NCBI RefSeq assembly: GCF_003052515.2
Contig: NZ_QARE02000017.1
Coordinates: forward strand, 62,001-126,000
Length of the DNA stretch: 64,000 nucleotides
DNA from: Pseudomonas sp. RIT409
Lineage (GTDB): Bacteria > Pseudomonadota > Gammaproteobacteria > Pseudomonadales > Pseudomonadaceae
Reading direction: 5' to 3'
Both the position numbers and the translations under genes were made by a program. The notes below the pieces were generated by a model. It was not told the DNA's origin. It searched no databases and saw only the letters and a list, made by a program, of their open reading frames with translations. Below, piece after piece: positions 1 to 64,000 of this stretch; the first letter of the stretch is position 1, and each line of letters begins with the position of its first letter.

Positions 1-409
1 CTCCGGGGGGGATGCCTCCGATAGCGCTCGACGAATCGTCGTCGAGTTGTCGTGGAGTACTCGACGAGGTGTCGCCTACTGATGCCACATATGCAGGGTG
101 TTTGATCGTAGGCTTGTCGATCTTCTGGTGATGCCAGCCGTTGACGTGAAGATAGAGCTTCGCCGAATGGGAGTAGATCGATATCAGACCTTTCGACTCC
201 AGGTCGGCGATCAGGTCGGAAACCTGAGTAGAAGTTATGTCATCACCTGGGAAGACCAAAGCCTTCAAGGTTTTCGGGGACAGCGGATGATTGCCAGCGT
301 CATCGCAGAAATTCCATATGCCAATGAACAGAAGGCGTGCAATCGGGCTGCACTCCATGACTTGCTCACTGGTCCAGAATTCCGGCTTGATCGAACGAAT
401 ACGGGCCAT
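1..409 (-). CDS. Phage replication protein, N-terminal part (partial)
   Basis: Read leftward from the ATG at 409, the frame stays open for 136 codons to the window edge, so only the N-terminus is present. The translation opens MARIRSIKPEFWTSEQV and continues through a compact region containing WNFCDDAGNH. I know this opening from prophage genes of Pseudomonas and Burkholderia annotated as replication proteins just before a helicase loader; this is recalled resemblance. The junction with the antirepressor is TAATG, stop and start sharing one base, so the two are co-transcribed. Its place after cro, cII and the antirepressor is where lambdoid phages keep replication genes. Confidence 0.75.
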   Translation of the reverse strand, partial: MARIRSIKPEFWTSEQVMECSPIARLLFIGIWNFCDDAGNHPLSPKTLKALVFPGDDITSTQVSDLIADLESKGLISIYSHSAKLYLHVNGWHHQKIDKPTIKHPAYVASVGDTSSSTPRQLDDDSSSAIGGIPPG

Positions 410-1149
410 TACTTGCCCTCCTGGAATATCTCAGCCAGACGCGTCAGACCTTTCGGAGTAACGAGGGGCTGAAATGCAGCGCGATCCGCGCCGGTTTCGG
501 TGTCAGGGGTCAGCGCTGTGACTTTGTGCTTGAGGTAACCGGACTGGATGCGGGGCTGCATGGCGATCCAGCGCTTTGAACCGCCGCGCCGGAAGATCCA
601 CCGGTTCTGCTGCATCCAGTCGAAAAGCTTGTATGGGGCCATGCCCAGTTGTTTGGCGGCATCACTGATGCAGATCGCGCCCTCGGCGGCTGCCAATCGC
701 TTGATCGCGGCGACCTTTGGCGCCTGCAACTCAATCAGTCCGAGCAGACGGCCATTCTCGCGAACTTGATCAGCGGCAAGCTGCAGGGCCTCGGCGAAGT
801 TGGCGGGGATGCGCGGCGCGGCCTGCTCTTCCAGCTCGCGCCAGCGGCGAACAACAGCCATGCGCAGCGGGGCGCTGTAGCCGGTCAGTAGGCAATCGGT
901 ATGCTCGCGATCAAGCAGGTACTCGGTCTGTTTGCGGTTCTTGCCGTCCAGATAGATGCATCCAAATTTGGATGTATCTTCGTTGAGGTCGGCTAGCAGC
1001 TTTTCGATGTCGCGCTTCACATGGAAATGCTGTTTGCCAGTGAGCTCGGCAATCAGCCGGGACGACATGACCTGACGCGTCATGTTTTGCTTTATCGGGA
1101 AAACTGAGGAATCAGGCGGGCTATTGCTCTGAGTGGTCGTGGTGTGCAT
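409..1149 (-). CDS. Phage antirepressor / Rha-family regulator with KilAC domain
   Basis: This 246-residue protein has two recognisable parts. Residues about 25-95 match the Rha regulatory family: a VMSSRLIAELTGKQHFHVKRDI helix-rich segment followed by the typical LDREHTDCLLTGYSAPLR core. Residues about 155-215 match the KilAC/ANT domain seen at the C-terminus of phage antirepressors (AAKQLGMAPYKLFDWMQQ then a WRFR-like IFRRGGSKRW segment). Such proteins bind DNA or repressors and modulate the lytic switch. The ATG follows GAGG at good spacing. It is the third gene of the leftward early operon, directly upstream of the replication gene. Confidence 0.85.
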   Translation of the reverse strand: MHTTTTQSNSPPDSSVFPIKQNMTRQVMSSRLIAELTGKQHFHVKRDIEKLLADLNEDTSKFGCIYLDGKNRKQTEYLLDREHTDCLLTGYSAPLRMAVVRRWRELEEQAAPRIPANFAEALQLAADQVRENGRLLGLIELQAPKVAAIKRLAAAEGAICISDAAKQLGMAPYKLFDWMQQNRWIFRRGGSKRWIAMQPRIQSGYLKHKVTALTPDTETGADRAAFQPLVTPKGLTRLAEIFQEGK

Positions 1150-1176
1150 AATCGGACCTCACATGTGTTGTTGAAG

Positions 1177-1202
1177 AAGCCGGTCTAGCCACCGGCTTTT
1201 TT
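1177..1202 (+). terminator. Hairpin with T-run between antirepressor and cII
   Basis: GCCGGT (1179-1184) pairs with ACCGGC (1191-1196) around a 6-nt loop and is followed by six T on the plus strand. Read on the minus strand, the direction of the flanking genes, the stem is followed only by TTCTTC. It is therefore a good terminator for plus-strand transcription coming from the left, and at best a leaky one for the leftward operon, similar in position to a tR1-type attenuator. Confidence 0.5.
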
Positions 1203-1214
1203 ATTGCCCGCGAT

Positions 1215-1637
1215 TCAGGCGACCTTCACCGATGCTTTCAAAGTGGCGAGGGCGTCCTCGGCATGGGCGATCTCTTTCAGAATCCGGGCGCGCTCGACTT
1301 GATCGACACGACCGTCCGCCATGGCGCTGTGCGTTTCTACGGTCACTTCAGCGAACTCAAGCGCGGCGCGCCCCAGCGCTTGATGGATGTCGATGGCGGC
1401 AGGCTGTACCAGCGGCACGATCGCATAGCCAAATTCGCCCGCTAATGCTTCGAGCGGACGCATATCGTTCGTGTGCAGCAACAATGCATAGAGGTGCTTG
1501 GCGTTGAACCAGGCGCCGTCGTAGTTCGCGTTGGCGCGCTGCAATAAGCTCACTGCCGGCATGTTCATCAAGGTCGCAAGGTTCTTGGTGTCCGCGTCCT
1601 CTACAACTGCGTCGCACGCTCTCAGAAATTCCTGCAT
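1215..1637 (-). CDS. Phage regulatory protein CII (CP76 family)
   Basis: A 140-residue protein whose middle part (NANYDGAWFNAKHLYALLL then ...PLEALAGEFGYAIVPL) fits the phage CII/CP76 family, which controls establishment of lysogeny. The N-terminal half carries a helical DNA-binding region, and the C-terminal 40 residues are charged and helical, as expected for oligomerisation. A much longer open frame extends upstream, but the ATG at 1637 has GAGG eight bases before it and begins the family-like sequence, so I start there. It sits between cro and the antirepressor, the classical lambdoid order. Confidence 0.8.
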   Translation of the reverse strand: MQEFLRACDAVVEDADTKNLATLMNMPAVSLLQRANANYDGAWFNAKHLYALLLHTNDMRPLEALAGEFGYAIVPLVQPAAIDIHQALGRAALEFAEVTVETHSAMADGRVDQVERARILKEIAHAEDALATLKASVKVA

Positions 1638-1924
1638 TCCTAAAACCTCAAATTTGTTTATGTGGCGGCGTGCCACCACGCGTTTCAAAATGTTTCCATC
1701 AACCGATAAAGGACGCATCCATGACCAGCTGTTATGAATTGCGGGGCGAGATAACCGCCCTCTGCTGCTTTGAGGGTGTCCTTGCATCCACCCTGCCCCT
1801 GCCTCCTCAGTTGCGGCCCTGGCCTGCGTTTGAGTTAAAGGCCAGTCAGTTGCGTGATCAGTTGAGCGATGAAGCTCTGCGCGGCTTTGAGTAGGCGATG
1901 GTCTCGCTTCAGCTCGAAGCGCCG

Positions 1925-2104
1925 TTAGGCGGCTTCGGGTTTGGTAACGGCTTTGAACTGACCGTTCGTGAGGATCTGCAACTGAAACTGCCGACCTTCC
2001 GGCACTGTTTCGCCCCACATCGTCACCGCGCTGGGGCTGATTCCCAGCGCCTCGGCCAGCTTCGTTTTGCTGCCGAAGTGAGCAGCGACTTCTTTGGTTT
2101 TCAT
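1925..2104 (-). CDS. Cro-type repressor
   Basis: This 59-residue gene reads MKTKEVAAHFGSKTKLAEAL and on through GISPSAVTMWGETVPEGR to a short C-terminal strand rich in Q, F and T. The segment from residue 13 to 35 is a helix-turn-helix of the Cro/CI type, with the GISPSAV turn. Length and layout (HTH plus a small beta C-terminus) are those of phage Cro proteins. A ribosome site GAGGAC lies about eight bases upstream. It is divergent from the repressor gene across a 113-bp operator region and is the first gene of the leftward operon. Confidence 0.85.
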   Translation of the reverse strand: MKTKEVAAHFGSKTKLAEALGISPSAVTMWGETVPEGRQFQLQILTNGQFKAVTKPEAA

Positions 2105-2217
2105 TTGACGTGGTCCTCACGTGATCTTGGCGTAATTTCAGCATTCTGAAATTGCTGAGTCAAGAGGAACCTTAAGCATGCTGCATGCTTAAATTCAGTT
2201 AACTTAATATCGGGCCT
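2105..2217. promoter_or_regulatory. Immunity region: divergent cro and repressor promoters with two operators
   Basis: On the minus strand, TTGACT (2158-2163) and TGAAAT (2135-2140) are separated by 17 bases and form the cro promoter. Operator 1 is an inverted repeat TTTCAG-N4-CTGAAA at 2136-2151 that covers the cro -10 box. Operator 2 has perfect 9-bp arms TTAAGCATG / CATGCTTAA at 2172-2180 and 2184-2192. On the plus strand TAATAT (2205-2210) is a -10 box eight bases before the repressor ATG, so that message should have almost no leader. Operator 2 falls where the repressor promoter -35 would be, consistent with autoregulation. Confidence 0.8.
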
Positions 2218-2868
2218 ATGGATAGACACCAACGTATTGCCCGCGCCATTGAGTTGAGCGGTAAGAAGAAGGGCGAGATCGCTGCCGCTTGCGGCGTGGC
2301 GAACTCTGCAGTGACGCAATGGATTACTGGCGAGAGCAAAAGCTTGAAGCCCGAAAACCTTTACGCCCTGGCGAAAGCCACTGGTTTTCGTGCCGAGTGG
2401 CTGGCGATTGGCGAAGGCCCCGAGAAGGAACCAGATTCAAACGTCGCGATGACGAATCAGCCGGACATGATGTACCGCTACCCAGTCATTTCTTGGGTTG
2501 CCGCGGGTACTTGGGCTGAGGCAGTCGAACCATACCCGCCTGGGTTCTCCGATCATTACGAGATGTCGGAGTACGCCGCTAAAGGCCCGGCCTTCTGGCT
2601 TGAGGTCAAAGGCGACTCAATGACGTCACCTATTGGTCAGAGCGTCCCCGAGGGCAGTCTGATCCTGGTGGACACCGAAGCGGATGCCTACTCTGGCAAG
2701 CTGGTTATTGCGAAGCTATCGAACAGCGACAAGGCCACGTTCAAGAAGCTGGTGGATGATGGCGGACGGCGTTTCCTGAAGCCGTTGAACCCTGCCTACC
2801 CTATAGAGGCCTGCGAGGATGACTGCCGGATCATTGGTGTTGTGGTGCGAGCACTGATGAAACTTTGA
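2218..2868 (+). CDS. CI/LexA-type prophage repressor (S24 self-cleaving)
   Basis: The 216-residue repressor has an N-terminal helix-turn-helix (residues about 16-42, KKGEIAAACGVANSAVTQWI) and a C-terminal S24 peptidase fold. An Ala-Gly cleavage site is at residues 96-97 (SWVAAGTW). Catalytic Ser134 lies in GDSM and the general-base Lys176 in ATFKKL, so RecA-stimulated autocleavage and SOS induction are expected. No Shine-Dalgarno precedes the ATG at 2218, and the -10 TAATAT ends only seven bases upstream, so the message is probably leaderless, as for lambda cI made from pRM. It keeps the prophage silent by binding the operators at 2136-2192 and probably those at 4394-4430. Confidence 0.95.
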   Translation: MDRHQRIARAIELSGKKKGEIAAACGVANSAVTQWITGESKSLKPENLYALAKATGFRAEWLAIGEGPEKEPDSNVAMTNQPDMMYRYPVISWVAAGTWAEAVEPYPPGFSDHYEMSEYAAKGPAFWLEVKGDSMTSPIGQSVPEGSLILVDTEADAYSGKLVIAKLSNSDKATFKKLVDDGGRRFLKPLNPAYPIEACEDDCRIIGVVVRALMKL

Positions 2869-2928
2869 GCAATGCTGGTTTAGCTCCAGCCTCGATATAT
2901 TTTTTGGACCTAGATCAATGATGGACTC

Positions 2929-3261
2929 ATGAGAAAAACGAAAATCGCAAGCCTGTTAATGCTTGCCCTGGTTGGAGGTTGTACCCATTCGACTCCGCAA
3001 CTGTCTGAGGGCGCGAGCCGAAGATTAAACGCACCAATGCCCACGTCTGAAGCTCAACGTGTTTGGGAGTGCGCAGGAGTCAGCGGCACCGTCAAAGGGT
3101 TAGTTGTTTTGCTACAAATGCAGGGGAGACCTCCGAACTATGGCGGAGAAATGTGGGCTTTGCTGGAGCGAGCTAGGCGTTTACGTTGTACACAGGCAGA
3201 GATGGACGCACCTGATATGGGAAATTTTTCATACCCACCCGTTTCTCCGCGACCGAAGTGA
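2929..3261 (+). CDS. Small putative lipoprotein (110 aa)
   Basis: The N-terminus is a lipoprotein signal: charged MRKTK, a hydrophobic stretch, then VGGC with the acylated cysteine at residue 18. The mature part is about 93 residues with two further cysteines and no family I recognise. The gene lies 60 bases after the repressor gene and before an intrinsic terminator, so it may be expressed in the lysogen, the place where lambdoid phages carry conversion or superinfection-exclusion genes. That role is inference from position only. Confidence 0.65.
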   Translation: MRKTKIASLLMLALVGGCTHSTPQLSEGASRRLNAPMPTSEAQRVWECAGVSGTVKGLVVLLQMQGRPPNYGGEMWALLERARRLRCTQAEMDAPDMGNFSYPPVSPRPK

Positions 3262-3324
3262 TTTGGTAATCTATACAACTTCAAACCCAAAGCACGTCTC
3301 AGCATTGTCAGATAATGCAACTTG

Positions 3325-3347
3325 GCCCGGCTCTGCGCCGGGCTTTT
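3325..3347 (+). terminator. Intrinsic terminator after the lipoprotein gene
   Basis: GCCCGGC (3325-3331) and GCCGGGC (3337-3343) form a 7-bp GC stem with a 5-nt loop, followed by TTTT. It ends the repressor-lipoprotein transcription unit and separates it from the convergent gene at 3363-3647. Confidence 0.75.
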
Positions 3348-3362
3348 CGTGTCTGTCTACTG

Positions 3363-3647
3363 TTAAGTCTGTTTGGTCGGCTTTTTGGCCCTGCTGGTCT
3401 TCGCAGGATTGACCAAGGATGCGTCGAGACTTCCAGCCTCGCCATTTTTCGCAGCGACCAATGATACTCCCGTGACAGCGATAGCCAGACCAGGTAAACC
3501 CGCATTGAGGTGGCCTGTTGGGGAAACAGTGGTGCCGGAAGCGTTGAAGTGCACAGAGAGGCCCCAATGGCCTGTGTGGATATTCTGATCTCGCAGCAAG
3601 GCGATGATTAGGTCACGCACTGGAAAGGCCCTATCCTTTGTCACCAT
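3363..3647 (-). CDS. Conserved-looking phage protein of unknown function (94 aa)
   Basis: A strong Shine-Dalgarno GGAGG lies seven bases before the ATG at 3647. The protein starts with a helical, charged region (VRDLIIALLRDQ), has a central NHWG-like HTGHWGLSVHFNASG segment, and ends in a lysine-rich tail. I recall similar short proteins in Pseudomonas prophages but no function. It is one of few minus-strand genes in this arm and is divergent from the gene at 3764, sharing a 116-bp intergenic region that must hold both promoters. Confidence 0.6.
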   Translation of the reverse strand: MVTKDRAFPVRDLIIALLRDQNIHTGHWGLSVHFNASGTTVSPTGHLNAGLPGLAIAVTGVSLVAAKNGEAGSLDASLVNPAKTSRAKKPTKQT

Positions 3648-3763
3648 CTGTCTGCCTCCAATCAGTAAAGCTGAAAGCGTAGGCGATACGGACCGCAGGC
3701 GCTTCGTTATCCCTCCTCCTCTTCCTGCCTGCTACGCTTCCCTTCCGACGCGGAGGGTTCGCC

Positions 3764-3967
3764 ATGCGCAACTTGGACATGCTTCCTAGCCTGCTGAAGG
3801 CTTTCAACGACAACCAAATCGCCCTGGCTGCGGCAATCGACGAAATTGCTGACTGGGCTGAGGACTCAGGTCATCTCCACTTGGCGGCAAAGGTGCGAAC
3901 AGCCTTGAAGCCCATTGATGACAACTTGAAACAGGTGCTAATGACGTTAGTTCTACTGGAAGACTGA
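3764..3967 (+). CDS. Small phage protein of unknown function (67 aa)
   Basis: GGAGG precedes the ATG by seven bases. The 67-residue product is acidic and almost entirely helical (LLKAFNDNQIALAAAIDEIADWAE...), without membrane segments or cysteines. It stands alone between a divergent gene and an intrinsic terminator. I do not recognise a family; the gene is supported by its ribosome site, composition and the terminator directly after the stop. Confidence 0.6.
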   Translation: MRNLDMLPSLLKAFNDNQIALAAAIDEIADWAEDSGHLHLAAKVRTALKPIDDNLKQVLMTLVLLED

Positions 3968-3976
3968 AACCACTCT

Positions 3977-4000
3977 AGCCCGCCACTCGCGGGCTTTTTT
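3977..4000 (+). terminator. Intrinsic terminator
   Basis: GCCCGC (3978-3983) pairs with GCGGGC (3989-3994), loop of five bases, followed by six T. It lies ten bases after the stop of the 67-residue gene. Confidence 0.85.
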
Positions 4001-4017
4001 ATGCCCGCAGTCCGAAA

Positions 4018-4082
4018 GAGTACATTTGTACTCTAAAGCTGTTGCCATTCATTTGGATCCTTTTTACTGTATATTCATACAG
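4018..4082 (+). promoter_or_regulatory. SOS-type control region: LexA box plus a second palindrome
   Basis: CTGTATATTCATACAG at 4067-4082 has the CTG-N10-CAG form and AT-rich core of a gamma-proteobacterial LexA box and ends 21 bases before the next ATG. A perfect 18-bp palindrome, AGAGTACATTTGTACTCT, lies at 4017-4034; its GTAC-N4-GTAC core is close to the GTAC-N4-GTGC site I recall for the second LexA of P. putida. The first site is seen directly; who binds the second is inference. Confidence 0.7.
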
Positions 4083-4103
4083 CAGTAGAAATGGAGGTTC
4101 ACA

Positions 4104-4355
4104 ATGCTTCAGCAGCCCGAGTTCACCCAGGTCAAGTCCCGCACCTACGAGCAAATCGGCCACCGCGTCAAAGAAATCATCAGCGATCCTAAGGTTCAGC
4201 GGGTCCAGTTCGTAACCGTTTCAAGACTGCCCAACGAGGGCAAGTCAGATTGGTGGCGACTGATGAATGAGATCGCCAGCACCCAGGGGATTCGGGTGCA
4301 AAGGCTGGACGAGGATTCGTTCAAGATCGGGTGGAAGGAATACTGCGAAGCGTGA
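4104..4355 (+). CDS. SOS-controlled small protein, resembles DUF1654
   Basis: The 83-residue protein starts after GGAGG with six bases of spacing. The pattern YEQIGHRVKEII at residues 15-26, a central W-x2-LMNEIA stretch and the final D-x-FKIGW resemble the short DUF1654 family of Pseudomonas and its phages; I hold this moderately. A LexA box lies directly upstream and an intrinsic terminator directly downstream, so this is a one-gene unit expected to be derepressed during DNA damage, together with prophage induction. Function unknown. Confidence 0.65.
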   Translation: MLQQPEFTQVKSRTYEQIGHRVKEIISDPKVQRVQFVTVSRLPNEGKSDWWRLMNEIASTQGIRVQRLDEDSFKIGWKEYCEA

Positions 4356-4360
4356 AATGA

Positions 4361-4381
4361 GCCCGCCATGTGCGGGCTTTT
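4361..4381 (+). terminator. Intrinsic terminator
   Basis: GCCCGC (4361-4366) and GCGGGC (4372-4377) with a CATGT loop, followed by TTTT. It insulates the SOS gene from the pL-like promoter that starts 13 bases later. Confidence 0.8.
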
Positions 4382-4393
4382 GCTGCCTGATAA

Positions 4394-4455
4394 TTTCAGC
4401 GTTCTGAAAATAATTATTCAGCATGCTTGACTACGAATTTCAGATTGCTTAAATT
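4394..4455 (+). promoter_or_regulatory. pL-like promoter with operators copied from the immunity region
   Basis: TTGACT (4427-4432) and TAAATT (4450-4455) are separated by exactly 17 bases: a good sigma-70 promoter starting near 4462. Upstream, TTTCAG-N4-CTGAAA at 4394-4409 repeats operator 1 of the immunity region (spacer CGTT instead of CATT). TTCAGCATGCTTGA at 4417-4430 overlaps the -35 box and matches half of operator 2 on the opposite strand. The prophage repressor should therefore shut this promoter off in the lysogen. The promoter is the counterpart of lambda pL, opening the operon that runs toward int. Confidence 0.78.
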
Positions 4456-4984
4456 TCTCACATCGCGGCGATGCACCGCTCCGAACCGCTCTTTAAAAAA
4501 CCGACGTAACCACCGCGACGTACCCATTGGGTCGGGAAAAGCTAAACCGTCGCCCACGCAGCCTCTGGATAGCTGCCGGGCTCGCCACATCGCGAGCACG
4601 CCAAACCGTGCAAGCCACCCGGGAAGAACACCGTCCACGAAATGTGTGACCTGGGCAGAGATATGAATCCGGCGCCGCGCATGGGATGGAACAAACGACA
4701 GAGGAGGAACCTGCCAATGAAGTAGCCAGACCAGCCGGAATACGGACCGGCAACCCACGACGGACTGCCCACCCCCACCGGGCCGCCGAGCTGCAGTTGA
4801 CTGTCGTGTAGCGAATATCTGACCCCATGACCACACCGTGGAAGCCGATCTACGCGGAGTGAACAGGGAAGCTCAAGGCCAAACACACGAAAGCGCGAGG
4901 CCATCGGCGGCGTAGCGCTACAAGGTTTCACTGGCTGGCCTTCGAGGTTGAGGGCCAGACGGGAAATCAACCGGAGAAACCAAG
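4456..4984 (+). ncRNA. Candidate structured RNA 1 / long untranslated leader
   Basis: No credible gene is present on either strand between 4356 and 4984; the open frames here have non-protein composition. The stretch after the promoter is GC-rich and full of short hairpins: GCTCGC/GCGAGC (4580-4597), GCCGG/CCGGC (4734-4751), CACGAC/GTCGTG (4756-4808), and a CTGGCC/GGCCAG stem near the end. A boxA-like CGCTCTTTAAAA lies at 4487-4498, about 25 nt into the transcript. GGAGGA (4703-4708) followed by ATG AAG TAG (4717-4725) forms a two-codon ORF. It shares ordered sequence blocks with the RNA at 5688-6126. The 3' limit is set at the Api92 start; it could be a leader rather than a separate RNA. Confidence 0.55.
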
Positions 4985-5632
4985 ATGCCGAATTGGGTAA
5001 CAAACAAAGTCAGCGCTCCCAAGGAGGTGCTGCAATCGCTGATCAACACAGAGGGGCGAATCGACTTCAACACACTGATCACATTCGCTGGATCATTTCC
5101 TTGGAAGGGGATCGACAGTGCTGCCGAGCAGTGCGCTGAGGTCATCAGCGGCCAACCATTGAACGAACACCCGCTGATCGCATCCCTACAGCAATCAAAT
5201 CGTCAGGGCGCCAACGCGCTGAACCTCAATGACGAGCAGTTTGAGCAGTTTGTGCAGATGCTGCGCAACAAGCGGCTGACCGGGCACTTTCACACCCTGG
5301 ACTTCGCCAATGCCAACTGGGGTACGAAGTGGAACGCCTGTGATCAGGATCCCGATCTTGAATCTGGCACGCTGAAATTCGATACCGCATGGAGCTGTCC
5401 CGAGCCTGTCCTGAAAGCTCTGTCAGCCAAGCATCCCGAAGCAGAAATTTGCGTTGTTTATGCCGATGAAGACATAGGTAGCAACTGCGGAACGCTTAAG
5501 CTCAAGGCGGGCGAATTCGTGTTTCGGGACGAATCGCGGGGCTGGCACAAAATGTCGAAGGACGAACAAGAAAAGTGGCAGGCCTTTGCCTATGAAGTGA
5601 AAGGCTGGGATCCGGAGCCTGACAACGACTGA
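4985..5632 (+). CDS. Api92-like phage protein (ferredoxin-like fold, YubB family)
   Basis: The 215-residue product opens MPNWVTNKVSAP, the hallmark of Api92/YubB-like proteins, and has the second family signature WGTKWNA near residue 115. The C-terminal half (FDTAWSCPEPVLKALSAKHPEAEICVVYADED) is the conserved ferredoxin-like domain. Family members occur on phages and plasmids and have no established function. GGAG lies eight bases before the ATG. It is the first protein gene of the pL-like transcript and is flanked on both sides by related non-coding RNA segments, which suggests a functional link with them. Confidence 0.8.
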   Translation: MPNWVTNKVSAPKEVLQSLINTEGRIDFNTLITFAGSFPWKGIDSAAEQCAEVISGQPLNEHPLIASLQQSNRQGANALNLNDEQFEQFVQMLRNKRLTGHFHTLDFANANWGTKWNACDQDPDLESGTLKFDTAWSCPEPVLKALSAKHPEAEICVVYADEDIGSNCGTLKLKAGEFVFRDESRGWHKMSKDEQEKWQAFAYEVKGWDPEPDND

Positions 5633-5687
5633 ACCATCCTCCTGTGGATTCACAGAGTGCACGGCACCACTTAACCCTCACCCTGAC

Positions 5688-6126
5688 GAGCATTAAGCGC
5701 GGTAATGCTCACCTGTGTGCGCTTTAAAAAACCTCGATGAGGTCGCATCGGAGAGTGACCGAAGCGTGCCCGAGCGGGCTGCAACGGTAGGATCGCAAAG
5801 ACCCGTGAATGTCCTGGGCCGGTGTGTGCAAGACGGCCAACATCAAAAATCCGGCGGGAAACAAGCAGGAGTAGCGACCTGGTGTTTCGATCACTCTCCG
5901 ATGCGGACGAGTCCACACCGCGCAGGCGGCCCCCTGCATCAAACCTGAAGACAGGCCAGCGCCCGCCATCATCCGGCGCGCACCAAGCGGAGGATTTGCA
6001 GCCATGAAATAACACTGCGAGCCCGGACTACCGCCCCACGCGGCTCCGGGATAACTGCCAACGTAGGGGGTAACCTCGTTGAGCCAGTGAGAAAAGAAAA
6101 AGCCCTGCGTCGACAGGGCTTTTTTT
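5688..6126 (+). ncRNA. Candidate structured RNA 2, ending in an intrinsic terminator
   Basis: There is no believable gene from 5633 to 6226. The segment begins with an 8-bp hairpin GAGCATTA/TAATGCTC (5688-5710), then a boxA-like TGCGCTTTAAAA (5718-5729). CGCATCGGAGAGTGA (5744-5758) is perfectly complementary to TCACTCTCCGATGCG (5891-5905), a 15-bp helix closing a domain of about 130 nt. That domain contains GCCC/GGGC (5768-5779) and GGCCG/CGGCC (5817-5838) stems. A second hairpin CCCGGA/TCCGGG (6022-6050) encloses CCGC/GCGG. GGAGGA (5989-5994) precedes ATG AAA TAA (6004-6012). The unit closes with the terminator at 6101-6126. No clear own promoter is seen, so it may be the 3' part of the pL-like transcript. 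Confidence 0.6.
6101..6126 (+). terminator. Intrinsic terminator of candidate RNA 2
   Basis: AGCCCTG (6101-6107) and CAGGGCT (6114-6120) flank a 6-nt loop and run into seven T. Upstream A residues extend the stem. It stands like lambda tL1: 1.6 kb after the pL-like start and before the long run of delayed-early genes, so those genes need either readthrough or their own promoter. Confidence 0.88.
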
Positions 6127-6226
6127 CGCCTCACGTTTATCCGCCAGCACTCTCACCTGCGCCCATCGGCAACAAGCAGGCGGCCAGAGTGCTGACGAAT
6201 GAATGCAACCAACTGAGGGAAAGGAC

Positions 6227-6562
6227 ATGAATCAGACAATTCAGCAAAAGCGCGCCGTCCTCGACGTGCTGCGCCAGCGCGCCAAGCAAGCCACCGCAGA
6301 ATTCAACGCAAAGCCGCGTTTCGTTGTGGTGCCGCATCAAAACAACCTGTTCGGCGTGCTCGACCGCAAGACCGGTGTGGAATGCGCCGAGGTCGCCGGG
6401 CACAACAGCGCGTGCCAGGCCGCGCAGAGCTTCGAAAACGTGGCTGACTTCACCCAGGCCGCCCAGATCAATGTCGGCAACTGCGCACGGCTCATGCTGC
6501 GCTGGATCGCCGTCGTCAGCTTGGTGACTCTCGGCTTCGTCGCCATGGGGTATCAGCCATGA
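6227..6562 (+). CDS. Small phage protein with C-terminal membrane helix (111 aa)
   Basis: I start at the ATG at 6227, preceded by GAGG at eight bases, rather than an in-frame ATG eight codons earlier with no ribosome site. The protein has a charged helical N-terminus, a central region reading RFVVVPHQNNLFGVLDRKTG, and one transmembrane segment near the end (LMLRWIAVVSLVTLGFVAM). The cytoplasmic part looks soluble, so it is a tail-anchored membrane protein. No family recognised. Its stop overlaps the next start as ATGA. Confidence 0.65.
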   Translation: MNQTIQQKRAVLDVLRQRAKQATAEFNAKPRFVVVPHQNNLFGVLDRKTGVECAEVAGHNSACQAAQSFENVADFTQAAQINVGNCARLMLRWIAVVSLVTLGFVAMGYQP

Positions 6563-6873
6563 ACTTCGCTCCTCAAGCTGATCCGCGGCAACAGATCATC
6601 GCTGACCTCAATGCCCAGATCGCGCAATACCTGGCCACCGGCCAACGCGTTCAGAACATCCCGCCGGGCGTAAGCGGTGAGGTGCCTTTCACCGCCATCG
6701 GCAACCATCCCAAGAACCTTAAGCTGCGCCGCGATAAGCATGAGCCTCGCGTGCGTGAGCTGGCAGCCGCGGGCAATACCGCTTCGGCTATCGCTACAGC
6801 GATCGGTATCGACAGCCGGACCGTCCGGCGCATCGCCAAAGAACACGCCATCACCCTGACCGAACCGACCTGA
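6559..6873 (+). CDS. Phage protein with C-terminal helix-turn-helix (104 aa)
   Basis: The start codon overlaps the previous stop (ATGA), indicating translational coupling. The first half is polar and contains QQIIADLNAQIAQYL; the second half (residues about 65-98, VRELAAAGNTASAIATAIGIDSRTVRRIAKEH) reads as a resolvase-like helix-turn-helix. It could be a small DNA-binding regulator of the accessory operon; no specific family is recognised. Confidence 0.6.
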   Translation: MNFAPQADPRQQIIADLNAQIAQYLATGQRVQNIPPGVSGEVPFTAIGNHPKNLKLRRDKHEPRVRELAAAGNTASAIATAIGIDSRTVRRIAKEHAITLTEPT

Positions 6874-6957
6874 TGCGCAAGATCAACAAACTCGTACACC
6901 AGCGTCGACGACAGGGTTGGCTTGAACTGGAAGCGCAGCAGAGCAACGAGGCGCAGC

Positions 6958-7290
6958 ATGGAAAAGAAAGGAGCCGCGAAGCACTCGGCGGATTACCGGG
7001 AGCGCCAGAACGCGGAGAAGGCACGCCTGGGCATCGAAACCGTGAAGGTGGACATGCCGATCGGTGTCAAATCGGGGATTACCAGAGCGATGAAGGACCA
7101 CGGTTACAGCCAGATGCAGGAGCTTTGGCAAGATCTTGTGCTGTCCTTCCTGTCGATGCCACATGAGGAACAGACCAGGCGGCTGAGAAAGCCTGACGCG
7201 TCAGCTTTCGTGATAACTCCAAAGCTTGCGCGTCAGTTTGATCGAGGGTCGCGTCGGGAGTTAGCGCGCGATTCTGGTGACGCGACTTAG
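6958..7290 (+). CDS. Conserved phage protein of unknown function (110 aa)
   Basis: The ATG at 6958 is preceded by GAGG with six bases of spacing; the longer in-frame extension upstream lacks a ribosome site. The product begins MEKKGAAKHSADYRERQ and continues with LGIETVKVDMP, a helical AMKDHGYSQMQELWQDLVLSFL segment and a C-terminal ITPKLARQFDRGSRREL tail. I recall similar proteins in Pseudomonas prophages, looking like ribbon-helix-helix relatives (a short strand followed by two helices), but with no assigned role. Its 3' end overlaps the convergent gene 7287-7532 by four bases. Confidence 0.62.
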   Translation: MEKKGAAKHSADYRERQNAEKARLGIETVKVDMPIGVKSGITRAMKDHGYSQMQELWQDLVLSFLSMPHEEQTRRLRKPDASAFVITPKLARQFDRGSRRELARDSGDAT

Positions 7291-7532
7291 GATCGGTTGA
7301 AGTACTTTGCGGTCCAGTCTTGGGCAGCCTTGAGAGCTTCCTCCTTCGAAGGCCAGTTGCCTCGAAGTGTGTAGATGCGCTCTTCCCCTTCGCCATTCTG
7401 AAGCTTGGCGTCGATGTCTACACCGCCGACTGCTGAAGTTTGCGTATCGACTCTGTAAGTGAAGCGAACAAGCCTTTCCCCATAGCGGAAAGAGTTCGTT
7501 GGGTACTCTGGTCCTTCAAGCGGCACGAACAT
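7287..7532 (-). CDS. Small phage protein of unknown function (81 aa)
   Basis: Minus-strand gene with a clear AAGGAG site before the ATG at 7532. The long open frame extending further upstream on this strand is not used: it has no ribosome site and overlaps the neighbouring gene. The 81 residues look like a small beta-rich domain followed by an amphipathic helix (SKEEALKAAQDWTAKYF), with FRYGERLVRFTYRVDT as a strand-like core. No family recognised. It is convergent with 6958-7290 and divergent from 7638-8729. Confidence 0.55.
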   Translation of the reverse strand: MFVPLEGPEYPTNSFRYGERLVRFTYRVDTQTSAVGGVDIDAKLQNGEGEERIYTLRGNWPSKEEALKAAQDWTAKYFNRS

Positions 7533-7637
7533 TTTTTTCTCCTTGTGCCCGGCCCCATGCCGGTAACCACGTATAGCCCACCACCAACCTATTCGCCACC
7601 GAACTTTCGGAGGCTTGATCCCGCACGGAGCATTGCC

Positions 7638-8729
7638 ATGCAAATCGAACGATCTGGTGTCATCACATTCGGTGACGCGAACTTCTATGTTCGCACTGAG
7701 GGCTACCCACACGGCGCGCCTTGGAAAGAACAGAAAGCTTGGGAAAGCAGATTCAAGCGTGAGGTTTTCGCACGCATCGTTCAGCAACTGAACCGCATGG
7801 GCTGGTCGTGCAAGCTCCCTGAGTTTGATCAGCGTGAGTGCGATCGCTACCCGTCGATCTATCAGGACAGCCGACGCGCAGAGCGTGAATGTCGGCGCGG
7901 CGATTTGCAGGGCAATTTGAAGATGAGCTTTGGCACTCTTGAGTTCCAGATGTGGCAAGACGTAGTTAATGTCGAGAACCGGAATGGCGGTCGTTACGAC
8001 TACCAAAAAGAAGAACGCATGCCTTACATGCTCCGCCTGATGATGGAGCACACCCGCCAAAAGATCAGGCGATACCTGCTAAGCGTCTTCACCAACTACA
8101 AATTCGAGCCTAGCCGCGACCTAAAGATCGGGCCGGGGCGTAATGAAGTGACTGCGATGGAAGCTGTACTTGAGCGACGCAAACACTCAGGGCACTACGT
8201 TGAGAGCCTCGGTCGCGCGCGATTCAGCAATCAGGCAGAGCAGTCCGGCGATGGGCAGATCATCGAGGACGGTATGCGCGTTTACGCGCAGGACTACTAC
8301 GGCCGTATCGTGACAGGCATTGCGCTCTACTGCCTAAACGGCAACTGGACGATAGTCACAGGGCGATACTCCGCCATCTACAACATCTGGCACGGGCAGA
8401 TCTATGTGAGTAACCCAGGGGATTTGCGCAGGAAGCGTAATGAGCGCCAAGGTCGCAAGCGGCTTGAGGCTGAAATGTCGAAGGCTGTCGCCGAAATGAA
8501 CTTCGAACGAGCGGCCAGGCTGCGTGACATCTTATTTCCGAACCATGAGCCGCTGTTCATGATCTGGAGCGACAAGCATGGCGGCGCTTACTTCGGGCCA
8601 AACTACAGCGGCTATACAACTGACAAAAACAGCGCTGGGAAATACACCCGTGCGGAACTGAAGCCATACCTCGGCACTGCAGACCAGAAAGATCACCTTC
8701 GCGCGATCCCTGTTCGGGCAGTTGCCTGA
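7638..8729 (+). CDS. Phage protein with a UVR (UvrB/UvrC-type) motif, unknown function (363 aa)
   Basis: The start at 7638 has GGAG at seven bases; 66 upstream in-frame codons overlap the divergent gene and lack a ribosome site. The protein is basic and soluble. Residues about 275-300 (EAEMSKAVAEMNFERAARLRDIL) form a UVR motif, the helical hairpin by which UvrB and UvrC interact, here in an otherwise unrelated protein. The C-terminal 50 residues (WSDKHGGAYFGPNYSGYTTD...) resemble the small domain that phage proteins use to describe a fixed G/Y-rich fold. I recognise no whole-length family. A role in DNA metabolism is possible but unproven. Confidence 0.65.
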   Translation: MQIERSGVITFGDANFYVRTEGYPHGAPWKEQKAWESRFKREVFARIVQQLNRMGWSCKLPEFDQRECDRYPSIYQDSRRAERECRRGDLQGNLKMSFGTLEFQMWQDVVNVENRNGGRYDYQKEERMPYMLRLMMEHTRQKIRRYLLSVFTNYKFEPSRDLKIGPGRNEVTAMEAVLERRKHSGHYVESLGRARFSNQAEQSGDGQIIEDGMRVYAQDYYGRIVTGIALYCLNGNWTIVTGRYSAIYNIWHGQIYVSNPGDLRRKRNERQGRKRLEAEMSKAVAEMNFERAARLRDILFPNHEPLFMIWSDKHGGAYFGPNYSGYTTDKNSAGKYTRAELKPYLGTADQKDHLRAIPVRAVA

Positions 8730-8924
8730 TCACCCCACCGCATCAGCCGCCACCTCAATCTCATTGATGGCGGCAGGCACGTACGCTGAATCGTAATCCT
8801 TGTGCTGAAGCAACTCGTCGATGGCTGCTTCCGTCAGTCCGTCAACTTTCAGGCCCTGCCTCCCCGCAGCGATCAGCACCGCCTTCAGCGCCAAAATCAA
8901 AGCCCTTTCCCTGTCTTCGCTCAT
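8730..8924 (-). CDS. Small phage protein of unknown function (64 aa)
   Basis: From an ATG at 8924 with GGAGG eight bases upstream, the frame gives MSEDRERALILALKAVLIAAG and an acidic helical remainder. Upstream in-frame codons are longer but lack a ribosome site. Its stop abuts the stop of the convergent gene 7638-8729, and its start faces the methyltransferase gene 61 bases away. Confidence 0.55.
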   Translation of the reverse strand: MSEDRERALILALKAVLIAAGRQGLKVDGLTEAAIDELLQHKDYDSAYVPAAINEIEVAADAVG

Positions 8925-8985
8925 GACCGTTCCCTCCATGTGGAGCGTTAAGCGTAGGCCATTTCTACTCGCATGGAATCGAGCC

Positions 8986-10020
8986 ATGACCCAGCGGCAC
9001 CAGATATTGGTTGGCGACTGCATCGAGATGATGCGGACGCTGCCTGACAAGTCAGTTCACACATGTGTGACCAGTCCGCCTTACTTCGGTCTGCGCGATT
9101 ATGGCGTCGAGGGTCAGATCGGTTTGGAGCAAACGCCCGGCGAATTTCTGGCCAGGCTGGTTGAAGTGTTCCGCGAGGTGCGTCGAGTACTTCGCGACGA
9201 CGGCACGGTCTGGGTGAACATGGGCGACAGCTACGCCGGTAGCTGGGGAGCGCAGGGCAGGCCTCAAGGCGACGGCCAAATGTCCGGGCGCAGCGTCACC
9301 TCGGCCCGCCAGATTAATGAGCACCCTCGGTTCAAGTCTGGTACCGGGGTGCGCGGCCGCGAGATGGGCCTGAAATCGAAAGACCTGATGGGTATTCCTT
9401 GGCGCCTTGCATTCGCGCTACAGGACGACGGCTGGTATTTGCGACAGGACATCATCTGGAACAAACCCAACCCGATGCCGGAAAGCGTCCGCGACCGGTG
9501 CACCAAGTCGCACGAATACATCTTCCTGCTGAGCAAATCGAAGAAGTACTACTTTGATCAGGCAGCAATTGCTGAAGACGCGATAGAGCCGCGAGGCCCT
9601 GGGAACATTTCCGCGGCTGAAGCCCTGCCAGGTGAGCGCGAATCCGAGAATTCCAATATCAGAGGCTCGCTGCACAAAATCGGCCCTCGCCTCACACGCA
9701 ACAAGCGCAGCACATGGTCTGTGGCCACACACAGTTTCAAAGGCGCCCATTTCGCCACGTTCCCGCCTGACCTGATCCGACCGTGCATTCTCGCCGGAGC
9801 GCCACGGGGCGGATTGGTGCTCGACCCGTTCGGCGGGGCCGGTACCACTGCTCTTGTTGCGATGCAGGAAGGCCGCCGGTCTATCCTGTGCGAGCTAAAC
9901 CCCGAATATGCAGCGCTCTCCCGGCGGCGTCTCTACACAGCCTGGCTTGACGGCGCGGCTCAGATGGATGTCTTTCACGACTCAGCGCTGGCAGACCGTT
10001 GTTTGCTGCCAGTTCCATGA
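8986..10020 (+). CDS. Site-specific DNA methyltransferase (N6-adenine or N4-cytosine type)
   Basis: This 344-residue enzyme has catalytic motif IV TSPPY at residues 29-33 and the AdoMet-binding motif I DPFGGAGTT near residue 283, so motif IV precedes motif I: the beta class. The internal GIPWRLAFALQDDGWYLRQDIIWNKPNPMPESV segment is the usual region of these enzymes (N6A or N4C on dsDNA). No restriction endonuclease gene adjoins it, so it is an orphan phage methylase, probably protecting phage DNA or altering host regulation. The start follows only a weak GGA; an earlier in-frame extension overlaps the gene at 8730-8924. Confidence 0.9.
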   Translation: MTQRHQILVGDCIEMMRTLPDKSVHTCVTSPPYFGLRDYGVEGQIGLEQTPGEFLARLVEVFREVRRVLRDDGTVWVNMGDSYAGSWGAQGRPQGDGQMSGRSVTSARQINEHPRFKSGTGVRGREMGLKSKDLMGIPWRLAFALQDDGWYLRQDIIWNKPNPMPESVRDRCTKSHEYIFLLSKSKKYYFDQAAIAEDAIEPRGPGNISAAEALPGERESENSNIRGSLHKIGPRLTRNKRSTWSVATHSFKGAHFATFPPDLIRPCILAGAPRGGLVLDPFGGAGTTALVAMQEGRRSILCELNPEYAALSRRRLYTAWLDGAAQMDVFHDSALADRCLLPVP

Positions 10021-10055
10021 GTAGCGCAACAGGCAAGGATTCAGAATATAACGAA

Positions 10056-10868
10056 TTACAATGCATCGCTCTTTAAATCCTCATCTGCTGACTTAGCTTT
10101 TTGAAGAGGATAAGCTCCATCATAGTCTTTACCGGAATATAGCTCCCGAACTTGGTTACAGCAGAACGCGGAATCTTTAAGGCGGGAAGCCAACTTGTAC
10201 CTTCTTATAATTTCCACACTTTTTGGACTTCTGGCGAAAACTATAGCCATGTATATAGTCATCTCATGTTTCATAAATGACTCAAGAGCATAAGTGAAAT
10301 AGAATTCTTTTTTATCATGAGTGAGCGAGGAATTATCTATGAAATAAAGACACTGGGAGAACTTCCTTCCAAAGCTGCCAAGCCGGTCATTATCTGACTC
10401 TATAACCTTCCGGACATGGACACCAGCGTGCGCTAGCCCTTCAGCCCAATCTTGGGTTGAAAGCCGCTCTTTCTCGCTCAGAAGTTTAGACCTGAGCGTT
10501 TTGTTGTAGTTTTCGTTCTTAGCGCCCCTGAATATTGATGCGGCTTGCTTGTCAAACTTATCGACCAGCTTGAAAAAAGTGTTTTCAAATTTCTCAATTT
10601 CGCTCACCTCAATCTGCCGAGCAGAAGCTTCTATTTGAAACCTAAAGGTCTGAAGCAGTACAAGCAACCCTAGAAAACTAAGGATTGGGTTGGTAAGGCC
10701 GCCTACAAAATCCCCGAACTGTCCCCAAGCAGCGGCATCATTTATTTTGTGTGTACCAAACATATCGATATAGCTTTTGAAGACCAAATAGAAAATCAAT
10801 AGCGCTAGGGCAACTACTGCACTTACAAAAAGTGATGCACCCCAGGGCTTCCGATGACCATTCCTCAT
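10056..10868 (-). CDS. PutAbiC-type putative phage abortive infection protein
   Basis: The 270-residue product has a transmembrane helix at residues about 12-32 (SLFVSAVVALALLIFYLVF), the sequence WGQFGDFVGGLTNPILSFLGLLVLLQTF with a second hydrophobic helix, then QIEVSEIEKFENTFFKLVDKF. This order is the signature I know for the putative phage abortive infection family (PutAbiC). The rest is a soluble helical domain. GGAG is eight bases before the ATG. Base composition is clearly more AT-rich than all neighbours and the gene opposes them, marking it as a separately acquired cargo gene (moron) probably expressed in the lysogen to exclude other phages. Confidence 0.8.
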   Translation of the reverse strand: MRNGHRKPWGASLFVSAVVALALLIFYLVFKSYIDMFGTHKINDAAAWGQFGDFVGGLTNPILSFLGLLVLLQTFRFQIEASARQIEVSEIEKFENTFFKLVDKFDKQAASIFRGAKNENYNKTLRSKLLSEKERLSTQDWAEGLAHAGVHVRKVIESDNDRLGSFGRKFSQCLYFIDNSSLTHDKKEFYFTYALESFMKHEMTIYMAIVFARSPKSVEIIRRYKLASRLKDSAFCCNQVRELYSGKDYDGAYPLQKAKSADEDLKSDAL

Positions 10869-11034
10869 ACATCCATCTCCATAGTGATCGTCTATGGGGT
10901 ATCGGCAGCACTGATCAAAAATTTATTCCTGTTACTTATTTTGATTTTTTCCAACGACGCAATGAACGACCCGATTTTCCCATTTCCTCAGGATCATGGG
11001 CTAGACGGATGGAAATGAGCAGAGGTTAAGAAAT

Positions 11035-11355
11035 ATGTTCGTTCGCATCTACCTTAGCGGGCCTATGACTGGCCTGCCCGATTACAACTACCCGGCATTC
11101 AACGCCGAAGCGGCCCGGCTCCGCGCCCTGGGCTACACCGTCGAGAATCCTGCAGAGAATGCTCTGCCCGCCAACGCCCCGTGGCACCTCTGCATGCGTG
11201 ACGCAATCCGCCAGATGCTGACCTGCGATGTTGTGGCGTTCTTGCCTGGCTGGCAGGTCTCACGCGGCGCCAACGTCGAAATCGAACTCGCCGGGCATCT
11301 CGGCATGGAAGTCATTCAAGCGAGCGGCATTGTTTCGCCGCGGGAGGGGTTATGA
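11035..11355 (+). CDS. DUF4406 protein (nucleoside 2-deoxyribosyltransferase-like)
   Basis: The 106-residue product begins with IYLSGPMTGLPDYNYPAFN and continues with LRALGYTVENPAEN and CDVVAFLPGW, the motif order of DUF4406, a Rossmann-like family related to nucleoside deoxyribosyltransferases and common in phages. The likely role is in nucleotide or NAD-type metabolism. GAGG lies upstream of the ATG. It opens a run of overlapping small genes; its stop overlaps the next start (ATGA). Confidence 0.8.
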   Translation: MFVRIYLSGPMTGLPDYNYPAFNAEAARLRALGYTVENPAENALPANAPWHLCMRDAIRQMLTCDVVAFLPGWQVSRGANVEIELAGHLGMEVIQASGIVSPREGL

Positions 11356-12131
11356 GTCGATTCACGCTTTGCAACTGTCCGGTAGGATTCAGCGCAGCAC
11401 CAGAGCGTCATGCGCCGGACTGCCCCGGTCGTTCAGGTGCTGGCAAGCCCAGTTCCTTTGTTGGGGATCCATGCCAGACAATCGAAGAGATTCGAGGCAT
11501 GGCCGCCCCTATGACGCCTGCTGGCGGGGAAGTTGAAAACATAGGCGGTACCGATGTAGGTGCAGCCAGTGTGTTGAGATTTTGGGCAGAGGACGCGCAC
11601 AACATTCGCTGCGTCCGTGCCGAGGACTTCGACGCCCACATCATCCGATTGCAGGCCGAGGTCGCAGCCCTGCAAGCCCGTCTCATGATCGCCGATCAGC
11701 GGGTAGACGAACTCGAGGCAGACAAGCGTCGGCTTGATGCGCTTGAGTCGGAATACTGGGATGTTCGCCACCACAGCAGCCCGATTGCAGATACCGGCGA
11801 CCACAGCACCAGCATTGAGATCATCGGCCACTGGATGGACAAGCCGCATGAGCGGGTGATCGGAGAGAACTACAACGAAAACCTTCGCGCCGCCATTGAC
11901 CAGGCGATGAAGGCCGACGCCTACCCGCCAGCCCGCCCCGAATACCCGGAACTTGATGCAGCGCTCACCGAAGACAACTGGCGGATGAACCCGTGCAAGC
12001 AGGGTCATCGTGATGTTGGAGCCTGCGGCGGCAAGGCCTTCTGTCACACCTGCGACGAGACGATCACTGCGTCAACGACGCAGGAAGCATTTGAAGAGTG
12101 GAACGCCGAGCATCCGGCTCCAGAGCAATAA
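11352..12131 (+). CDS. Phage protein with coiled coil and cysteine-rich C-terminus, unknown function (259 aa)
   Basis: ATGA overlap with the DUF4406 gene. The N-terminal 45 residues contain paired Cys (CNCPVGF...CPG). Residues about 93-130 (FDAHIIRLQAEVAALQARLMIADQRVDELEADKRRLDAL) form a coiled coil. The C-terminal 50 residues have four cysteines (CKQGHRDVGACGGKAFCHTCDE), probably one zinc site. Such mosaic proteins with a coiled coil and a Cys-rich tail are common in Pseudomonas phage accessory regions. No function known. Confidence 0.68.
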   Translation: MSRFTLCNCPVGFSAAPERHAPDCPGRSGAGKPSSFVGDPCQTIEEIRGMAAPMTPAGGEVENIGGTDVGAASVLRFWAEDAHNIRCVRAEDFDAHIIRLQAEVAALQARLMIADQRVDELEADKRRLDALESEYWDVRHHSSPIADTGDHSTSIEIIGHWMDKPHERVIGENYNENLRAAIDQAMKADAYPPARPEYPELDAALTEDNWRMNPCKQGHRDVGACGGKAFCHTCDETITASTTQEAFEEWNAEHPAPEQ

Positions 12132-12185
12132 CCCCTCCCCACCCTATCCATTGCCTGCTGCGCCTATGCGCGGCGAGGAATAGTC

Positions 12186-12605
12186 ATGCCTGAAGAAATC
12201 ATTTTCGTGAACAACGAGCCAGCAGAGTGCGGTTGCAAATCTCGGTTCAGTGACGGCGGCGGACAGTATTCGGACGTCCTCTACGTCACACCTTGCCCAA
12301 CCCATTCGCCAAAGCCTTTCGGCCCAGCGGAGGTGAAGCGAGACAAAGACGGCTGGTGGTGGCATCCAGATGTGCCCAACTTTGGCGACGGTGAAGACCC
12401 TGCTCAATACCTGGCCTGGGTTGAAGCCCAGAAGCTGGAACTGAAGGGCTGGCATTCAGGTGACGAAACCTACGATTTGCCGGATGAAGACGCGGCGTGC
12501 ACAGCATGGAATCCAGAATCACCTGGTCCTGAGTGGTTTCTGATGGGCATCTTCGATACCGAGGACGGCCCGTATGTAAGCTGGGCTCGTAGAATTCAGC
12601 CATGA
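12186..12605 (+). CDS. Phage protein of unknown function (139 aa)
   Basis: A GAGGAA ribosome site precedes the ATG at 12186. The product is acidic and tryptophan-rich (DGWWWHP, PGPEWFLMGIFDTEDG), with a CGC pair near the N-terminus. It looks like a soluble small protein; I do not recognise the family. Its stop overlaps the next gene's ATG (12602), consistent with co-translation. Confidence 0.62.
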   Translation: MPEEIIFVNNEPAECGCKSRFSDGGGQYSDVLYVTPCPTHSPKPFGPAEVKRDKDGWWWHPDVPNFGDGEDPAQYLAWVEAQKLELKGWHSGDETYDLPDEDAACTAWNPESPGPEWFLMGIFDTEDGPYVSWARRIQP

Positions 12606-13168
12606 TCATCGACGACATCATGACCGACAAAATCACGCTGCATGGCCTTGGCTTTGTCCAAGTGCAGTTGGAAGGCAATCAGCGCCTGCACGTCTGGCAT
12701 CCTGAACTGCCGCGCCGGACCTGCTTCGAACATTCGGCGATTCACGACCATCGCTTCGACTTCGTGTCGCGTGTGCTGGTCGGCGAGCAACGCAACACCG
12801 AATACGGTGATATCTGGTGCGAGGACGGCGAATTCGTCATGTATCTGCACGAAGGCGCAAGAACGCCGCGCGGCGGAAGACCCTGGACGCCTGACGGTCG
12901 CACGAACATGGTCGTTACAGACGATTTCACAGTGAGCGCTGGCAGCACCTACAACCAGCGCGCCTACAAATACCATCGTACCGAGCCGCAAGGTAACGGC
13001 AAGGTCGCGACGATCATGCAGGAGTTTGGGGAATACTCGCGCGGGGCTCACTCAACTTGCCGATTTGGCATCGAGCCCGACACCGACTTCGACCGCTTCC
13101 AGTGGTCACCAGCGAGGCTTTGGGAAGTGGTCACTGATGTGCTGCTTGGCCAGCAGGTGACGCCATGA
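12602..13168 (+). CDS. Phage protein of unknown function, possible cupin-like metal site (188 aa)
   Basis: Overlaps both neighbours by 4 bases (ATGA type). The sequence contains HSAIHDHRFDF (residues about 41-51) and a later YNQRAYKYHRTEP, a histidine pattern and beta-rich composition that would fit a cupin-type metal-binding fold, as suggested only by eye. I recall homologous hypothetical proteins in Pseudomonas phages. No activity is established. Confidence 0.62.
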   Translation: MIIDDIMTDKITLHGLGFVQVQLEGNQRLHVWHPELPRRTCFEHSAIHDHRFDFVSRVLVGEQRNTEYGDIWCEDGEFVMYLHEGARTPRGGRPWTPDGRTNMVVTDDFTVSAGSTYNQRAYKYHRTEPQGNGKVATIMQEFGEYSRGAHSTCRFGIEPDTDFDRFQWSPARLWEVVTDVLLGQQVTP

Positions 13169-13788
13169 CCCAGATTAAAGAACGCCCGATTCTGTTCAGC
13201 GCGCCGATGGTGCGCGCCATTCTGGAAGGCCGGAAAACGGTCACGCGGCGTGAGGTGAAGAAGCAGGCAGCTCTGGATTGCCTGGCCGCTGGGTTCGAAC
13301 CTTCATTTCTGACGCTGCCCGGTAATGCCGACCTTTGTCCTTACGGCCGTGCCGGCGACCGGCTGTGGGTGCGCGAGACCTGGGCAGCAGATGCACAGGT
13401 GGACTCGATCGCGCCCCGAGACTTGAGCCAGGGCGAGCCAATCCTTTACCCAGCAGACTGCGCGGTTCGGCAAACCGGCTGTTCCATGATCACACAAGGC
13501 CGAGGACGTCCTTCGATCCATATGCCGCGCTGGGCCAGCCGCATCCTGCTCGAGATAGCCGACGTGCGCGTTGAGCGGTTGCAGGACATCACTTATGAGC
13601 AAGCTGTTGCTGAGGGCGTGCACCGGGACCGCGGCTGTCGAGTGTGGACCGCAACCGATGAAGACGGCACCTGCCATAAATATCCGATCCCAGCGTTCAA
13701 AGACCTATGGACAGGGATCAACGGTCCACAGGCTTGGGAGTCCAACCCGTGGGTCTGGGTCGTAGAGTTCAAGCGGGTGACGCCATGA
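13165..13788 (+). CDS. Phage ASCH-like protein (207 aa)
   Basis: The opening RPILFSAPMVRAILEGRKTVTRREVK, with RAILEGRKTVTRR, is the typical start of the phage proteins placed in or near the ASCH (RNA-binding, PUA-like) superfamily. Further hallmarks are GDRLWVRETWA and the terminal NPWVWVVEF. The family is frequent among Pseudomonas and coliphage accessory genes; nucleic-acid binding is inferred from the fold. It overlaps the genes before and after by 4 bases. Confidence 0.78.
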   Translation: MTQIKERPILFSAPMVRAILEGRKTVTRREVKKQAALDCLAAGFEPSFLTLPGNADLCPYGRAGDRLWVRETWAADAQVDSIAPRDLSQGEPILYPADCAVRQTGCSMITQGRGRPSIHMPRWASRILLEIADVRVERLQDITYEQAVAEGVHRDRGCRVWTATDEDGTCHKYPIPAFKDLWTGINGPQAWESNPWVWVVEFKRVTP

Positions 13789-13940
13789 CCAGTCGCGACC
13801 AATTCGAACAGGCCTACGCAGAGGACAACAACTGCACCGTCGCGTGGTGTCAGGAGCAGCGCATGATCAGCGGCAGCTACCGTGACCGATATCTGGCCCG
13901 CGCCTGGCACTGGTGGCAGCGCGGCAAGGAGGCGGTATGA
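13785..13940 (+). CDS. Small phage protein (51 aa)
   Basis: The start at 13785 overlaps the previous stop as ATGA. The 51 residues (MTSRDQFEQAYAEDN..., ending WHWWQRGKEAV) are rich in aromatic and charged residues. Similar very short proteins beginning with a SRDQFE-type motif are common in Pseudomonas phage accessory operons. An earlier in-frame start would overlap the previous gene heavily and is not used. Function unknown. Confidence 0.6.
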   Translation: MTSRDQFEQAYAEDNNCTVAWCQEQRMISGSYRDRYLARAWHWWQRGKEAV

Positions 13941-14257
13941 GAACCGTCTTGCGAATTGTCGACGACTCCACCGCGAAATACGGCTTTCGCCGTGAACCTG
14001 CAACCTATGAGGAGGCGGAGAAGCTAACCGGCTTCAGACTCGACCGTCGGGTGAACTATCTGATCCTGCGGAGCAACAAGGTCGAACAGATCGGCGTTGC
14101 CACGGTGGGTTGCTCTGGATGTAGTTGCGATTGCTCGTCCTGCTCATACGGGTACAACGCGCACGAACCGAGCGGCTGTTATGAGTGCGGCTACACCGGA
14201 CGCCGCCGAGTGCATTTCGGGTTCCCGCCGTCACCGCCAGCACGCAAATCCGCTTAA
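13937..14257 (+). CDS. Cysteine-rich zinc-binding phage protein (106 aa)
   Basis: AGGAGG lies four bases before the ATG at 13937, which overlaps the previous stop. The C-terminal half has CSGCSCDCSSC followed by CYECGYTGRRR: closely spaced CxxC pairs of the DnaJ central zinc-finger kind, so one or two zinc ions are probably bound. The N-terminal half (MRTVLRIVDDSTAKYGFRRE...YEEAEKLTGFRLDRRVNYLIL) is a small alpha-beta domain. No family assigned; a nucleic-acid or protein-binding role is a guess. Confidence 0.65.
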   Translation: MRTVLRIVDDSTAKYGFRREPATYEEAEKLTGFRLDRRVNYLILRSNKVEQIGVATVGCSGCSCDCSSCSYGYNAHEPSGCYECGYTGRRRVHFGFPPSPPARKSA

Positions 14258-14308
14258 CCCCTTCCCCATCATCCACATGCCAGCCCAAGCGGCGGGCGAG
14301 GTATTCCT

Positions 14309-14905
14309 ATGCGCAACGAAAAAGTAGTCATGTTCGATTCTGCCGAGGCTGCAAGTTTTCAGACGGTAAGCGGTTGGGTCGACGCCAGCGGACGATTCTG
14401 GGGCAATGACGAAGACATGGCTCGCTACTGCGGCTCCACGCACCGGCATTGCAAGATCAACCCAGAACACCCGATTCACGCCACCAACGGCTCCTGCGAA
14501 GTATGCCGACAAGAGCGCATGGATGAGCGTTTCCTAAAAATGGAGGTACGTGACTGGGCGGAGGAGCCGCTGGTCATTTATGACACCGACACCTACTTCT
14601 TCGACATTGATTCGCTGCGCGACTACCTGATTGACGCTGAGCACGAACCGGAGGACGCAAGGTTGTGCATCTGTGAGCCGAACTATCCGAGCGAGATCGA
14701 TGCAGCGGACCACCTCTGCGACGACCTTCCGGAGGATGGCGAACTGCAAGACGATCAGTTGATCGCTGCTTTCGAACTGCTCAACGAGATGATCCGGAAG
14801 TCAGGTCCGTTGTCATGGTCGCAAAGCTCTGTCGCTGCCCGGCTGTCCGCCGAATTTATCGCCGAAATCAAAGCTGAGCGCGCTCAGCCGCTCAAGCCCG
14901 CATAG
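14309..14905 (+). CDS. Phage protein of unknown function (198 aa)
   Basis: An acidic soluble protein with an early CGSTHRHCK...CEVCRQER cluster that could bind zinc. The middle part (YDTDTYFFDIDSLRDYLID) and C-terminal helical region (AAFELLNEMIRKSGPLSWSQSSVAARLSAEF) are typical of small Pseudomonas phage proteins annotated as hypothetical. A ribosome site before the ATG is only moderate (GCGAGG, eight bases). It lies between the overlapping small-gene cassette and the DUF4224 gene. Confidence 0.6.
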   Translation: MRNEKVVMFDSAEAASFQTVSGWVDASGRFWGNDEDMARYCGSTHRHCKINPEHPIHATNGSCEVCRQERMDERFLKMEVRDWAEEPLVIYDTDTYFFDIDSLRDYLIDAEHEPEDARLCICEPNYPSEIDAADHLCDDLPEDGELQDDQLIAAFELLNEMIRKSGPLSWSQSSVAARLSAEFIAEIKAERAQPLKPA

Positions 14906-14922
14906 ACCCGGAGGTAGCCAAC

Positions 14923-15165
14923 ATGGATTCTGAAATCCTTTCAGATGATGAGCTTGCCGAAATCACCGGCTATAAGGCCAGAGCCTACCAGCGGCGCTGG
15001 CTGGATGATCGCAAGTGGTCGTATGTCGAAAGCCGCGGGAAGCGACCGCTCGTTGGCCGGCAGTACGCCCGCATGAAGTTGGGCATGCTCCCGCCTGGCA
15101 TGGTCGATCCAAACCCGCCACCAGCGCGCCCGGTCTGGACGCCAGATTTCTCGCGAGTGAGCTGA
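14923..15165 (+). CDS. DUF4224 protein, excisionase-like
   Basis: The 80-residue product has LSDDELAEITGYKARAYQRRWLDDR and then GRQYARMKLGM, the DUF4224 pattern. Members sit directly upstream of tyrosine integrases in many proteobacterial prophages, as here, where only one base separates it from int. They are taken to be small DNA-binding partners of integrase, in the place of a classical Xis; that function is inferred from context. CGGAGG precedes the start. Confidence 0.8.
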   Translation: MDSEILSDDELAEITGYKARAYQRRWLDDRKWSYVESRGKRPLVGRQYARMKLGMLPPGMVDPNPPPARPVWTPDFSRVS

Positions 15166-15166
15166 T

Positions 15167-16216
15167 ATGCGCCCACGCAACACAGAGAATCGGGACTTGC
15201 CGCCTGGCGTAGTGCGGCGCAAGCGCTTACGTAAATCCGGCAAAGTATGGGTCGGGTACTACTACAGGGACTCAACCGGAAAAGAGATCCCGTTGGGCAG
15301 TGATTTGGACAAGGCCAGGGTGAAATGGGCAGAGCTCGAAGCGAAGGATAAGCCGGCCGACCTGAAAATCATGAAGGCGATTTTCGACAGGTATGAACGA
15401 GAAATCATTCCAAAAAAGGGGAAGCGTACGCAGGTTGATAACCGTGCAGAGCTGAAGCAGCTTCGCCCGCTGTTCGACGAGGCCCCCATAGATTCGATCA
15501 CGCCTTCGATGATTGCTGGATACCGCGACGCCCGGACAGCCAAGGTACGAGCCAACCGCGAGATCGCCCTGCTGTCGCACATCTTCAACATGGCGCGCGA
15601 GTGGGGCCTTACTGAACGAGAAAACCCCTGCCAGGGCATCAGGAAGAACAAGGAAACTCCGCGTGATTACTACGCTAACGCGGTTGTGTGGGACGCCGTC
15701 TATGACATGGCGGAACCAGAGCTCAGGGAAGCGATGGACCTGGCGTACCTGACCGGCCAACGGCCCGCCGACGTGATCCTCATGCGCAGCGATGACCGTG
15801 ACGGCGATTACTTCATGGTCATCCAGGGTAAGACGAAGCAAAAGCTCAGAATTTTGCTGACGAACGAGTTAGGGGAGAACAGCCTGGGCAGATTGATCAG
15901 GGAGATCACGGAGCGGAACGCACACCACCCGTCCAAATACCTGCTAATCAGCAAGCACGGAAAACGAATGACAAAGGGTATGTTGCGTTTGAGGTGGGAC
16001 AAAGCTCGGGAGAAAGCGCAGCAGAAGGCCACCAAGGATGGAGATCCCATGCTGGCAGCAAAGATTGCGGGATTTCAGTTCAGGGATATCCGGCCAAAGG
16101 CCGCTTCCGAAATTGTCGATATCGGCGATGCCAGCCTGCTGCTGGGACACACCAAACAGGAGATCACCAAACGCGTCTACAGGCGAGTCGGCGTAACCGC
16201 GAAGCCGTCAAAATAG
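15167..16216 (+). CDS. int: Tyrosine-type phage integrase
   Basis: The 349-residue recombinase has an N-terminal arm-binding and core-binding part to about residue 165 and a catalytic domain with Arg199 (LAYLTGQRP), Arg309 in FRDIRPKAAS, His328 in LLGHT and the nucleophile Tyr338 (KRVYRR). The box II position usually occupied by His before x-x-R is Arg306 here, a known variation. The gene ends 130 bases from the tRNA-Ser 3' end, which is therefore the probable attachment site. It is the last gene of the rightward operon and follows DUF4224 by one base. Confidence 0.95.
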   Translation: MRPRNTENRDLPPGVVRRKRLRKSGKVWVGYYYRDSTGKEIPLGSDLDKARVKWAELEAKDKPADLKIMKAIFDRYEREIIPKKGKRTQVDNRAELKQLRPLFDEAPIDSITPSMIAGYRDARTAKVRANREIALLSHIFNMAREWGLTERENPCQGIRKNKETPRDYYANAVVWDAVYDMAEPELREAMDLAYLTGQRPADVILMRSDDRDGDYFMVIQGKTKQKLRILLTNELGENSLGRLIREITERNAHHPSKYLLISKHGKRMTKGMLRLRWDKAREKAQQKATKDGDPMLAAKIAGFQFRDIRPKAASEIVDIGDASLLLGHTKQEITKRVYRRVGVTAKPSK

Positions 16217-16218
16217 GG

Positions 16219-16256
16219 AAAGTTTCGGAACTGGTTCCCCAAAAGTTTCGGAACTG
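16219..16256 (+). repeat. Two 15-bp direct repeats after int (candidate arm-type sites)
   Basis: AAAGTTTCGGAACTG occurs at 16219-16233 and again at 16242-16256, spaced by 23 bases between starts, directly after the integrase stop and before the tRNA 3' end. Closely spaced direct repeats at this place are what integrase arm-binding sites look like. Binding has not been shown. Confidence 0.55.
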
Positions 16257-16304
16257 CTCCCAAGTTGGCCGGAAAACCGCCCTTGAAATACCAAACCGCG
16301 GAAA

Positions 16305-16333
16305 CAAAAAAGCCCTGCATGTGCAGGGCTTTT
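16305..16333. terminator. Bidirectional terminator between int and tRNA-Ser
   Basis: AGCCCTGC (16311-16318) pairs with GCAGGGCT (16323-16330); six A precede and TTT follows, so both the integrase operon (plus) and the tRNA (minus) can end here. Confidence 0.8.
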
Positions 16334-16344
16334 CTGTATCTGTG

Positions 16345-16435
16345 TGGCGGGAAACCAGGGATTCGAACCCTGGGAACGCTATTAACGTTCGCCGGTTTTC
16401 AAGACCGGTGCATTCAACCACTCTGCCAATTTCCC
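16345..16435 (-). tRNA. tRNA-Ser(UGA)
   Basis: On the minus strand the sequence folds as a class II tRNA: acceptor GGGAAAT/GTTTCCC, D stem GCA/TGC, anticodon stem CCGGT/ACCGG with loop CTTGAAA (anticodon TGA), a long variable arm GAACG/CGTTC, T arm CCAGG/CCTGG with GTTCGAATC, discriminator G, and encoded CCA at 16347-16345. The long variable arm and anticodon identify serine. The 3' end faces the integrase, the usual prophage insertion point. Confidence 0.96.
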
Positions 16436-16701
16436 GAAGCATTCGATCACGGAAGGCGCTGTTTTCAGTGACGCAAATTCATTGCATGAGCGTGAAAACA
16501 CAATTCAAGCCACCAACCTCGACAGCCGTGAAACCGCGGCCTGGAACCCCATGACCGCACCGCCGGATGCGTTGCGGGCGCCATAATACCGTAATGAAAC
16601 AAGCTGTCAAACTCTCTGACTCGCCTCGGCCAGTGGCTCTGTTATGATCTTTGCAACTTGAGATTTCAAATCTCGATTCTTCAACGATCAGGAGTAGCGC
16701 C
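16436..16701. promoter_or_regulatory. Divergent intergenic region tRNA-Ser / yccA
   Basis: About 265 bases with no gene. A -10 box TATGAT (16643-16648) faces yccA, though I see no good -35. In the expected 5' leader lies a palindrome GAGATTT-C-AAATCTC (16660-16674). It could be a small operator or mRNA hairpin; no regulator is recognised. The tRNA promoter must lie on the minus strand just right of 16436. Confidence 0.4.
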
Positions 16702-17376
16702 ATGCGCGAACAGGATTACGCAGTCAATAACCGCGTGCAGGTCGAGCAGCTAGAGGTTAGCCGCGTCCTGCGCAATACCTACGGCCTTCTGGCCCTCACC
16801 CTGGTTTTCAGTGGCATCATGGCGTTCGTCGCCCAGCAAATGAACGTTCGTTACCCGAACGTGTTCGTGGTGCTGATCGGCTTCTATGGCCTTTTCTTCC
16901 TCACCAACAAACTCCGTGACTCAGCATGGGGTCTGGTTTCGGCATTCGCGCTGACCGGCTTCATGGGTTTCATCCTCGGCCCGATCCTCAACCGCTACCT
17001 AGGCATGCAGGGCGGCGCTGAAGTCGTCTCTTCCGCCTTCGCCATGACCGCACTGGTGTTCGGTGGCCTGTCTGCCTATGTGCTGATCACCCGCAAGGAC
17101 ATGAGCTTCCTCGGTGGCTTCATCACCGCTGGTTTCTTCGTCCTGCTGGCGGCGGTGCTGGCAAGCATGTTCTTCCAGATCAGCGGCTTGCAACTGGCTA
17201 TCAGCGCAGGCTTCGTGCTGTTCTCGTCGGCGTGCATCCTGTTCCAGACCAGCGCCATCATCCACGGCGGCGAGCGGAACTACATCATGGCCACCATCAG
17301 CCTGTATGTGTCGATCTACAACCTGTTCATCAGCCTGTTGCAGATCTTCGGCATCATGGGTAGCAGCGACGACTGA
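16702..17376 (+). CDS. yccA: Bax inhibitor-1/YccA family membrane protein
   Basis: The 224-residue protein has seven hydrophobic helices, an N-terminal amphipathic section (MREQDYAVNNRVQVEQLEVSRVLRNTYGLLALTL) and the C-terminal YNLFISLLQIFGIM segment of the Bax1-I family. In E. coli YccA associates with and modulates the FtsH protease; other members are pH-sensitive calcium leak channels. CAGGAG lies upstream of the ATG at 16702; an earlier in-frame codon lacks a ribosome site. A terminator follows the stop, making it a single-gene unit beside tRNA-Ser, as in P. aeruginosa. Confidence 0.93.
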   Translation: MREQDYAVNNRVQVEQLEVSRVLRNTYGLLALTLVFSGIMAFVAQQMNVRYPNVFVVLIGFYGLFFLTNKLRDSAWGLVSAFALTGFMGFILGPILNRYLGMQGGAEVVSSAFAMTALVFGGLSAYVLITRKDMSFLGGFITAGFFVLLAAVLASMFFQISGLQLAISAGFVLFSSACILFQTSAIIHGGERNYIMATISLYVSIYNLFISLLQIFGIMGSSDD

Positions 17377-17390
17377 TCGCCTCCCTCGAC

Positions 17391-17416
17391 AAAAAGCCCG
17401 CTTAGGCGGGCTTTTT
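17391..17416. terminator. Bidirectional intrinsic terminator
   Basis: AAAAAGCCCGC (17391-17401) pairs with GCGGGCTTTTT (17406-17416), loop TTAG. It ends yccA and insulates the tus operon. Confidence 0.88.
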
Positions 17417-17486
17417 GCTGTCCAGCTTCCTTGAATTCTTTATCATGTTCCCCATTCTCTCTCGCTAACCGCTGTCCGAGCCTGAC

Positions 17487-17879
17487 ATGAAGTTCGCCAT
17501 TGCCCTTTATTCACCGGCCCATGCCCCCTCCTCCCGCCGCGCGCTGCTGTTCGCGCAAGCTGCCGTTGCCGCGGGGCATGAGATCGTGCGGCTGTTCTTC
17601 TATCAGGATGGCGTTCACAGCGCTTCGTCGAATGTCGTGACGGCGCAGGACGAACAGGACATTCCCGCACAATGGCGTGAATTCGTCACTGCCCACCATC
17701 TGGATGCCGTCGTGTGCATCGCGGCGGGCCTGCGACGTGGCGTGCTCAACCAAGAGGAGGCAGAGCGCTATTCACGTCCGGCCGCCAACCTCACCTCGCC
17801 CTGGGAATTGTCCGGGCTTGGGCAGTTGCACGATGCAGTCCAGGCGTCAGATCGCCTCATCAGCTTTGGAGGGCCTTGA
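17487..17879 (+). CDS. tusD: tRNA 2-thiolation sulfurtransferase subunit TusD (DsrE family)
   Basis: The 130-residue protein starts MKFAIALYSPAHAPSSRRALLFAQAAVAAGH, the TusD/DsrE fold, and contains the persulfide-carrying cysteine at residue 77 in VVCIAAGLRRGVL, equivalent to E. coli Cys78. TusBCD accepts sulfur from TusA and passes it to TusE and then MnmA for 2-thiouridine at tRNA position 34. It is the first gene of tusDCBE, spaced by one base from tusC. Confidence 0.95.
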   Translation: MKFAIALYSPAHAPSSRRALLFAQAAVAAGHEIVRLFFYQDGVHSASSNVVTAQDEQDIPAQWREFVTAHHLDAVVCIAAGLRRGVLNQEEAERYSRPAANLTSPWELSGLGQLHDAVQASDRLISFGGP

Positions 17880-17880
17880 G

Positions 17881-18243
17881 ATGCCTCGCTCTCTGTTGAT
17901 CATCAGCCGCCAGTCCCCCTGGTCAGGCCCCAGCGCCCGGGAAGCGTTGGACATCGCCCTGGCCGGAGGTGCGTTCGACCTGCCGCTGGGCATGCTGTTT
18001 CTGGACGATGGGGTGTTGCAGCTTCTTCCCTCCCAAGAGGCCAGGGCCCTGCAGCAGAAAGACCTGACAGCCAACCTGCAGGCGCTGGCCATGTTTGGAG
18101 TCGAAGAGCTGTTTGCTTGCCACACCAGCCTGGCGGAGCGCGGCCTGGCCTGCGCTGGCTTGAACGTCGAGCCGCTGCACATCCTGCGCGATCATGAAAT
18201 CGCGGCGCTTATCGACCGTTATGACCAGGTGATCACAATCTGA
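17881..18243 (+). CDS. tusC: Sulfurtransferase complex subunit TusC (DsrF family)
   Basis: A 120-residue DsrE-fold protein (PRSLLIISRQSPWSGPSAREALDIALAGGAFDLPLGMLF...). It forms the heterohexamer with TusD and TusB; it has no catalytic role of its own in E. coli. The start at 17881 follows the TusD stop by one base, and its stop shares a base with the tusB ATG (TGATG). Confidence 0.93.
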   Translation: MPRSLLIISRQSPWSGPSAREALDIALAGGAFDLPLGMLFLDDGVLQLLPSQEARALQQKDLTANLQALAMFGVEELFACHTSLAERGLACAGLNVEPLHILRDHEIAALIDRYDQVITI

Positions 18244-18542
18244 TGGCGACCTTGCACGTATTATCTCACTCGCCCTTCGCAGACACCCGGCTGAACAGTT
18301 GTCTTCGCATCTTGGGTCACGAAGACGCCGTGTTGCTGTGTGGCGATGCGACCTATGCGCTGAACGCATCCACTGCGGCGCGTCAGATGCTGGACGCGAA
18401 GGCGGAAAGCCTGCGCCTGTTCGTCCTCGATGAAGACGCCAAGGCCCGAGGCCTGGAATTGCCTGACTGGGCCACCGGCGTTGACTACCCTGCATTCGTT
18501 GCGCTGGCCGTGCACTACGACAAGGTCAACACGTGGTTATGA
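18243..18542 (+). CDS. tusB: Sulfurtransferase complex subunit TusB (DsrH family)
   Basis: A 99-residue DsrH-like protein beginning MATLHVLSHSPFADTRLNSCL and ending in VDYPAFVALAVHYDKVNTWL, the typical TusB C-terminus. It is the third subunit of the TusBCD sulfur relay. Stop and next start overlap as ATGA. Confidence 0.92.
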   Translation: MATLHVLSHSPFADTRLNSCLRILGHEDAVLLCGDATYALNASTAARQMLDAKAESLRLFVLDEDAKARGLELPDWATGVDYPAFVALAVHYDKVNTWL

Positions 18543-18874
18543 AGCAGCTGATCGTCGACGGGCGCGCCATCGCGCTGGACAAGGACGGCAACCTCGAAGA
18601 CCTGAACGACTGGTCGCACGATGTCGCCGAAGCGCTGGCGCGGGAAGAGGACATTGCCCTGACGCCTGACCACTGGGAAATCCTGACCGTGCTGCGGGCG
18701 TTCTATGCTCAGTACCAGCTTTCGCCAGCGACCCGTCCACTGGTGAAGTACACCGCGCAACAGTTGGGGCCGGAAAAAGGCAACAGCCTGCACCTGAACC
18801 GCCTGTTCAATGGCACTCCCGCCAAACTCGCCGCGAAGCTGGCGGGCCTGCCCAAGCCGACTAACTGTTTATGA
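18539..18874 (+). CDS. tusE: Sulfurtransferase TusE (DsrC family)
   Basis: The 111-residue protein has the DsrC pattern: N-terminal GNLEDLNDWSHDVAEALA, central LTPDHWEILTVLRAFY, and a C-terminal swinging arm ending in Cys-Leu with the active cysteine at residue 110. TusE takes persulfide sulfur from TusD and gives it to MnmA, whose gene is in this window at 37594. The ATG at 18539 overlaps the tusB stop and is preferred to a GTG six bases earlier. Confidence 0.94.
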   Translation: MKQLIVDGRAIALDKDGNLEDLNDWSHDVAEALAREEDIALTPDHWEILTVLRAFYAQYQLSPATRPLVKYTAQQLGPEKGNSLHLNRLFNGTPAKLAAKLAGLPKPTNCL

Positions 18875-19872
18875 CCGAATTTGCGCCTCTCGTCACCGAA
18901 ACCCCAGCCGAGCATCCTTTTGCCCAGTTCGTCCGCATCTTGGGCAAAGGCAAGCGCGGCGCCCGCAATCTCACGCGCGAGGAAGCACGCGAGGCGATGG
19001 GCATGGTTCTGGACAAAAAGGTTGAGGACACCCAGCTTGGCGCCTTCCTGATGCTGCTGCGCCATAAAGAAGAATCTGCAGAAGAACTGGCGGGCTTCAC
19101 CGAAGCCGTGCGCGAACGTCTCACCGCCCCGCCGCTGGCGGTGGACATCGATTGGCCAAGCTATGCCGGGAAGAAGCGCCACCTGCCATGGTACCTGCTG
19201 GCCGCCAAATGCCTGGCGCAGAACGGGGTGCGGGTATTGATGCATGGCGGCGGCGCGCACACCGCAGGCCGTCTGTACAGCGAGCAACTGCTCGGTTTGG
19301 TGGGCATTGAGCTGTGTCGCGACTGGCGGGCCGTCGATGACGCTCTGGAGCGGCATAACATTGCGTTCATACCGCTGGGGGACTGGGCGCCGCAATTGCA
19401 ACGCATGATCGACCTGCGTAACACACTGGGGTTGCGCTCACCCATTCACTCGCTGGCCCGTGTGCTCAACCCACTGGGCGCTCGCTGCGGCTTGCAGAGC
19501 ATTTTCCACCCTGGTTATCAATCGGTGCACCGCGACGCCAGCAGCCTGCTGGGAGATCACGCCATCGTAGTCAAAGGCGACGGCGGCGAAGTTGAAATCA
19601 ACCCGGACACCCTCAGCCACCTCTACGGCACCACTGCCGGCCAGCCGTGGGACGAGGAATGGCCGGCCCTGTCCGAGCGTCGGCACGTGAAACCGGCCAG
19701 CCTCGACCCGCAACACCTCCTGCGCGTCTGGACAGGCGAGATCGATGACAGTTACCCGCATCTGGCATTGATCTCGACCATGGCCTTGGCGCTTCGGGGC
19801 CTCGGATTGTCGCGCGCTGAAGCCTTCGAACGGGCCGAACAGTATTGGGCAAACCGGAACAAATCGATCTAG
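18871..19872 (+). CDS. ybiB: YbiB-family glycosyltransferase-like protein (TrpD2)
   Basis: The 333-residue protein resembles the anthranilate phosphoribosyltransferase fold: an N-terminal helical domain (FAQFVRILGKGKRGARNLTREEAREAMGMVLD) and an alpha-beta phosphoribosyl domain. It belongs to the YbiB branch, which lacks the anthranilate substrate residues and is reported to bind nucleic acid instead. In Pseudomonas it habitually follows tusE. The start overlaps the tusE stop (ATGA), so it is translated with the tus genes, and a link with tRNA metabolism is plausible but unproven. Confidence 0.85.
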   Translation: MTEFAPLVTETPAEHPFAQFVRILGKGKRGARNLTREEAREAMGMVLDKKVEDTQLGAFLMLLRHKEESAEELAGFTEAVRERLTAPPLAVDIDWPSYAGKKRHLPWYLLAAKCLAQNGVRVLMHGGGAHTAGRLYSEQLLGLVGIELCRDWRAVDDALERHNIAFIPLGDWAPQLQRMIDLRNTLGLRSPIHSLARVLNPLGARCGLQSIFHPGYQSVHRDASSLLGDHAIVVKGDGGEVEINPDTLSHLYGTTAGQPWDEEWPALSERRHVKPASLDPQHLLRVWTGEIDDSYPHLALISTMALALRGLGLSRAEAFERAEQYWANRNKSI

Positions 19873-19968
19873 TCGATTGTTACCCCCGATTCTTTGCGCT
19901 ATTTCTTCGAACGATTGCCTTTAGACTGATCTCCAACGTACAAACGTACTCAGTGATTGGAGTCAGAC

Positions 19969-20970
19969 ATGGGCCTTCTCATCGAAGGACGCTGGCATGA
20001 CCAGTGGTATGAAAGCAGCAAAGACGGGGCGTTCCAACGTGAACAGGCCAAGCGCCGCAACTGGGTGACCGCCGATGGGCGGCCCGGCCCCTCAGGCGAG
20101 GGCGGATTCAAGGCCGAAGCCGGACGCTACCACCTCTATGTTTCCCTGGCTTGCCCTTGGGCGCATCGCACGCTGATCGTGCGCAAGCTCAAAGGGCTGG
20201 AGAGTCTGATCGATGTGTCGGTGGTCAGTTGGCTGATGCGCGAACACGGCTGGACCTTTGACCGACAGTTGGGCTCTACGGGCGACGCCCTGGACGGCCA
20301 CACGTACCTGTATCAGCGCTACTTGGCCGACACGGCGGACTATACCGGTCGCGTCACCGTGCCAGTGCTCTGGGACAAGAAGCTCAACCGGATCGTCAGC
20401 AACGAGTCGTCGGAGATCATCCGCATGTTCAACTCCGCGTTCGACGAATTGACCGGCAATTCGCTGGACCTTTACCCGGAGGCGCTGCGCGAAGAGATAA
20501 ACCGCCTGAACGACCGCATTTATCCGGCAATCAACAATGGCGTCTACCGCGCGGGCTTCGCGACCTCGCAAAATGCCTATGAAGAGGCCTTCGACCAAGT
20601 GTTCGCCGAGCTGGACGCGCTGGAAGACCTTTTGCAGACCACACGCTACCTCGCAGGCGAGTACCTCACCGAGGCGGACGTGCGGTTGTTCACTACGCTG
20701 ATTCGCTTCGATGCGGTGTACCACGGCCATTTCAAGTGCAACTTGCGTCGGATCGCCGATTACCCGAACTTGAGTCACTGGCTGCGCGAGATGTACCAAC
20801 TGCCCGGCGTGGCCGAGACGGTCGATTTCCAGCACATCAAGCACCACTATTACGCCAGCCATGCAACCATCAACCCCACGGGTATCGTGCCCAAGGGGCC
20901 GGCGCAGGACTTCAGCGTAGCGCATGACCGTGAGCGCTTACCCGGCCGTGGGATCTGGCAGCCCACCTGA
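19969..20970 (+). CDS. yqjG: Glutathionyl-hydroquinone reductase (Xi-class GST, YqjG)
   Basis: The 333-residue protein has the Xi-class signature: catalytic Cys62 in ACPWAHR, a large N-terminal extension, and a GST C-terminal helical domain (EALREEINRLNDRIYPAINNGVYRAGFA). These enzymes reduce glutathionyl-hydroquinones, releasing glutathione, and protect against quinones. The start at 19969 has GGAG six bases upstream; a GTG-type start four codons earlier is not preferred. Upstream, at 19938-19949, two GTAC boxes are separated by four bases and could be a regulator site. It converges on cysG. Confidence 0.92.
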   Translation: MGLLIEGRWHDQWYESSKDGAFQREQAKRRNWVTADGRPGPSGEGGFKAEAGRYHLYVSLACPWAHRTLIVRKLKGLESLIDVSVVSWLMREHGWTFDRQLGSTGDALDGHTYLYQRYLADTADYTGRVTVPVLWDKKLNRIVSNESSEIIRMFNSAFDELTGNSLDLYPEALREEINRLNDRIYPAINNGVYRAGFATSQNAYEEAFDQVFAELDALEDLLQTTRYLAGEYLTEADVRLFTTLIRFDAVYHGHFKCNLRRIADYPNLSHWLREMYQLPGVAETVDFQHIKHHYYASHATINPTGIVPKGPAQDFSVAHDRERLPGRGIWQPT

Positions 20971-20988
20971 TCTGCCGCCCTCGCCTCT

Positions 20989-21012
20989 GTGGCCGCCCCG
21001 GCAAGCGGCCAC
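20989..21012. terminator. GC hairpin between convergent yqjG and cysG
   Basis: GTGGCCGC (20989-20996) pairs with GCGGCCAC (21005-21012) around an 8-nt loop. There is no T-run on either side, so it is at best a transcript-end stem. The intergenic region is 86 bases. Confidence 0.4.
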
Positions 21013-21056
21013 TCGGGGGCGGTGAGTCCGGCATTGAAGCGTTGGTGATTTCCCTG

Positions 21057-22451
21057 TCAGACGCTGCCCTGCGCGCCCTCGAACCACGCCAGCTTATCTC
21101 GCAAGGTCACGACTTCGCCGACGATCACCAGCGTGGGCGCATGCACTTCATGCTCCGCCACCAATTGCGGCAGGTCGGCCAACGTACCGGTAAAGACACG
21201 TTGATTGGTTGTGGTGCCCTGCTGAATCAGCGCCGCGGGCGTGTCGGCGGAACGACCATGCCGGATCAATTCGCTGCAGATGATGGGCAACCCAATCAAT
21301 CCCATGTAGAACACCAGGGTTTGCGCGGGTGAAACAAGGTCCTTCCAGGGTAAATCGCTGGTGCCGTCCTTCAAATGCCCCGTCACGAACCGAACGGATT
21401 GCGCGTAGTCGCGGTGAGTCAGCGGAATCCCGGCGTAGGCCGCGCAACCGCTAGCCGCGGTGATACCTGGTACGACTTGGAACGGAATACCCTGCGCGGC
21501 CAGTTCCTCGATTTCTTCCCCGCCACGGCCAAAGATGAACGGATCGCCCCCTTTGAGCCGCACAACACGCTTACCCTGCCTGGCCAGTTCCACCAGCTGC
21601 AGGTTGATCTGGTCCTGCGGTACGGCGTGATCCGCGCGTTTCTTGCCGACGTAGATCCGGTCGGCATCGCGGCGGCACAGTTCGAGAATCGCCGGGGCCA
21701 CCAAACGGTCATAGAGCACGACATCCGCTTGCTGCATCAAACGCAAGGCCCGGAAGGTGAGCAAGTCCGGGTCGCCCGGCCCCGCACCGACAAGGTAGAC
21801 CTCGCCGGTGGCGGGCGGCGGCGCGCCATCGAGCTTGGCCTGCAGCAGACGCTCGGCCTCCGCTCCCTGCCCCGCCAACTGGCGGTCGGCAATCGGCCCC
21901 TGAAAAACGTCCTCCCAGAACGCGCGGCGTTGCTGAACATTCGGGAAAAGCTTTTTCACTTGATGGCGGAACCGCGCCGCCAGACCGGCCAGATGGCCAT
22001 AGGTGGGTGGAATCCAGCTTTCCATCTTCGCCCGGATCAGACGCGCCAGCACCGGCGCATCCCCACCACTGGAGACGGCGATCACCAAAGGGGAACGATC
22101 AACGATCGCCGGGAAGATCACACTGCACAGCGCAGGCGCATCCACCACGTTTACCGGCATTCCGCGCGAGCGTGCATCGGCGGAAACCTGGGCGTTGAGC
22201 GGTTCGTCATCCGTGGCGGCAATCACCAGCACACAGCCGTCGAGATCCGCCTCCTGATAACCCCGCAGAATCTGTTCGCCACCGCTGCTGTCGATCAATT
22301 CGCGCAGCTCCGTTCCGATCTCGGGTGCAACCACCCGCAGGACCGCACCGGCGTCGGCCAGCAAGCGAGACTTACGCAAGGCAATCTCGCCGCCGCCCAC
22401 GACCAGAACGCGGGCGCCCCGAAGGTTGTGGAACAGTGGCAGGAATTCCAT
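21057..22451 (-). CDS. cysG: Siroheme synthase CysG (multifunctional)
   Basis: The 464-residue protein is the full fusion. The N-terminal part ([21 protein letters not shown]) is the precorrin-2 dehydrogenase and sirohydrochlorin ferrochelatase domain with a dinucleotide-binding VVGGGE motif. From about residue 215 ([20 protein letters not shown]) the uroporphyrinogen-III C-methyltransferase domain follows, with [16 protein letters not shown]. It makes siroheme for sulfite and nitrite reductases. It starts three bases after the serS stop (TAAATG) and shares its transcript. Confidence 0.97.
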
Positions 22452-24134
<1,683 letters not shown>

Positions 24135-24138
<4 letters not shown>

Positions 24139-25460
24139 TCTTTTCTCCGCTGACGGGGGCTGGCGCGATCAAGCGCGGCCAGATGTTTGAGCTTCTCGCC
24201 GATCTTGAGCTCCAGGCCACGAGGGACCGGCTGGTAATACTGGCGCGGTTCCAGCGATTCGGGAAAATAGTCCTCGCCTGCGGCGTAGGCGTCCGGTTCG
24301 TCATGGGCATAGCGGTACTCTTCACCGTAGCCCAGTTGTTTCATCAGCTTGGTCGGGGCATTGCGCAGGTGCAGCGGCACCTCCAGCGAACCGAATTCGG
24401 CGGCCTCGCGCATGGCCGTCTTGAACGCCGTGTAGACCGCATTGCTTTTGGGCGCACAGGCCAGATAAACGATGGCTTGCGCCACGGCCAGTTCGCCTTC
24501 CGGACTGCCCAGCCGCTCCTGGACATCCCAGGCCGACATGCACAGCGGCAATGCCCGGGGGTCGGCGTTACCGATGTCTTCGCTGGCCATGCGCACCACC
24601 CGCCGCGCCAGGTACAGCGGGTCGCACCCGCCGTCGATCATCCGGGCGAACCAGTAAAGCGCCGCGTCGGGGTTGGAACCGCGGATGGACTTGTGCAGAG
24701 CCGAAATCTGATCGTAGAACGCCTCGCCGCCTTTATCGAAACGGCGACGGCTGTCGCCCAGCAGGCTGTGCAGCAACTGGGGATCGATTTCCGCGCCGTC
24801 CTCGGCCAGGTCCGCCGCGTTCTCCAGCAGGTTGAGCATTCGCCTGCCGTCACCGTCGGCTGCGGCCAGCAGCGTCGCGAACGCTTCGTCGCCGACCCTC
24901 AGGTGACGATTGCCCAGCCCACGCTCCTCGGTCAGGGCGCGGTCGACCAGCCGACGCAGCGCTGCTTCATCGAGGCTCTTGAGCACATAGACCCGCGCTC
25001 TGGAAAGCAGCGCGTTGTTCAATTCGAAGGAGGGGTTTTCGGTCGTGGCACCGATGAAGATCAGTGTGCCGTCTTCGACGTAAGGCAGAAACGCATCCTG
25101 CTGAGACTTATTGAAGCGATGCACTTCATCGACGAACAGAATGGTCCGGCGACCGTATTGCCCGGCCTGCTGCTTGGCGACCTCGACCGCCAGGCGGATT
25201 TCCTTGACCCCTGCCAGCACCGCCGAAACAGTCTCGAAGTGCGCGTCAGAGACTTTCGCCAGCAGCCGCGCCAGCGTGGTTTTGCCCACGCCAGGCGGCC
25301 CCCAGAAAATCATCGAATGCAGCGCGCCCTGCTCCAGCGCTTCGCGCAAGGGCTTGCCATGGGCGAGCAAGTGCTGTTGACCGACGTACTCATCCAGGTT
25401 GGTCGCCCGCAAACGGGCGGCCAAGGGCTGAGCAATCGGTTCGCTGCTGAACAGGTCCAT
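24135..25460 (-). CDS. rarA: Replication-associated recombination protein RarA (MgsA)
   Basis: An AAA+ ATPase of 441 residues with Walker [16 protein letters not shown] and Walker [17 protein letters not shown]. The C-terminal MgsA-type domain ([29 protein letters not shown]) makes the tetramer. RarA acts at stalled forks with RecA and SSB. I start at ATG 25460 (MDLF); a TTG one codon earlier is the alternative. It follows lolA closely and overlaps crcB. Confidence 0.95.
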
Positions 25461-25503
25461 CAATGACGCTCTTACCTTGTGTTCCTAAAAACGCTGCAGA
25501 CGC

Positions 25504-26127
25504 TCATTCCTGAATAACGTCAGCGCCTTTCGGGATCTGGAACTGGAATTTGCTCGCCGGGACGGGTTCGTTCGCCTTGACGCCCGTGAACAGGATATTG
25601 GTGCGCTGTCCGACGCTGTCGATCAATTGCATGTCGTTGATCATGCCGTTACGGAAGGACAAACGCAGGTTGTCGAACAGGGTGTCCTTGGATTTGGGCT
25701 TGAGCACGAAGTCGATCACACCCCCGGCCTCTTTGGCCGTGATGTCGAAGCTCTCGCTGATTTTCGACACATCGCCCGACAGCAGCAAGGCGGGCGTTTG
25801 GGTCAGGCGCTGGTCGAGGGTCTTGATGGTCACCTGCTCCAGATCCGGGTCCCACAACGAAACCTTCTTGCCATCGGAAACCATCAGTTGCTCTTGCGGC
25901 GCGTCGGTGTGCCAGTAAAACAGGCCCGGACGTTGCAAGGTCATTTCACCGGAGGTTTCCTGCAGTTGGGTCCCACCACCGTCGAGGGTCAATTGGGAAA
26001 AGCGCCCACTCAAGGTTTTCGAGTTTTCCAGCAGTTGGGTCAGACGCGCCACGTCCTTGCTGTCGGCGTGGGCGGTAGCAGCGGAAAAAGCCAGGGCAGA
26101 TACCAACATCATGCGGATAAGACGCAT
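25504..26127 (-). CDS. lolA: Outer-membrane lipoprotein carrier protein LolA
   Basis: The ATG at 26127 with GAGG upstream gives a 207-residue precursor starting MRLIRMM, equal in length to the P. aeruginosa protein as I recall it; a TTG seven codons earlier is not used. A signal peptide ends about AHA|DSKD. The mature protein has the half-barrel sequence with [19 protein letters not shown]. LolA ferries lipoproteins across the periplasm from LolCDE to LolB. Confidence 0.96.
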
Positions 26128-26204
26128 GGGAGTCCTCTTTGAGTTCAATTAACGCTGAATGGCGCCCTAGAGGCGCCACTCAGTCACTTGCGACACCCGC
26201 AGTG

Positions 26205-28613
26205 TCATTCACGCATGGGGGCAGGCGCAATCACTTCACGCGAGCCATTGGTGTTCATGGCGGTCACGACACCCGCCATTTCCATGGCTTCGATCATGCG
26301 CGCTGCGCGGTTGTAGCCGATTTTCAGCTTGCGCTGCACTGCGGAGATCGAGGCGCGACGGCTTTCAAGCACGAAATTGACCGCTTCGTCATACAGCGCA
26401 TCGGTCTCGGCATCATCGCCGTCGCCCCCCCCACCACCGCCGCCTTCGAAGCCACTGCCCGCCTCTTCGACGCCATTGAGGATGTCATCGTTGTACTGCG
26501 GCGTGCCCCGCAGCTTCCACGCCTCGACGACGCGGTGAACTTCGTCATCCGAAACGAAGGCCCCATGGACCCGGATCGGCAGGCTGGTGCCGGGCGGCAT
26601 GAAGAGCATGTCCCCGTGCCCCAGCAATTGCTCGGCGCCGCCCTGATCGATGATGGTCCGTGAGTCGATCTTGCTCGACACCTGGAACGCCATGCGGGTC
26701 GGGATGTTGGCCTTGATCAGGCCCGTGATCACGTCGACGGACGGGCGCTGGGTCGCCAGGATCAGGTGGATGCCGGCGGCGCGGGCTTTCTGGGCGATAC
26801 GGGCAATCAGCTCTTCGACCTTCTTGCCCACGATCATCATCATGTCGGCAAATTCGTCGACCACCACGACGATGGTCGGCAGCTTGGTCAGCAGTGGCGC
26901 TTCGTCGTGAATGCTTTCGCGGTGGTACAGCGGATCAGGAATCGGCGTACCGGCCTCTTCCGCTTCCTTGATCTTGTGGTTGAAGCCCGACAGGTTACGC
27001 ACCCCCATCTTGGCCATGAGCTTGTAGCGACGCTCCATCTCGGCCACCGACCAGCGCAGGGCATTGGCGGCGTCCTTCATGTCGGTCACCACCGGGCACA
27101 GCAAATGCGGGATGCCTTCGTAGATGGACAACTCGAGCATCTTGGGGTCGATCATGATCAGCTTGGCGTCTTCCGGGCCCGATTTGAACAGGATCGACAG
27201 GATCATCGCGTTCACGCCCACGGACTTACCGGAACCGGTCGTACCGGCCACCAGCAGGTGGGGCATCTTCGCCAGGTCGGTGATGATCGGCTTGCCGCCG
27301 ATGTCGTGACCGAGCGCCAGCGTGACGGGCGATTTGAAGTTGTCGTACTCCGGGGTCGACAGCACTTCGGAGAAACGCACGATCTGGCGATCTTCGTTTG
27401 GAATCTCGATACCGACGGTGGTCTTGCCCGGGATGACTTCGACCACGCGGACGCTGGTCACCGCCAGGGACCGCGCAAGGTCCTTGGCCAGGTTGGCAAT
27501 GCGGCTGACCTTCACGCCGGCCGCAGGCTGAATTTCGTAGCGCGTGATGACCGGGCCTGGATGGATCGAATCCACCGACACTTCGACGCCGAACTCCTTG
27601 AGCTTGATTTCCAGCAAATGGCCGACGGCGGCCAGCGACTCGGGTGAATAATTGAGCTGTTTCTTCTCGGCCGGGTCGAGGATCGAGATAGGCGGCAACG
27701 TGCCTTCCACCGCGCTGTCGACAAACAACGGGACCTGTTTCTCCTTCTGCACCCGTTTGCTCGGCTCTGGAGGCCTGGCAGGCGCCGGCGCGATGACGGC
27801 GGGAACGTGCTTTTCACGCGCACTCATGTGTTCGCTCAGCGCCTGCTCGCGCTCGATGATCCGCTCCTTGGCCTTGGCCTGCTCACGACGATCCGGCACG
27901 ACCGGTGCCACGACCTCGTCAACCCGCTGGTCGACCTCGCGAAGCTGCGCAACCATCTGCTTGCGCTCGTTGCGTTCAGCCCACCAGCGATTGATCGCAC
28001 CCTGGAACAACTCGAAGAGGTCCAGTGTGATCTTGCCTGTGGTGTCCATGACCTTGAACCACGACAAATCGGTGAAGACAGTCAGCCCGAACAGGAACAG
28101 CGCGATGAACAGCAGGGTGCTGCCCTGCACGTTCAACGCCCGCTTGGCCAGGTCGCCCAATACCTCTCCGAGCACCCCGCCAGCCGACCCCGGAAGGCCG
28201 GACATGGAATGGAAATGCAGATGCGCCAATGCCGCACCCGCCAAGATGAGAAACACCAGACCGATCATGCGCCAGGAGAACAGCCAGCCGCTCCACTGCC
28301 ACGGCTCATGCCGATGACGAAACACCTGGTAGGCCTTGACGCCCAGCAGGATAGGGAAAATGTAGGCAAAGTAGCCCAGCACCATGAACAGGATGTCGGC
28401 GGCGAACGCCCCGGCGCGACCTGCAGCGTTCTGCACCTGCAGCGAGCTGCTGGTATGGCTCCAGCCCGGGTCCGTCTGGTCGTACGTCAGCAACGCCATC
28501 ATCAGGTACAGGCACAAAAAGCCGAATGCGATCAGTGCACCTTCCTTGAGTCGGTAGTGCAAATGCTGCCGCCAGAGCGGAACGGGGCTGGGTGCTGCGG
28601 TGGATTTCTTCAA
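26205..28613 (-). CDS. ftsK: DNA translocase FtsK
   Basis: The 802-residue protein has four N-terminal membrane helices (about residues 25-185), a short linker, and the motor domain with Walker [16 protein letters not shown] and Walker [15 protein letters not shown]-terminal winged-helix gamma domain ([31 protein letters not shown]) reads the KOPS orientation. It segregates chromosome dimers by loading XerCD at dif at the septum. The start codon is TTG at 28613, an unusual start, supported by the conserved KKSTAAP opening I recall for related pseudomonads. A 438-base gap without a gene follows upstream. Confidence 0.96.
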
Positions 28614-29051
28614 AACGCTTCAATTCCTGCGCGGTGGCGCGAACATCTGATAGTTGACTACGTACGACTGCATCGACGAAAAAGTGCAGACCGGTCCCTG
28701 ACACACTTTGCGTGAACGCACGCTCGACAGGTCATTTGAAATGAGGTTGAACACCATCGGGCATTGTACGGATTTGCACGCTGCACGCCACGATAGTCTG
28801 GCGTGGACGGTGCCGATCTTCAAGCATCGATGGCATCGGATCGGTACAGTGCGCATTTTCTTTGCCGACAACAGCTTATGACATGTTTCTACCGGATTTC
28901 AGACCTGTCCCATGGCCATGACGCTCGTGAATGAGTCGAACCTGCCTTACAGTGGCTCAACGAGTGCCAGTCAACGGCCTGTGACCGCGATCCCGCCGCG
29001 TAGTTGCACGCTCTGGCACACTCCCCTCCCCTCTCGCAGAGCCGGAACCTC
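28614..29051. other. Gene-free interval between ftsK and aat
   Basis: About 438 bases without a credible ORF on either strand. In P. aeruginosa a thioredoxin reductase gene (trxB1) lies here between ftsK and aat; none is present, and I see no remnant. The region must hold the ftsK and aat promoters. CGATGGCATCGGATCG near 28827 is a mild repeat; no firm element was found. Confidence 0.7.
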
Positions 29052-29741
29052 ATGCTGACCTGGTTACAACGCGACACCCTGGACTTTCCGCCCCTGGAAA
29101 AAGCGATGCGCGAACCCAACGGTTTGCTGGCAGGCGGCGGCGATTTGTCGGCGGACCGCTTGATACGCGCCTATCGCCATGGCTGTTTTCCCTGGTACCA
29201 GCAGGGTCAGCCGATCCTCTGGTGGTCACCAGACCCTAGAACCGTGCTGTTTCCGAACGAGCTGCATGTCTCGCGCAGTCTGGGCAAGCTCTTGCGCCAA
29301 CAGCGCTATCAGGTGACGTTCGACCAGGACTTTTCGGCGGTCATTCGCGCCTGTGCCCAACCGCGCGCCTATGCCGATGGCACTTGGATCACAGGCGCGA
29401 TGGAGGCCGCGTATACGGAGCTCCACGCCCGCGGATTCGCTCACAGTGTCGAAGTCTGGGAAAACGGCGAACTGGTGGGAGGGCTGTATGGCCTGGCGAT
29501 GGGGCAACTGTTTTTCGGCGAGTCCATGTTCAGCCGCGCGGACAACGCCTCCAAAGTGGGGTTTGTGACGCTGGTGGAACACTTGAAGCGCTGGGGCTTC
29601 GTCCTGATCGACTGCCAGATGCCCACACGGCATCTGGAAAGCCTGGGCGCCCGCTCCATCCCGCGAAGCCTTTTCGCCGATTATCTGAAAAAACATCTGG
29701 ATCTCACACACTCTGCCGACTGGTTGCCTAGGCGAGTTTGA
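29052..29741 (+). CDS. aat: Leucyl/phenylalanyl-tRNA-protein transferase
   Basis: The 229-residue protein carries the Aat sequence [38 protein letters not shown] and further [20 protein letters not shown]. It transfers Leu or Phe from tRNA to N-terminal Arg or Lys of proteins, creating N-degrons that ClpS delivers to ClpAP; those genes are downstream at 31032-33694. The ATG at 29052 has only a weak site (CCGGAA). It is followed by bpt. Confidence 0.96.
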
Positions 29742-29786
29742 TTCCGCTGGCATACACTCTAGCTAACGTTTTCTCGAGGGTTGATC

Positions 29787-30494
29787 ATGACCGAGCTGGC
29801 GCGGCTTAAGTTTTATGCCACTCAACCCCACTCCTGCAGCTACCTGCCCGAGGAACAAGCCACCACGCTGTTTCTCGATCCCAGCCAGCCGATGGATGTT
29901 CAGGTCTACGCCGACCTTTCCGATATGGGGTTCCGTCGCAGTGGCGATCATCTTTATCGCCCGCACTGCCAGAATTGCAGCGCCTGCGTGCCTGCGCGCA
30001 TTCCGGTTGGTCTGTTCGTGCCCGATCGCCAGCAGAAACGTATCTTCAAGCGCAACGCCGATATCGAAGTCACCATCGCCAAGCCGCATTTCAGCGAAGA
30101 ATATTTCGACCTCTATCAGCGCTACATCGAGCAGCGTCATGCTGATGGTGATATGTACCCGCCCAGCCGGGAGCAGTTTTCCACTTTTCTGGTGCGCGAC
30201 CTGCCCTTCGCAAGGTTTTACGAGTTTCGCACAGAGGGGCGCCTGCTCGCCGTAGCGGTGACCGATCTGCTACCCAATGGCCTGTCCGCGGTCTACACCT
30301 TCTACGAACCCTCCGAAGAGCGCCGCAGCCTGGGACGGTACGCCATCCTTTGGCAGATAGCCGAAGCCGCTCGCTTGCAGCTGCACGCGGTGTACCTGGG
30401 TTATTGGATCAAAAACTGCAAAAAGATGAACTATAAGACGCAATATCGGCCCATCGAGCTGCTGACCAACCAAAGATGGGTCACTCTTTACTGA
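29787..30494 (+). CDS. bpt: Aspartate/glutamate leucyltransferase Bpt
   Basis: The 235-residue protein has [16 protein letters not shown] near the start, [14 protein letters not shown] in the middle and the C-terminal [22 protein letters not shown], the ATE/Bpt fold with its cysteine cluster. It adds Leu to N-terminal Asp or Glu, another entry to the ClpS N-degron pathway. Start ATG at 29787 with GAGGG upstream; MIM two residues earlier begins with TTG. It lies with aat and infA as in P. aeruginosa. Confidence 0.94.
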
Positions 30495-30595
30495 ATCCCT
30501 TGGCTTGATCACTCATTTTCGGGCACAATGCAGCCCGCTTTTGCTCGGCTGCCGTTTGCACCGGGCCATTCATTGGATACCGAGGGCTTTACTGC

Positions 30596-30814
30596 ATGTC
30601 GAAAGAAGACAGCTTCGAAATGGAAGGCACTGTCGTCGACACCCTGCCCAACACCATGTTCCGTGTGGAGTTGGAAAATGGGCACGTCGTAACCGCGCAC
30701 ATCTCCGGCAAGATGCGCAAGAATTACATCCGTATTCTGACCGGCGACAAGGTCCGCGTTGAATTGACGCCGTATGACCTGAGCAAAGGACGCATCACTT
30801 ACCGCGCCCGCTAA
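30596..30814 (+). CDS. infA: Translation initiation factor IF-1
   Basis: A 72-residue S1/OB-fold protein ([24 protein letters not shown]...), identical in length to other IF-1 proteins. It occupies the ribosomal A site during initiation. GAGGG precedes the ATG. An intrinsic terminator follows at 30827-30855. Confidence 0.98.
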
Positions 30815-30826
30815 CAGGCTACGACG

Positions 30827-30855
30827 AAAACGCCCGGCACATGCCGGGCGTTTTT
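30827..30855 (+). terminator. infA terminator
   Basis: CGCCCGGC (30831-30838) pairs with GCCGGGCG (30843-30850), loop ACAT, preceded by AAAA and followed by TTTTT. Confidence 0.9.
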
Positions 30856-30886
30856 GTTTGTCCACAATTTGTAAGCAGCTACGCAT

Positions 30887-30975
30887 TGTAGGAGCGCGTT
30901 TGCCCGCGATTGCGGTTTATCGGGTAAATATTCCGTCGCTGACACACCGCAATCGCGGGCAAGCGCGCTCCTACG
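30887..30975. repeat. REP doublet (inverted pair)
   Basis: TGTAGGAGCGCGTTTGCC with its extension CGCGATTGCGGT (30887-30916) is answered by its reverse complement at 30946-30974 with one mismatch, separated by 29 bases. This GTAGGAGCG head is the Pseudomonas REP family; paired REPs are mobilised by RAYT transposases. A second doublet lies at 43541-43704. Confidence 0.88.
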
Positions 30976-30985
30976 GCAGTTAAAG

Positions 30986-31012
30986 AAAAAAGGCGCCAAT
31001 TGGCGCCTTTTT
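30986..31012. terminator. Bidirectional terminator between infA and clpA
   Basis: A perfect palindrome around GGCGCCAATTGGCGCC with A and T runs on each side ends clpA (minus) and backs up the infA terminator. Confidence 0.85.
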
Positions 31013-31031
31013 GCTTTGTAGCAGCGAAACG

Positions 31032-33302
31032 TCAGGCCAATTCCGCCGTGGTCTCGTACTCGAACGTTATCTCGCCATCCTTGAAGTCGACGTGAACCAC
31101 GCCGCCATGTTCGGACAACTCGCCGAAGAGAATCTCCTCGGCAAGAGGACGCTTGATCTTGTCCTGAATGAGGCGCGCCATCGGGCGAGCACCCATTTGC
31201 GCATCGTAGCCGCCCTCCGCCAGCCAACTGCGCGCTGCGTCGGAGACTTCCAGTTGAACACGCTTGTCTTCCAGTTGCGCCTGAAGCTCGGTGAGGAACT
31301 TGTCCACCACGCTCTTGATGACTTCGTGGCTGAGGCGACCGAATTGAATGATGGTGTCCAGACGGTTACGGAACTCTGGCGTGAAGCTCTTCTTGATGAC
31401 TTCCATCGCATCGGACGAGTGGTCCTGATGGGTGAAGCCGATCGAAGCACGTGCCGCGGTTTCCGCGCCCGCATTGGTGGTCATGATAATGATCACGTTG
31501 CGGAAGTCCGCCTTGCGACCGTTGTTGTCGGTGAGCGTCCCATGGTCCATGACCTGCAGCAGCAGATTGAAGACTTCTGGATGCGCCTTCTCGATTTCGT
31601 CGAGCAACAGCACGCAATGCGGCTGCTTGGTGATCGCTTCGGTCAACAGACCGCCCTGATCGAAGCCGACATACCCCGGCGGCGCACCGATCAGACGCGA
31701 TACGGTATGACGCTCCATGTATTCGGACATGTCGAAACGGACCAGCTCGATCCCCAACGCCTTGGCCAACTGACGCGCCGCTTCGGTCTTCCCGACGCCG
31801 GTCGGACCGGCGAAAAGGAACGAACCCACCGGCTTGTCAGGCGATTTCAATCCGGCGCGAGACAGTTTGATCGCGGTGGACAGTGAATCGATAGCCGCAT
31901 CCTGACCAAATACCGTCAGCTTGAGATCGCGCTCCAGGTTGCGCAGCAATTCCTTGTCGGAACTGTTGACGTGTTTTGGAGGAATGCGCGCAATCTTGGC
32001 CACGATGTCTTCAACCTGAGGCACGTCGATCCGCTTCACGCGCAGATCGGCCGGTTGCAGGCGCTGGAAAGCACCCGCCTCGTCGATGACATCGATGGCC
32101 TTGTCCGGCATGTGGCGGTCGTTGATGTAGCGCGAAGCCAGCTCAGCGGCGGCGCGCAGCGCCTCATCGCTGTACTCGATATTGTGATGCTGCTCGAATC
32201 GACCCTTGAGGCCGCGCAGGATGCCGATGGTGTCCTCGACGGAAGGCTCGGTGACGTCGACTTTCTGGAAGCGCCGCGCCAATGCACGGTCTTTTTCGAA
32301 GATGCCGCGGAACTCCTGGAACGTGGTCGAGCCGATGCACCGGATATCACCGGAGGACAGCAAGGGTTTGAGCAGGTTGGACGCGTCCATGACGCCGCCA
32401 GAAGCCGCACCTGCGCCGATGATGGTGTGGATTTCATCGATGAACAGGATCGCGTGGGGGCGCTTTTTCAATTCCCCGAGCAGTGCTTTGAAGCGCTTCT
32501 CGAAATCACCCCGGTACTTGGTGCCAGCCAACAGCGCGCCAAGGTCCAGCGAGTAAACGACACTGCTGGCCAGCAGATCGGGGACCTGATTGTCCACGAT
32601 GCGCTTGGCGAGCCCCTCGGCGATGGCGGTTTTACCGACGCCGGCTTCACCGACCAGTAGCGGGTTGTTCTTGCGACGACGCGCGAGGATTTGAGCGACA
32701 CGCTCGACTTCCAGCTCGCGACCGACAAGAGGATCGATACGGCCCTGCCGGGCCAGCTCGTTCAGGTTGCTGGCATAGGCATCCAGAGGATTGCCCGAAG
32801 AAGAAGACTCGCCGCCCTCGTCGTCCTGCATATCTTGTTCACCTTCAGAGTGATCGCCATGCCCGGGCACCTTGGAGATGCCGTGGGCGATATAGTTGAC
32901 GACATCGATGCGAGCAACGCTTTGCTGCTTGAGCAGAAACACCGCCTGGCTCTCCTGCTCACTGAAGATCGCCACCAGCACGTTTGCGCCAGTGACTTCA
33001 CGCTTGCCGGAGCTCTGCACATGAAACACGGCACGCTGCAGGACGCGCTGGAAGCCCAGGGTAGGTTGGGTCTCGCGATCCTCATCATGGACAGGGATCA
33101 GCGGCGTGGTGGAGTCGATGAACTCCTGAAGGTCGTGTTTGAGTTTGTCGAGGTTCGCGCCGCAGGCACGCAGTACAGTGGCGGCAGCCTCATTGTCCAA
33201 TAAGGCCAGCAGAAGGTGCTCGACGGTCATGAATTCATGACGTTTGGAGCGGGCCTCCTTGAAAGCCAGATTGAGGGTGACTTCGAGCTCACGGTTTAAC
33301 AT
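31032..33302 (-). CDS. clpA: ATP-dependent Clp protease ATPase subunit ClpA
   Basis: The 756-residue unfoldase has the N-terminal repeat domain that receives ClpS ([17 protein letters not shown]), then two AAA+ modules with Walker [16 protein letters not shown] and [18 protein letters not shown]. The C-terminal IGF-like loop that docks ClpP is expected. It unfolds N-degron and ssrA-tagged proteins. A 29-bp gap separates it from clpS, with which it forms an operon. Confidence 0.98.
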
Positions 33303-33331
33303 AGCTTCACCTCTTACCCAAGTGTCCGGCG

Positions 33332-33694
33332 TTAACCGTCCTTCTCGATTTCACAGAGTAGCGGATGCTGGCTTTCCCTGGCGTATTGGTTGACCTGCAT
33401 TGCCTTGGTCTCGGCGATGTCGCGGGTAAACAATCCGCACACTGCCCGTCCCTCTGTATGGACGGCCAGCATGACCTTGGTCGCCAGCTCACGATTCAGG
33501 TTGAAAAACACCTCGAGCACTTCGACCACGAAATCCATCGGGGTGTAGTCGTCGTTGAACAAAACCACCTTGTACATCGGCGGCACCTGCAATATCGGCT
33601 TGGCTTCCTGCACCGCGATGCCCGCCGCCTCGTCGTCGTGGGGCTGCGAGTCATCCTGATTGAATGTTAGTCGAATCTTGCTCATTGCATGCAT
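33332..33694 (-). CDS. clpS: ClpS adaptor protein
   Basis: The 120-residue adaptor contains [27 protein letters not shown] and [20 protein letters not shown], the conserved N-degron pocket of ClpS. It recognises N-terminal Leu, Phe, Tyr and Trp and delivers them to ClpA. The start MHAMSK matches the P. aeruginosa length. With aat and bpt nearby, the N-degron pathway is gathered in one locus. Confidence 0.97.
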
Positions 33695-33916
33695 GGTAAA
33701 GAAGGTTCGCTGGGGCCGAAATTAAATAGATTGGTCATGATCATGCACGTTATCGATTGGACTGCCACATGAGCTTGACTAACGGCTAAACGGTGTTACA
33801 AACAATAGAACCCACATTGGGTAAAAAGGGTCCGCGCAGTCAACCAAAATTTTTTAGGTCCGGCGGATGAGAGGTGATGATACTCCCATCGGAGTCCTTT
33901 GCAGAGGGATGTGACT

Positions 33917-34186
33917 ATGCTAAGCGGTAAGGTCAAGTGGTTTAACAACGCCAAGGGGTATGGCTTCATCGTTGAAGACGGCAAGTCCGAGGACCTGTTC
34001 GCTCACTACTCGGCTATCATTATGGACGGTTATAGGACACTCAAAGCCGGGCAGCCGGTCAGTTTCAATATCGTCCAGGGGCCGAAGGGCCTGCATGCCG
34101 TCAATATCAGCACTCAAGTCGTCGCGACCAAAGAACCCACCCCTGTACACGACATGCACCAGGAACACAGCAAAGATCACGCCTGA
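33917..34186 (+). CDS. cspD: Cold-shock-like protein CspD
   Basis: The 89-residue protein has a cold-shock domain with RNP1 KGYGFIV and RNP2-like DLFAHYSAI, plus a short acidic C-terminal tail. CspD-type proteins inhibit replication initiation in stationary phase. The ATG at 33917 starts MLSGKVKWFN; six upstream in-frame codons are ignored. It is divergent from clpS, the conserved arrangement, so the shared 222-bp region should hold both promoters. Confidence 0.94.
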   Translation: MLSGKVKWFNNAKGYGFIVEDGKSEDLFAHYSAIIMDGYRTLKAGQPVSFNIVQGPKGLHAVNISTQVVATKEPTPVHDMHQEHSKDHA

Positions 34187-36992
<2,806 letters not shown>

Positions 36993-37082
36993 GGTCGTCA
37001 CGCTCCACACGAACCCCGGCCTCGCGCCGGGGTTCGTGCTTCTGGATTAGCTCACCCCCTTCGCCGTGAAAGGACGCATCGA

Positions 37083-37523
37083 ATGACCTGGCAACCCCAC
37101 ATCACTGTCGCGACCATCGTCGAGGATGACGGTCGCTTCCTGTTCGTCGAAGAATCGAAGAACGGCAAATACGTGCTCAATCAGCCCGCGGGTCACCTTG
37201 AGCCTGCCGAAACCTTGCGTGAGGCCGCCATCCGCGAAACGCTGGAAGAAACCGGTTGGGATGTCGAACTGACCGGCGTAGTCGGCATTTACCTGTACAC
37301 CGCACCGAGCAATGGCGTCACCTACCAGCGTGTCTGCTTCGCCGCGCGGGCCACCCGCCACCACCCGGACCGCCCACTGGACACCGGCATCGTCGCAGCA
37401 CACTGGCTCACTCGTGACGAACTGGCCGCTCAACCTGAACGCTGGCGCAGCCATCTGGTACTGGAATGCCTGGATGACTACCTCACCGGCCCGGTCCACA
37501 GCCTGGACGTGGTGCGCAACTGA
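37083..37523 (+). CDS. NUDIX hydrolase (NudJ-like)
   Basis: A 146-residue protein with the Nudix box GHLEPAETLREAAIRETLEETGWDV at residues about 38-60. NudJ-type members dephosphorylate thiamine or isoprenoid diphosphates and NTPs; the substrate here is not deducible. It lies between idh and mnmA, as in P. aeruginosa. Confidence 0.9.
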   Translation: MTWQPHITVATIVEDDGRFLFVEESKNGKYVLNQPAGHLEPAETLREAAIRETLEETGWDVELTGVVGIYLYTAPSNGVTYQRVCFAARATRHHPDRPLDTGIVAAHWLTRDELAAQPERWRSHLVLECLDDYLTGPVHSLDVVRN

Positions 37524-37554
37524 ATAGCTTTTAGCCTTGGCGCTGACTCCCTGA

Positions 37555-37560
37555 TAGAAT
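37555..37560 (+). promoter_or_regulatory. Candidate mnmA promoter
   Basis: -10 box TAGAAT (37555-37560) with a possible -35 TTAGCC 18 bases upstream, 33 bases before the mnmA ATG. Confidence 0.4.
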
Positions 37561-37593
37561 CGCGTCCTTTTCCAGACGACTCACCGAAACCCT

Positions 37594-38723
37594 ATGTCTG
37601 ATTCAGCCTTTTCCAAACCAGAAAAGAAACGCGTCATCGTCGGCATGTCCGGCGGCGTGGATTCTTCGGTCTCCGCCCTTCTGCTCATGGAGCAGGGGTA
37701 TCAGGTGGAAGGCCTGTTCATGAAGAACTGGGAAGAAGACGATGGAACGGAATATTGCACCGCCATGGACGACCTGGCGGATGCCCAGGCCGTGTGCGAC
37801 CGCATCGGCATCAAGCTGCACACGGTAAACTTCGCTGCGGAATACTGGGATAACGTCTTCGAGCACTTCCTCGAGGAGTACAAGGCCGGCCGTACGCCAA
37901 ACCCGGACATCCTGTGCAACCGTGAGATCAAGTTCAAAGCGTTCCTCGATTACGCCTTCATGCTGGGTGCAGATCTGATCGCCACCGGCCACTACGTGCG
38001 CCGTCGGGACATCGATGGCCGCACCGAATTGCTCAAGGGCCTGGACCCGAACAAGGACCAGAGTTATTTCTTGCATGCCGTCGCGGGCGAACAGATTGCC
38101 AAGACCCTGTTCCCGGTCGGCGAGCTGGAAAAGCCTGAAGTGCGCGCCATTGCCGAGAAATACGCATTGGCAACCGCCAAGAAGAAAGACTCCACCGGCA
38201 TCTGCTTCATTGGCGAGCGCCGCTTCACCGACTTCCTCAAGCAATACCTGCCCGCACAACCGGGCGAGATCAAAACCACCGAGGGCGAGGTTATCGGCCG
38301 CCACGCCGGCCTGATGTACCACACCATCGGGCAGCGTCAGGGGCTGGGGATCGGCGGTCTCAAGGACGCCGGCGACGAGCCGTGGTACGTACTCGAGAAA
38401 GACCTGGCCCACAACGTGCTGATCGTCGGCCAGGGCAACGAGCACCCCCGGCTGTTCTCACGCGCCCTGCTCGCTTCGGAAATCTACTGGGTCAACCCTG
38501 TGGACCTGAGCACACCGCGCCACCTGACCGCCAAGGTCCGTTACCGTCAGGCCGACCAGCGCTGCACGCTCGAGCGTACCGAGTCCGGGTACCGCGCTGT
38601 TTTCGACGAGCCGCAACGGGCCGTCACGCCTGGTCAGTCGGTGGTGTTTTATGACGGTGAAGTCTGCCTGGGTGGCGGCGTCATCGAAGCGGCAGAACCC
38701 TGGTACAGCAAGGACACGCATTG

Positions 38724-38724
<1 letters not shown>
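37594..38724 (+). CDS. mnmA: tRNA-specific 2-thiouridylase MnmA
   Basis: The 376-residue protein has the PP-loop GMSGGVDSS (residues 17-25), the catalytic [12 protein letters not shown] cysteine near residue 108 and [10 protein letters not shown] with the persulfide cysteine near residue 204. It thiolates U34 of tRNA-Glu, -Gln and -Lys using ATP and sulfur from TusE, so it works with the tusDCBE genes at 17487-18874. Stop and hflD start share a base (TGATG). Confidence 0.98.
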
Positions 38725-40848
<2,124 letters not shown>

Positions 40849-40866
40849 CCCAAGGCCGCCGCTCTG

Positions 40867-40890
40867 ACGCCCGGCCAAGCCGGGCGTTTT
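40867..40890 (+). terminator. purB terminator
   Basis: ACGCCCGGC (40867-40875) pairs with GCCGGGCGT (40879-40887) with a CAA loop and TTT. Confidence 0.85.
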
Positions 40891-40929
40891 CATTCCGGTC
40901 TGAAAACATCTTTTTTCAATAGGTTACAC

Positions 40930-42096
40930 ATGAATCCTGATATCCCTCTTCAGCTGCTGGGCGGCATCACGGCCCGCGAGTTTCTGCGCGATTATTGGCA
41001 GAAAAAACCACTGCTGATCCGTCAGGCCATTCCGGAGTTTGAAAGCCCGATCGATCCGGATGAACTGGCAGGCCTGGCGCTGGAAGAAGAAGTCGAGTCA
41101 CGCCTGATCATTGAGAACGGCGTGCGCCCATGGGAAATGCGTCGCGGCCCGTTCGCGGAGGAAGAATTCAGCAAGCTGCCGGAAACCGAATGGACCCTGC
41201 TGGTGCAGGCGGTCGATCAGTTCGTGCCTGAAGTGGGCGAGTTGCTGGACAGTTTCCGCTTCCTGCCAAGCTGGCGCATCGATGATGTGATGATCAGCTA
41301 CGCAGCGCCCGGCGGCAGTGTGGGCCCGCACTTCGACAACTACGACGTGTTTCTTCTGCAGGGCCACGGCAAGCGTCATTGGAAAATCGGGCAGATGTGC
41401 GACAGCGAAAGCCCTCTGATCGAGCACGCCGACCTGCGCATCCTGGCCGACTTCCAAGGGAGCGACGAATGGACACTGGAGCCAGGCGACATGCTTTACC
41501 TGCCGCCGCGCCTGGCCCATTGGGGCGTGGCCGTCGACGATTGCCTGACTTATTCGGTCGGTTTCCGCGCCCCGAGCGCTGCGGAAGTGTTGACCCACTT
41601 CACCGACTTCCTCAGCCAGTTCATCTCGGATGAGGAACGCTACACCGACGCCGACGCTCAGCCGCCCAGCGATCCCCACCAGATTCAGCGCGATGCACTG
41701 GACCGTCTCAAGGCGCTGCTGGCCGAGCACATGGGCGACGAGCGGCTTCTGCTGACCTGGTTCGGCCAGTTCATGACCGAGCCGCGCTACCCGGAGCTGG
41801 TCACCGGCCCGGAGCTGGACGAAGCAGAGTTGCTCGACAGCCTGGAACAAGGCGCGATCCTGATTCGCAATCCGAGCGCGCGATTGGCTTGGTCCGAAGT
41901 CGACGACGACCTGCTGCTGTTCGCCAGCGGCCAGAGTCGCCTGCTGCCAGGCCATCTTCGCGAACTGCTGAAGCTGGTGTGTGCAGCCGATGCTCTGCAT
42001 ACCGATAACCTGGGCAAATGGCTAAGCGACGAAGACGGCCGCAGCCTGCTCTGCGAACTGGTCAAACAAGGAAGTCTGGGATTCGCCGATGAATAA
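40930..42096 (+). CDS. roxA: 50S ribosomal protein L16 arginine hydroxylase RoxA (YcfD)
   Basis: The 388-residue JmjC-type oxygenase has the iron-binding H-x-D in SVGPHFDNYDVFLLQ and the second His in LAHWGVA, plus QGHGKRHWKIG. It hydroxylates L16 Arg81 with 2-oxoglutarate and Fe(II). The C-terminal winged helix (LSDEDGRSLLCELVKQGSLGFADE) and dimerisation domain are present. The following GNAT gene starts inside its 3' end (8-bp overlap). Confidence 0.95.
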   Translation: MNPDIPLQLLGGITAREFLRDYWQKKPLLIRQAIPEFESPIDPDELAGLALEEEVESRLIIENGVRPWEMRRGPFAEEEFSKLPETEWTLLVQAVDQFVPEVGELLDSFRFLPSWRIDDVMISYAAPGGSVGPHFDNYDVFLLQGHGKRHWKIGQMCDSESPLIEHADLRILADFQGSDEWTLEPGDMLYLPPRLAHWGVAVDDCLTYSVGFRAPSAAEVLTHFTDFLSQFISDEERYTDADAQPPSDPHQIQRDALDRLKALLAEHMGDERLLLTWFGQFMTEPRYPELVTGPELDEAELLDSLEQGAILIRNPSARLAWSEVDDDLLLFASGQSRLLPGHLRELLKLVCAADALHTDNLGKWLSDEDGRSLLCELVKQGSLGFADE

Positions 42097-42514
42097 GATC
42101 CGCGTGCGCTTGGCCGACTGGCAGAAAGACAACGCCGATATCCGACGTATTCGAGAAGCGGTGTTCATCGCTGAACAGTCGGTCCCGCCCGAGCTGGAGT
42201 GGGATCCCGAAGATGCAGGCGCCCTCCACTTTCTGGCGTTGGAAGGCGATTATCCGGTCGGCACCGCACGCCTCCTGCCGGACGGTGAAATCGGCCGGCT
42301 TTCGGTGCTCAAGGACTGGCGCGGCCTGCACGTCGGCGACGCACTGCTCAAAGCAGTCATTGCCGAAGCCGAACATCGTGACCTGCAGGAGCAGAAACTC
42401 AGCGCTCAGGTACACGCCACGGCGTTTTACGAGCGCTCGGGCTTCACCGTGGTCAGCGACGAGTTTCTTGAAGCCGGCCTGCCCCACGTGTACATGGTGC
42501 GCAGCGCTCGCTGA
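42089..42514 (+). CDS. GNAT-family N-acetyltransferase
   Basis: A 141-residue protein with the acetyl-CoA-binding motif A (LLPDGEIGRLSVLKDWRGLHVGDALLKAVIAEAEHR) and a C-terminal QVHATAFYERSGFTVVSDEF. Substrate unknown; its coupling to roxA suggests a small-molecule or ribosomal target but nothing more. Confidence 0.9.
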   Translation: MNKIRVRLADWQKDNADIRRIREAVFIAEQSVPPELEWDPEDAGALHFLALEGDYPVGTARLLPDGEIGRLSVLKDWRGLHVGDALLKAVIAEAEHRDLQEQKLSAQVHATAFYERSGFTVVSDEFLEAGLPHVYMVRSAR

Positions 42515-42677
42515 AAAGCCTTGATGCAGCCAAACGCCCCGTCGTGACCGTCTCAGCTCGCTATGCTGAACGCAAACACGGGGCGTTCTGCTGTCTGCAA
42601 TTCAATTTGCCGCTGCACAGGCCGACAAACTGGCACACTCAACGCTTTTGACGCGTCCCTTCGTGGAGATTACACCG
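42515..42677. other. Intergenic region between GNAT gene and secretin-like gene
   Basis: AACGCCCCGT (about 42533-42542) and ACGGGGCGTT (about 42578-42587) could pair with a long loop and may act as a terminator for the GNAT gene. The 163-base gap holds the promoter of 42678, which I cannot place with confidence. Confidence 0.4.
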
Positions 42678-43466
42678 ATGTCATTACGCACTCTGCTCGC
42701 TGCACTGCTGTTGGCCTGCAGCTTCACGGCCGCCGCGGCCACCGAGGTCATCCCTCTGAATTACCGCACCAGCGACGACCTAATGCCCACGGTGAAAGCT
42801 TTTCTGGGCAACGAGGGCAGCGTCAACGCCTACGGCAACAAACTCATCGTCAATGCCGAGCCCGGGAAGATCGATGAACTCAAGGGATTGCTGTCGCAAC
42901 TAGACGTGGCCGCCAAGCGCCTGCTGATCAGCGTCGACACCAGCGACAACAGCATCCAGAACGATCAAGGGTATTCGGTAAACGGCACCGTTCGTTCGCA
43001 AAACGGCCAGATCAGCGCGGATGGCAAGACGCGCATCATCGACTACGGCACCGCCAGCCGCGATGGCGGCCTGCAGCAGGTCCAGGCCAATGAGGGCACG
43101 CCCGCCCTGATCCAGGTGGGGCAAAGCATTCCGATCACCAGCGTCCAGACCGATTCCTACGGCTACGCCCAGACCAACACCCAATACCGCAACGTCACCC
43201 GGGGCTTCTATGTGACCGCGACAGTCACAGGGGATATCGTTCATCTGAGCATCAGCACGAACAACGACCGCATGAGCCAGCAGCAGGCCGATGCGATCAA
43301 GGTGCAGAGCACCGACACTCAAGTCAGTGGGCGCCTCGGGGAATGGATCACCCTGGCAGGCGTCAGCGATCAGTCGCGCGCCGACGAGCATGGCATCACC
43401 CGTCGCTACGCCACACAAGGCCGCGACGACATGACCCTGCGGGTGAAGGTCGACAGCCTCGATTAA
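42678..43466 (+). CDS. Secretin N-terminal domain protein, periplasmic (262 aa)
   Basis: A signal peptide MSLRTLLAALLLACSFTAAAA is followed by TEVIPLNYRTSDDLMPTVKAFLGNEGSVNAYGNKLIVNAEPGKIDELKGLLSQLD, the ring-building N1-type (STN/NolW) domain of type II/III secretins. The rest is a beta-rich domain (VGQSIPITSVQTDSYGYAQTNTQYRNVTRGFYV) that aligns with the start of secretin gates, but at 262 residues the membrane gate is absent. The start at 42678 has GGAG nine bases upstream; ten earlier codons have no site. It may be a stand-alone periplasmic or pilus-type factor; I know homologues in Pseudomonas of unknown role. Confidence 0.85.
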   Translation: MSLRTLLAALLLACSFTAAAATEVIPLNYRTSDDLMPTVKAFLGNEGSVNAYGNKLIVNAEPGKIDELKGLLSQLDVAAKRLLISVDTSDNSIQNDQGYSVNGTVRSQNGQISADGKTRIIDYGTASRDGGLQQVQANEGTPALIQVGQSIPITSVQTDSYGYAQTNTQYRNVTRGFYVTATVTGDIVHLSISTNNDRMSQQQADAIKVQSTDTQVSGRLGEWITLAGVSDQSRADEHGITRRYATQGRDDMTLRVKVDSLD

Positions 43467-44178
43467 GCCATCCCCCTCCGTGAACTGACGACCGCTCCTA
43501 CCATCTGGATCTGCGCTGGACGCGCGACCGCACCCGATTCTGTAGGAGCGCACGAGCACCGCGAGGCCGCGACCGGCGCGAGGTCGCGCCCCACCGATGC
43601 GGCAGCAAGTCCTGAATCTCCGCTACTTCTGACACATCACCATCACCCGATTTACGACTGCTTCGCAGCCGATCGCGGCCTCGCACTGGTCGTGCGCACC
43701 TACAAGGATTGCGTTCACTCCTGATGATTATGTAGTGCTGAAAAATCCACTACATATCCTCCCTCCCCGGTGACCACCCAGTATTACTGCGGACTCTCCC
43801 GTTCCAACACTCGAAGGCCCGAAACTGACTGATGAGTCGTATTAGACGAAAGATGTAGTGCCTTAAAATAATCACTACAAAGTGTTTGACGGCGCAAAAA
43901 TGCCGAGGCATGATGGCCTCGCACTCACTGATCAGGGGCAGCACAGAAAGCCTCCGGATCTCGCTTGATACCTACCAGATCGAGCAAGTTAGCGTCTTTT
44001 AGCCCAAAAGGCCGCAGTATCGCCGCGCCATCGCGAAGGCGACCACAATCCAGACCAGCGAATACCTGCTTTCCGATTCAGTGAGCACCCTGACGTGCGC
44101 CCTCAAGAAAGTTCGGGCGCTGACAACTCAAACCGCTTCACCTCAAGACCCACAAGACCAAGCGACGAGGTTTACCCC
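43467..44178. promoter_or_regulatory. 712-bp region upstream of aceA: REP pair and paired palindromes
   Basis: A REP doublet occupies 43541-43575 and 43671-43704. Two palindromes follow: ATGTAGTG/CACTACAT with a 10-nt spacer (43730-43755) and TGTAGTG/CACTACA with a 12-nt spacer (43854-43879), about 124 bp apart. They resemble the TGTAGT/ACTACA half-sites I recall for RccR, a KDPG-responsive RpiR-type repressor that controls aceA and glcB in pseudomonads. TTGACG (43886-43891), N17, CATGAT (43909-43914) is a candidate promoter directly after the second site. Confidence 0.6.
43541..43704. repeat. REP doublet upstream of aceA
   Basis: TGTAGGAGCG with its GC-rich inverted extension (43541-43575) is answered by GATCGCGGCC...CACCTACA in inverse orientation at 43671-43704, with about 95 bases between. 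Same family as 30887-30975. Confidence 0.75.
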
Positions 44179-45504
44179 ATGGCACTGACACGCGAACAAC
44201 AAATTGCAGCCATCGAGAAAGACTGGGCCGAGAACCCACGCTGGAAAGGCGTGACCCGCACCTACTCCGCTGCTGACGTCGTCCGCCTCCGTGGCTCGAT
44301 CCAGCCTGAACATACGCTGGCGAAAATGGGCGCTGAAAAACTGTGGAATCTCGTGACGCAGGGCGCCAAACCGTCCTTTCGTCCCGACAAGGATTTCGTC
44401 AACTGCATGGGTGCGCTGACAGGCGGCCAGGCGGTGCAGCAGGTCAAAGCGGGCATCCAGGCAATCTATCTGTCTGGCTGGCAGGTGGCGGCCGACAATA
44501 ACTCGGCCGAGTCGATGTACCCCGACCAATCGCTGTACCCGGTCGACTCGGTCCCGACAGTGGTCAAGCGCATCAACAACTCGTTCCGTCGGGCCGACCA
44601 GATCCAGTGGAAAGCCGGTAAAAACCCCGGCGACGAGGGCTATATCGATTACTTCGCACCGATCGTGGCAGACGCCGAAGCCGGCTTCGGTGGCGTGCTG
44701 AACGCCTATGAGTTGATGAAGAGCATGATCGAAGCGGGTGCCGCCGGCGTTCACTTCGAAGACCAACTGGCTTCGGTGAAGAAATGCGGTCATATGGGTG
44801 GCAAGGTGCTGGTCCCTACTCAAGAAGCCGTGCAGAAGCTGATTGCCGCTCGCCTGGCCGCCGACGTGGCTGGGGTGCCGACCATCATCCTGGCGCGCAC
44901 CGATGCCAACGCGGCCGACCTGCTGACATCGGACTGCGACCCGTACGACCAGCCCTTCGTGACCGGAACCCGTACGCCTGAAGGCTTCTACAAGGTTCGC
45001 GCAGGCCTGGACCAGGCCATCGCCCGCGGCCTGGCGTATGCTCCCTACGCCGACCTGATCTGGTGCGAAACGGCCAAACCCGACCTGGACGAAGCTCGCC
45101 GCTTCGCCGAAGCGATCAAAAAGGAATACCCGGACCAACTGTTGTCCTACAACTGCTCGCCTTCTTTCAACTGGAAGAAAAACCTGGACGACACGACTAT
45201 CGCCAAATTCCAACGCGAGCTGTCGGCGATGGGCTACAAGCATCAGTTCATCACCCTGGCGGGCATTCACAACATGTGGCACAGCATGTTCAACCTGGCC
45301 CACGATTACGCCCGCAATGACATGACCGCCTACGTGAAACTGCAGGAGCAAGAGTTCGCGGATGCGGCCAAGGGCTATACCTTCGTTGCGCACCAGCAGG
45401 AAGTGGGCACCGGCTACTTCGACGACATGACCACCGTCATCCAGGGTGGCCAGTCCTCGGTCACCGCACTCACCGGCTCGACCGAAGAAGAACAGTTCCA
45501 CTGA
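44179..45504 (+). CDS. aceA: Isocitrate lyase AceA
   Basis: The 441-residue enzyme carries the catalytic KKCGHMGGK (residues 201-209, Cys203) and the PEP mutase-type TIM-barrel signatures ([21 protein letters not shown]). It splits isocitrate into glyoxylate and succinate, first step of the glyoxylate shunt. GAGG precedes the ATG at 44179; 28 codons of open frame upstream have no ribosome site. Confidence 0.98.
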
Positions 45505-45979
45505 GTGCTACCTCACAGCCCCCGCCTCGGGTGACTGGTGAGGCTCTGCGCTCGATGACCCAATCGAAAGGTAGGTTATCGAGCGCGGACCCGGTCATTT
45601 GAATTGAATGACGCTTCAAATGCCCCGCTCCCAATCCTTTCATTTGACGGATGCAACATCCTCAACTTCTCTCATGTTTTCGGAACCGCACATAAGCGAC
45701 CTTTTAAATGATATTAATTATCATTTAAGCTTGGCGTGGTTCATTACCGTTTACGGGAAACATAATTAACCAGATGCCCCCTAATCCCCGCGGGCCGCGG
45801 GCCCGCGCGCCAAAACCGTGACCTGGCTCATTAATGCGGTGAATAAATTTGATTTAGAAAATTTACTTGCCCTTCTTTTGCACATAAAATCCCGGAATTG
45901 ATCGCACTGCGACATATCGTCACTGCCTCTACTTCTTTTCAAGCTCAGAGACCGCTGTTCTCTGCTAAGGATTGCCAGC
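45505..45979. promoter_or_regulatory. 475-bp nuo promoter region with a Fur-like box
   Basis: No gene in this interval. TGATATTAATTATCA (45709-45723) differs from the 7-1-7 Fur box TGATAATNATTATCA at one position and lies inside a longer palindrome (AAATGATA/TATCATTT). TTTACT (45862-45867), N17, TAAAAT (45885-45890) is the best sigma-70 promoter, 90 bases before nuoA. A GC-rich palindromic stretch is at 45787-45805. Confidence 0.6.
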
Positions 45980-46393
45980 ATGTCCGAATCGACAGGTTTG
46001 ATTGCCCACAACTGGGGCTTCGCCATTTTCCTTTTGGGCGTCATCGGCCTCTGTGCCTTCATGCTTGGCCTTTCCAGCCTGCTCGGTTCCAAAGCCTGGG
46101 GCCGTAGCAAGAACGAACCGTTCGAATCCGGCATGCTGCCCACAGGCGGCGCCCGCCTGCGTCTCTCCGCGAAATTCTATCTGGTCGCGATGCTGTTCGT
46201 GATTTTCGATATCGAAGCCCTCTTTCTGTACGCCTGGTCTGTGTCCGTCCGCGAAAGCGGCTGGACCGGCTTCGCCGAAGCGCTCGTTTTCATAGCAATT
46301 CTGTTGGCAGGTCTTGTCTACCTATGGCGGGTAGGGGCGCTCGATTGGGCTCCCGTTGGTCGTCGTAACCGGCAGGCGAAGCTAAAACAATGA
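45980..46393 (+). CDS. nuoA: NADH-quinone oxidoreductase subunit A
   Basis: A 137-residue protein with three membrane helices and the [19 protein letters not shown] loop typical of NuoA/ND3, part of the membrane arm of complex I near the quinone chamber. First gene of the 13-gene nuo operon. Confidence 0.97.
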
Positions 46394-46403
46394 GGCTTTG
46401 GCA

Positions 46404-47078
46404 ATGCAATACAATCTCACCAGAATCGATCCGGATGCGCCTAACGAGCAGTACCCCATCGGCGAGCGGGAAACCGTCGCCGATCCGTTAGAGGATCAAG
46501 TCCACAAAAACATCTTCATGGGCAAGCTCTCGGACGTGCTGAGCAATGCTGTCAACTGGGGTCGCAAGAACTCCCTTTGGCCGTACAACTTCGGTCTGTC
46601 CTGCTGCTACGTGGAAATGACCACCGCCTTCACGGCGCCCCACGACATTGCACGTTTCGGTGCGGAAGTCATCCGGGCTTCACCGCGTCAGGCTGATTTC
46701 ATGGTCATCGCCGGCACCTGCTTCGTGAAGATGGCTCCGATCATCCAGCGCCTCTACGAGCAAATGCTCGAGCCCAAGTGGGTCATTTCCATGGGTTCGT
46801 GCGCCAACTCCGGTGGCATGTACGACATCTATTCCGTGGTTCAGGGCGTGGACAAGTTCCTGCCTGTGGATGTCTACGTGCCCGGCTGCCCGCCCCGTCC
46901 AGAGGCATTCCTGCAAGGCCTGATGTTGCTGCAGGAATCCATTGGCCAGGAGCGTCGCCCTCTTTCCTGGGTCGTCGGCGACCAGGGCGTGTACCGCGCC
47001 GAGATGCCGTCGCAAAAGGAACAGCGCCGCGAACAGCGTATTCAGGTCACCAACCTGCGCAGCCCCGACGAAGTCTGA
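46404..47078 (+). CDS. nuoB: NADH-quinone oxidoreductase subunit B
   Basis: The 224-residue subunit binds the N2 cluster with Cys67, Cys68, Cys133 and Cys162 ([27 protein letters not shown]), the last carrier before quinone. GAGG lies eight bases before the ATG at 46404; a TTG two codons earlier is rejected. Neighbours nuoA and nuoCD. Confidence 0.98.
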
Positions 47079-47139
47079 TCCAGTTTTCTTTTACAAAAAG
47101 AAGCCTGAACCTGGGTTCATTCTGTACGTTGACCGATAG

Positions 47140-48933
<1,794 letters not shown>

Positions 48934-48935
48934 GC

Positions 48936-49433
48936 ATGAACAGCACGCTCATCCAGACAGACCGTTTCGCCCTGAGCGAATCCGAGCGCTCGGCCATCGA
49001 GCACGAAATGCATCACTACGAGGACCCGCGCGCGGCGTCCATCGAAGCCTTGAAAATCGTCCAGAAGGAACGCGGCTGGGTGCCGGACGGCGCCATCTAC
49101 GCCATCGGCGAAGTGCTGGGCATCCCGGCGAGCGACGTTGAAGGTGTGGCCACGTTCTACAGCCAGATCTTCCGTCAGCCAGTGGGCCGTCACATCATCC
49201 GCGTCTGCAACAGCATGGTCTGCTACATCGCAGGCCACGAAGACATCGTCGGCGAAATCCAGAGCAAGCTGGGCATCGGCCTGGGTCAGACCACGGCCGA
49301 TGGCCGCTTCACCCTGCTGCCCGCCTGCTGCCTGGGCAACTGCGACAAGGCCCCGGCGGTCATGATCGATGACGACACTTTCGGCAATCTGCAGCCTGCT
49401 GGCGTCGCCCAGCTGCTGGAGGGTTACGTATGA
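48936..49433 (+). CDS. nuoE: NADH-quinone oxidoreductase subunit E
   Basis: A 165-residue thioredoxin-like subunit with the [2Fe-2S] cluster N1a bound by Cys91, Cys96 (CNSMVC) and Cys132, Cys136 (CLGNC). It partners NuoF in the NADH-oxidising module. Its stop overlaps the nuoF ATG. Confidence 0.97.
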
Positions 49434-50788
49434 CCATCACTTCCTTCGGTCCGGCCAACCTGATCAAGCGCACGCCGGAAACCCATCCCCTGACCTGGCG
49501 CCTGCGTGACGACGGCCAGCCCGTGTGGCTGGATGAGTACCAGGCCAAAGACGGCTACGCCGCTGCGCGCAAGGCCCTGACCCAGCAATCGCCTGACGAG
49601 ATCGTGCAGGCGGTCAAGGATTCCGGGCTCAAGGGTCGCGGCGGTGCGGGCTTTCCCACCGGCGTGAAGTGGGGTCTGATGCCCAAGGACGAATCCCTCA
49701 ACATCCGCTACCTGCTGTGCAACGCGGACGAGATGGAGCCCAACACCTGGAAAGACCGCATGCTGATGGAGCAACTGCCCCACCTGTTGGTGGAAGGCAT
49801 GCTGATCAGCGCCCGCGCGTTGAAAGCCTACCGCGGTTACATCTTCCTGCGGGGCGAGTACGTCACCGCCGCCAAGCACTTGAACCGTGCGGTGGAAGAA
49901 GCCAAGGCTGCGGGCCTGCTGGGCAAGAACATCCTGGGTACCGGCTTCGACTTCGAGCTGTTCGTCCACACCGGCGCCGGGCGTTACATCTGCGGTGAAG
50001 AAACCGCACTGATCAACTCCCTCGAAGGCCGCCGCGCCAATCCGCGCTCCAAGCCGCCCTTCCCTGCCGCCGTCGGCGTATGGGGCAAGCCGACCTGCGT
50101 GAACAACGTCGAAACCCTGTGCAACGTCCCGGCGATCGTGAACAACGGCAACGACTGGTACAAGTCGCTGGCCCGTGAAGGCAGCGAAGACCACGGCACC
50201 AAGTTGATGGGCTTCTCCGGCAAGGTGAAGAACCCGGGCATCTGGGAACTGCCATTCGGCCTGCCAGCCCGTGAACTGTTCGAAGACTACGCAGGCGGCA
50301 TGCGCGACGGCTACAAGCTCAAGTGCTGGCAGCCTGGCGGCGCCGGTACCGGTTTCCTGCTGCCCGAGCACCTCGACTGCCAGTTCTACGCCGGTGGCGT
50401 GGCGAAGGTTGGCACCCGGATGGGTACGGGCCTGGCGATGGCGGTGGATGACAAAGTCAACATGGTCTCGCTGCTGCGCAACATGGAGGAGTTCTTCGCC
50501 CAGGAGTCGTGCGGTTTCTGCACCCCTTGTCGCGACGGCCTGCCATGGAGCGTGAAGATGCTGCGCGCCCTGGAAAAAGGCCAGGGTCAACCGGGCGACA
50601 TCGAAACGCTGCTGGGGTTGGTCAACTTCCTCGGCCCAGGCAAGACCTTCTGCGCCCACGCACCGGGCGCCGTGGAACCTCTGGGCAGCGCGATCAAGTA
50701 TTTCCGATCCGAGTTCGAAGCCGGCATCGCACCTGCGCGTGCGGGCGATCTGACTCAGGTCAAAAGCCCGACGATAGCGGGCGCCTGA
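49430..50788 (+). CDS. nuoF: NADH-quinone oxidoreductase subunit F
   Basis: The 452-residue flavoprotein binds FMN, NADH and the N3 [4Fe-4S] cluster through [11 protein letters not shown], with [19 protein letters not shown] for FMN/NADH. It accepts electrons from NADH. A 152-bp gap, with an imperfect hairpin near 50805-50830, separates it from nuoG. Confidence 0.98.
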
Positions 50789-50940
50789 ATAGACTGACCG
50801 GTCGACAAGCCGAAAGCCTGTCGGCCCTTGCCCTGGTTGCGCCACTGAATGTCACACCTCAGCGGCTGTTCGAACCGGGGCAGAACCGAGATTCCATTAG
50901 CCACGCCCGCTGACACCGGGCCAACGAAGACCTTTGAACC

Positions 50941-53658
50941 ATGGCTACTATTCACGTAGACGGCAAAGCGCTCGAAGTCGATGGCGCAGACAACCTGTTA
51001 CAGGCCTGTCTGTCGCTGGGGCTCGACATTCCTTATTTCTGCTGGCATCCAGCCCTTGGCAGCGTCGGCGCCTGTCGCCAATGCGCGGTCAAGCAGTACA
51101 CCGACGAGAACGACACCCGTGGTCGTATCGTCATGTCCTGCATGACCCCTGCCCAGGACAACACCTGGATCTCCATCGACGACGAAGAGTCCAAGGCGTT
51201 CCGCGCCAGCGTCGTCGAATGGCTGATGACCAACCACCCTCACGACTGCCCGGTCTGCGAGGAAGGCGGTCACTGCCACCTGCAGGACATGACCGTGATG
51301 ACCGGCCACAACGAGCGCCGGTATCGCTTCACCAAACGCACTCACCAGAACCAGGAATTGGGGCCGTTCATCGCTCACGAGATGAACCGCTGCATCGCCT
51401 GCTACCGCTGCGTGCGCTTCTATAAAGATTACGCCGGCGGCACCGACCTGGGCGTCTACGGCGCTCACGACAACGTGTACTTCGGGCGCGTTGAAAGCGG
51501 CACGCTGGAAAGCGAGTTCTCCGGCAACCTCACCGAGGTCTGCCCGACCGGTGTGTTCACCGACAAGACCCACTCCGAGCGTTACAACCGCAAGTGGGAC
51601 ATGCAGTTCTCCCCGAGCATCTGCCACGGCTGCTCCAGCGGTTGCAACATCAGCCCTGGTGAGCGTTATGGCGAGATCCGCCGCATCGAGAACCGTTACA
51701 ACGGTTCGGTCAACCAGTACTTCCTGTGCGACCGTGGCCGTTTCGGTTATGGCTACGTCAACCGCACCGATCGCCCACGTCAGCCACTGCTGACCCAAGG
51801 CAACGTCAAGCTGAGCCTGGACCAGGCGTTGGACAAGGCCGCCGACCTGCTGCGCGGCCGGACCATCGTCGGCATCGGCTCGCCCCGCGCCAGCTTGGAA
51901 AGCAACTTCGCCCTGCGTGAACTGGTGGGCGGCGAGTACTTCTACTCCGGCATCGAAGCCGGGGAGCTGGAACGCCTGCAACTGATCGTTCAGGTGCTCA
52001 AGGACAGCCCGCTGCCGATCCCGACGCTGCGTGAAGTCGAAGAGCACGACGCCGTGTTCATCCTGGGTGAAGACGTCACTCAGACCGCCGCGCGTATGGC
52101 GCTGGGGCTGCGTCAGTCGGTCAAGAACAAGGCTGAAGACATGGCCGCTGCGATGAAAGTCCAGCCTTGGTTGGACGCTGCGGTGAAGAACATCGGCCAA
52201 CACGAGCTGAACCCGTTGTTCATCGCCAGCCTGGCTGATACTCGCCTGGACGATGTGGCCGAAGAATGCGTGCACGCTGCGCCTGACGACCTGGCCCGCC
52301 TCGGTTTCGCCGTTGCGCATGCCATCGACCCGAGTGCCCCGGCCGTCGCAGGCCTGGACAGCGAAGCACTTGAACTGGCGCAACGCATCGCCGACGCCCT
52401 GCTGGCCGCCAAGCGTCCGCTGGTAATCTCCGGTGCGTCGCTGGGTTCCAACGCACTGATCGAAGCGGCGGCGAACATCGCCAAAGCCTTGAAACTGCGC
52501 GACAAGAACGGTTCATTGAGCCTGATCGTCCCCGAAGCCAACAGCATGGGCCTGGCCCTGTTCGGCGGCGACTCGGTAGATGCAGCGCTGGACCAGGTGA
52601 TTTCGGGCAAGGCCGATGCCATCGTCGTGCTGGAAAACGATCTGTTCACCCGCACCGACGCCGCCAAAGTGGAAGCTGCACTGAACGCTGCGAAAGTGGT
52701 GATCGTCGCTGACCATCAGAAGACTGCCACCACCGACCGCGCCGACCTGATCCTGCCTGCCGCCAGTTTCGCGGAAGGCGACGGTACGCTGGTCAGCCAG
52801 GAAGGCCGCGCCCAGCGTTTCTTCCAGGTCTATGATCCCACCTACCTAGACGCGAGCATCCAGATCCACGAAGGCTGGCGCTGGCTCCACGCCCTGCGCG
52901 CTACCCTGCTGAACAAGCCGGTGGACTGGACGCAGCTGGACCACGTCACCGACGCCTGCGCTGCAAGCCATCCACAACTGGCCGGTATCGTCGGCGCAGC
53001 ACCTTCGGCCGCCTTCCGCATCAAGGGCCTGAAGCTGGCTCGCGAACCGCTGCGCTACAGCGGCCGCACCGCCATGCGCGCCAACATCAGCGTCCACGAG
53101 CCGCGCACCCCGCAGGACAAGGACTCGGCCTTCGCCTTCTCGATGGAAGGCTATTCGGGTTCCGCCGAGCCGCGTTCCCAGGTGCCGTTCGCCTGGTCGC
53201 CCGGCTGGAACTCTCCGCAAGCGTGGAACAAGTTCCAGGACGAAGTCGGTGGTCACCTGCGTGCTGGCGATCCAGGCGTGCGCCTGATCGAAAGCAATGG
53301 CGACAAGCTCGGCTGGTTCGCCAGCGTGCCGCGGGCCTTTTCCCCTGCACAGGGGACTTGGCAAGTGGTGCCGTTCTTCCACCTGTTCGGCAGCGAGGAA
53401 AACTCCTCCAAAGCCGCACCGGTTCAAGAACGCATTCCTGAAGCCTATGTGGCGCTGGCCAAGTCCGAAGCGGACCGCCTGGGCGTCAACGACGGTGCCC
53501 TGCTCAGCCTCAACGTTGCCGGCCAGACCCTGCGTCTGCCACTGCGCATCAACGAAGAGTTGGGCGCCGGTCTGGTGGCCCTGCCATCCGGGCTGGCGGG
53601 CATACCTCCGGCGCTGGCCGGGAAAACCGTTGAGGGTCTGCAGGAGGCGGCACAATGA
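50941..53658 (+). CDS. nuoG: NADH-quinone oxidoreductase subunit G
   Basis: The 905-residue subunit has an N-terminal [2Fe-2S] ferredoxin domain (Cys34, 45, 48, 67), a His-Cys3 [4Fe-4S] cluster ([15 protein letters not shown]), the second NuoG cluster CHGCSSGCN and a long molybdopterin-enzyme-like domain without Mo cofactor. It carries electrons through the peripheral arm. Overlaps nuoH (ATGA). Confidence 0.98.
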
Positions 53659-54644
53659 CGTGGTTTACCCCTGAAGTGATCGCTTCGATCATTGCCGTCC
53701 TCAAGGCCATCGTGGTGCTGCTCGCCGTGGTGGTCTGCGGCGCGCTGCTCAGCTTCGTCGAGCGTCGTCTGCTGGGCTGGTGGCAGGACCGGTACGGTCC
53801 TAACCGCGTCGGCCCATTCGGCATGTTCCAGATCGCCGCGGACATGCTGAAGATGTTTTTCAAGGAAGACTGGAACCCGCCCTTCGTCGACCGCATGATC
53901 TTCACTCTGGCGCCCGTCGTGGCCATGAGTGCGCTGCTGATCTCGTTCTCGATCATCCCGGTCACCCAGACCTGGGTCGTGGCGGACCTGAACATCGGCC
54001 TGCTGTTCTTCTTCGCCATGGCCGGTCTGTCGGTCTACGCGGTGCTGTTCGCAGGCTGGTCGTCGAACAACAAGTACGCGTTGCTGGGCAGCTTGCGCGC
54101 CTCGGCGCAGACCGTTTCGTACGAAGTGTTCCTGGGCCTGTCCCTGATGGGCATCATCGTTCAGGTTGGCTCGTTCAACATGGGCGACATCGTTCAGTAC
54201 CAGGCCGATCACCTGTGGTTCATCATTCCGCAGTTCTTCGGCTTCTGCACCTTCTTCATCGCAGGCGTCGCGGTGACCCACCGCCACCCGTTCGACCAAC
54301 CGGAAGCGGAGCAGGAACTGGCCGACGGCTACCACATTGAATACGCCGGCATGAAATGGGGCATGTTCTTCGTGGGTGAGTACATCGGCATCATCCTGAT
54401 TTCGGCGCTGCTGGTGACGCTGTTCTTCGGGGGTTGGCACGGTCCGTTCAACATCCTGCCGCAACTCTCGTTCATGTGGTTCGTTCTGAAAACCGCGTTC
54501 TTCATCATGCTGTTCATCCTGCTGCGCGCTTCCATCCCGCGTCCACGTTATGACCAGGTGATGGATTTCAGCTGGAAGTTCTGCCTGCCACTGACCCTGA
54601 TCAATTTGCTGGTGACCGCTGCGGTCGTCCTGGCGGCTCAGTGA
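53655..54644 (+). CDS. nuoH: NADH-quinone oxidoreductase subunit H
   Basis: The 329-residue membrane subunit has eight helices and the conserved loop [28 protein letters not shown] plus [21 protein letters not shown]. It forms the quinone entrance between arms. Confidence 0.98.
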
Positions 54645-54655
54645 GGATTTGACCC

Positions 54656-55204
54656 ATGTTCAAATATATTGGCGACATCGTTAAGGGTACCGGTACCCAG
54701 TTGCGCAGCCTGGTGATGATCTTCGGCCACGGCTTCCGCAAGCGCGACACCCTGCAATACCCGGAAGAACCGGTTTACCTGCCACCCCGCTACCGGGGCC
54801 GCATCGTCCTGACCCGCGACCCTGACGGCGAAGAGCGCTGCGTGGCGTGCAACCTGTGCGCCGTGGCCTGCCCGGTCGGTTGCATTTCACTGCAGAAAGC
54901 CGAGACCGAAGACGGTCGCTGGTACCCAGACTTCTTCCGCATCAACTTCTCGCGTTGCATCTTCTGCGGTCTCTGTGAAGAAGCCTGCCCGACCACGGCG
55001 ATCCAGCTCACGCCGGATTTCGAGATGGCCGAGTTCAAACGTCAGGATCTGGTCTATGAGAAGGAAGATCTGCTGATCTCCGGCCCCGGCAAGAACCCTG
55101 ACTACAACTTCTACCGCGTTGCCGGTATGGCCATCGCTGGCAAGCCGAAAGGCGCTGCACAGAACGAAGCCGAACCCATCAACGTCAAGAGCTTGCTGCC
55201 TTAA
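54656..55204 (+). CDS. nuoI: NADH-quinone oxidoreductase subunit I
   Basis: The 182-residue peripheral subunit has two [4Fe-4S] motifs, [12 protein letters not shown] and [12 protein letters not shown] (N6a and N6b). Starts 11 bases after the nuoH stop. Confidence 0.98.
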
Positions 55205-55213
55205 GGAAGAAAG

Positions 55214-55714
55214 ATGGAATTCGCTTTCTATTTCGCATCCGGCATCGCTGTGGTCTCTACCCTGGGGGTGGTGACGCACACGAACCCGGTGCACGCCCTG
55301 CTCTACCTGATCATCTCGCTGATCGCCGTGGCCATGACCTTCTTCAGCCTCGGCGCGCCCTTCGCCGGCGCGCTGGAAGTGATCGCTTACGCGGGCGCCA
55401 TCATGGTGCTGTTCGTGTTCGTGGTGATGATGCTGAACCTGGGCCCGGCCTCGGTTCAGCAGGAACGCGCCTGGCTCAAACCCGGCATCTGGCTGGGGCC
55501 GATCCTGCTGTGCGGTCTGTTGCTGGCCGAGCTGATCTACATGCTGTTCGCCCACTCCACCGGTGCCGGTATCGGCCACACCACGGTGGATGCCAAAGCC
55601 GTCGGCGTCAGCCTGTTCGGCCCTTACCTGCTGGTTGTCGAACTTGCGTCGATGCTGCTGCTCGCCGCAGCCGTGACCGCATTCCACGTCGGCCGCAACG
55701 AGGCGAAGGAGTAA
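55214..55714 (+). CDS. nuoJ: NADH-quinone oxidoreductase subunit J
   Basis: A 166-residue membrane subunit with five helices (FYFASGIAVVSTLGVVTHTNPVHALLYLIISL...), homologous to ND6. Its long third helix carries the pi-bulge involved in coupling. Confidence 0.97.
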   Translation: MEFAFYFASGIAVVSTLGVVTHTNPVHALLYLIISLIAVAMTFFSLGAPFAGALEVIAYAGAIMVLFVFVVMMLNLGPASVQQERAWLKPGIWLGPILLCGLLLAELIYMLFAHSTGAGIGHTTVDAKAVGVSLFGPYLLVVELASMLLLAAAVTAFHVGRNEAKE

Positions 55715-55717
55715 ACC

Positions 55718-56029
55718 ATGCATTCAGCTATCCCTCTCGAGCACGGTCTGGCAGTTGCCGGTCTGCTGTTCTGCCTCGGCCTGGCGGGCCTGTTGGTACG
55801 CCGCAACATTCTGTTCGTGTTGATGAGCCTGGAAGTGATGATGAACTCTGCCGCCCTGGCCTTCGTCGTGGCGGGCAGCCGCTGGGCGCAGCCTGACGGT
55901 CAGGTGATGTTCATTCTGGTGATCAGCCTTGCCGCCGCCGAAGCCAGTATTGGCCTGGCGATCCTGCTGCAACTGTATCGCCGCTTCCACACTCTCGATA
56001 TCGACGCTGCCAGCGAGATGCGCGGATGA
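55718..56029 (+). CDS. nuoK: NADH-quinone oxidoreductase subunit K
   Basis: The 103-residue subunit (ND4L homologue) has three helices and the two conserved glutamates in [13 protein letters not shown] and [11 protein letters not shown] that take part in proton translocation. The stop overlaps the nuoL start (ATGA). Confidence 0.97.
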
Positions 56030-57873
56030 ACCTACTCTTTCTGACTTTCGTATTCCCTCTGATCGGCTTCCTGCTGCTGTCGTTTTCGCGCGGCAAGTGG
56101 TCGGAAAACCTTTCGGCCCTCGTGGGCGTAGGCTCCATCGGCCTGTCGGCCATCGTCGCTGCCTACGTGATCTGGCAATTCAACGTGGCCCCGCCGGAAG
56201 GCGGCCACCTGACCCTGGTGCTGTGGCGCTGGATGTCGGTGGACGGCTTCGATCCGAACTTCGCGCTGTATGTCGATGGCCTGTCCATCACCATGCTGGG
56301 TGTGGTCGTCGGCGTGGGTTTCCTGATCCACCTCTTCGCCTCGTGGTACATGCGTGGTGAAGACGGTTATTCGCGGTTCTTCTCCTACACCAACCTGTTC
56401 ATCGCCAGCATGCTGTTCCTGATCCTGGGCGACAACCTGCTGTTCATCTACTTCGGTTGGGAAGGCGTGGGCCTGTGCTCGTACCTGTTGATCGGTTTCT
56501 ACTACAGCAACCGAAACAACGGCAACGCGGCACTCAAGGCCTTCATCGTGACCCGCATCGGCGACGTGTTCATGGCCATCGGCCTGTTCATTCTGTTCCA
56601 GCAACTGGGCACGCTGAACATTCAAGAGCTGCTGGTTCGCGCCCCGCAACATTTCAAGGTCGGCGATTTCTGGATCGTGCTGGCGACCCTGATGCTGTTG
56701 GGCGGTGCGGTCGGTAAATCTGCACAGTTGCCGCTGCAGACCTGGCTCGCGGACGCCATGGCCGGTCCTACCCCGGTCTCGGCACTGATCCACGCCGCGA
56801 CCATGGTCACCGCGGGTGTCTACCTGATCGCCCGTACCCACGGTCTGTTCGCCCTGGCACCGGACATCCTGCACCTGGTCGGCATCGTGGGTGGCATCAC
56901 CCTGGTACTGGCCGGTTTCGCAGCACTGGTCCAGACCGACATCAAACGCATCCTCGCCTACTCGACCATGAGCCAGATCGGCTACATGTTCCTGGCGCTG
57001 GGTGTAGGTGCCTGGGAAGGGGCGATTTTCCACCTGATGACCCACGCATTCTTCAAGGCCCTGCTGTTCCTGGCCTCCGGTGCGGTGATCGTGGCCTGCC
57101 ATCACGAGCAGAACATCTTCAAGATGGGCGGCCTGTGGAAAAAGCTGCCTCTGGCCTACACCAGCTTCATCGTCGGCGGCGCGGCCCTGGCAGCCCTGCC
57201 GATCCTGACGGCGGGCTTCTACTCCAAGGACGAAATCCTCTGGGAAGCGTTCGCCAGCGGCCATCAATATCTGCTGTACGCGGGCCTGGTCGGTGCGTTC
57301 ATGACCTCGCTGTACACCTTCCGCCTGATCTTCATCGCCTTCCACGGCGAAGCGAAGACCGAAGCTCACGCCGGCCACGGGATTTCCCACTGGTTGCCGC
57401 TGGGCGTGCTGATCGTTCTGTCCACCTTCGTCGGCGCCTGGATCCATCCGCCGCTGGCCGGTGTACTGCCGGAAAGCGCAGGCCATGCCGGCGGCGAAGC
57501 CAAGCACAGCCTGGAAATCGCCTCGGGAGCCATCGCCCTGGCCGGTATCCTGCTGTCGGCCCTGCTGTTTTTGGGCAAGCGTCGCTTGGTCACCGCCATC
57601 GCCAACAGTGGGCCGGGTCGCTTCCTCTCCGCCTGGTGGTTCGCGGCCTGGGGCTTCGACTGGCTCTACGATGTGCTGTTCGTTAAACCTTACCTGGCAA
57701 TCAGCCGCATTCTGCGGGGTGATCCGCTCGACCACACCATCGGTGTGATCCCGCGTCTGGCCAAGGCCGGTAACAGTCTGATGAGTCGTACCGAAACCGG
57801 TCAGCTCCGCTGGTATGCCGCTTCGATCGCTGCAGGTGCCGTACTGGTGCTTGGCGCGATTGTGCTGGTCTGA
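56026..57873 (+). CDS. nuoL: NADH-quinone oxidoreductase subunit L
   Basis: The 615-residue antiporter-like subunit has about 16 helices with the Glu and Lys residues of the proton channels ([45 protein letters not shown]) and the C-terminal lateral helix. It is the distal proton pump of complex I. Confidence 0.98.
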
Positions 57874-57925
57874 TGAGTCGATCTGACATGAACCTTGCGA
57901 CTTTGCGAAAGGAATTGAGCCCGTC

Positions 57926-59458
57926 ATGATTCTGCCTTGGCTAATCCTGATCCCCTTCATCGGCGGCCTGCTGTGCTGGCAAGGTGAGCGCTTCGGCCCT
58001 ACCCTGCCGCGCTGGATTGCGCTGCTGACTATGTCCCTGCTGACGGCCCTGGGCCTCTGGCTGTGGTTGACCGGTACTTACACCTACGCACCGACCCCCG
58101 GTGCCGATCCGAGCTGGGCCCTTGAATTCAAGGCCCAGTGGATCCAGCGCTTCGGTATCAGCGTGCACCTGGCGCTCGATGGTCTGTCGTTGCTGATGAT
58201 CCTCCTGACCGGCTTGCTGGGTATTCTCTCGGTACTCTGCTCCTGGAAAGAGATTCAGCGTAACGTCGGTTTCTTCCACCTGAACCTGATGTGGATCCTG
58301 GGCGGCGTCGTCGGCGTGTTCCTCGCCATCGACCTGTTCATGTTCTTCTTCTTCTGGGAAATGATGCTGGTGCCGATGTATTTCCTCATCGCGCTCTGGG
58401 GTCACAGCTCGGCGGATGGCAAGAAAACCCGTATCTACGCCGCGACCAAGTTCTTCATTTTCACGCAGGCCAGCGGCCTGATCATGCTGGTGGCGATCCT
58501 GGGTCTGGTGCTGGTGCACTTCAACCAGACCGGCGTGATCACCTTCGCCTACGCCGATCTGCTGAAGACCAAACTGGCGCCTGGCACCGAGTACATCCTG
58601 ATGCTGGGCTTCTTCATCGCCTTCGCGGTGAAACTGCCCATCGTGCCGCTGCACTCCTGGTTGCCTGACGCTCACGCCCAGGCCCCCACCGCAGGTTCCG
58701 TGGACTTGGCGGGTATCCTGCTGAAGACCGCTGCGTATGGTCTGCTGCGCTTTGCCCTGCCGCTGTTCCCGAACGCGTCGGCGGAGTTCGCGCCAATCGC
58801 GATGATCCTGGGCCTGATCGGTATCTTCTACGGTGCGTTCCTGGCCTTCGCTCAGACCGACATCAAGCGCCTGATCGCTTTTTCCAGCGTCTCGCACATG
58901 GGCTTCGTCCTGATCGGTATCTACTCTGGCAGCCAGCAAGCCCTGCAGGGCGTGGTGGTGCAGATGCTGGCGCACGGTCTGTCCGCCGCTGCGCTGTTTA
59001 TCCTCAGTGGTCAACTGTACGAACGCCTGCACACCCGTGACATGCGCGAAATGGGTGGCCTGTGGAACAAGATCGCCTACCTGCCGGCCATCAGCCTGTT
59101 CTTCGCAGCCGCTTCGCTGGGTCTGCCGGGCACGGGTAACTTCGTCGGCGAGTTCCTGATCCTGATCGGTACTTTCGTCAGCGCGCCTTGGATCACCGCC
59201 ATCGCCACTTCCGGTCTGGTGTTCGGTTCGGTCTACTCGCTGATCATGATCCACCGCGCCTACTTCGGCCCTGCAAAGACTGAAGAAATCTACCGTGGCA
59301 TGGAAGGTCGTGAACTGATCATGGTGCTGGGTCTGGCGGTGCTGCTGGTGCTGCTGGGTGTCTACCCGCAGCCGGTCCTCGACACCTCCTCGGCGACCAT
59401 GCATGGCGTGCAGCAATGGCTTGGCACTGCCTTCACTCAACTCGCTTCGGCCCGGTAA
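57926..59458 (+). CDS. nuoM: NADH-quinone oxidoreductase subunit M
   Basis: The 510-residue antiporter-like subunit has [21 protein letters not shown] and [20 protein letters not shown]-type proton channel residues. 52 bases separate it from nuoL, containing an AAAGGAATT-like ribosome site. Confidence 0.98.
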
Positions 59459-59465
59459 GAGCGCT

Positions 59466-60923
59466 ATGGACCTGACGATTCAACACTTTATTGCGCTGGC
59501 GCCGCTGCTGATCACCAGCCTCACCGTTGTGGTGGTGATGCTGGGCATCGCATGGCGTCGCAGTCACTCGCAATCGTTCCTGCTCACCGTGGCGGGACTC
59601 AACCTGGCCCTGTTATCGATTTACCCGGCCCTCAAAGTCGCGCCGCTGGTGGTCACCCCCCTGCTGCAGATCGACAGCTTCGCCTTGCTGTACATCGGGA
59701 TCATCCTGGTCTCGACCCTGGCCTGCGTCACCCTGGCACACGCCTACATGGGTGAAGGCAAGGCAGGCTACCCAGGCAACCGCGAAGAGCTTTACCTGTT
59801 GATCCTGATGGCCGCTGCCGGTGGCATGGTGCTGGTCGCCGCGCAACACCTGGCAGGCCTGTTCATCGGCCTGGAGCTGCTCTCGGTGCCGGTCTACGGT
59901 CTGGTCGCTTACGCGTTCTTCAACAAGCGCTCGCTGGAAGCCGGTATCAAGTACATGGTGCTGTCGGCCGCAGGTTCCGCGTTCCTGCTGTTCGGCATGG
60001 CATTGCTGTACGCCGACGCCGGCAGCCTGGGTTTCAGCGAAATCGGCAAGGCCATCGCGGCCACCGGCATGCCTAGCCAGATGGCCAGCTTGGGCTTGGG
60101 CATGATGCTGATCGGCCTGGGCTTCAAGCTGTCGCTGGTGCCCTTCCACTTGTGGACCCCGGACGTGTACGAAGGCGCCCCTGCACCAGTGGCGGCTTTC
60201 CTCGCCACGGCCAGCAAGGTGGCGGTATTCGGTGTGCTGGTGCGTCTGTTCCAGATCTCCCCTGCCGCTACCAGCGGTGTGCTGACTGATGTCATGGCGG
60301 TCATCGCCGTGGCATCGATCCTGATCGGCAACCTGCTGGCCCTGACCCAGAACAACCTCAAGCGTCTGCTGGGTTACTCGTCCATCGCTCACTTCGGCTA
60401 CATGATGATCGCGATGGTCGCCAGCAAAGGCATGGCCGTTGAGGCCATCAGTGTGTACCTGGTGACTTACGTGTTGACCAGCCTGGGAGCGTTCGGGGTA
60501 ATCACCCTGATGTCGTCGCCTTACAGCGGGCGCGATGCCGATGCGATGTTCGAATACCGGGGTCTGTTCTGGCGTCGTCCGTACCTGACTGCCGTACTGA
60601 CCGTCATGATGCTGTCGCTGGCGGGTATCCCCCTGACCACCGGCTTCATCGGCAAGTTCTACATCATTGCCACGGGCGTAGAGGCTCACCTGTGGTGGCT
60701 GACCGGTTCGCTGGTCGTGGGCAGCGCCATCGGGGTGTTTTATTACCTGCGGGTGATGGTGACGCTGTATCTGCAGGATTCGAAGATCCAGCGCCACGAT
60801 GCTCCGTTCAACTGGGCACAGCGTGCGGGTGGGGTGATGCTGTTGGGGATTACGCTGCTGGCGTTCTTCCTCGGCGTTTACCCACAGCCGCTGTTGACGC
60901 TGGTGCAGCACGCCGGGTTGTGA
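59466..60923 (+). CDS. nuoN: NADH-quinone oxidoreductase subunit N
   Basis: The 485-residue antiporter-like subunit (MDLTIQHFIALAPLLITSL...) has the GLELLSVPVYGLVAYAF and WTPDVYEGAPAPVAAFLATASK channel segments. The start at 59466 is chosen because the 36 upstream in-frame codons overlap nuoM. A strong terminator ends the operon. Confidence 0.97.
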   Translation: MDLTIQHFIALAPLLITSLTVVVVMLGIAWRRSHSQSFLLTVAGLNLALLSIYPALKVAPLVVTPLLQIDSFALLYIGIILVSTLACVTLAHAYMGEGKAGYPGNREELYLLILMAAAGGMVLVAAQHLAGLFIGLELLSVPVYGLVAYAFFNKRSLEAGIKYMVLSAAGSAFLLFGMALLYADAGSLGFSEIGKAIAATGMPSQMASLGLGMMLIGLGFKLSLVPFHLWTPDVYEGAPAPVAAFLATASKVAVFGVLVRLFQISPAATSGVLTDVMAVIAVASILIGNLLALTQNNLKRLLGYSSIAHFGYMMIAMVASKGMAVEAISVYLVTYVLTSLGAFGVITLMSSPYSGRDADAMFEYRGLFWRRPYLTAVLTVMMLSLAGIPLTTGFIGKFYIIATGVEAHLWWLTGSLVVGSAIGVFYYLRVMVTLYLQDSKIQRHDAPFNWAQRAGGVMLLGITLLAFFLGVYPQPLLTLVQHAGL

Positions 60924-60943
60924 GGACTCGGTGAGATGTGAAG

Positions 60944-60970
60944 AGCCCCGCTTTTAGCGGGGCTTTTTTT
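60944..60970 (+). terminator. nuo operon terminator
   Basis: AGCCCCGC (60944-60951) pairs with GCGGGGCT (60957-60964), loop TTTTA, followed by seven or more T. Confidence 0.93.
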
Positions 60971-61113
60971 TGGGTTTGGTTGGTGGGTACGGTTTTTGGG
61001 GTGAAGCGTGAGGCGGTTCTGGACTGATTGATCGCATTACAGGGTTGCTGGTTTTTTGGGGTTGGGGGCGGATCCGTTGCCGAAAAGTGTCCACCATGTT
61101 TCCGGTCTATACA

Positions 61114-61242
61114 CCAAGACAAATGGGGCCGCTGCAAAAGCGGAACGGTGAATCAGCATCACCCTCGCCAATGGATCAGCCCTCGGTTTCGGGACCCGTA
61201 TAGCCTGGTTATGGGCGCCGCTGAAATCGGGGGCAGATCCGT
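61114..61242 (+). repeat. Direct repeat, left copy
   Basis: Begins CCAAGACAAATGGGGCCGCT and ends GGGCAGATCCGT; matches 61872-61999 over most of its length with scattered substitutions. Confidence 0.85.
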
Positions 61243-61286
61243 TGGCGTGTGGGCTGGGAGCCAGGTTTCGCTCCTTACGAGCGACT

Positions 61287-61497
61287 CCATTTTGTCTTGG
61301 CAAAATGGAGGAAAACCGCTTGCTCCTGGTTTGGCCCTGACTGCGTCAGGGTTCCTTCCCTCCGGCGCCGCTCCGTGGGCACGCCGCGGACGGCCATCCA
61401 TGGCCGCGCGGCTCTCGCGGCTCCCGGCCGCTCAACCCACTCCACGACACCTCCGCTCAGCCTGCACCCAAGTCGCGTTCGGCGGTGGCTGGGCTGT
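61287..61497 (+). repeat. Inverted repeat, left arm
   Basis: From CCATTTTGTCTTGGCAAAAT through a central CCGTGGGCACGCCGCGGACG segment to near GGCTGTTTG. The reverse complement, with about 10-15% difference by eye, is at 61681-61886. Confidence 0.85.
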
Positions 61498-61516
61498 TTG
61501 TGTAGGAAGATCAAAA

Positions 61517-61544
61517 GCGAATAGCGAATAGCGAATAGCGAATA
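61517..61544 (+). repeat. Heptanucleotide tandem repeat (GCGAATA)4
   Basis: Four perfect GCGAATA units followed by GCGGAGC. Copy number could vary by slippage. Confidence 0.95.
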
Positions 61545-61586
61545 GCGGAGCATCGTTCGGTTTTAGGGTAAGGGTTGATCGTGCTT

Positions 61587-61670
61587 GGCTTTGGCTTTGG
61601 CTTTGGCTTTGGCTTTGGCTTTGGCTTTGGCTTTGACTTTGCTTTTGCTTTTGCTTTTGCTTTTGCTTTT
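61587..61670 (+). repeat. Hexanucleotide tandem repeats GGCTTT x8, GACTTT, GCTTTT x5
   Basis: Eighty-four bases of contiguous hexamers in two related blocks joined by one intermediate unit, in the loop between the inverted arms. Typical slippage-prone microsatellite. Confidence 0.97.
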
Positions 61671-61680
61671 GGTGCGCGAT

Positions 61681-61886
61681 AGCCCAAACACCACGGACCG
61701 CGACTTGGGTGCCGGCCGAGTGGAGGCGTTGCGCAGTGGGTTGAGCGGCCGGGAGCCGCGAAAGCCGCGCGGCCATGGATGGCCGTCCGCGGCGTGCCCA
61801 CGGAGCAGCGCCGGAAGGAGGGAACCCGGCGCAGCCGGGCCAAACCAGGAGCAAGCGGTTTTCCCCATTTGCCAAGACAAATGGGG
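61681..61886 (-). repeat. Inverted repeat, right arm
   Basis: Reverse complement of 61287-61497; its outer end overlaps the right direct repeat at CCAAGACAAATGGGG. Confidence 0.85.
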
Positions 61887-61999
61887 CCGCTGTAAAAGCG
61901 GAACAGTGAATCGGCGTCACCTCAGCCAATGGATCAGCTCTCGATATCGAGACCGTTCAATCCTGTGATGAGCATCGCTGAGATCGCGGGCAGATCCGT
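61872..61999 (+). repeat. Direct repeat, right copy
   Basis: Second copy of 61114-61242. Confidence 0.85.
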
Positions 62000-62035
62000 C
62001 TGCCCAGGCACCAGGCGGCCTCAACCCTGCAACGC

Positions 62036-63100
62036 CTAACCCGGCAATCGCACCGTTTTCTTCGCACTGGTAAACAATCCCCACGTCGACATGAACAGCG
62101 CCGCAACCATCGGCCCGATCACAAACCCGTTCAGCCCAAACACCGCCATCCCGCCCAGCGTCGAAATCAAAATCAGGTAATCGGGCATCCGCGTGTCCTT
62201 GCCCACCAGAATCGGCCGCAGGACATTATCCACCAGCCCGATCACGAACACCCCGAACAACCCCAGCACCACCCCCTGCCAGATCATTCCGCTGACTAGA
62301 AAGTACACCGCCACCGGCGCCCAGACGATGCCCGCCCCCACAGCGGGGAGCAGCGACAAAAACGCCATCGCCACCGCCCACAGCAGTGCGCTGGGAATGT
62401 CCAGCACCCAAAAAATCACACCACCCAGAGCCCCCTGCGTCACGGCCACGACCACATTGCCTTTCACCGTCGCCCGGACGACACGGGTGAACTTCAGTTG
62501 CAGACGACGCTTTTGGGGCTCGGCCAGTGGGATCGCCGTGCGAATCCGGCGCACCAGTTCCGGCCCGTCGCGCAGGAAGAAAAACAGCAAGTACAGCATG
62601 ATGAAAAAACTCACCACGAAATCGAATGTGCCCTGCCCGAAGCTGAACGCCTGCGTGGCCAGGTATTGGCTGCCTTGCATCGCGGTTTTGGAAATCTTGT
62701 CCTGCAAGCTGTTGAAATCCCCCATCCCCAGGCGATCGAGCCAGTGTTGGAGAGAAATGGGCAGAACCGCCTTGAACTCGGCCAGGTATTTGGGAATGTC
62801 CAGTTGGCCACTTTCGACACTCTTGTACAGCGCAGCACCCTCCTGGACCATCAGCAGGCTGATGATGATCACCGGCAGGATTGCGATCAGCAGGCACACC
62901 GTTAATGTGCACAGCGAAACCACATTGCGCTTCCAGCCAAAGCGCGCCAGGAACCGCCGCTGCAGCGGGGCGAAGATAATGCCCAGGATCACCGCCCAGA
63001 ACACGGCACCGTAGAACGGTAGGAGGATCCAGATGAACGCCAGGGTGACCAGCACCAAGAGCAGCATCAGGGTTTTGTTTTGAAGCGCGGTTTCGTTCAT
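62036..63100 (-). CDS. AI-2E family transporter (PerM-like)
   Basis: The 354-residue protein has about seven membrane helices and the family's conserved C-terminal segment (VDNVLRPILVGKDTRMPDYLILISTLGGMAVFGLNGFVIGPMVAALF). Members export AI-2, or serve as Na+/H+ or other exporters; the substrate is unknown. The start at 63100 follows GGAAGAAAG; 55 earlier in-frame codons have no ribosome site. Confidence 0.93.
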   Translation of the reverse strand: MNETALQNKTLMLLLVLVTLAFIWILLPFYGAVFWAVILGIIFAPLQRRFLARFGWKRNVVSLCTLTVCLLIAILPVIIISLLMVQEGAALYKSVESGQLDIPKYLAEFKAVLPISLQHWLDRLGMGDFNSLQDKISKTAMQGSQYLATQAFSFGQGTFDFVVSFFIMLYLLFFFLRDGPELVRRIRTAIPLAEPQKRRLQLKFTRVVRATVKGNVVVAVTQGALGGVIFWVLDIPSALLWAVAMAFLSLLPAVGAGIVWAPVAVYFLVSGMIWQGVVLGLFGVFVIGLVDNVLRPILVGKDTRMPDYLILISTLGGMAVFGLNGFVIGPMVAALFMSTWGLFTSAKKTVRLPG

Positions 63101-63233
63101 CTTTCTTCCATGTCGTCGAGGGCTGCTGAGCGCGGCCTGAACGTTAGTCCGCCAATCGCTGCAGGAGTGCCCACGGTGATAGGTCGACGAGGAAGCGGTG
63201 GATGGGCAGGCCTTGCGACGCGCCCATCCGAAC

Positions 63234-64000
63234 CTAGATGCGGAACTGCCGCACCAGTTGACCAAGACGTTGATTGAGCTCGGTCAGGTTGCGCGAGGTC
63301 GTGGCGCTGTGTCGGGTCTCGTCGGCGACGCTTTCTACGGCGACGGCGATCTGATGAACGCTGCGATTGATTTCCTCGGCGACGGCGGTCTGCTCCTCTG
63401 CCGCACTGGCGATCTGTGCGTTCATCGAATTGATGGTGCCGATCAACTGGCCGATGGTGTCCAGCGAAACCCCCGCCTCGTTCGCCCGCGCCGAGGTGCC
63501 GTCACCGGCCTCGCTGGAGCGGCGCATCGCTTCTACCGCCCCCTGCGTACCTTGTTGCAACCGATCGATCATGCCCTGGATTTCCTGGGTGCTTTGCTGT
63601 GTGCGGCTGGCCAGCGCACGCACTTCATCGGCCACCACCGCGAAGCCCCGCCCGGCCTCACCGGCCCGCGCGGCTTCGATTGCGGCGTTGAGCGCCAACA
63701 GGTTGGTCTGCTCGGCAATCGAACGAATCACCCCGAGTACGCCGACGATGGAGGTCACGTCATTTTGCAGGCTGTCCAACGAGGTGCCGCTGTGGCGGAT
63801 ATCGTTCACCAGCGCATGGATCTGCTGAATGCTGCCATTGACCACCCGCTTGGCGGCCTGGCCCTCTTCGTCGGTCTGTTGCGCGGCCACCGACGCCCCT
63901 TGCGCACTTTTCGCCACTTCCTGCGCCGCCGCTGACATCTGGTTGATTGCCGTGGCGACCTGATCGGTTTCGTGTCGCTGACGCTCCATGGCTTGTTCGG
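63234..64000 (-). CDS. Methyl-accepting chemotaxis protein, C-terminal part (partial)
   Basis: The frame is open to the right window edge. The visible part is the cytoplasmic signalling domain with the hairpin-tip sequence [40 protein letters not shown], which binds CheA and CheW, and adaptation helices on both sides. The sensing domain lies outside, so the ligand is unknown. No terminal CheR-tether pentapeptide is seen: it ends VRQFRI. Confidence 0.96.

Follow-up and report, generated by a model that had tools for sequence, protein, structure and literature searches.

In phage lambda, the nut sites serve N-dependent antitermination, and the bar minigenes of the pL transcript combine a strong Shine-Dalgarno (SD) sequence with a two-codon frame in which AUA precedes the stop. 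The put RNAs of phage HK022 are short, two-hairpin leaders of an early operon that possibly act without a phage protein, and we know of no boxA in them. boxA/boxB nut sites are also present in a group of E. coli phages, as described in PMC11893012. For boxA itself, passages of PMC5725501 give the consensus GYTCTTTAANA and present the action of the rRNA boxA Nus complex against Rho as established.

Here we examine a locus of Pseudomonas sp. RIT409 in which an Api92-like gene lies between two non-coding stretches, RNA1 in front of it and RNA2 behind it. The original prediction held these to be two related structured RNAs of one pL-like prophage transcript, with the Api92-like gene as a possible partner. 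A survey of open reading frames, domains and promoters identifies the region as the pL side of a lambdoid prophage. Small genes lie between the CI/S24 repressor gene and the promoter-like site at 4427-4455; the consensus scan finds 2 such sites in 4000-6300, against a shuffled mean of 0.8, and phage leaders carry a pL-like promoter at the same place as here. Positions are those of the window, the whole 64,000-nucleotide stretch of DNA analysed.

1925-2104, minus strand: Cro-like gene (P22_Cro, E=2.5e-21), immunity region, upstream of RNA1
2218-2868, plus strand: CI/S24 repressor gene (Peptidase_S24, E=2.9e-26), immunity region, upstream of RNA1
4427-4455, plus strand: pL-like promoter, TTGACT, 17 nt, TAAATT (consensus scan)
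4484-4690, plus strand: M1, leader RNA with several helices (45-row alignment, compensatory change)
4487-4497, plus strand: boxA CGCTCTTTAAA, matching GYTCTTTAANA, core in common with the host 16S leader
4699-4915, plus strand: M2, minigene module (30-row alignment; 85 family copies)
4701-4725, plus strand: SD (4701-4708) and minigene ATG AAG TAG (4717-4725) of M2 (84 of 85 copies)
4924-4968, plus strand: E3 hairpin, 5' of the first gene (50 copies, covariation; z=-5.31)
4985-5632, plus strand: Api92-like (DUF1281_C) gene in an exchangeable position (PF18406, E=1e-14)
5745-5767, plus strand: RNA2 stalk, 5' arm (arm-pairing test)
5768-5881, plus strand: RNA2 cargo, aligning with the largest cargo type (A4; 20 other copies)
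5882-5904, plus strand: RNA2 stalk, 3' arm (arm-pairing test)
5898-5944, plus strand: RNA2 frame, conserved 3' part (profile match, 48 bits)
5986-6092, plus strand: R2C module, with SD (5989-5994) and minigene ATG AAA TAA (6004-6012) (profile match, 44 bits; 84 related sites)
6097-6126, plus strand: terminator-like hairpin and T run (GCCCTG, loop, CAGGGC, T run; by eye)

The scan reported a terminator-like hairpin at 6124-6097 on the minus strand. Our best explanation, to which we give a probability of about one half, is that an early transcript from pL, built of exchangeable RNA modules, begins in this region. In it RNA1 - made up of M1, M2 and E3 - would be a cis leader, headed by boxA, that sustains early transcription, and RNA2 would be a different, cargo-bearing RNA.

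Like a lambda nut site, the locus has a boxA soon after an early promoter that flanks the repressor gene, with a terminator downstream. Unlike a nut site, it has no boxB beside the boxA and continues into hundreds of bases of structured RNA; some 22 alignment columns separate boxA from the first covarying helix of M1, and that helix extends over about 65 further columns, which does not fit a boxB. No second strict boxA, as expected of a pR-side site, was found in 16 phage records, and the gene behind E3 is exchanged between phages, with no common N-like gene apparent. Because both the boxB and the pR features failed, we do not class RNA1 as a nut site. With the put RNAs it shares the character of a structured leader of an early phage operon; its boxA and its length set it apart from them. 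An rRNA operon leader likewise combines the boxA core (CCGCTCTTTAA in both) with a long untranslated structured transcript behind it, but here the operon is that of a phage, with a CI-type control region, protein genes and minigenes. We file RNA1 as a new variant of the boxA-type early leader; no counterpart can be named for RNA2. In agreement with the original prediction, which knew of no described family, Rfam 15 returned no family at the gathering score for the window and 20 loci (the best weak matches fell under their cut-offs), with no known riboswitch or sRNA family among them, and no description of these RNAs was found in open-licence PubMed Central papers. The modules are thus covariation-supported RNA families not found in Rfam.

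The boxA leader, the minigenes and the E3 hairpin

M1 begins with boxA. The 11-nt core of the window's boxA recurs in the 16S leader of its own genome, bearing out the boxA predicted for RNA1, and in the commonest leader form the match to the host 16S leader extends to CCGCTCTTTAACA. Of 124 M1 copies, 116 have GCTCTTT 5' of the core (shuffled: 0); a second leader type, unrelated to M1, has the same word 5' of it in 125 of 134 copies (shuffled: 1). This second type (CTCTACCGGCGACCGGCGA core; for example, L005 2024-2157), also boxA-headed, replaces M1 in 158 loci; M1 is present in 203 and the two occur together in 4, so they are close to mutually exclusive. A strict boxA is found once in each of 6 of the 16 phage records, always at the leader and nowhere else in them; seven of the other ten have a variant at the leader and in three none was found. 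The reversed control pattern gave 2 chance matches in the same 16 records. By eye, boxA stands behind operator-like sequences that differ from one another. A second exact GCTCTTTAA occurs in the window at 10068-10076 on the plus strand, outside the RNAs studied.

The structure of M1 is supported by covariation. In the 45-row alignment 97.7% of cells pair, compensatory change is seen at 20 of 38 pairs, and at one position all four Watson-Crick pairs occur. Covariation scores 0.391, where slid partners give 0.035 to 0.067, and none of 500 shuffles attained this score; the number of pair types was reached by 71 of 500. The single-sequence fold of the window's M1 is not unusual (z=+0.42; matched or bettered by 135 of 200 shuffles), so folding energy gives M1 no support.

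The most constant part of M2 is its minigene. In 84 of 85 family copies AGGAGG precedes a frame made of a start codon, no more than two sense codons and a stop, whereas other ATGs of the same segments open such a short frame in 1 of 104 cases. These copies were chosen by SD plus the word CAGCCG or CAGTCG, which pre-selects the SD and leaves start and stop free; in a wider and noisier count of 120 segments around the M2 anchor, 16 have no SD or start and several segments lie outside the family. The minigenes come in 17 versions, with ATG, TTG or GTG as start and TAA, TAG or TGA as stop. Covariation in M2 is lower, with compensatory change at 5 of 24 predicted pairs (30 rows).

The terminator module, R2C, has a comparable frame. 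Among 84 sites of the form GGAGGATTTGCA-ATG, the ATG is directly followed by a stop in 49 and by one or two codons in 21, so that 70 end within two sense codons; the remaining 14 run on, some of these outside the family. A terminator-like hairpin lies within 260 nt at 53 of the 84. In both modules, then, an SD with a frame of about two codons recalls the lambda bar minigenes, and their conservation is in line with the analogy drawn in the original prediction. They differ from bar in that the sense codons, where there are any, are mostly Lys, His, Gln or Tyr, with ATA in none of the 17 M2 versions, and in being conserved over many phages inside structured modules. The codons of start, sense and stop vary at a constant minimal length, which indicates that a very short translated frame is under selection. 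For studies of ribosome docking and drop-off, these conserved frames, minigenes and start-stops alike, offer a natural set.

E3 is a hairpin with compensatory change at 8 of 14 pairs (50 copies). Its covariation score is 0.395, against at most 0.064 for slid partners, and was reached by none of 500 shuffles, the number of compensatory pairs by 7. An SD and an open reading frame follow E3 in 276 of 295 copies, against 321 of 1,475 random positions, the start codon lying a median of 14 nt away; 41 loci have two or three E3 copies. The proteins encoded there are diverse: 243 distinct sequences fall into 102 clusters, 59 of them single. The slot holds CsrA, TerB, alginate lyase and a sigma-factor-like family. 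E3 provides a sequence handle by which exchangeable early genes can be recognised. Since the Api92 protein forms a cluster of its own, and the gene is exchanged while the RNAs stay, we reject Api92 as their regular partner. A clustering of all downstream open reading frames for a common partner chained through spurious frames and carries no weight. Two slot members may be noted in passing: a phage CsrA (PF02599, E=3e-24) at L024 and in 8 further proteins, where the transcript is GGA-rich, and an alginate lyase family gene at L081 (PF08787, E=9.7e-42), from a cluster of 7 proteins.

RNA2, its stalk and its cargo

Are RNA1 and RNA2 related? The words cited in favour of this do sit at the places given for them: the boxA word at 4488/5719, GTGCAAG at 4608/5826, GACCTGG at 4648/5876, TCCGGCGC at 4668/5972, and GGAGGA followed by ATGAARTA near 4703/5989. 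The local alignment score of the two RNAs was equalled by 43 (strict) and 17 (lenient) of 500 dinucleotide shuffles, and their collinear exact words by 37, 33 and 8 of 300 shuffles (k = 6, 7 and 8). Once the SD-minigene and the boxA word are masked, the common blocks are at chance level, with the observed chain equalled by 186 (k=6) and 225 (k=7) of 300 shuffles. As the masked similarity is within the shuffle range, we reject the two as paralogues. Among 18 aligned RNA2 stalk and cargo copies, GTGCAAG occurs in the window only and GACCTGG in two (the window and L134). The boxA claimed for RNA2 also fails: GCGCTTTAA is missing from nine other aligned copies and does not fit the consensus GYTCTTTAANA as given in PMC5725501. 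What RNA1 and RNA2 have in common for certain is the SD plus a Met-Lys-stop minigene.

RNA2 is a constant frame bearing a stalk with hypervariable, complementary arms. Arms can be picked by complementarity, as in our list of 110 copies (kept from 161 stalk candidates; the 51 dropped scored under 12, were shorter than 14 nt, were chance genome matches or were the window itself), and the unbiased test is therefore the one on 104 distinct copies with arms placed by flanking sequence. Here stalk positions 7-16 pair in 948 of 1,040 cases, against a mean of 711 and at most 755 when the 3' arms are re-dealt; with one copy per 5' arm, 386 of 440 pair, against a re-dealt mean of 244 and at most 289. 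Pairing above the level of re-dealt arms indicates that it is the pairing that has been kept, not the sequence. In the 18-row alignment of stalk and cargo, 98.5% of cells pair, with compensatory change at 6 of 56 pairs, and the RNA2 fold has z=-2.56. The 110 copies fall into 38 cargo clusters, and the window's cargo aligns with the largest.

Several candidate identities were rejected. In 13 of the 18 rows a plus-strand frame and a minus-strand frame stay open, but a common frame is broken by a gap of 5 bases that 10 of the 18 carry, which speaks against a coding gene hidden in RNA2; any one frame stays open in at most 13 of the 45 M1 rows and 10 of the 30 M2 rows. A few cargos other than the window's contain words that by eye resemble tRNA D and T arms; at 8 loci the Rfam tRNA model gave no match at E up to 1, and ARAGORN calls no tRNA at the cargos. 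A hammerhead core, also thought of by eye in the RNA2 frame, has no Rfam match. Two further observations concern this element. In phage Medea1 (L003 3478-3555) a tRNA-Met gene lies just 3' of an RNA2-like element. In the window at 5898-5944 (plus strand), GATGC of the 3' stalk arm could pair with a downstream GCATC, a possible alternative fold seen by eye among nearly invariant letters.

The chief rival of the leader reading gives RNA2 a role in trans. The RNAs would then act mainly in trans: the RNA2 stalk, and perhaps M1, would be cut in the way rRNA stalks are, with RNase III as one possible enzyme, freeing stable small RNAs whose targets would be host proteins, RNAs or defence factors, with the frame as a mount and the cargo swapped between phages. 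The retention of stalk pairing while sequence changes, the number of cargo clusters and the conservation over 200 nt of the window's cargo type (A4) are all what such a role predicts. A mere processing stalk, however, has no need of the conserved frame nucleotides outside it, and the tRNA-like look of some cargos was confirmed by neither tool. We regard this explanation as possible, if rather unlikely.

Module order, distribution and proposed function

A search of phage records with the whole region gave 41 records, none covering 80% of it, and the matches differ, falling on the minigene module in some, on the RNA2 stalk in others and on the hairpin in others. RNA1 is matched in 98 of 398 genus genomes (own included) and RNA2 in 87 of 398, the latter figure inflated because many matches cover nothing but the terminator end. 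In viral contigs, four pattern scans gave at least 120 stretches each and a fifth gave 87, and module profiles built from such copies were mapped on 729 loci, a partly overlapping set picked by pattern or similarity and hence no prevalence sample. At 20 bits or more, 561 of these loci have one module or more, and 437 combine at least two kinds. The 561 show 69 module combinations, indicating that modules are exchanged separately; M1, M2 and E3 are also found apart from one another.

Despite this mosaicism the layout is constant. Each of the 561 loci has all its modules on a single strand, and their order is contrary in 1 of 1,354 pairwise comparisons (counting only the first copy of a module and omitting the four M1-TA pairs). 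From the 5' end this order is pL-like promoter, boxA, leader RNA, minigene module, hairpin and exchangeable gene, followed by the stalk RNA with its exchangeable cargo, a second minigene or start-stop, and the terminator. The E3 model matches 77 of 199 genus genomes (own included) and, in the class sample, none of 368 other genomes (of 369, the window's own only), in a sample with few near relatives outside the genus and under strict filters that may lose weak matches. A scan of genome contigs returned mostly chance matches in unrelated phyla, with 11 GTDB loci carrying a module. Many Pseudomonas prophages thus carry related RNAs with compensatory changes, and on this count the original prediction stands: both non-coding stretches of the pL-like transcript are real, structured and conserved, and hold no recognisable protein gene. 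Early-operon leaders of these phages are annotated as empty or as hypothetical ORFs, though the operons carry exchangeable accessory genes.

The conservation of the modules points to a function, for which the leader reading suggests the following course. As polymerase leaves pL, the nascent boxA, being of the rRNA-leader type, would presumably attract NusB/S10 along with the remaining Nus factors, and the structured RNA beside it may help to hold the Nus complex. Polymerase would then resist Rho over the long untranslated leader and continue through the operon. The SD-minigene may load ribosomes, which would terminate after no more than one to three codons, and E3 would shape the ribosome site of the first, exchangeable gene. 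In the RNA2 frame, the long stalk could display or release an interchangeable RNA cargo, ahead of the minigene or start-stop and the terminator. We favour this reading because boxA lies soon after the promoter, heads leader types that are unrelated and follows operator-like sequences that differ, with a terminator downstream. Against it we count the lack of a boxB-like hairpin, the strict boxA in only 6 of the 16 records and the M1 z score; to our knowledge, rRNA-type boxA complexes act against Rho and not against hairpin terminators such as that at 6097-6126. It becomes directly testable whether these phages take early transcription past terminators by means of RNA and host Nus factors.

The modules might instead act mainly after transcription, with hairpins and ribosomes parked at minigenes or start-stops stabilising the early mRNA and setting translation of the next gene, and boxA secondary. 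The short distance from E3 to the start codon fits this, as does the minigene being the most constant feature of M2 and the prevalence of ATG directly followed by a stop in R2C. It leaves unexplained, however, both the boxA directly behind the promoter in the two leader types and the elaborate fold of M1, and we consider it improbable. That the modules are DNA-level linkers or hairpins promoting phage recombination, their RNA structure a by-product, would account for the strong mosaicism, but the fixed transcribed strand, the conserved minigenes and the constant promoter and SD spacing indicate RNA, and linkers should keep sequence where the stalk keeps pairing only, so this is very unlikely.

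Extending the leader reading, we tentatively propose a standard early RNA platform of Pseudomonas temperate phages: a boxA-headed transcript whose payloads would be the protein gene of the E3 slot and the RNA cargo of the stalk, with minigenes and start-stops as ribosome docks. The payloads may be changing anti-defence tools and the cargos a large, undescribed set of effector RNAs, a proposal that we regard as possible, if rather unlikely.

Downstream of these modules, the small protein encoded at 6559-6873 (plus strand) has an HTH-like end and an N-terminal match to the SutA RNA-polymerase-binding domain at 25.3 bits, under the cut-off of 29.3. Eight of 18 relatives match the SutA domain at E up to 0.001 (best 5e-8). 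A relative lies within 3.5 kb in 47 of 182 leader loci, and of 92 loci that have one, 91 also contain an RNA module. The protein is a candidate polymerase-binding partner.
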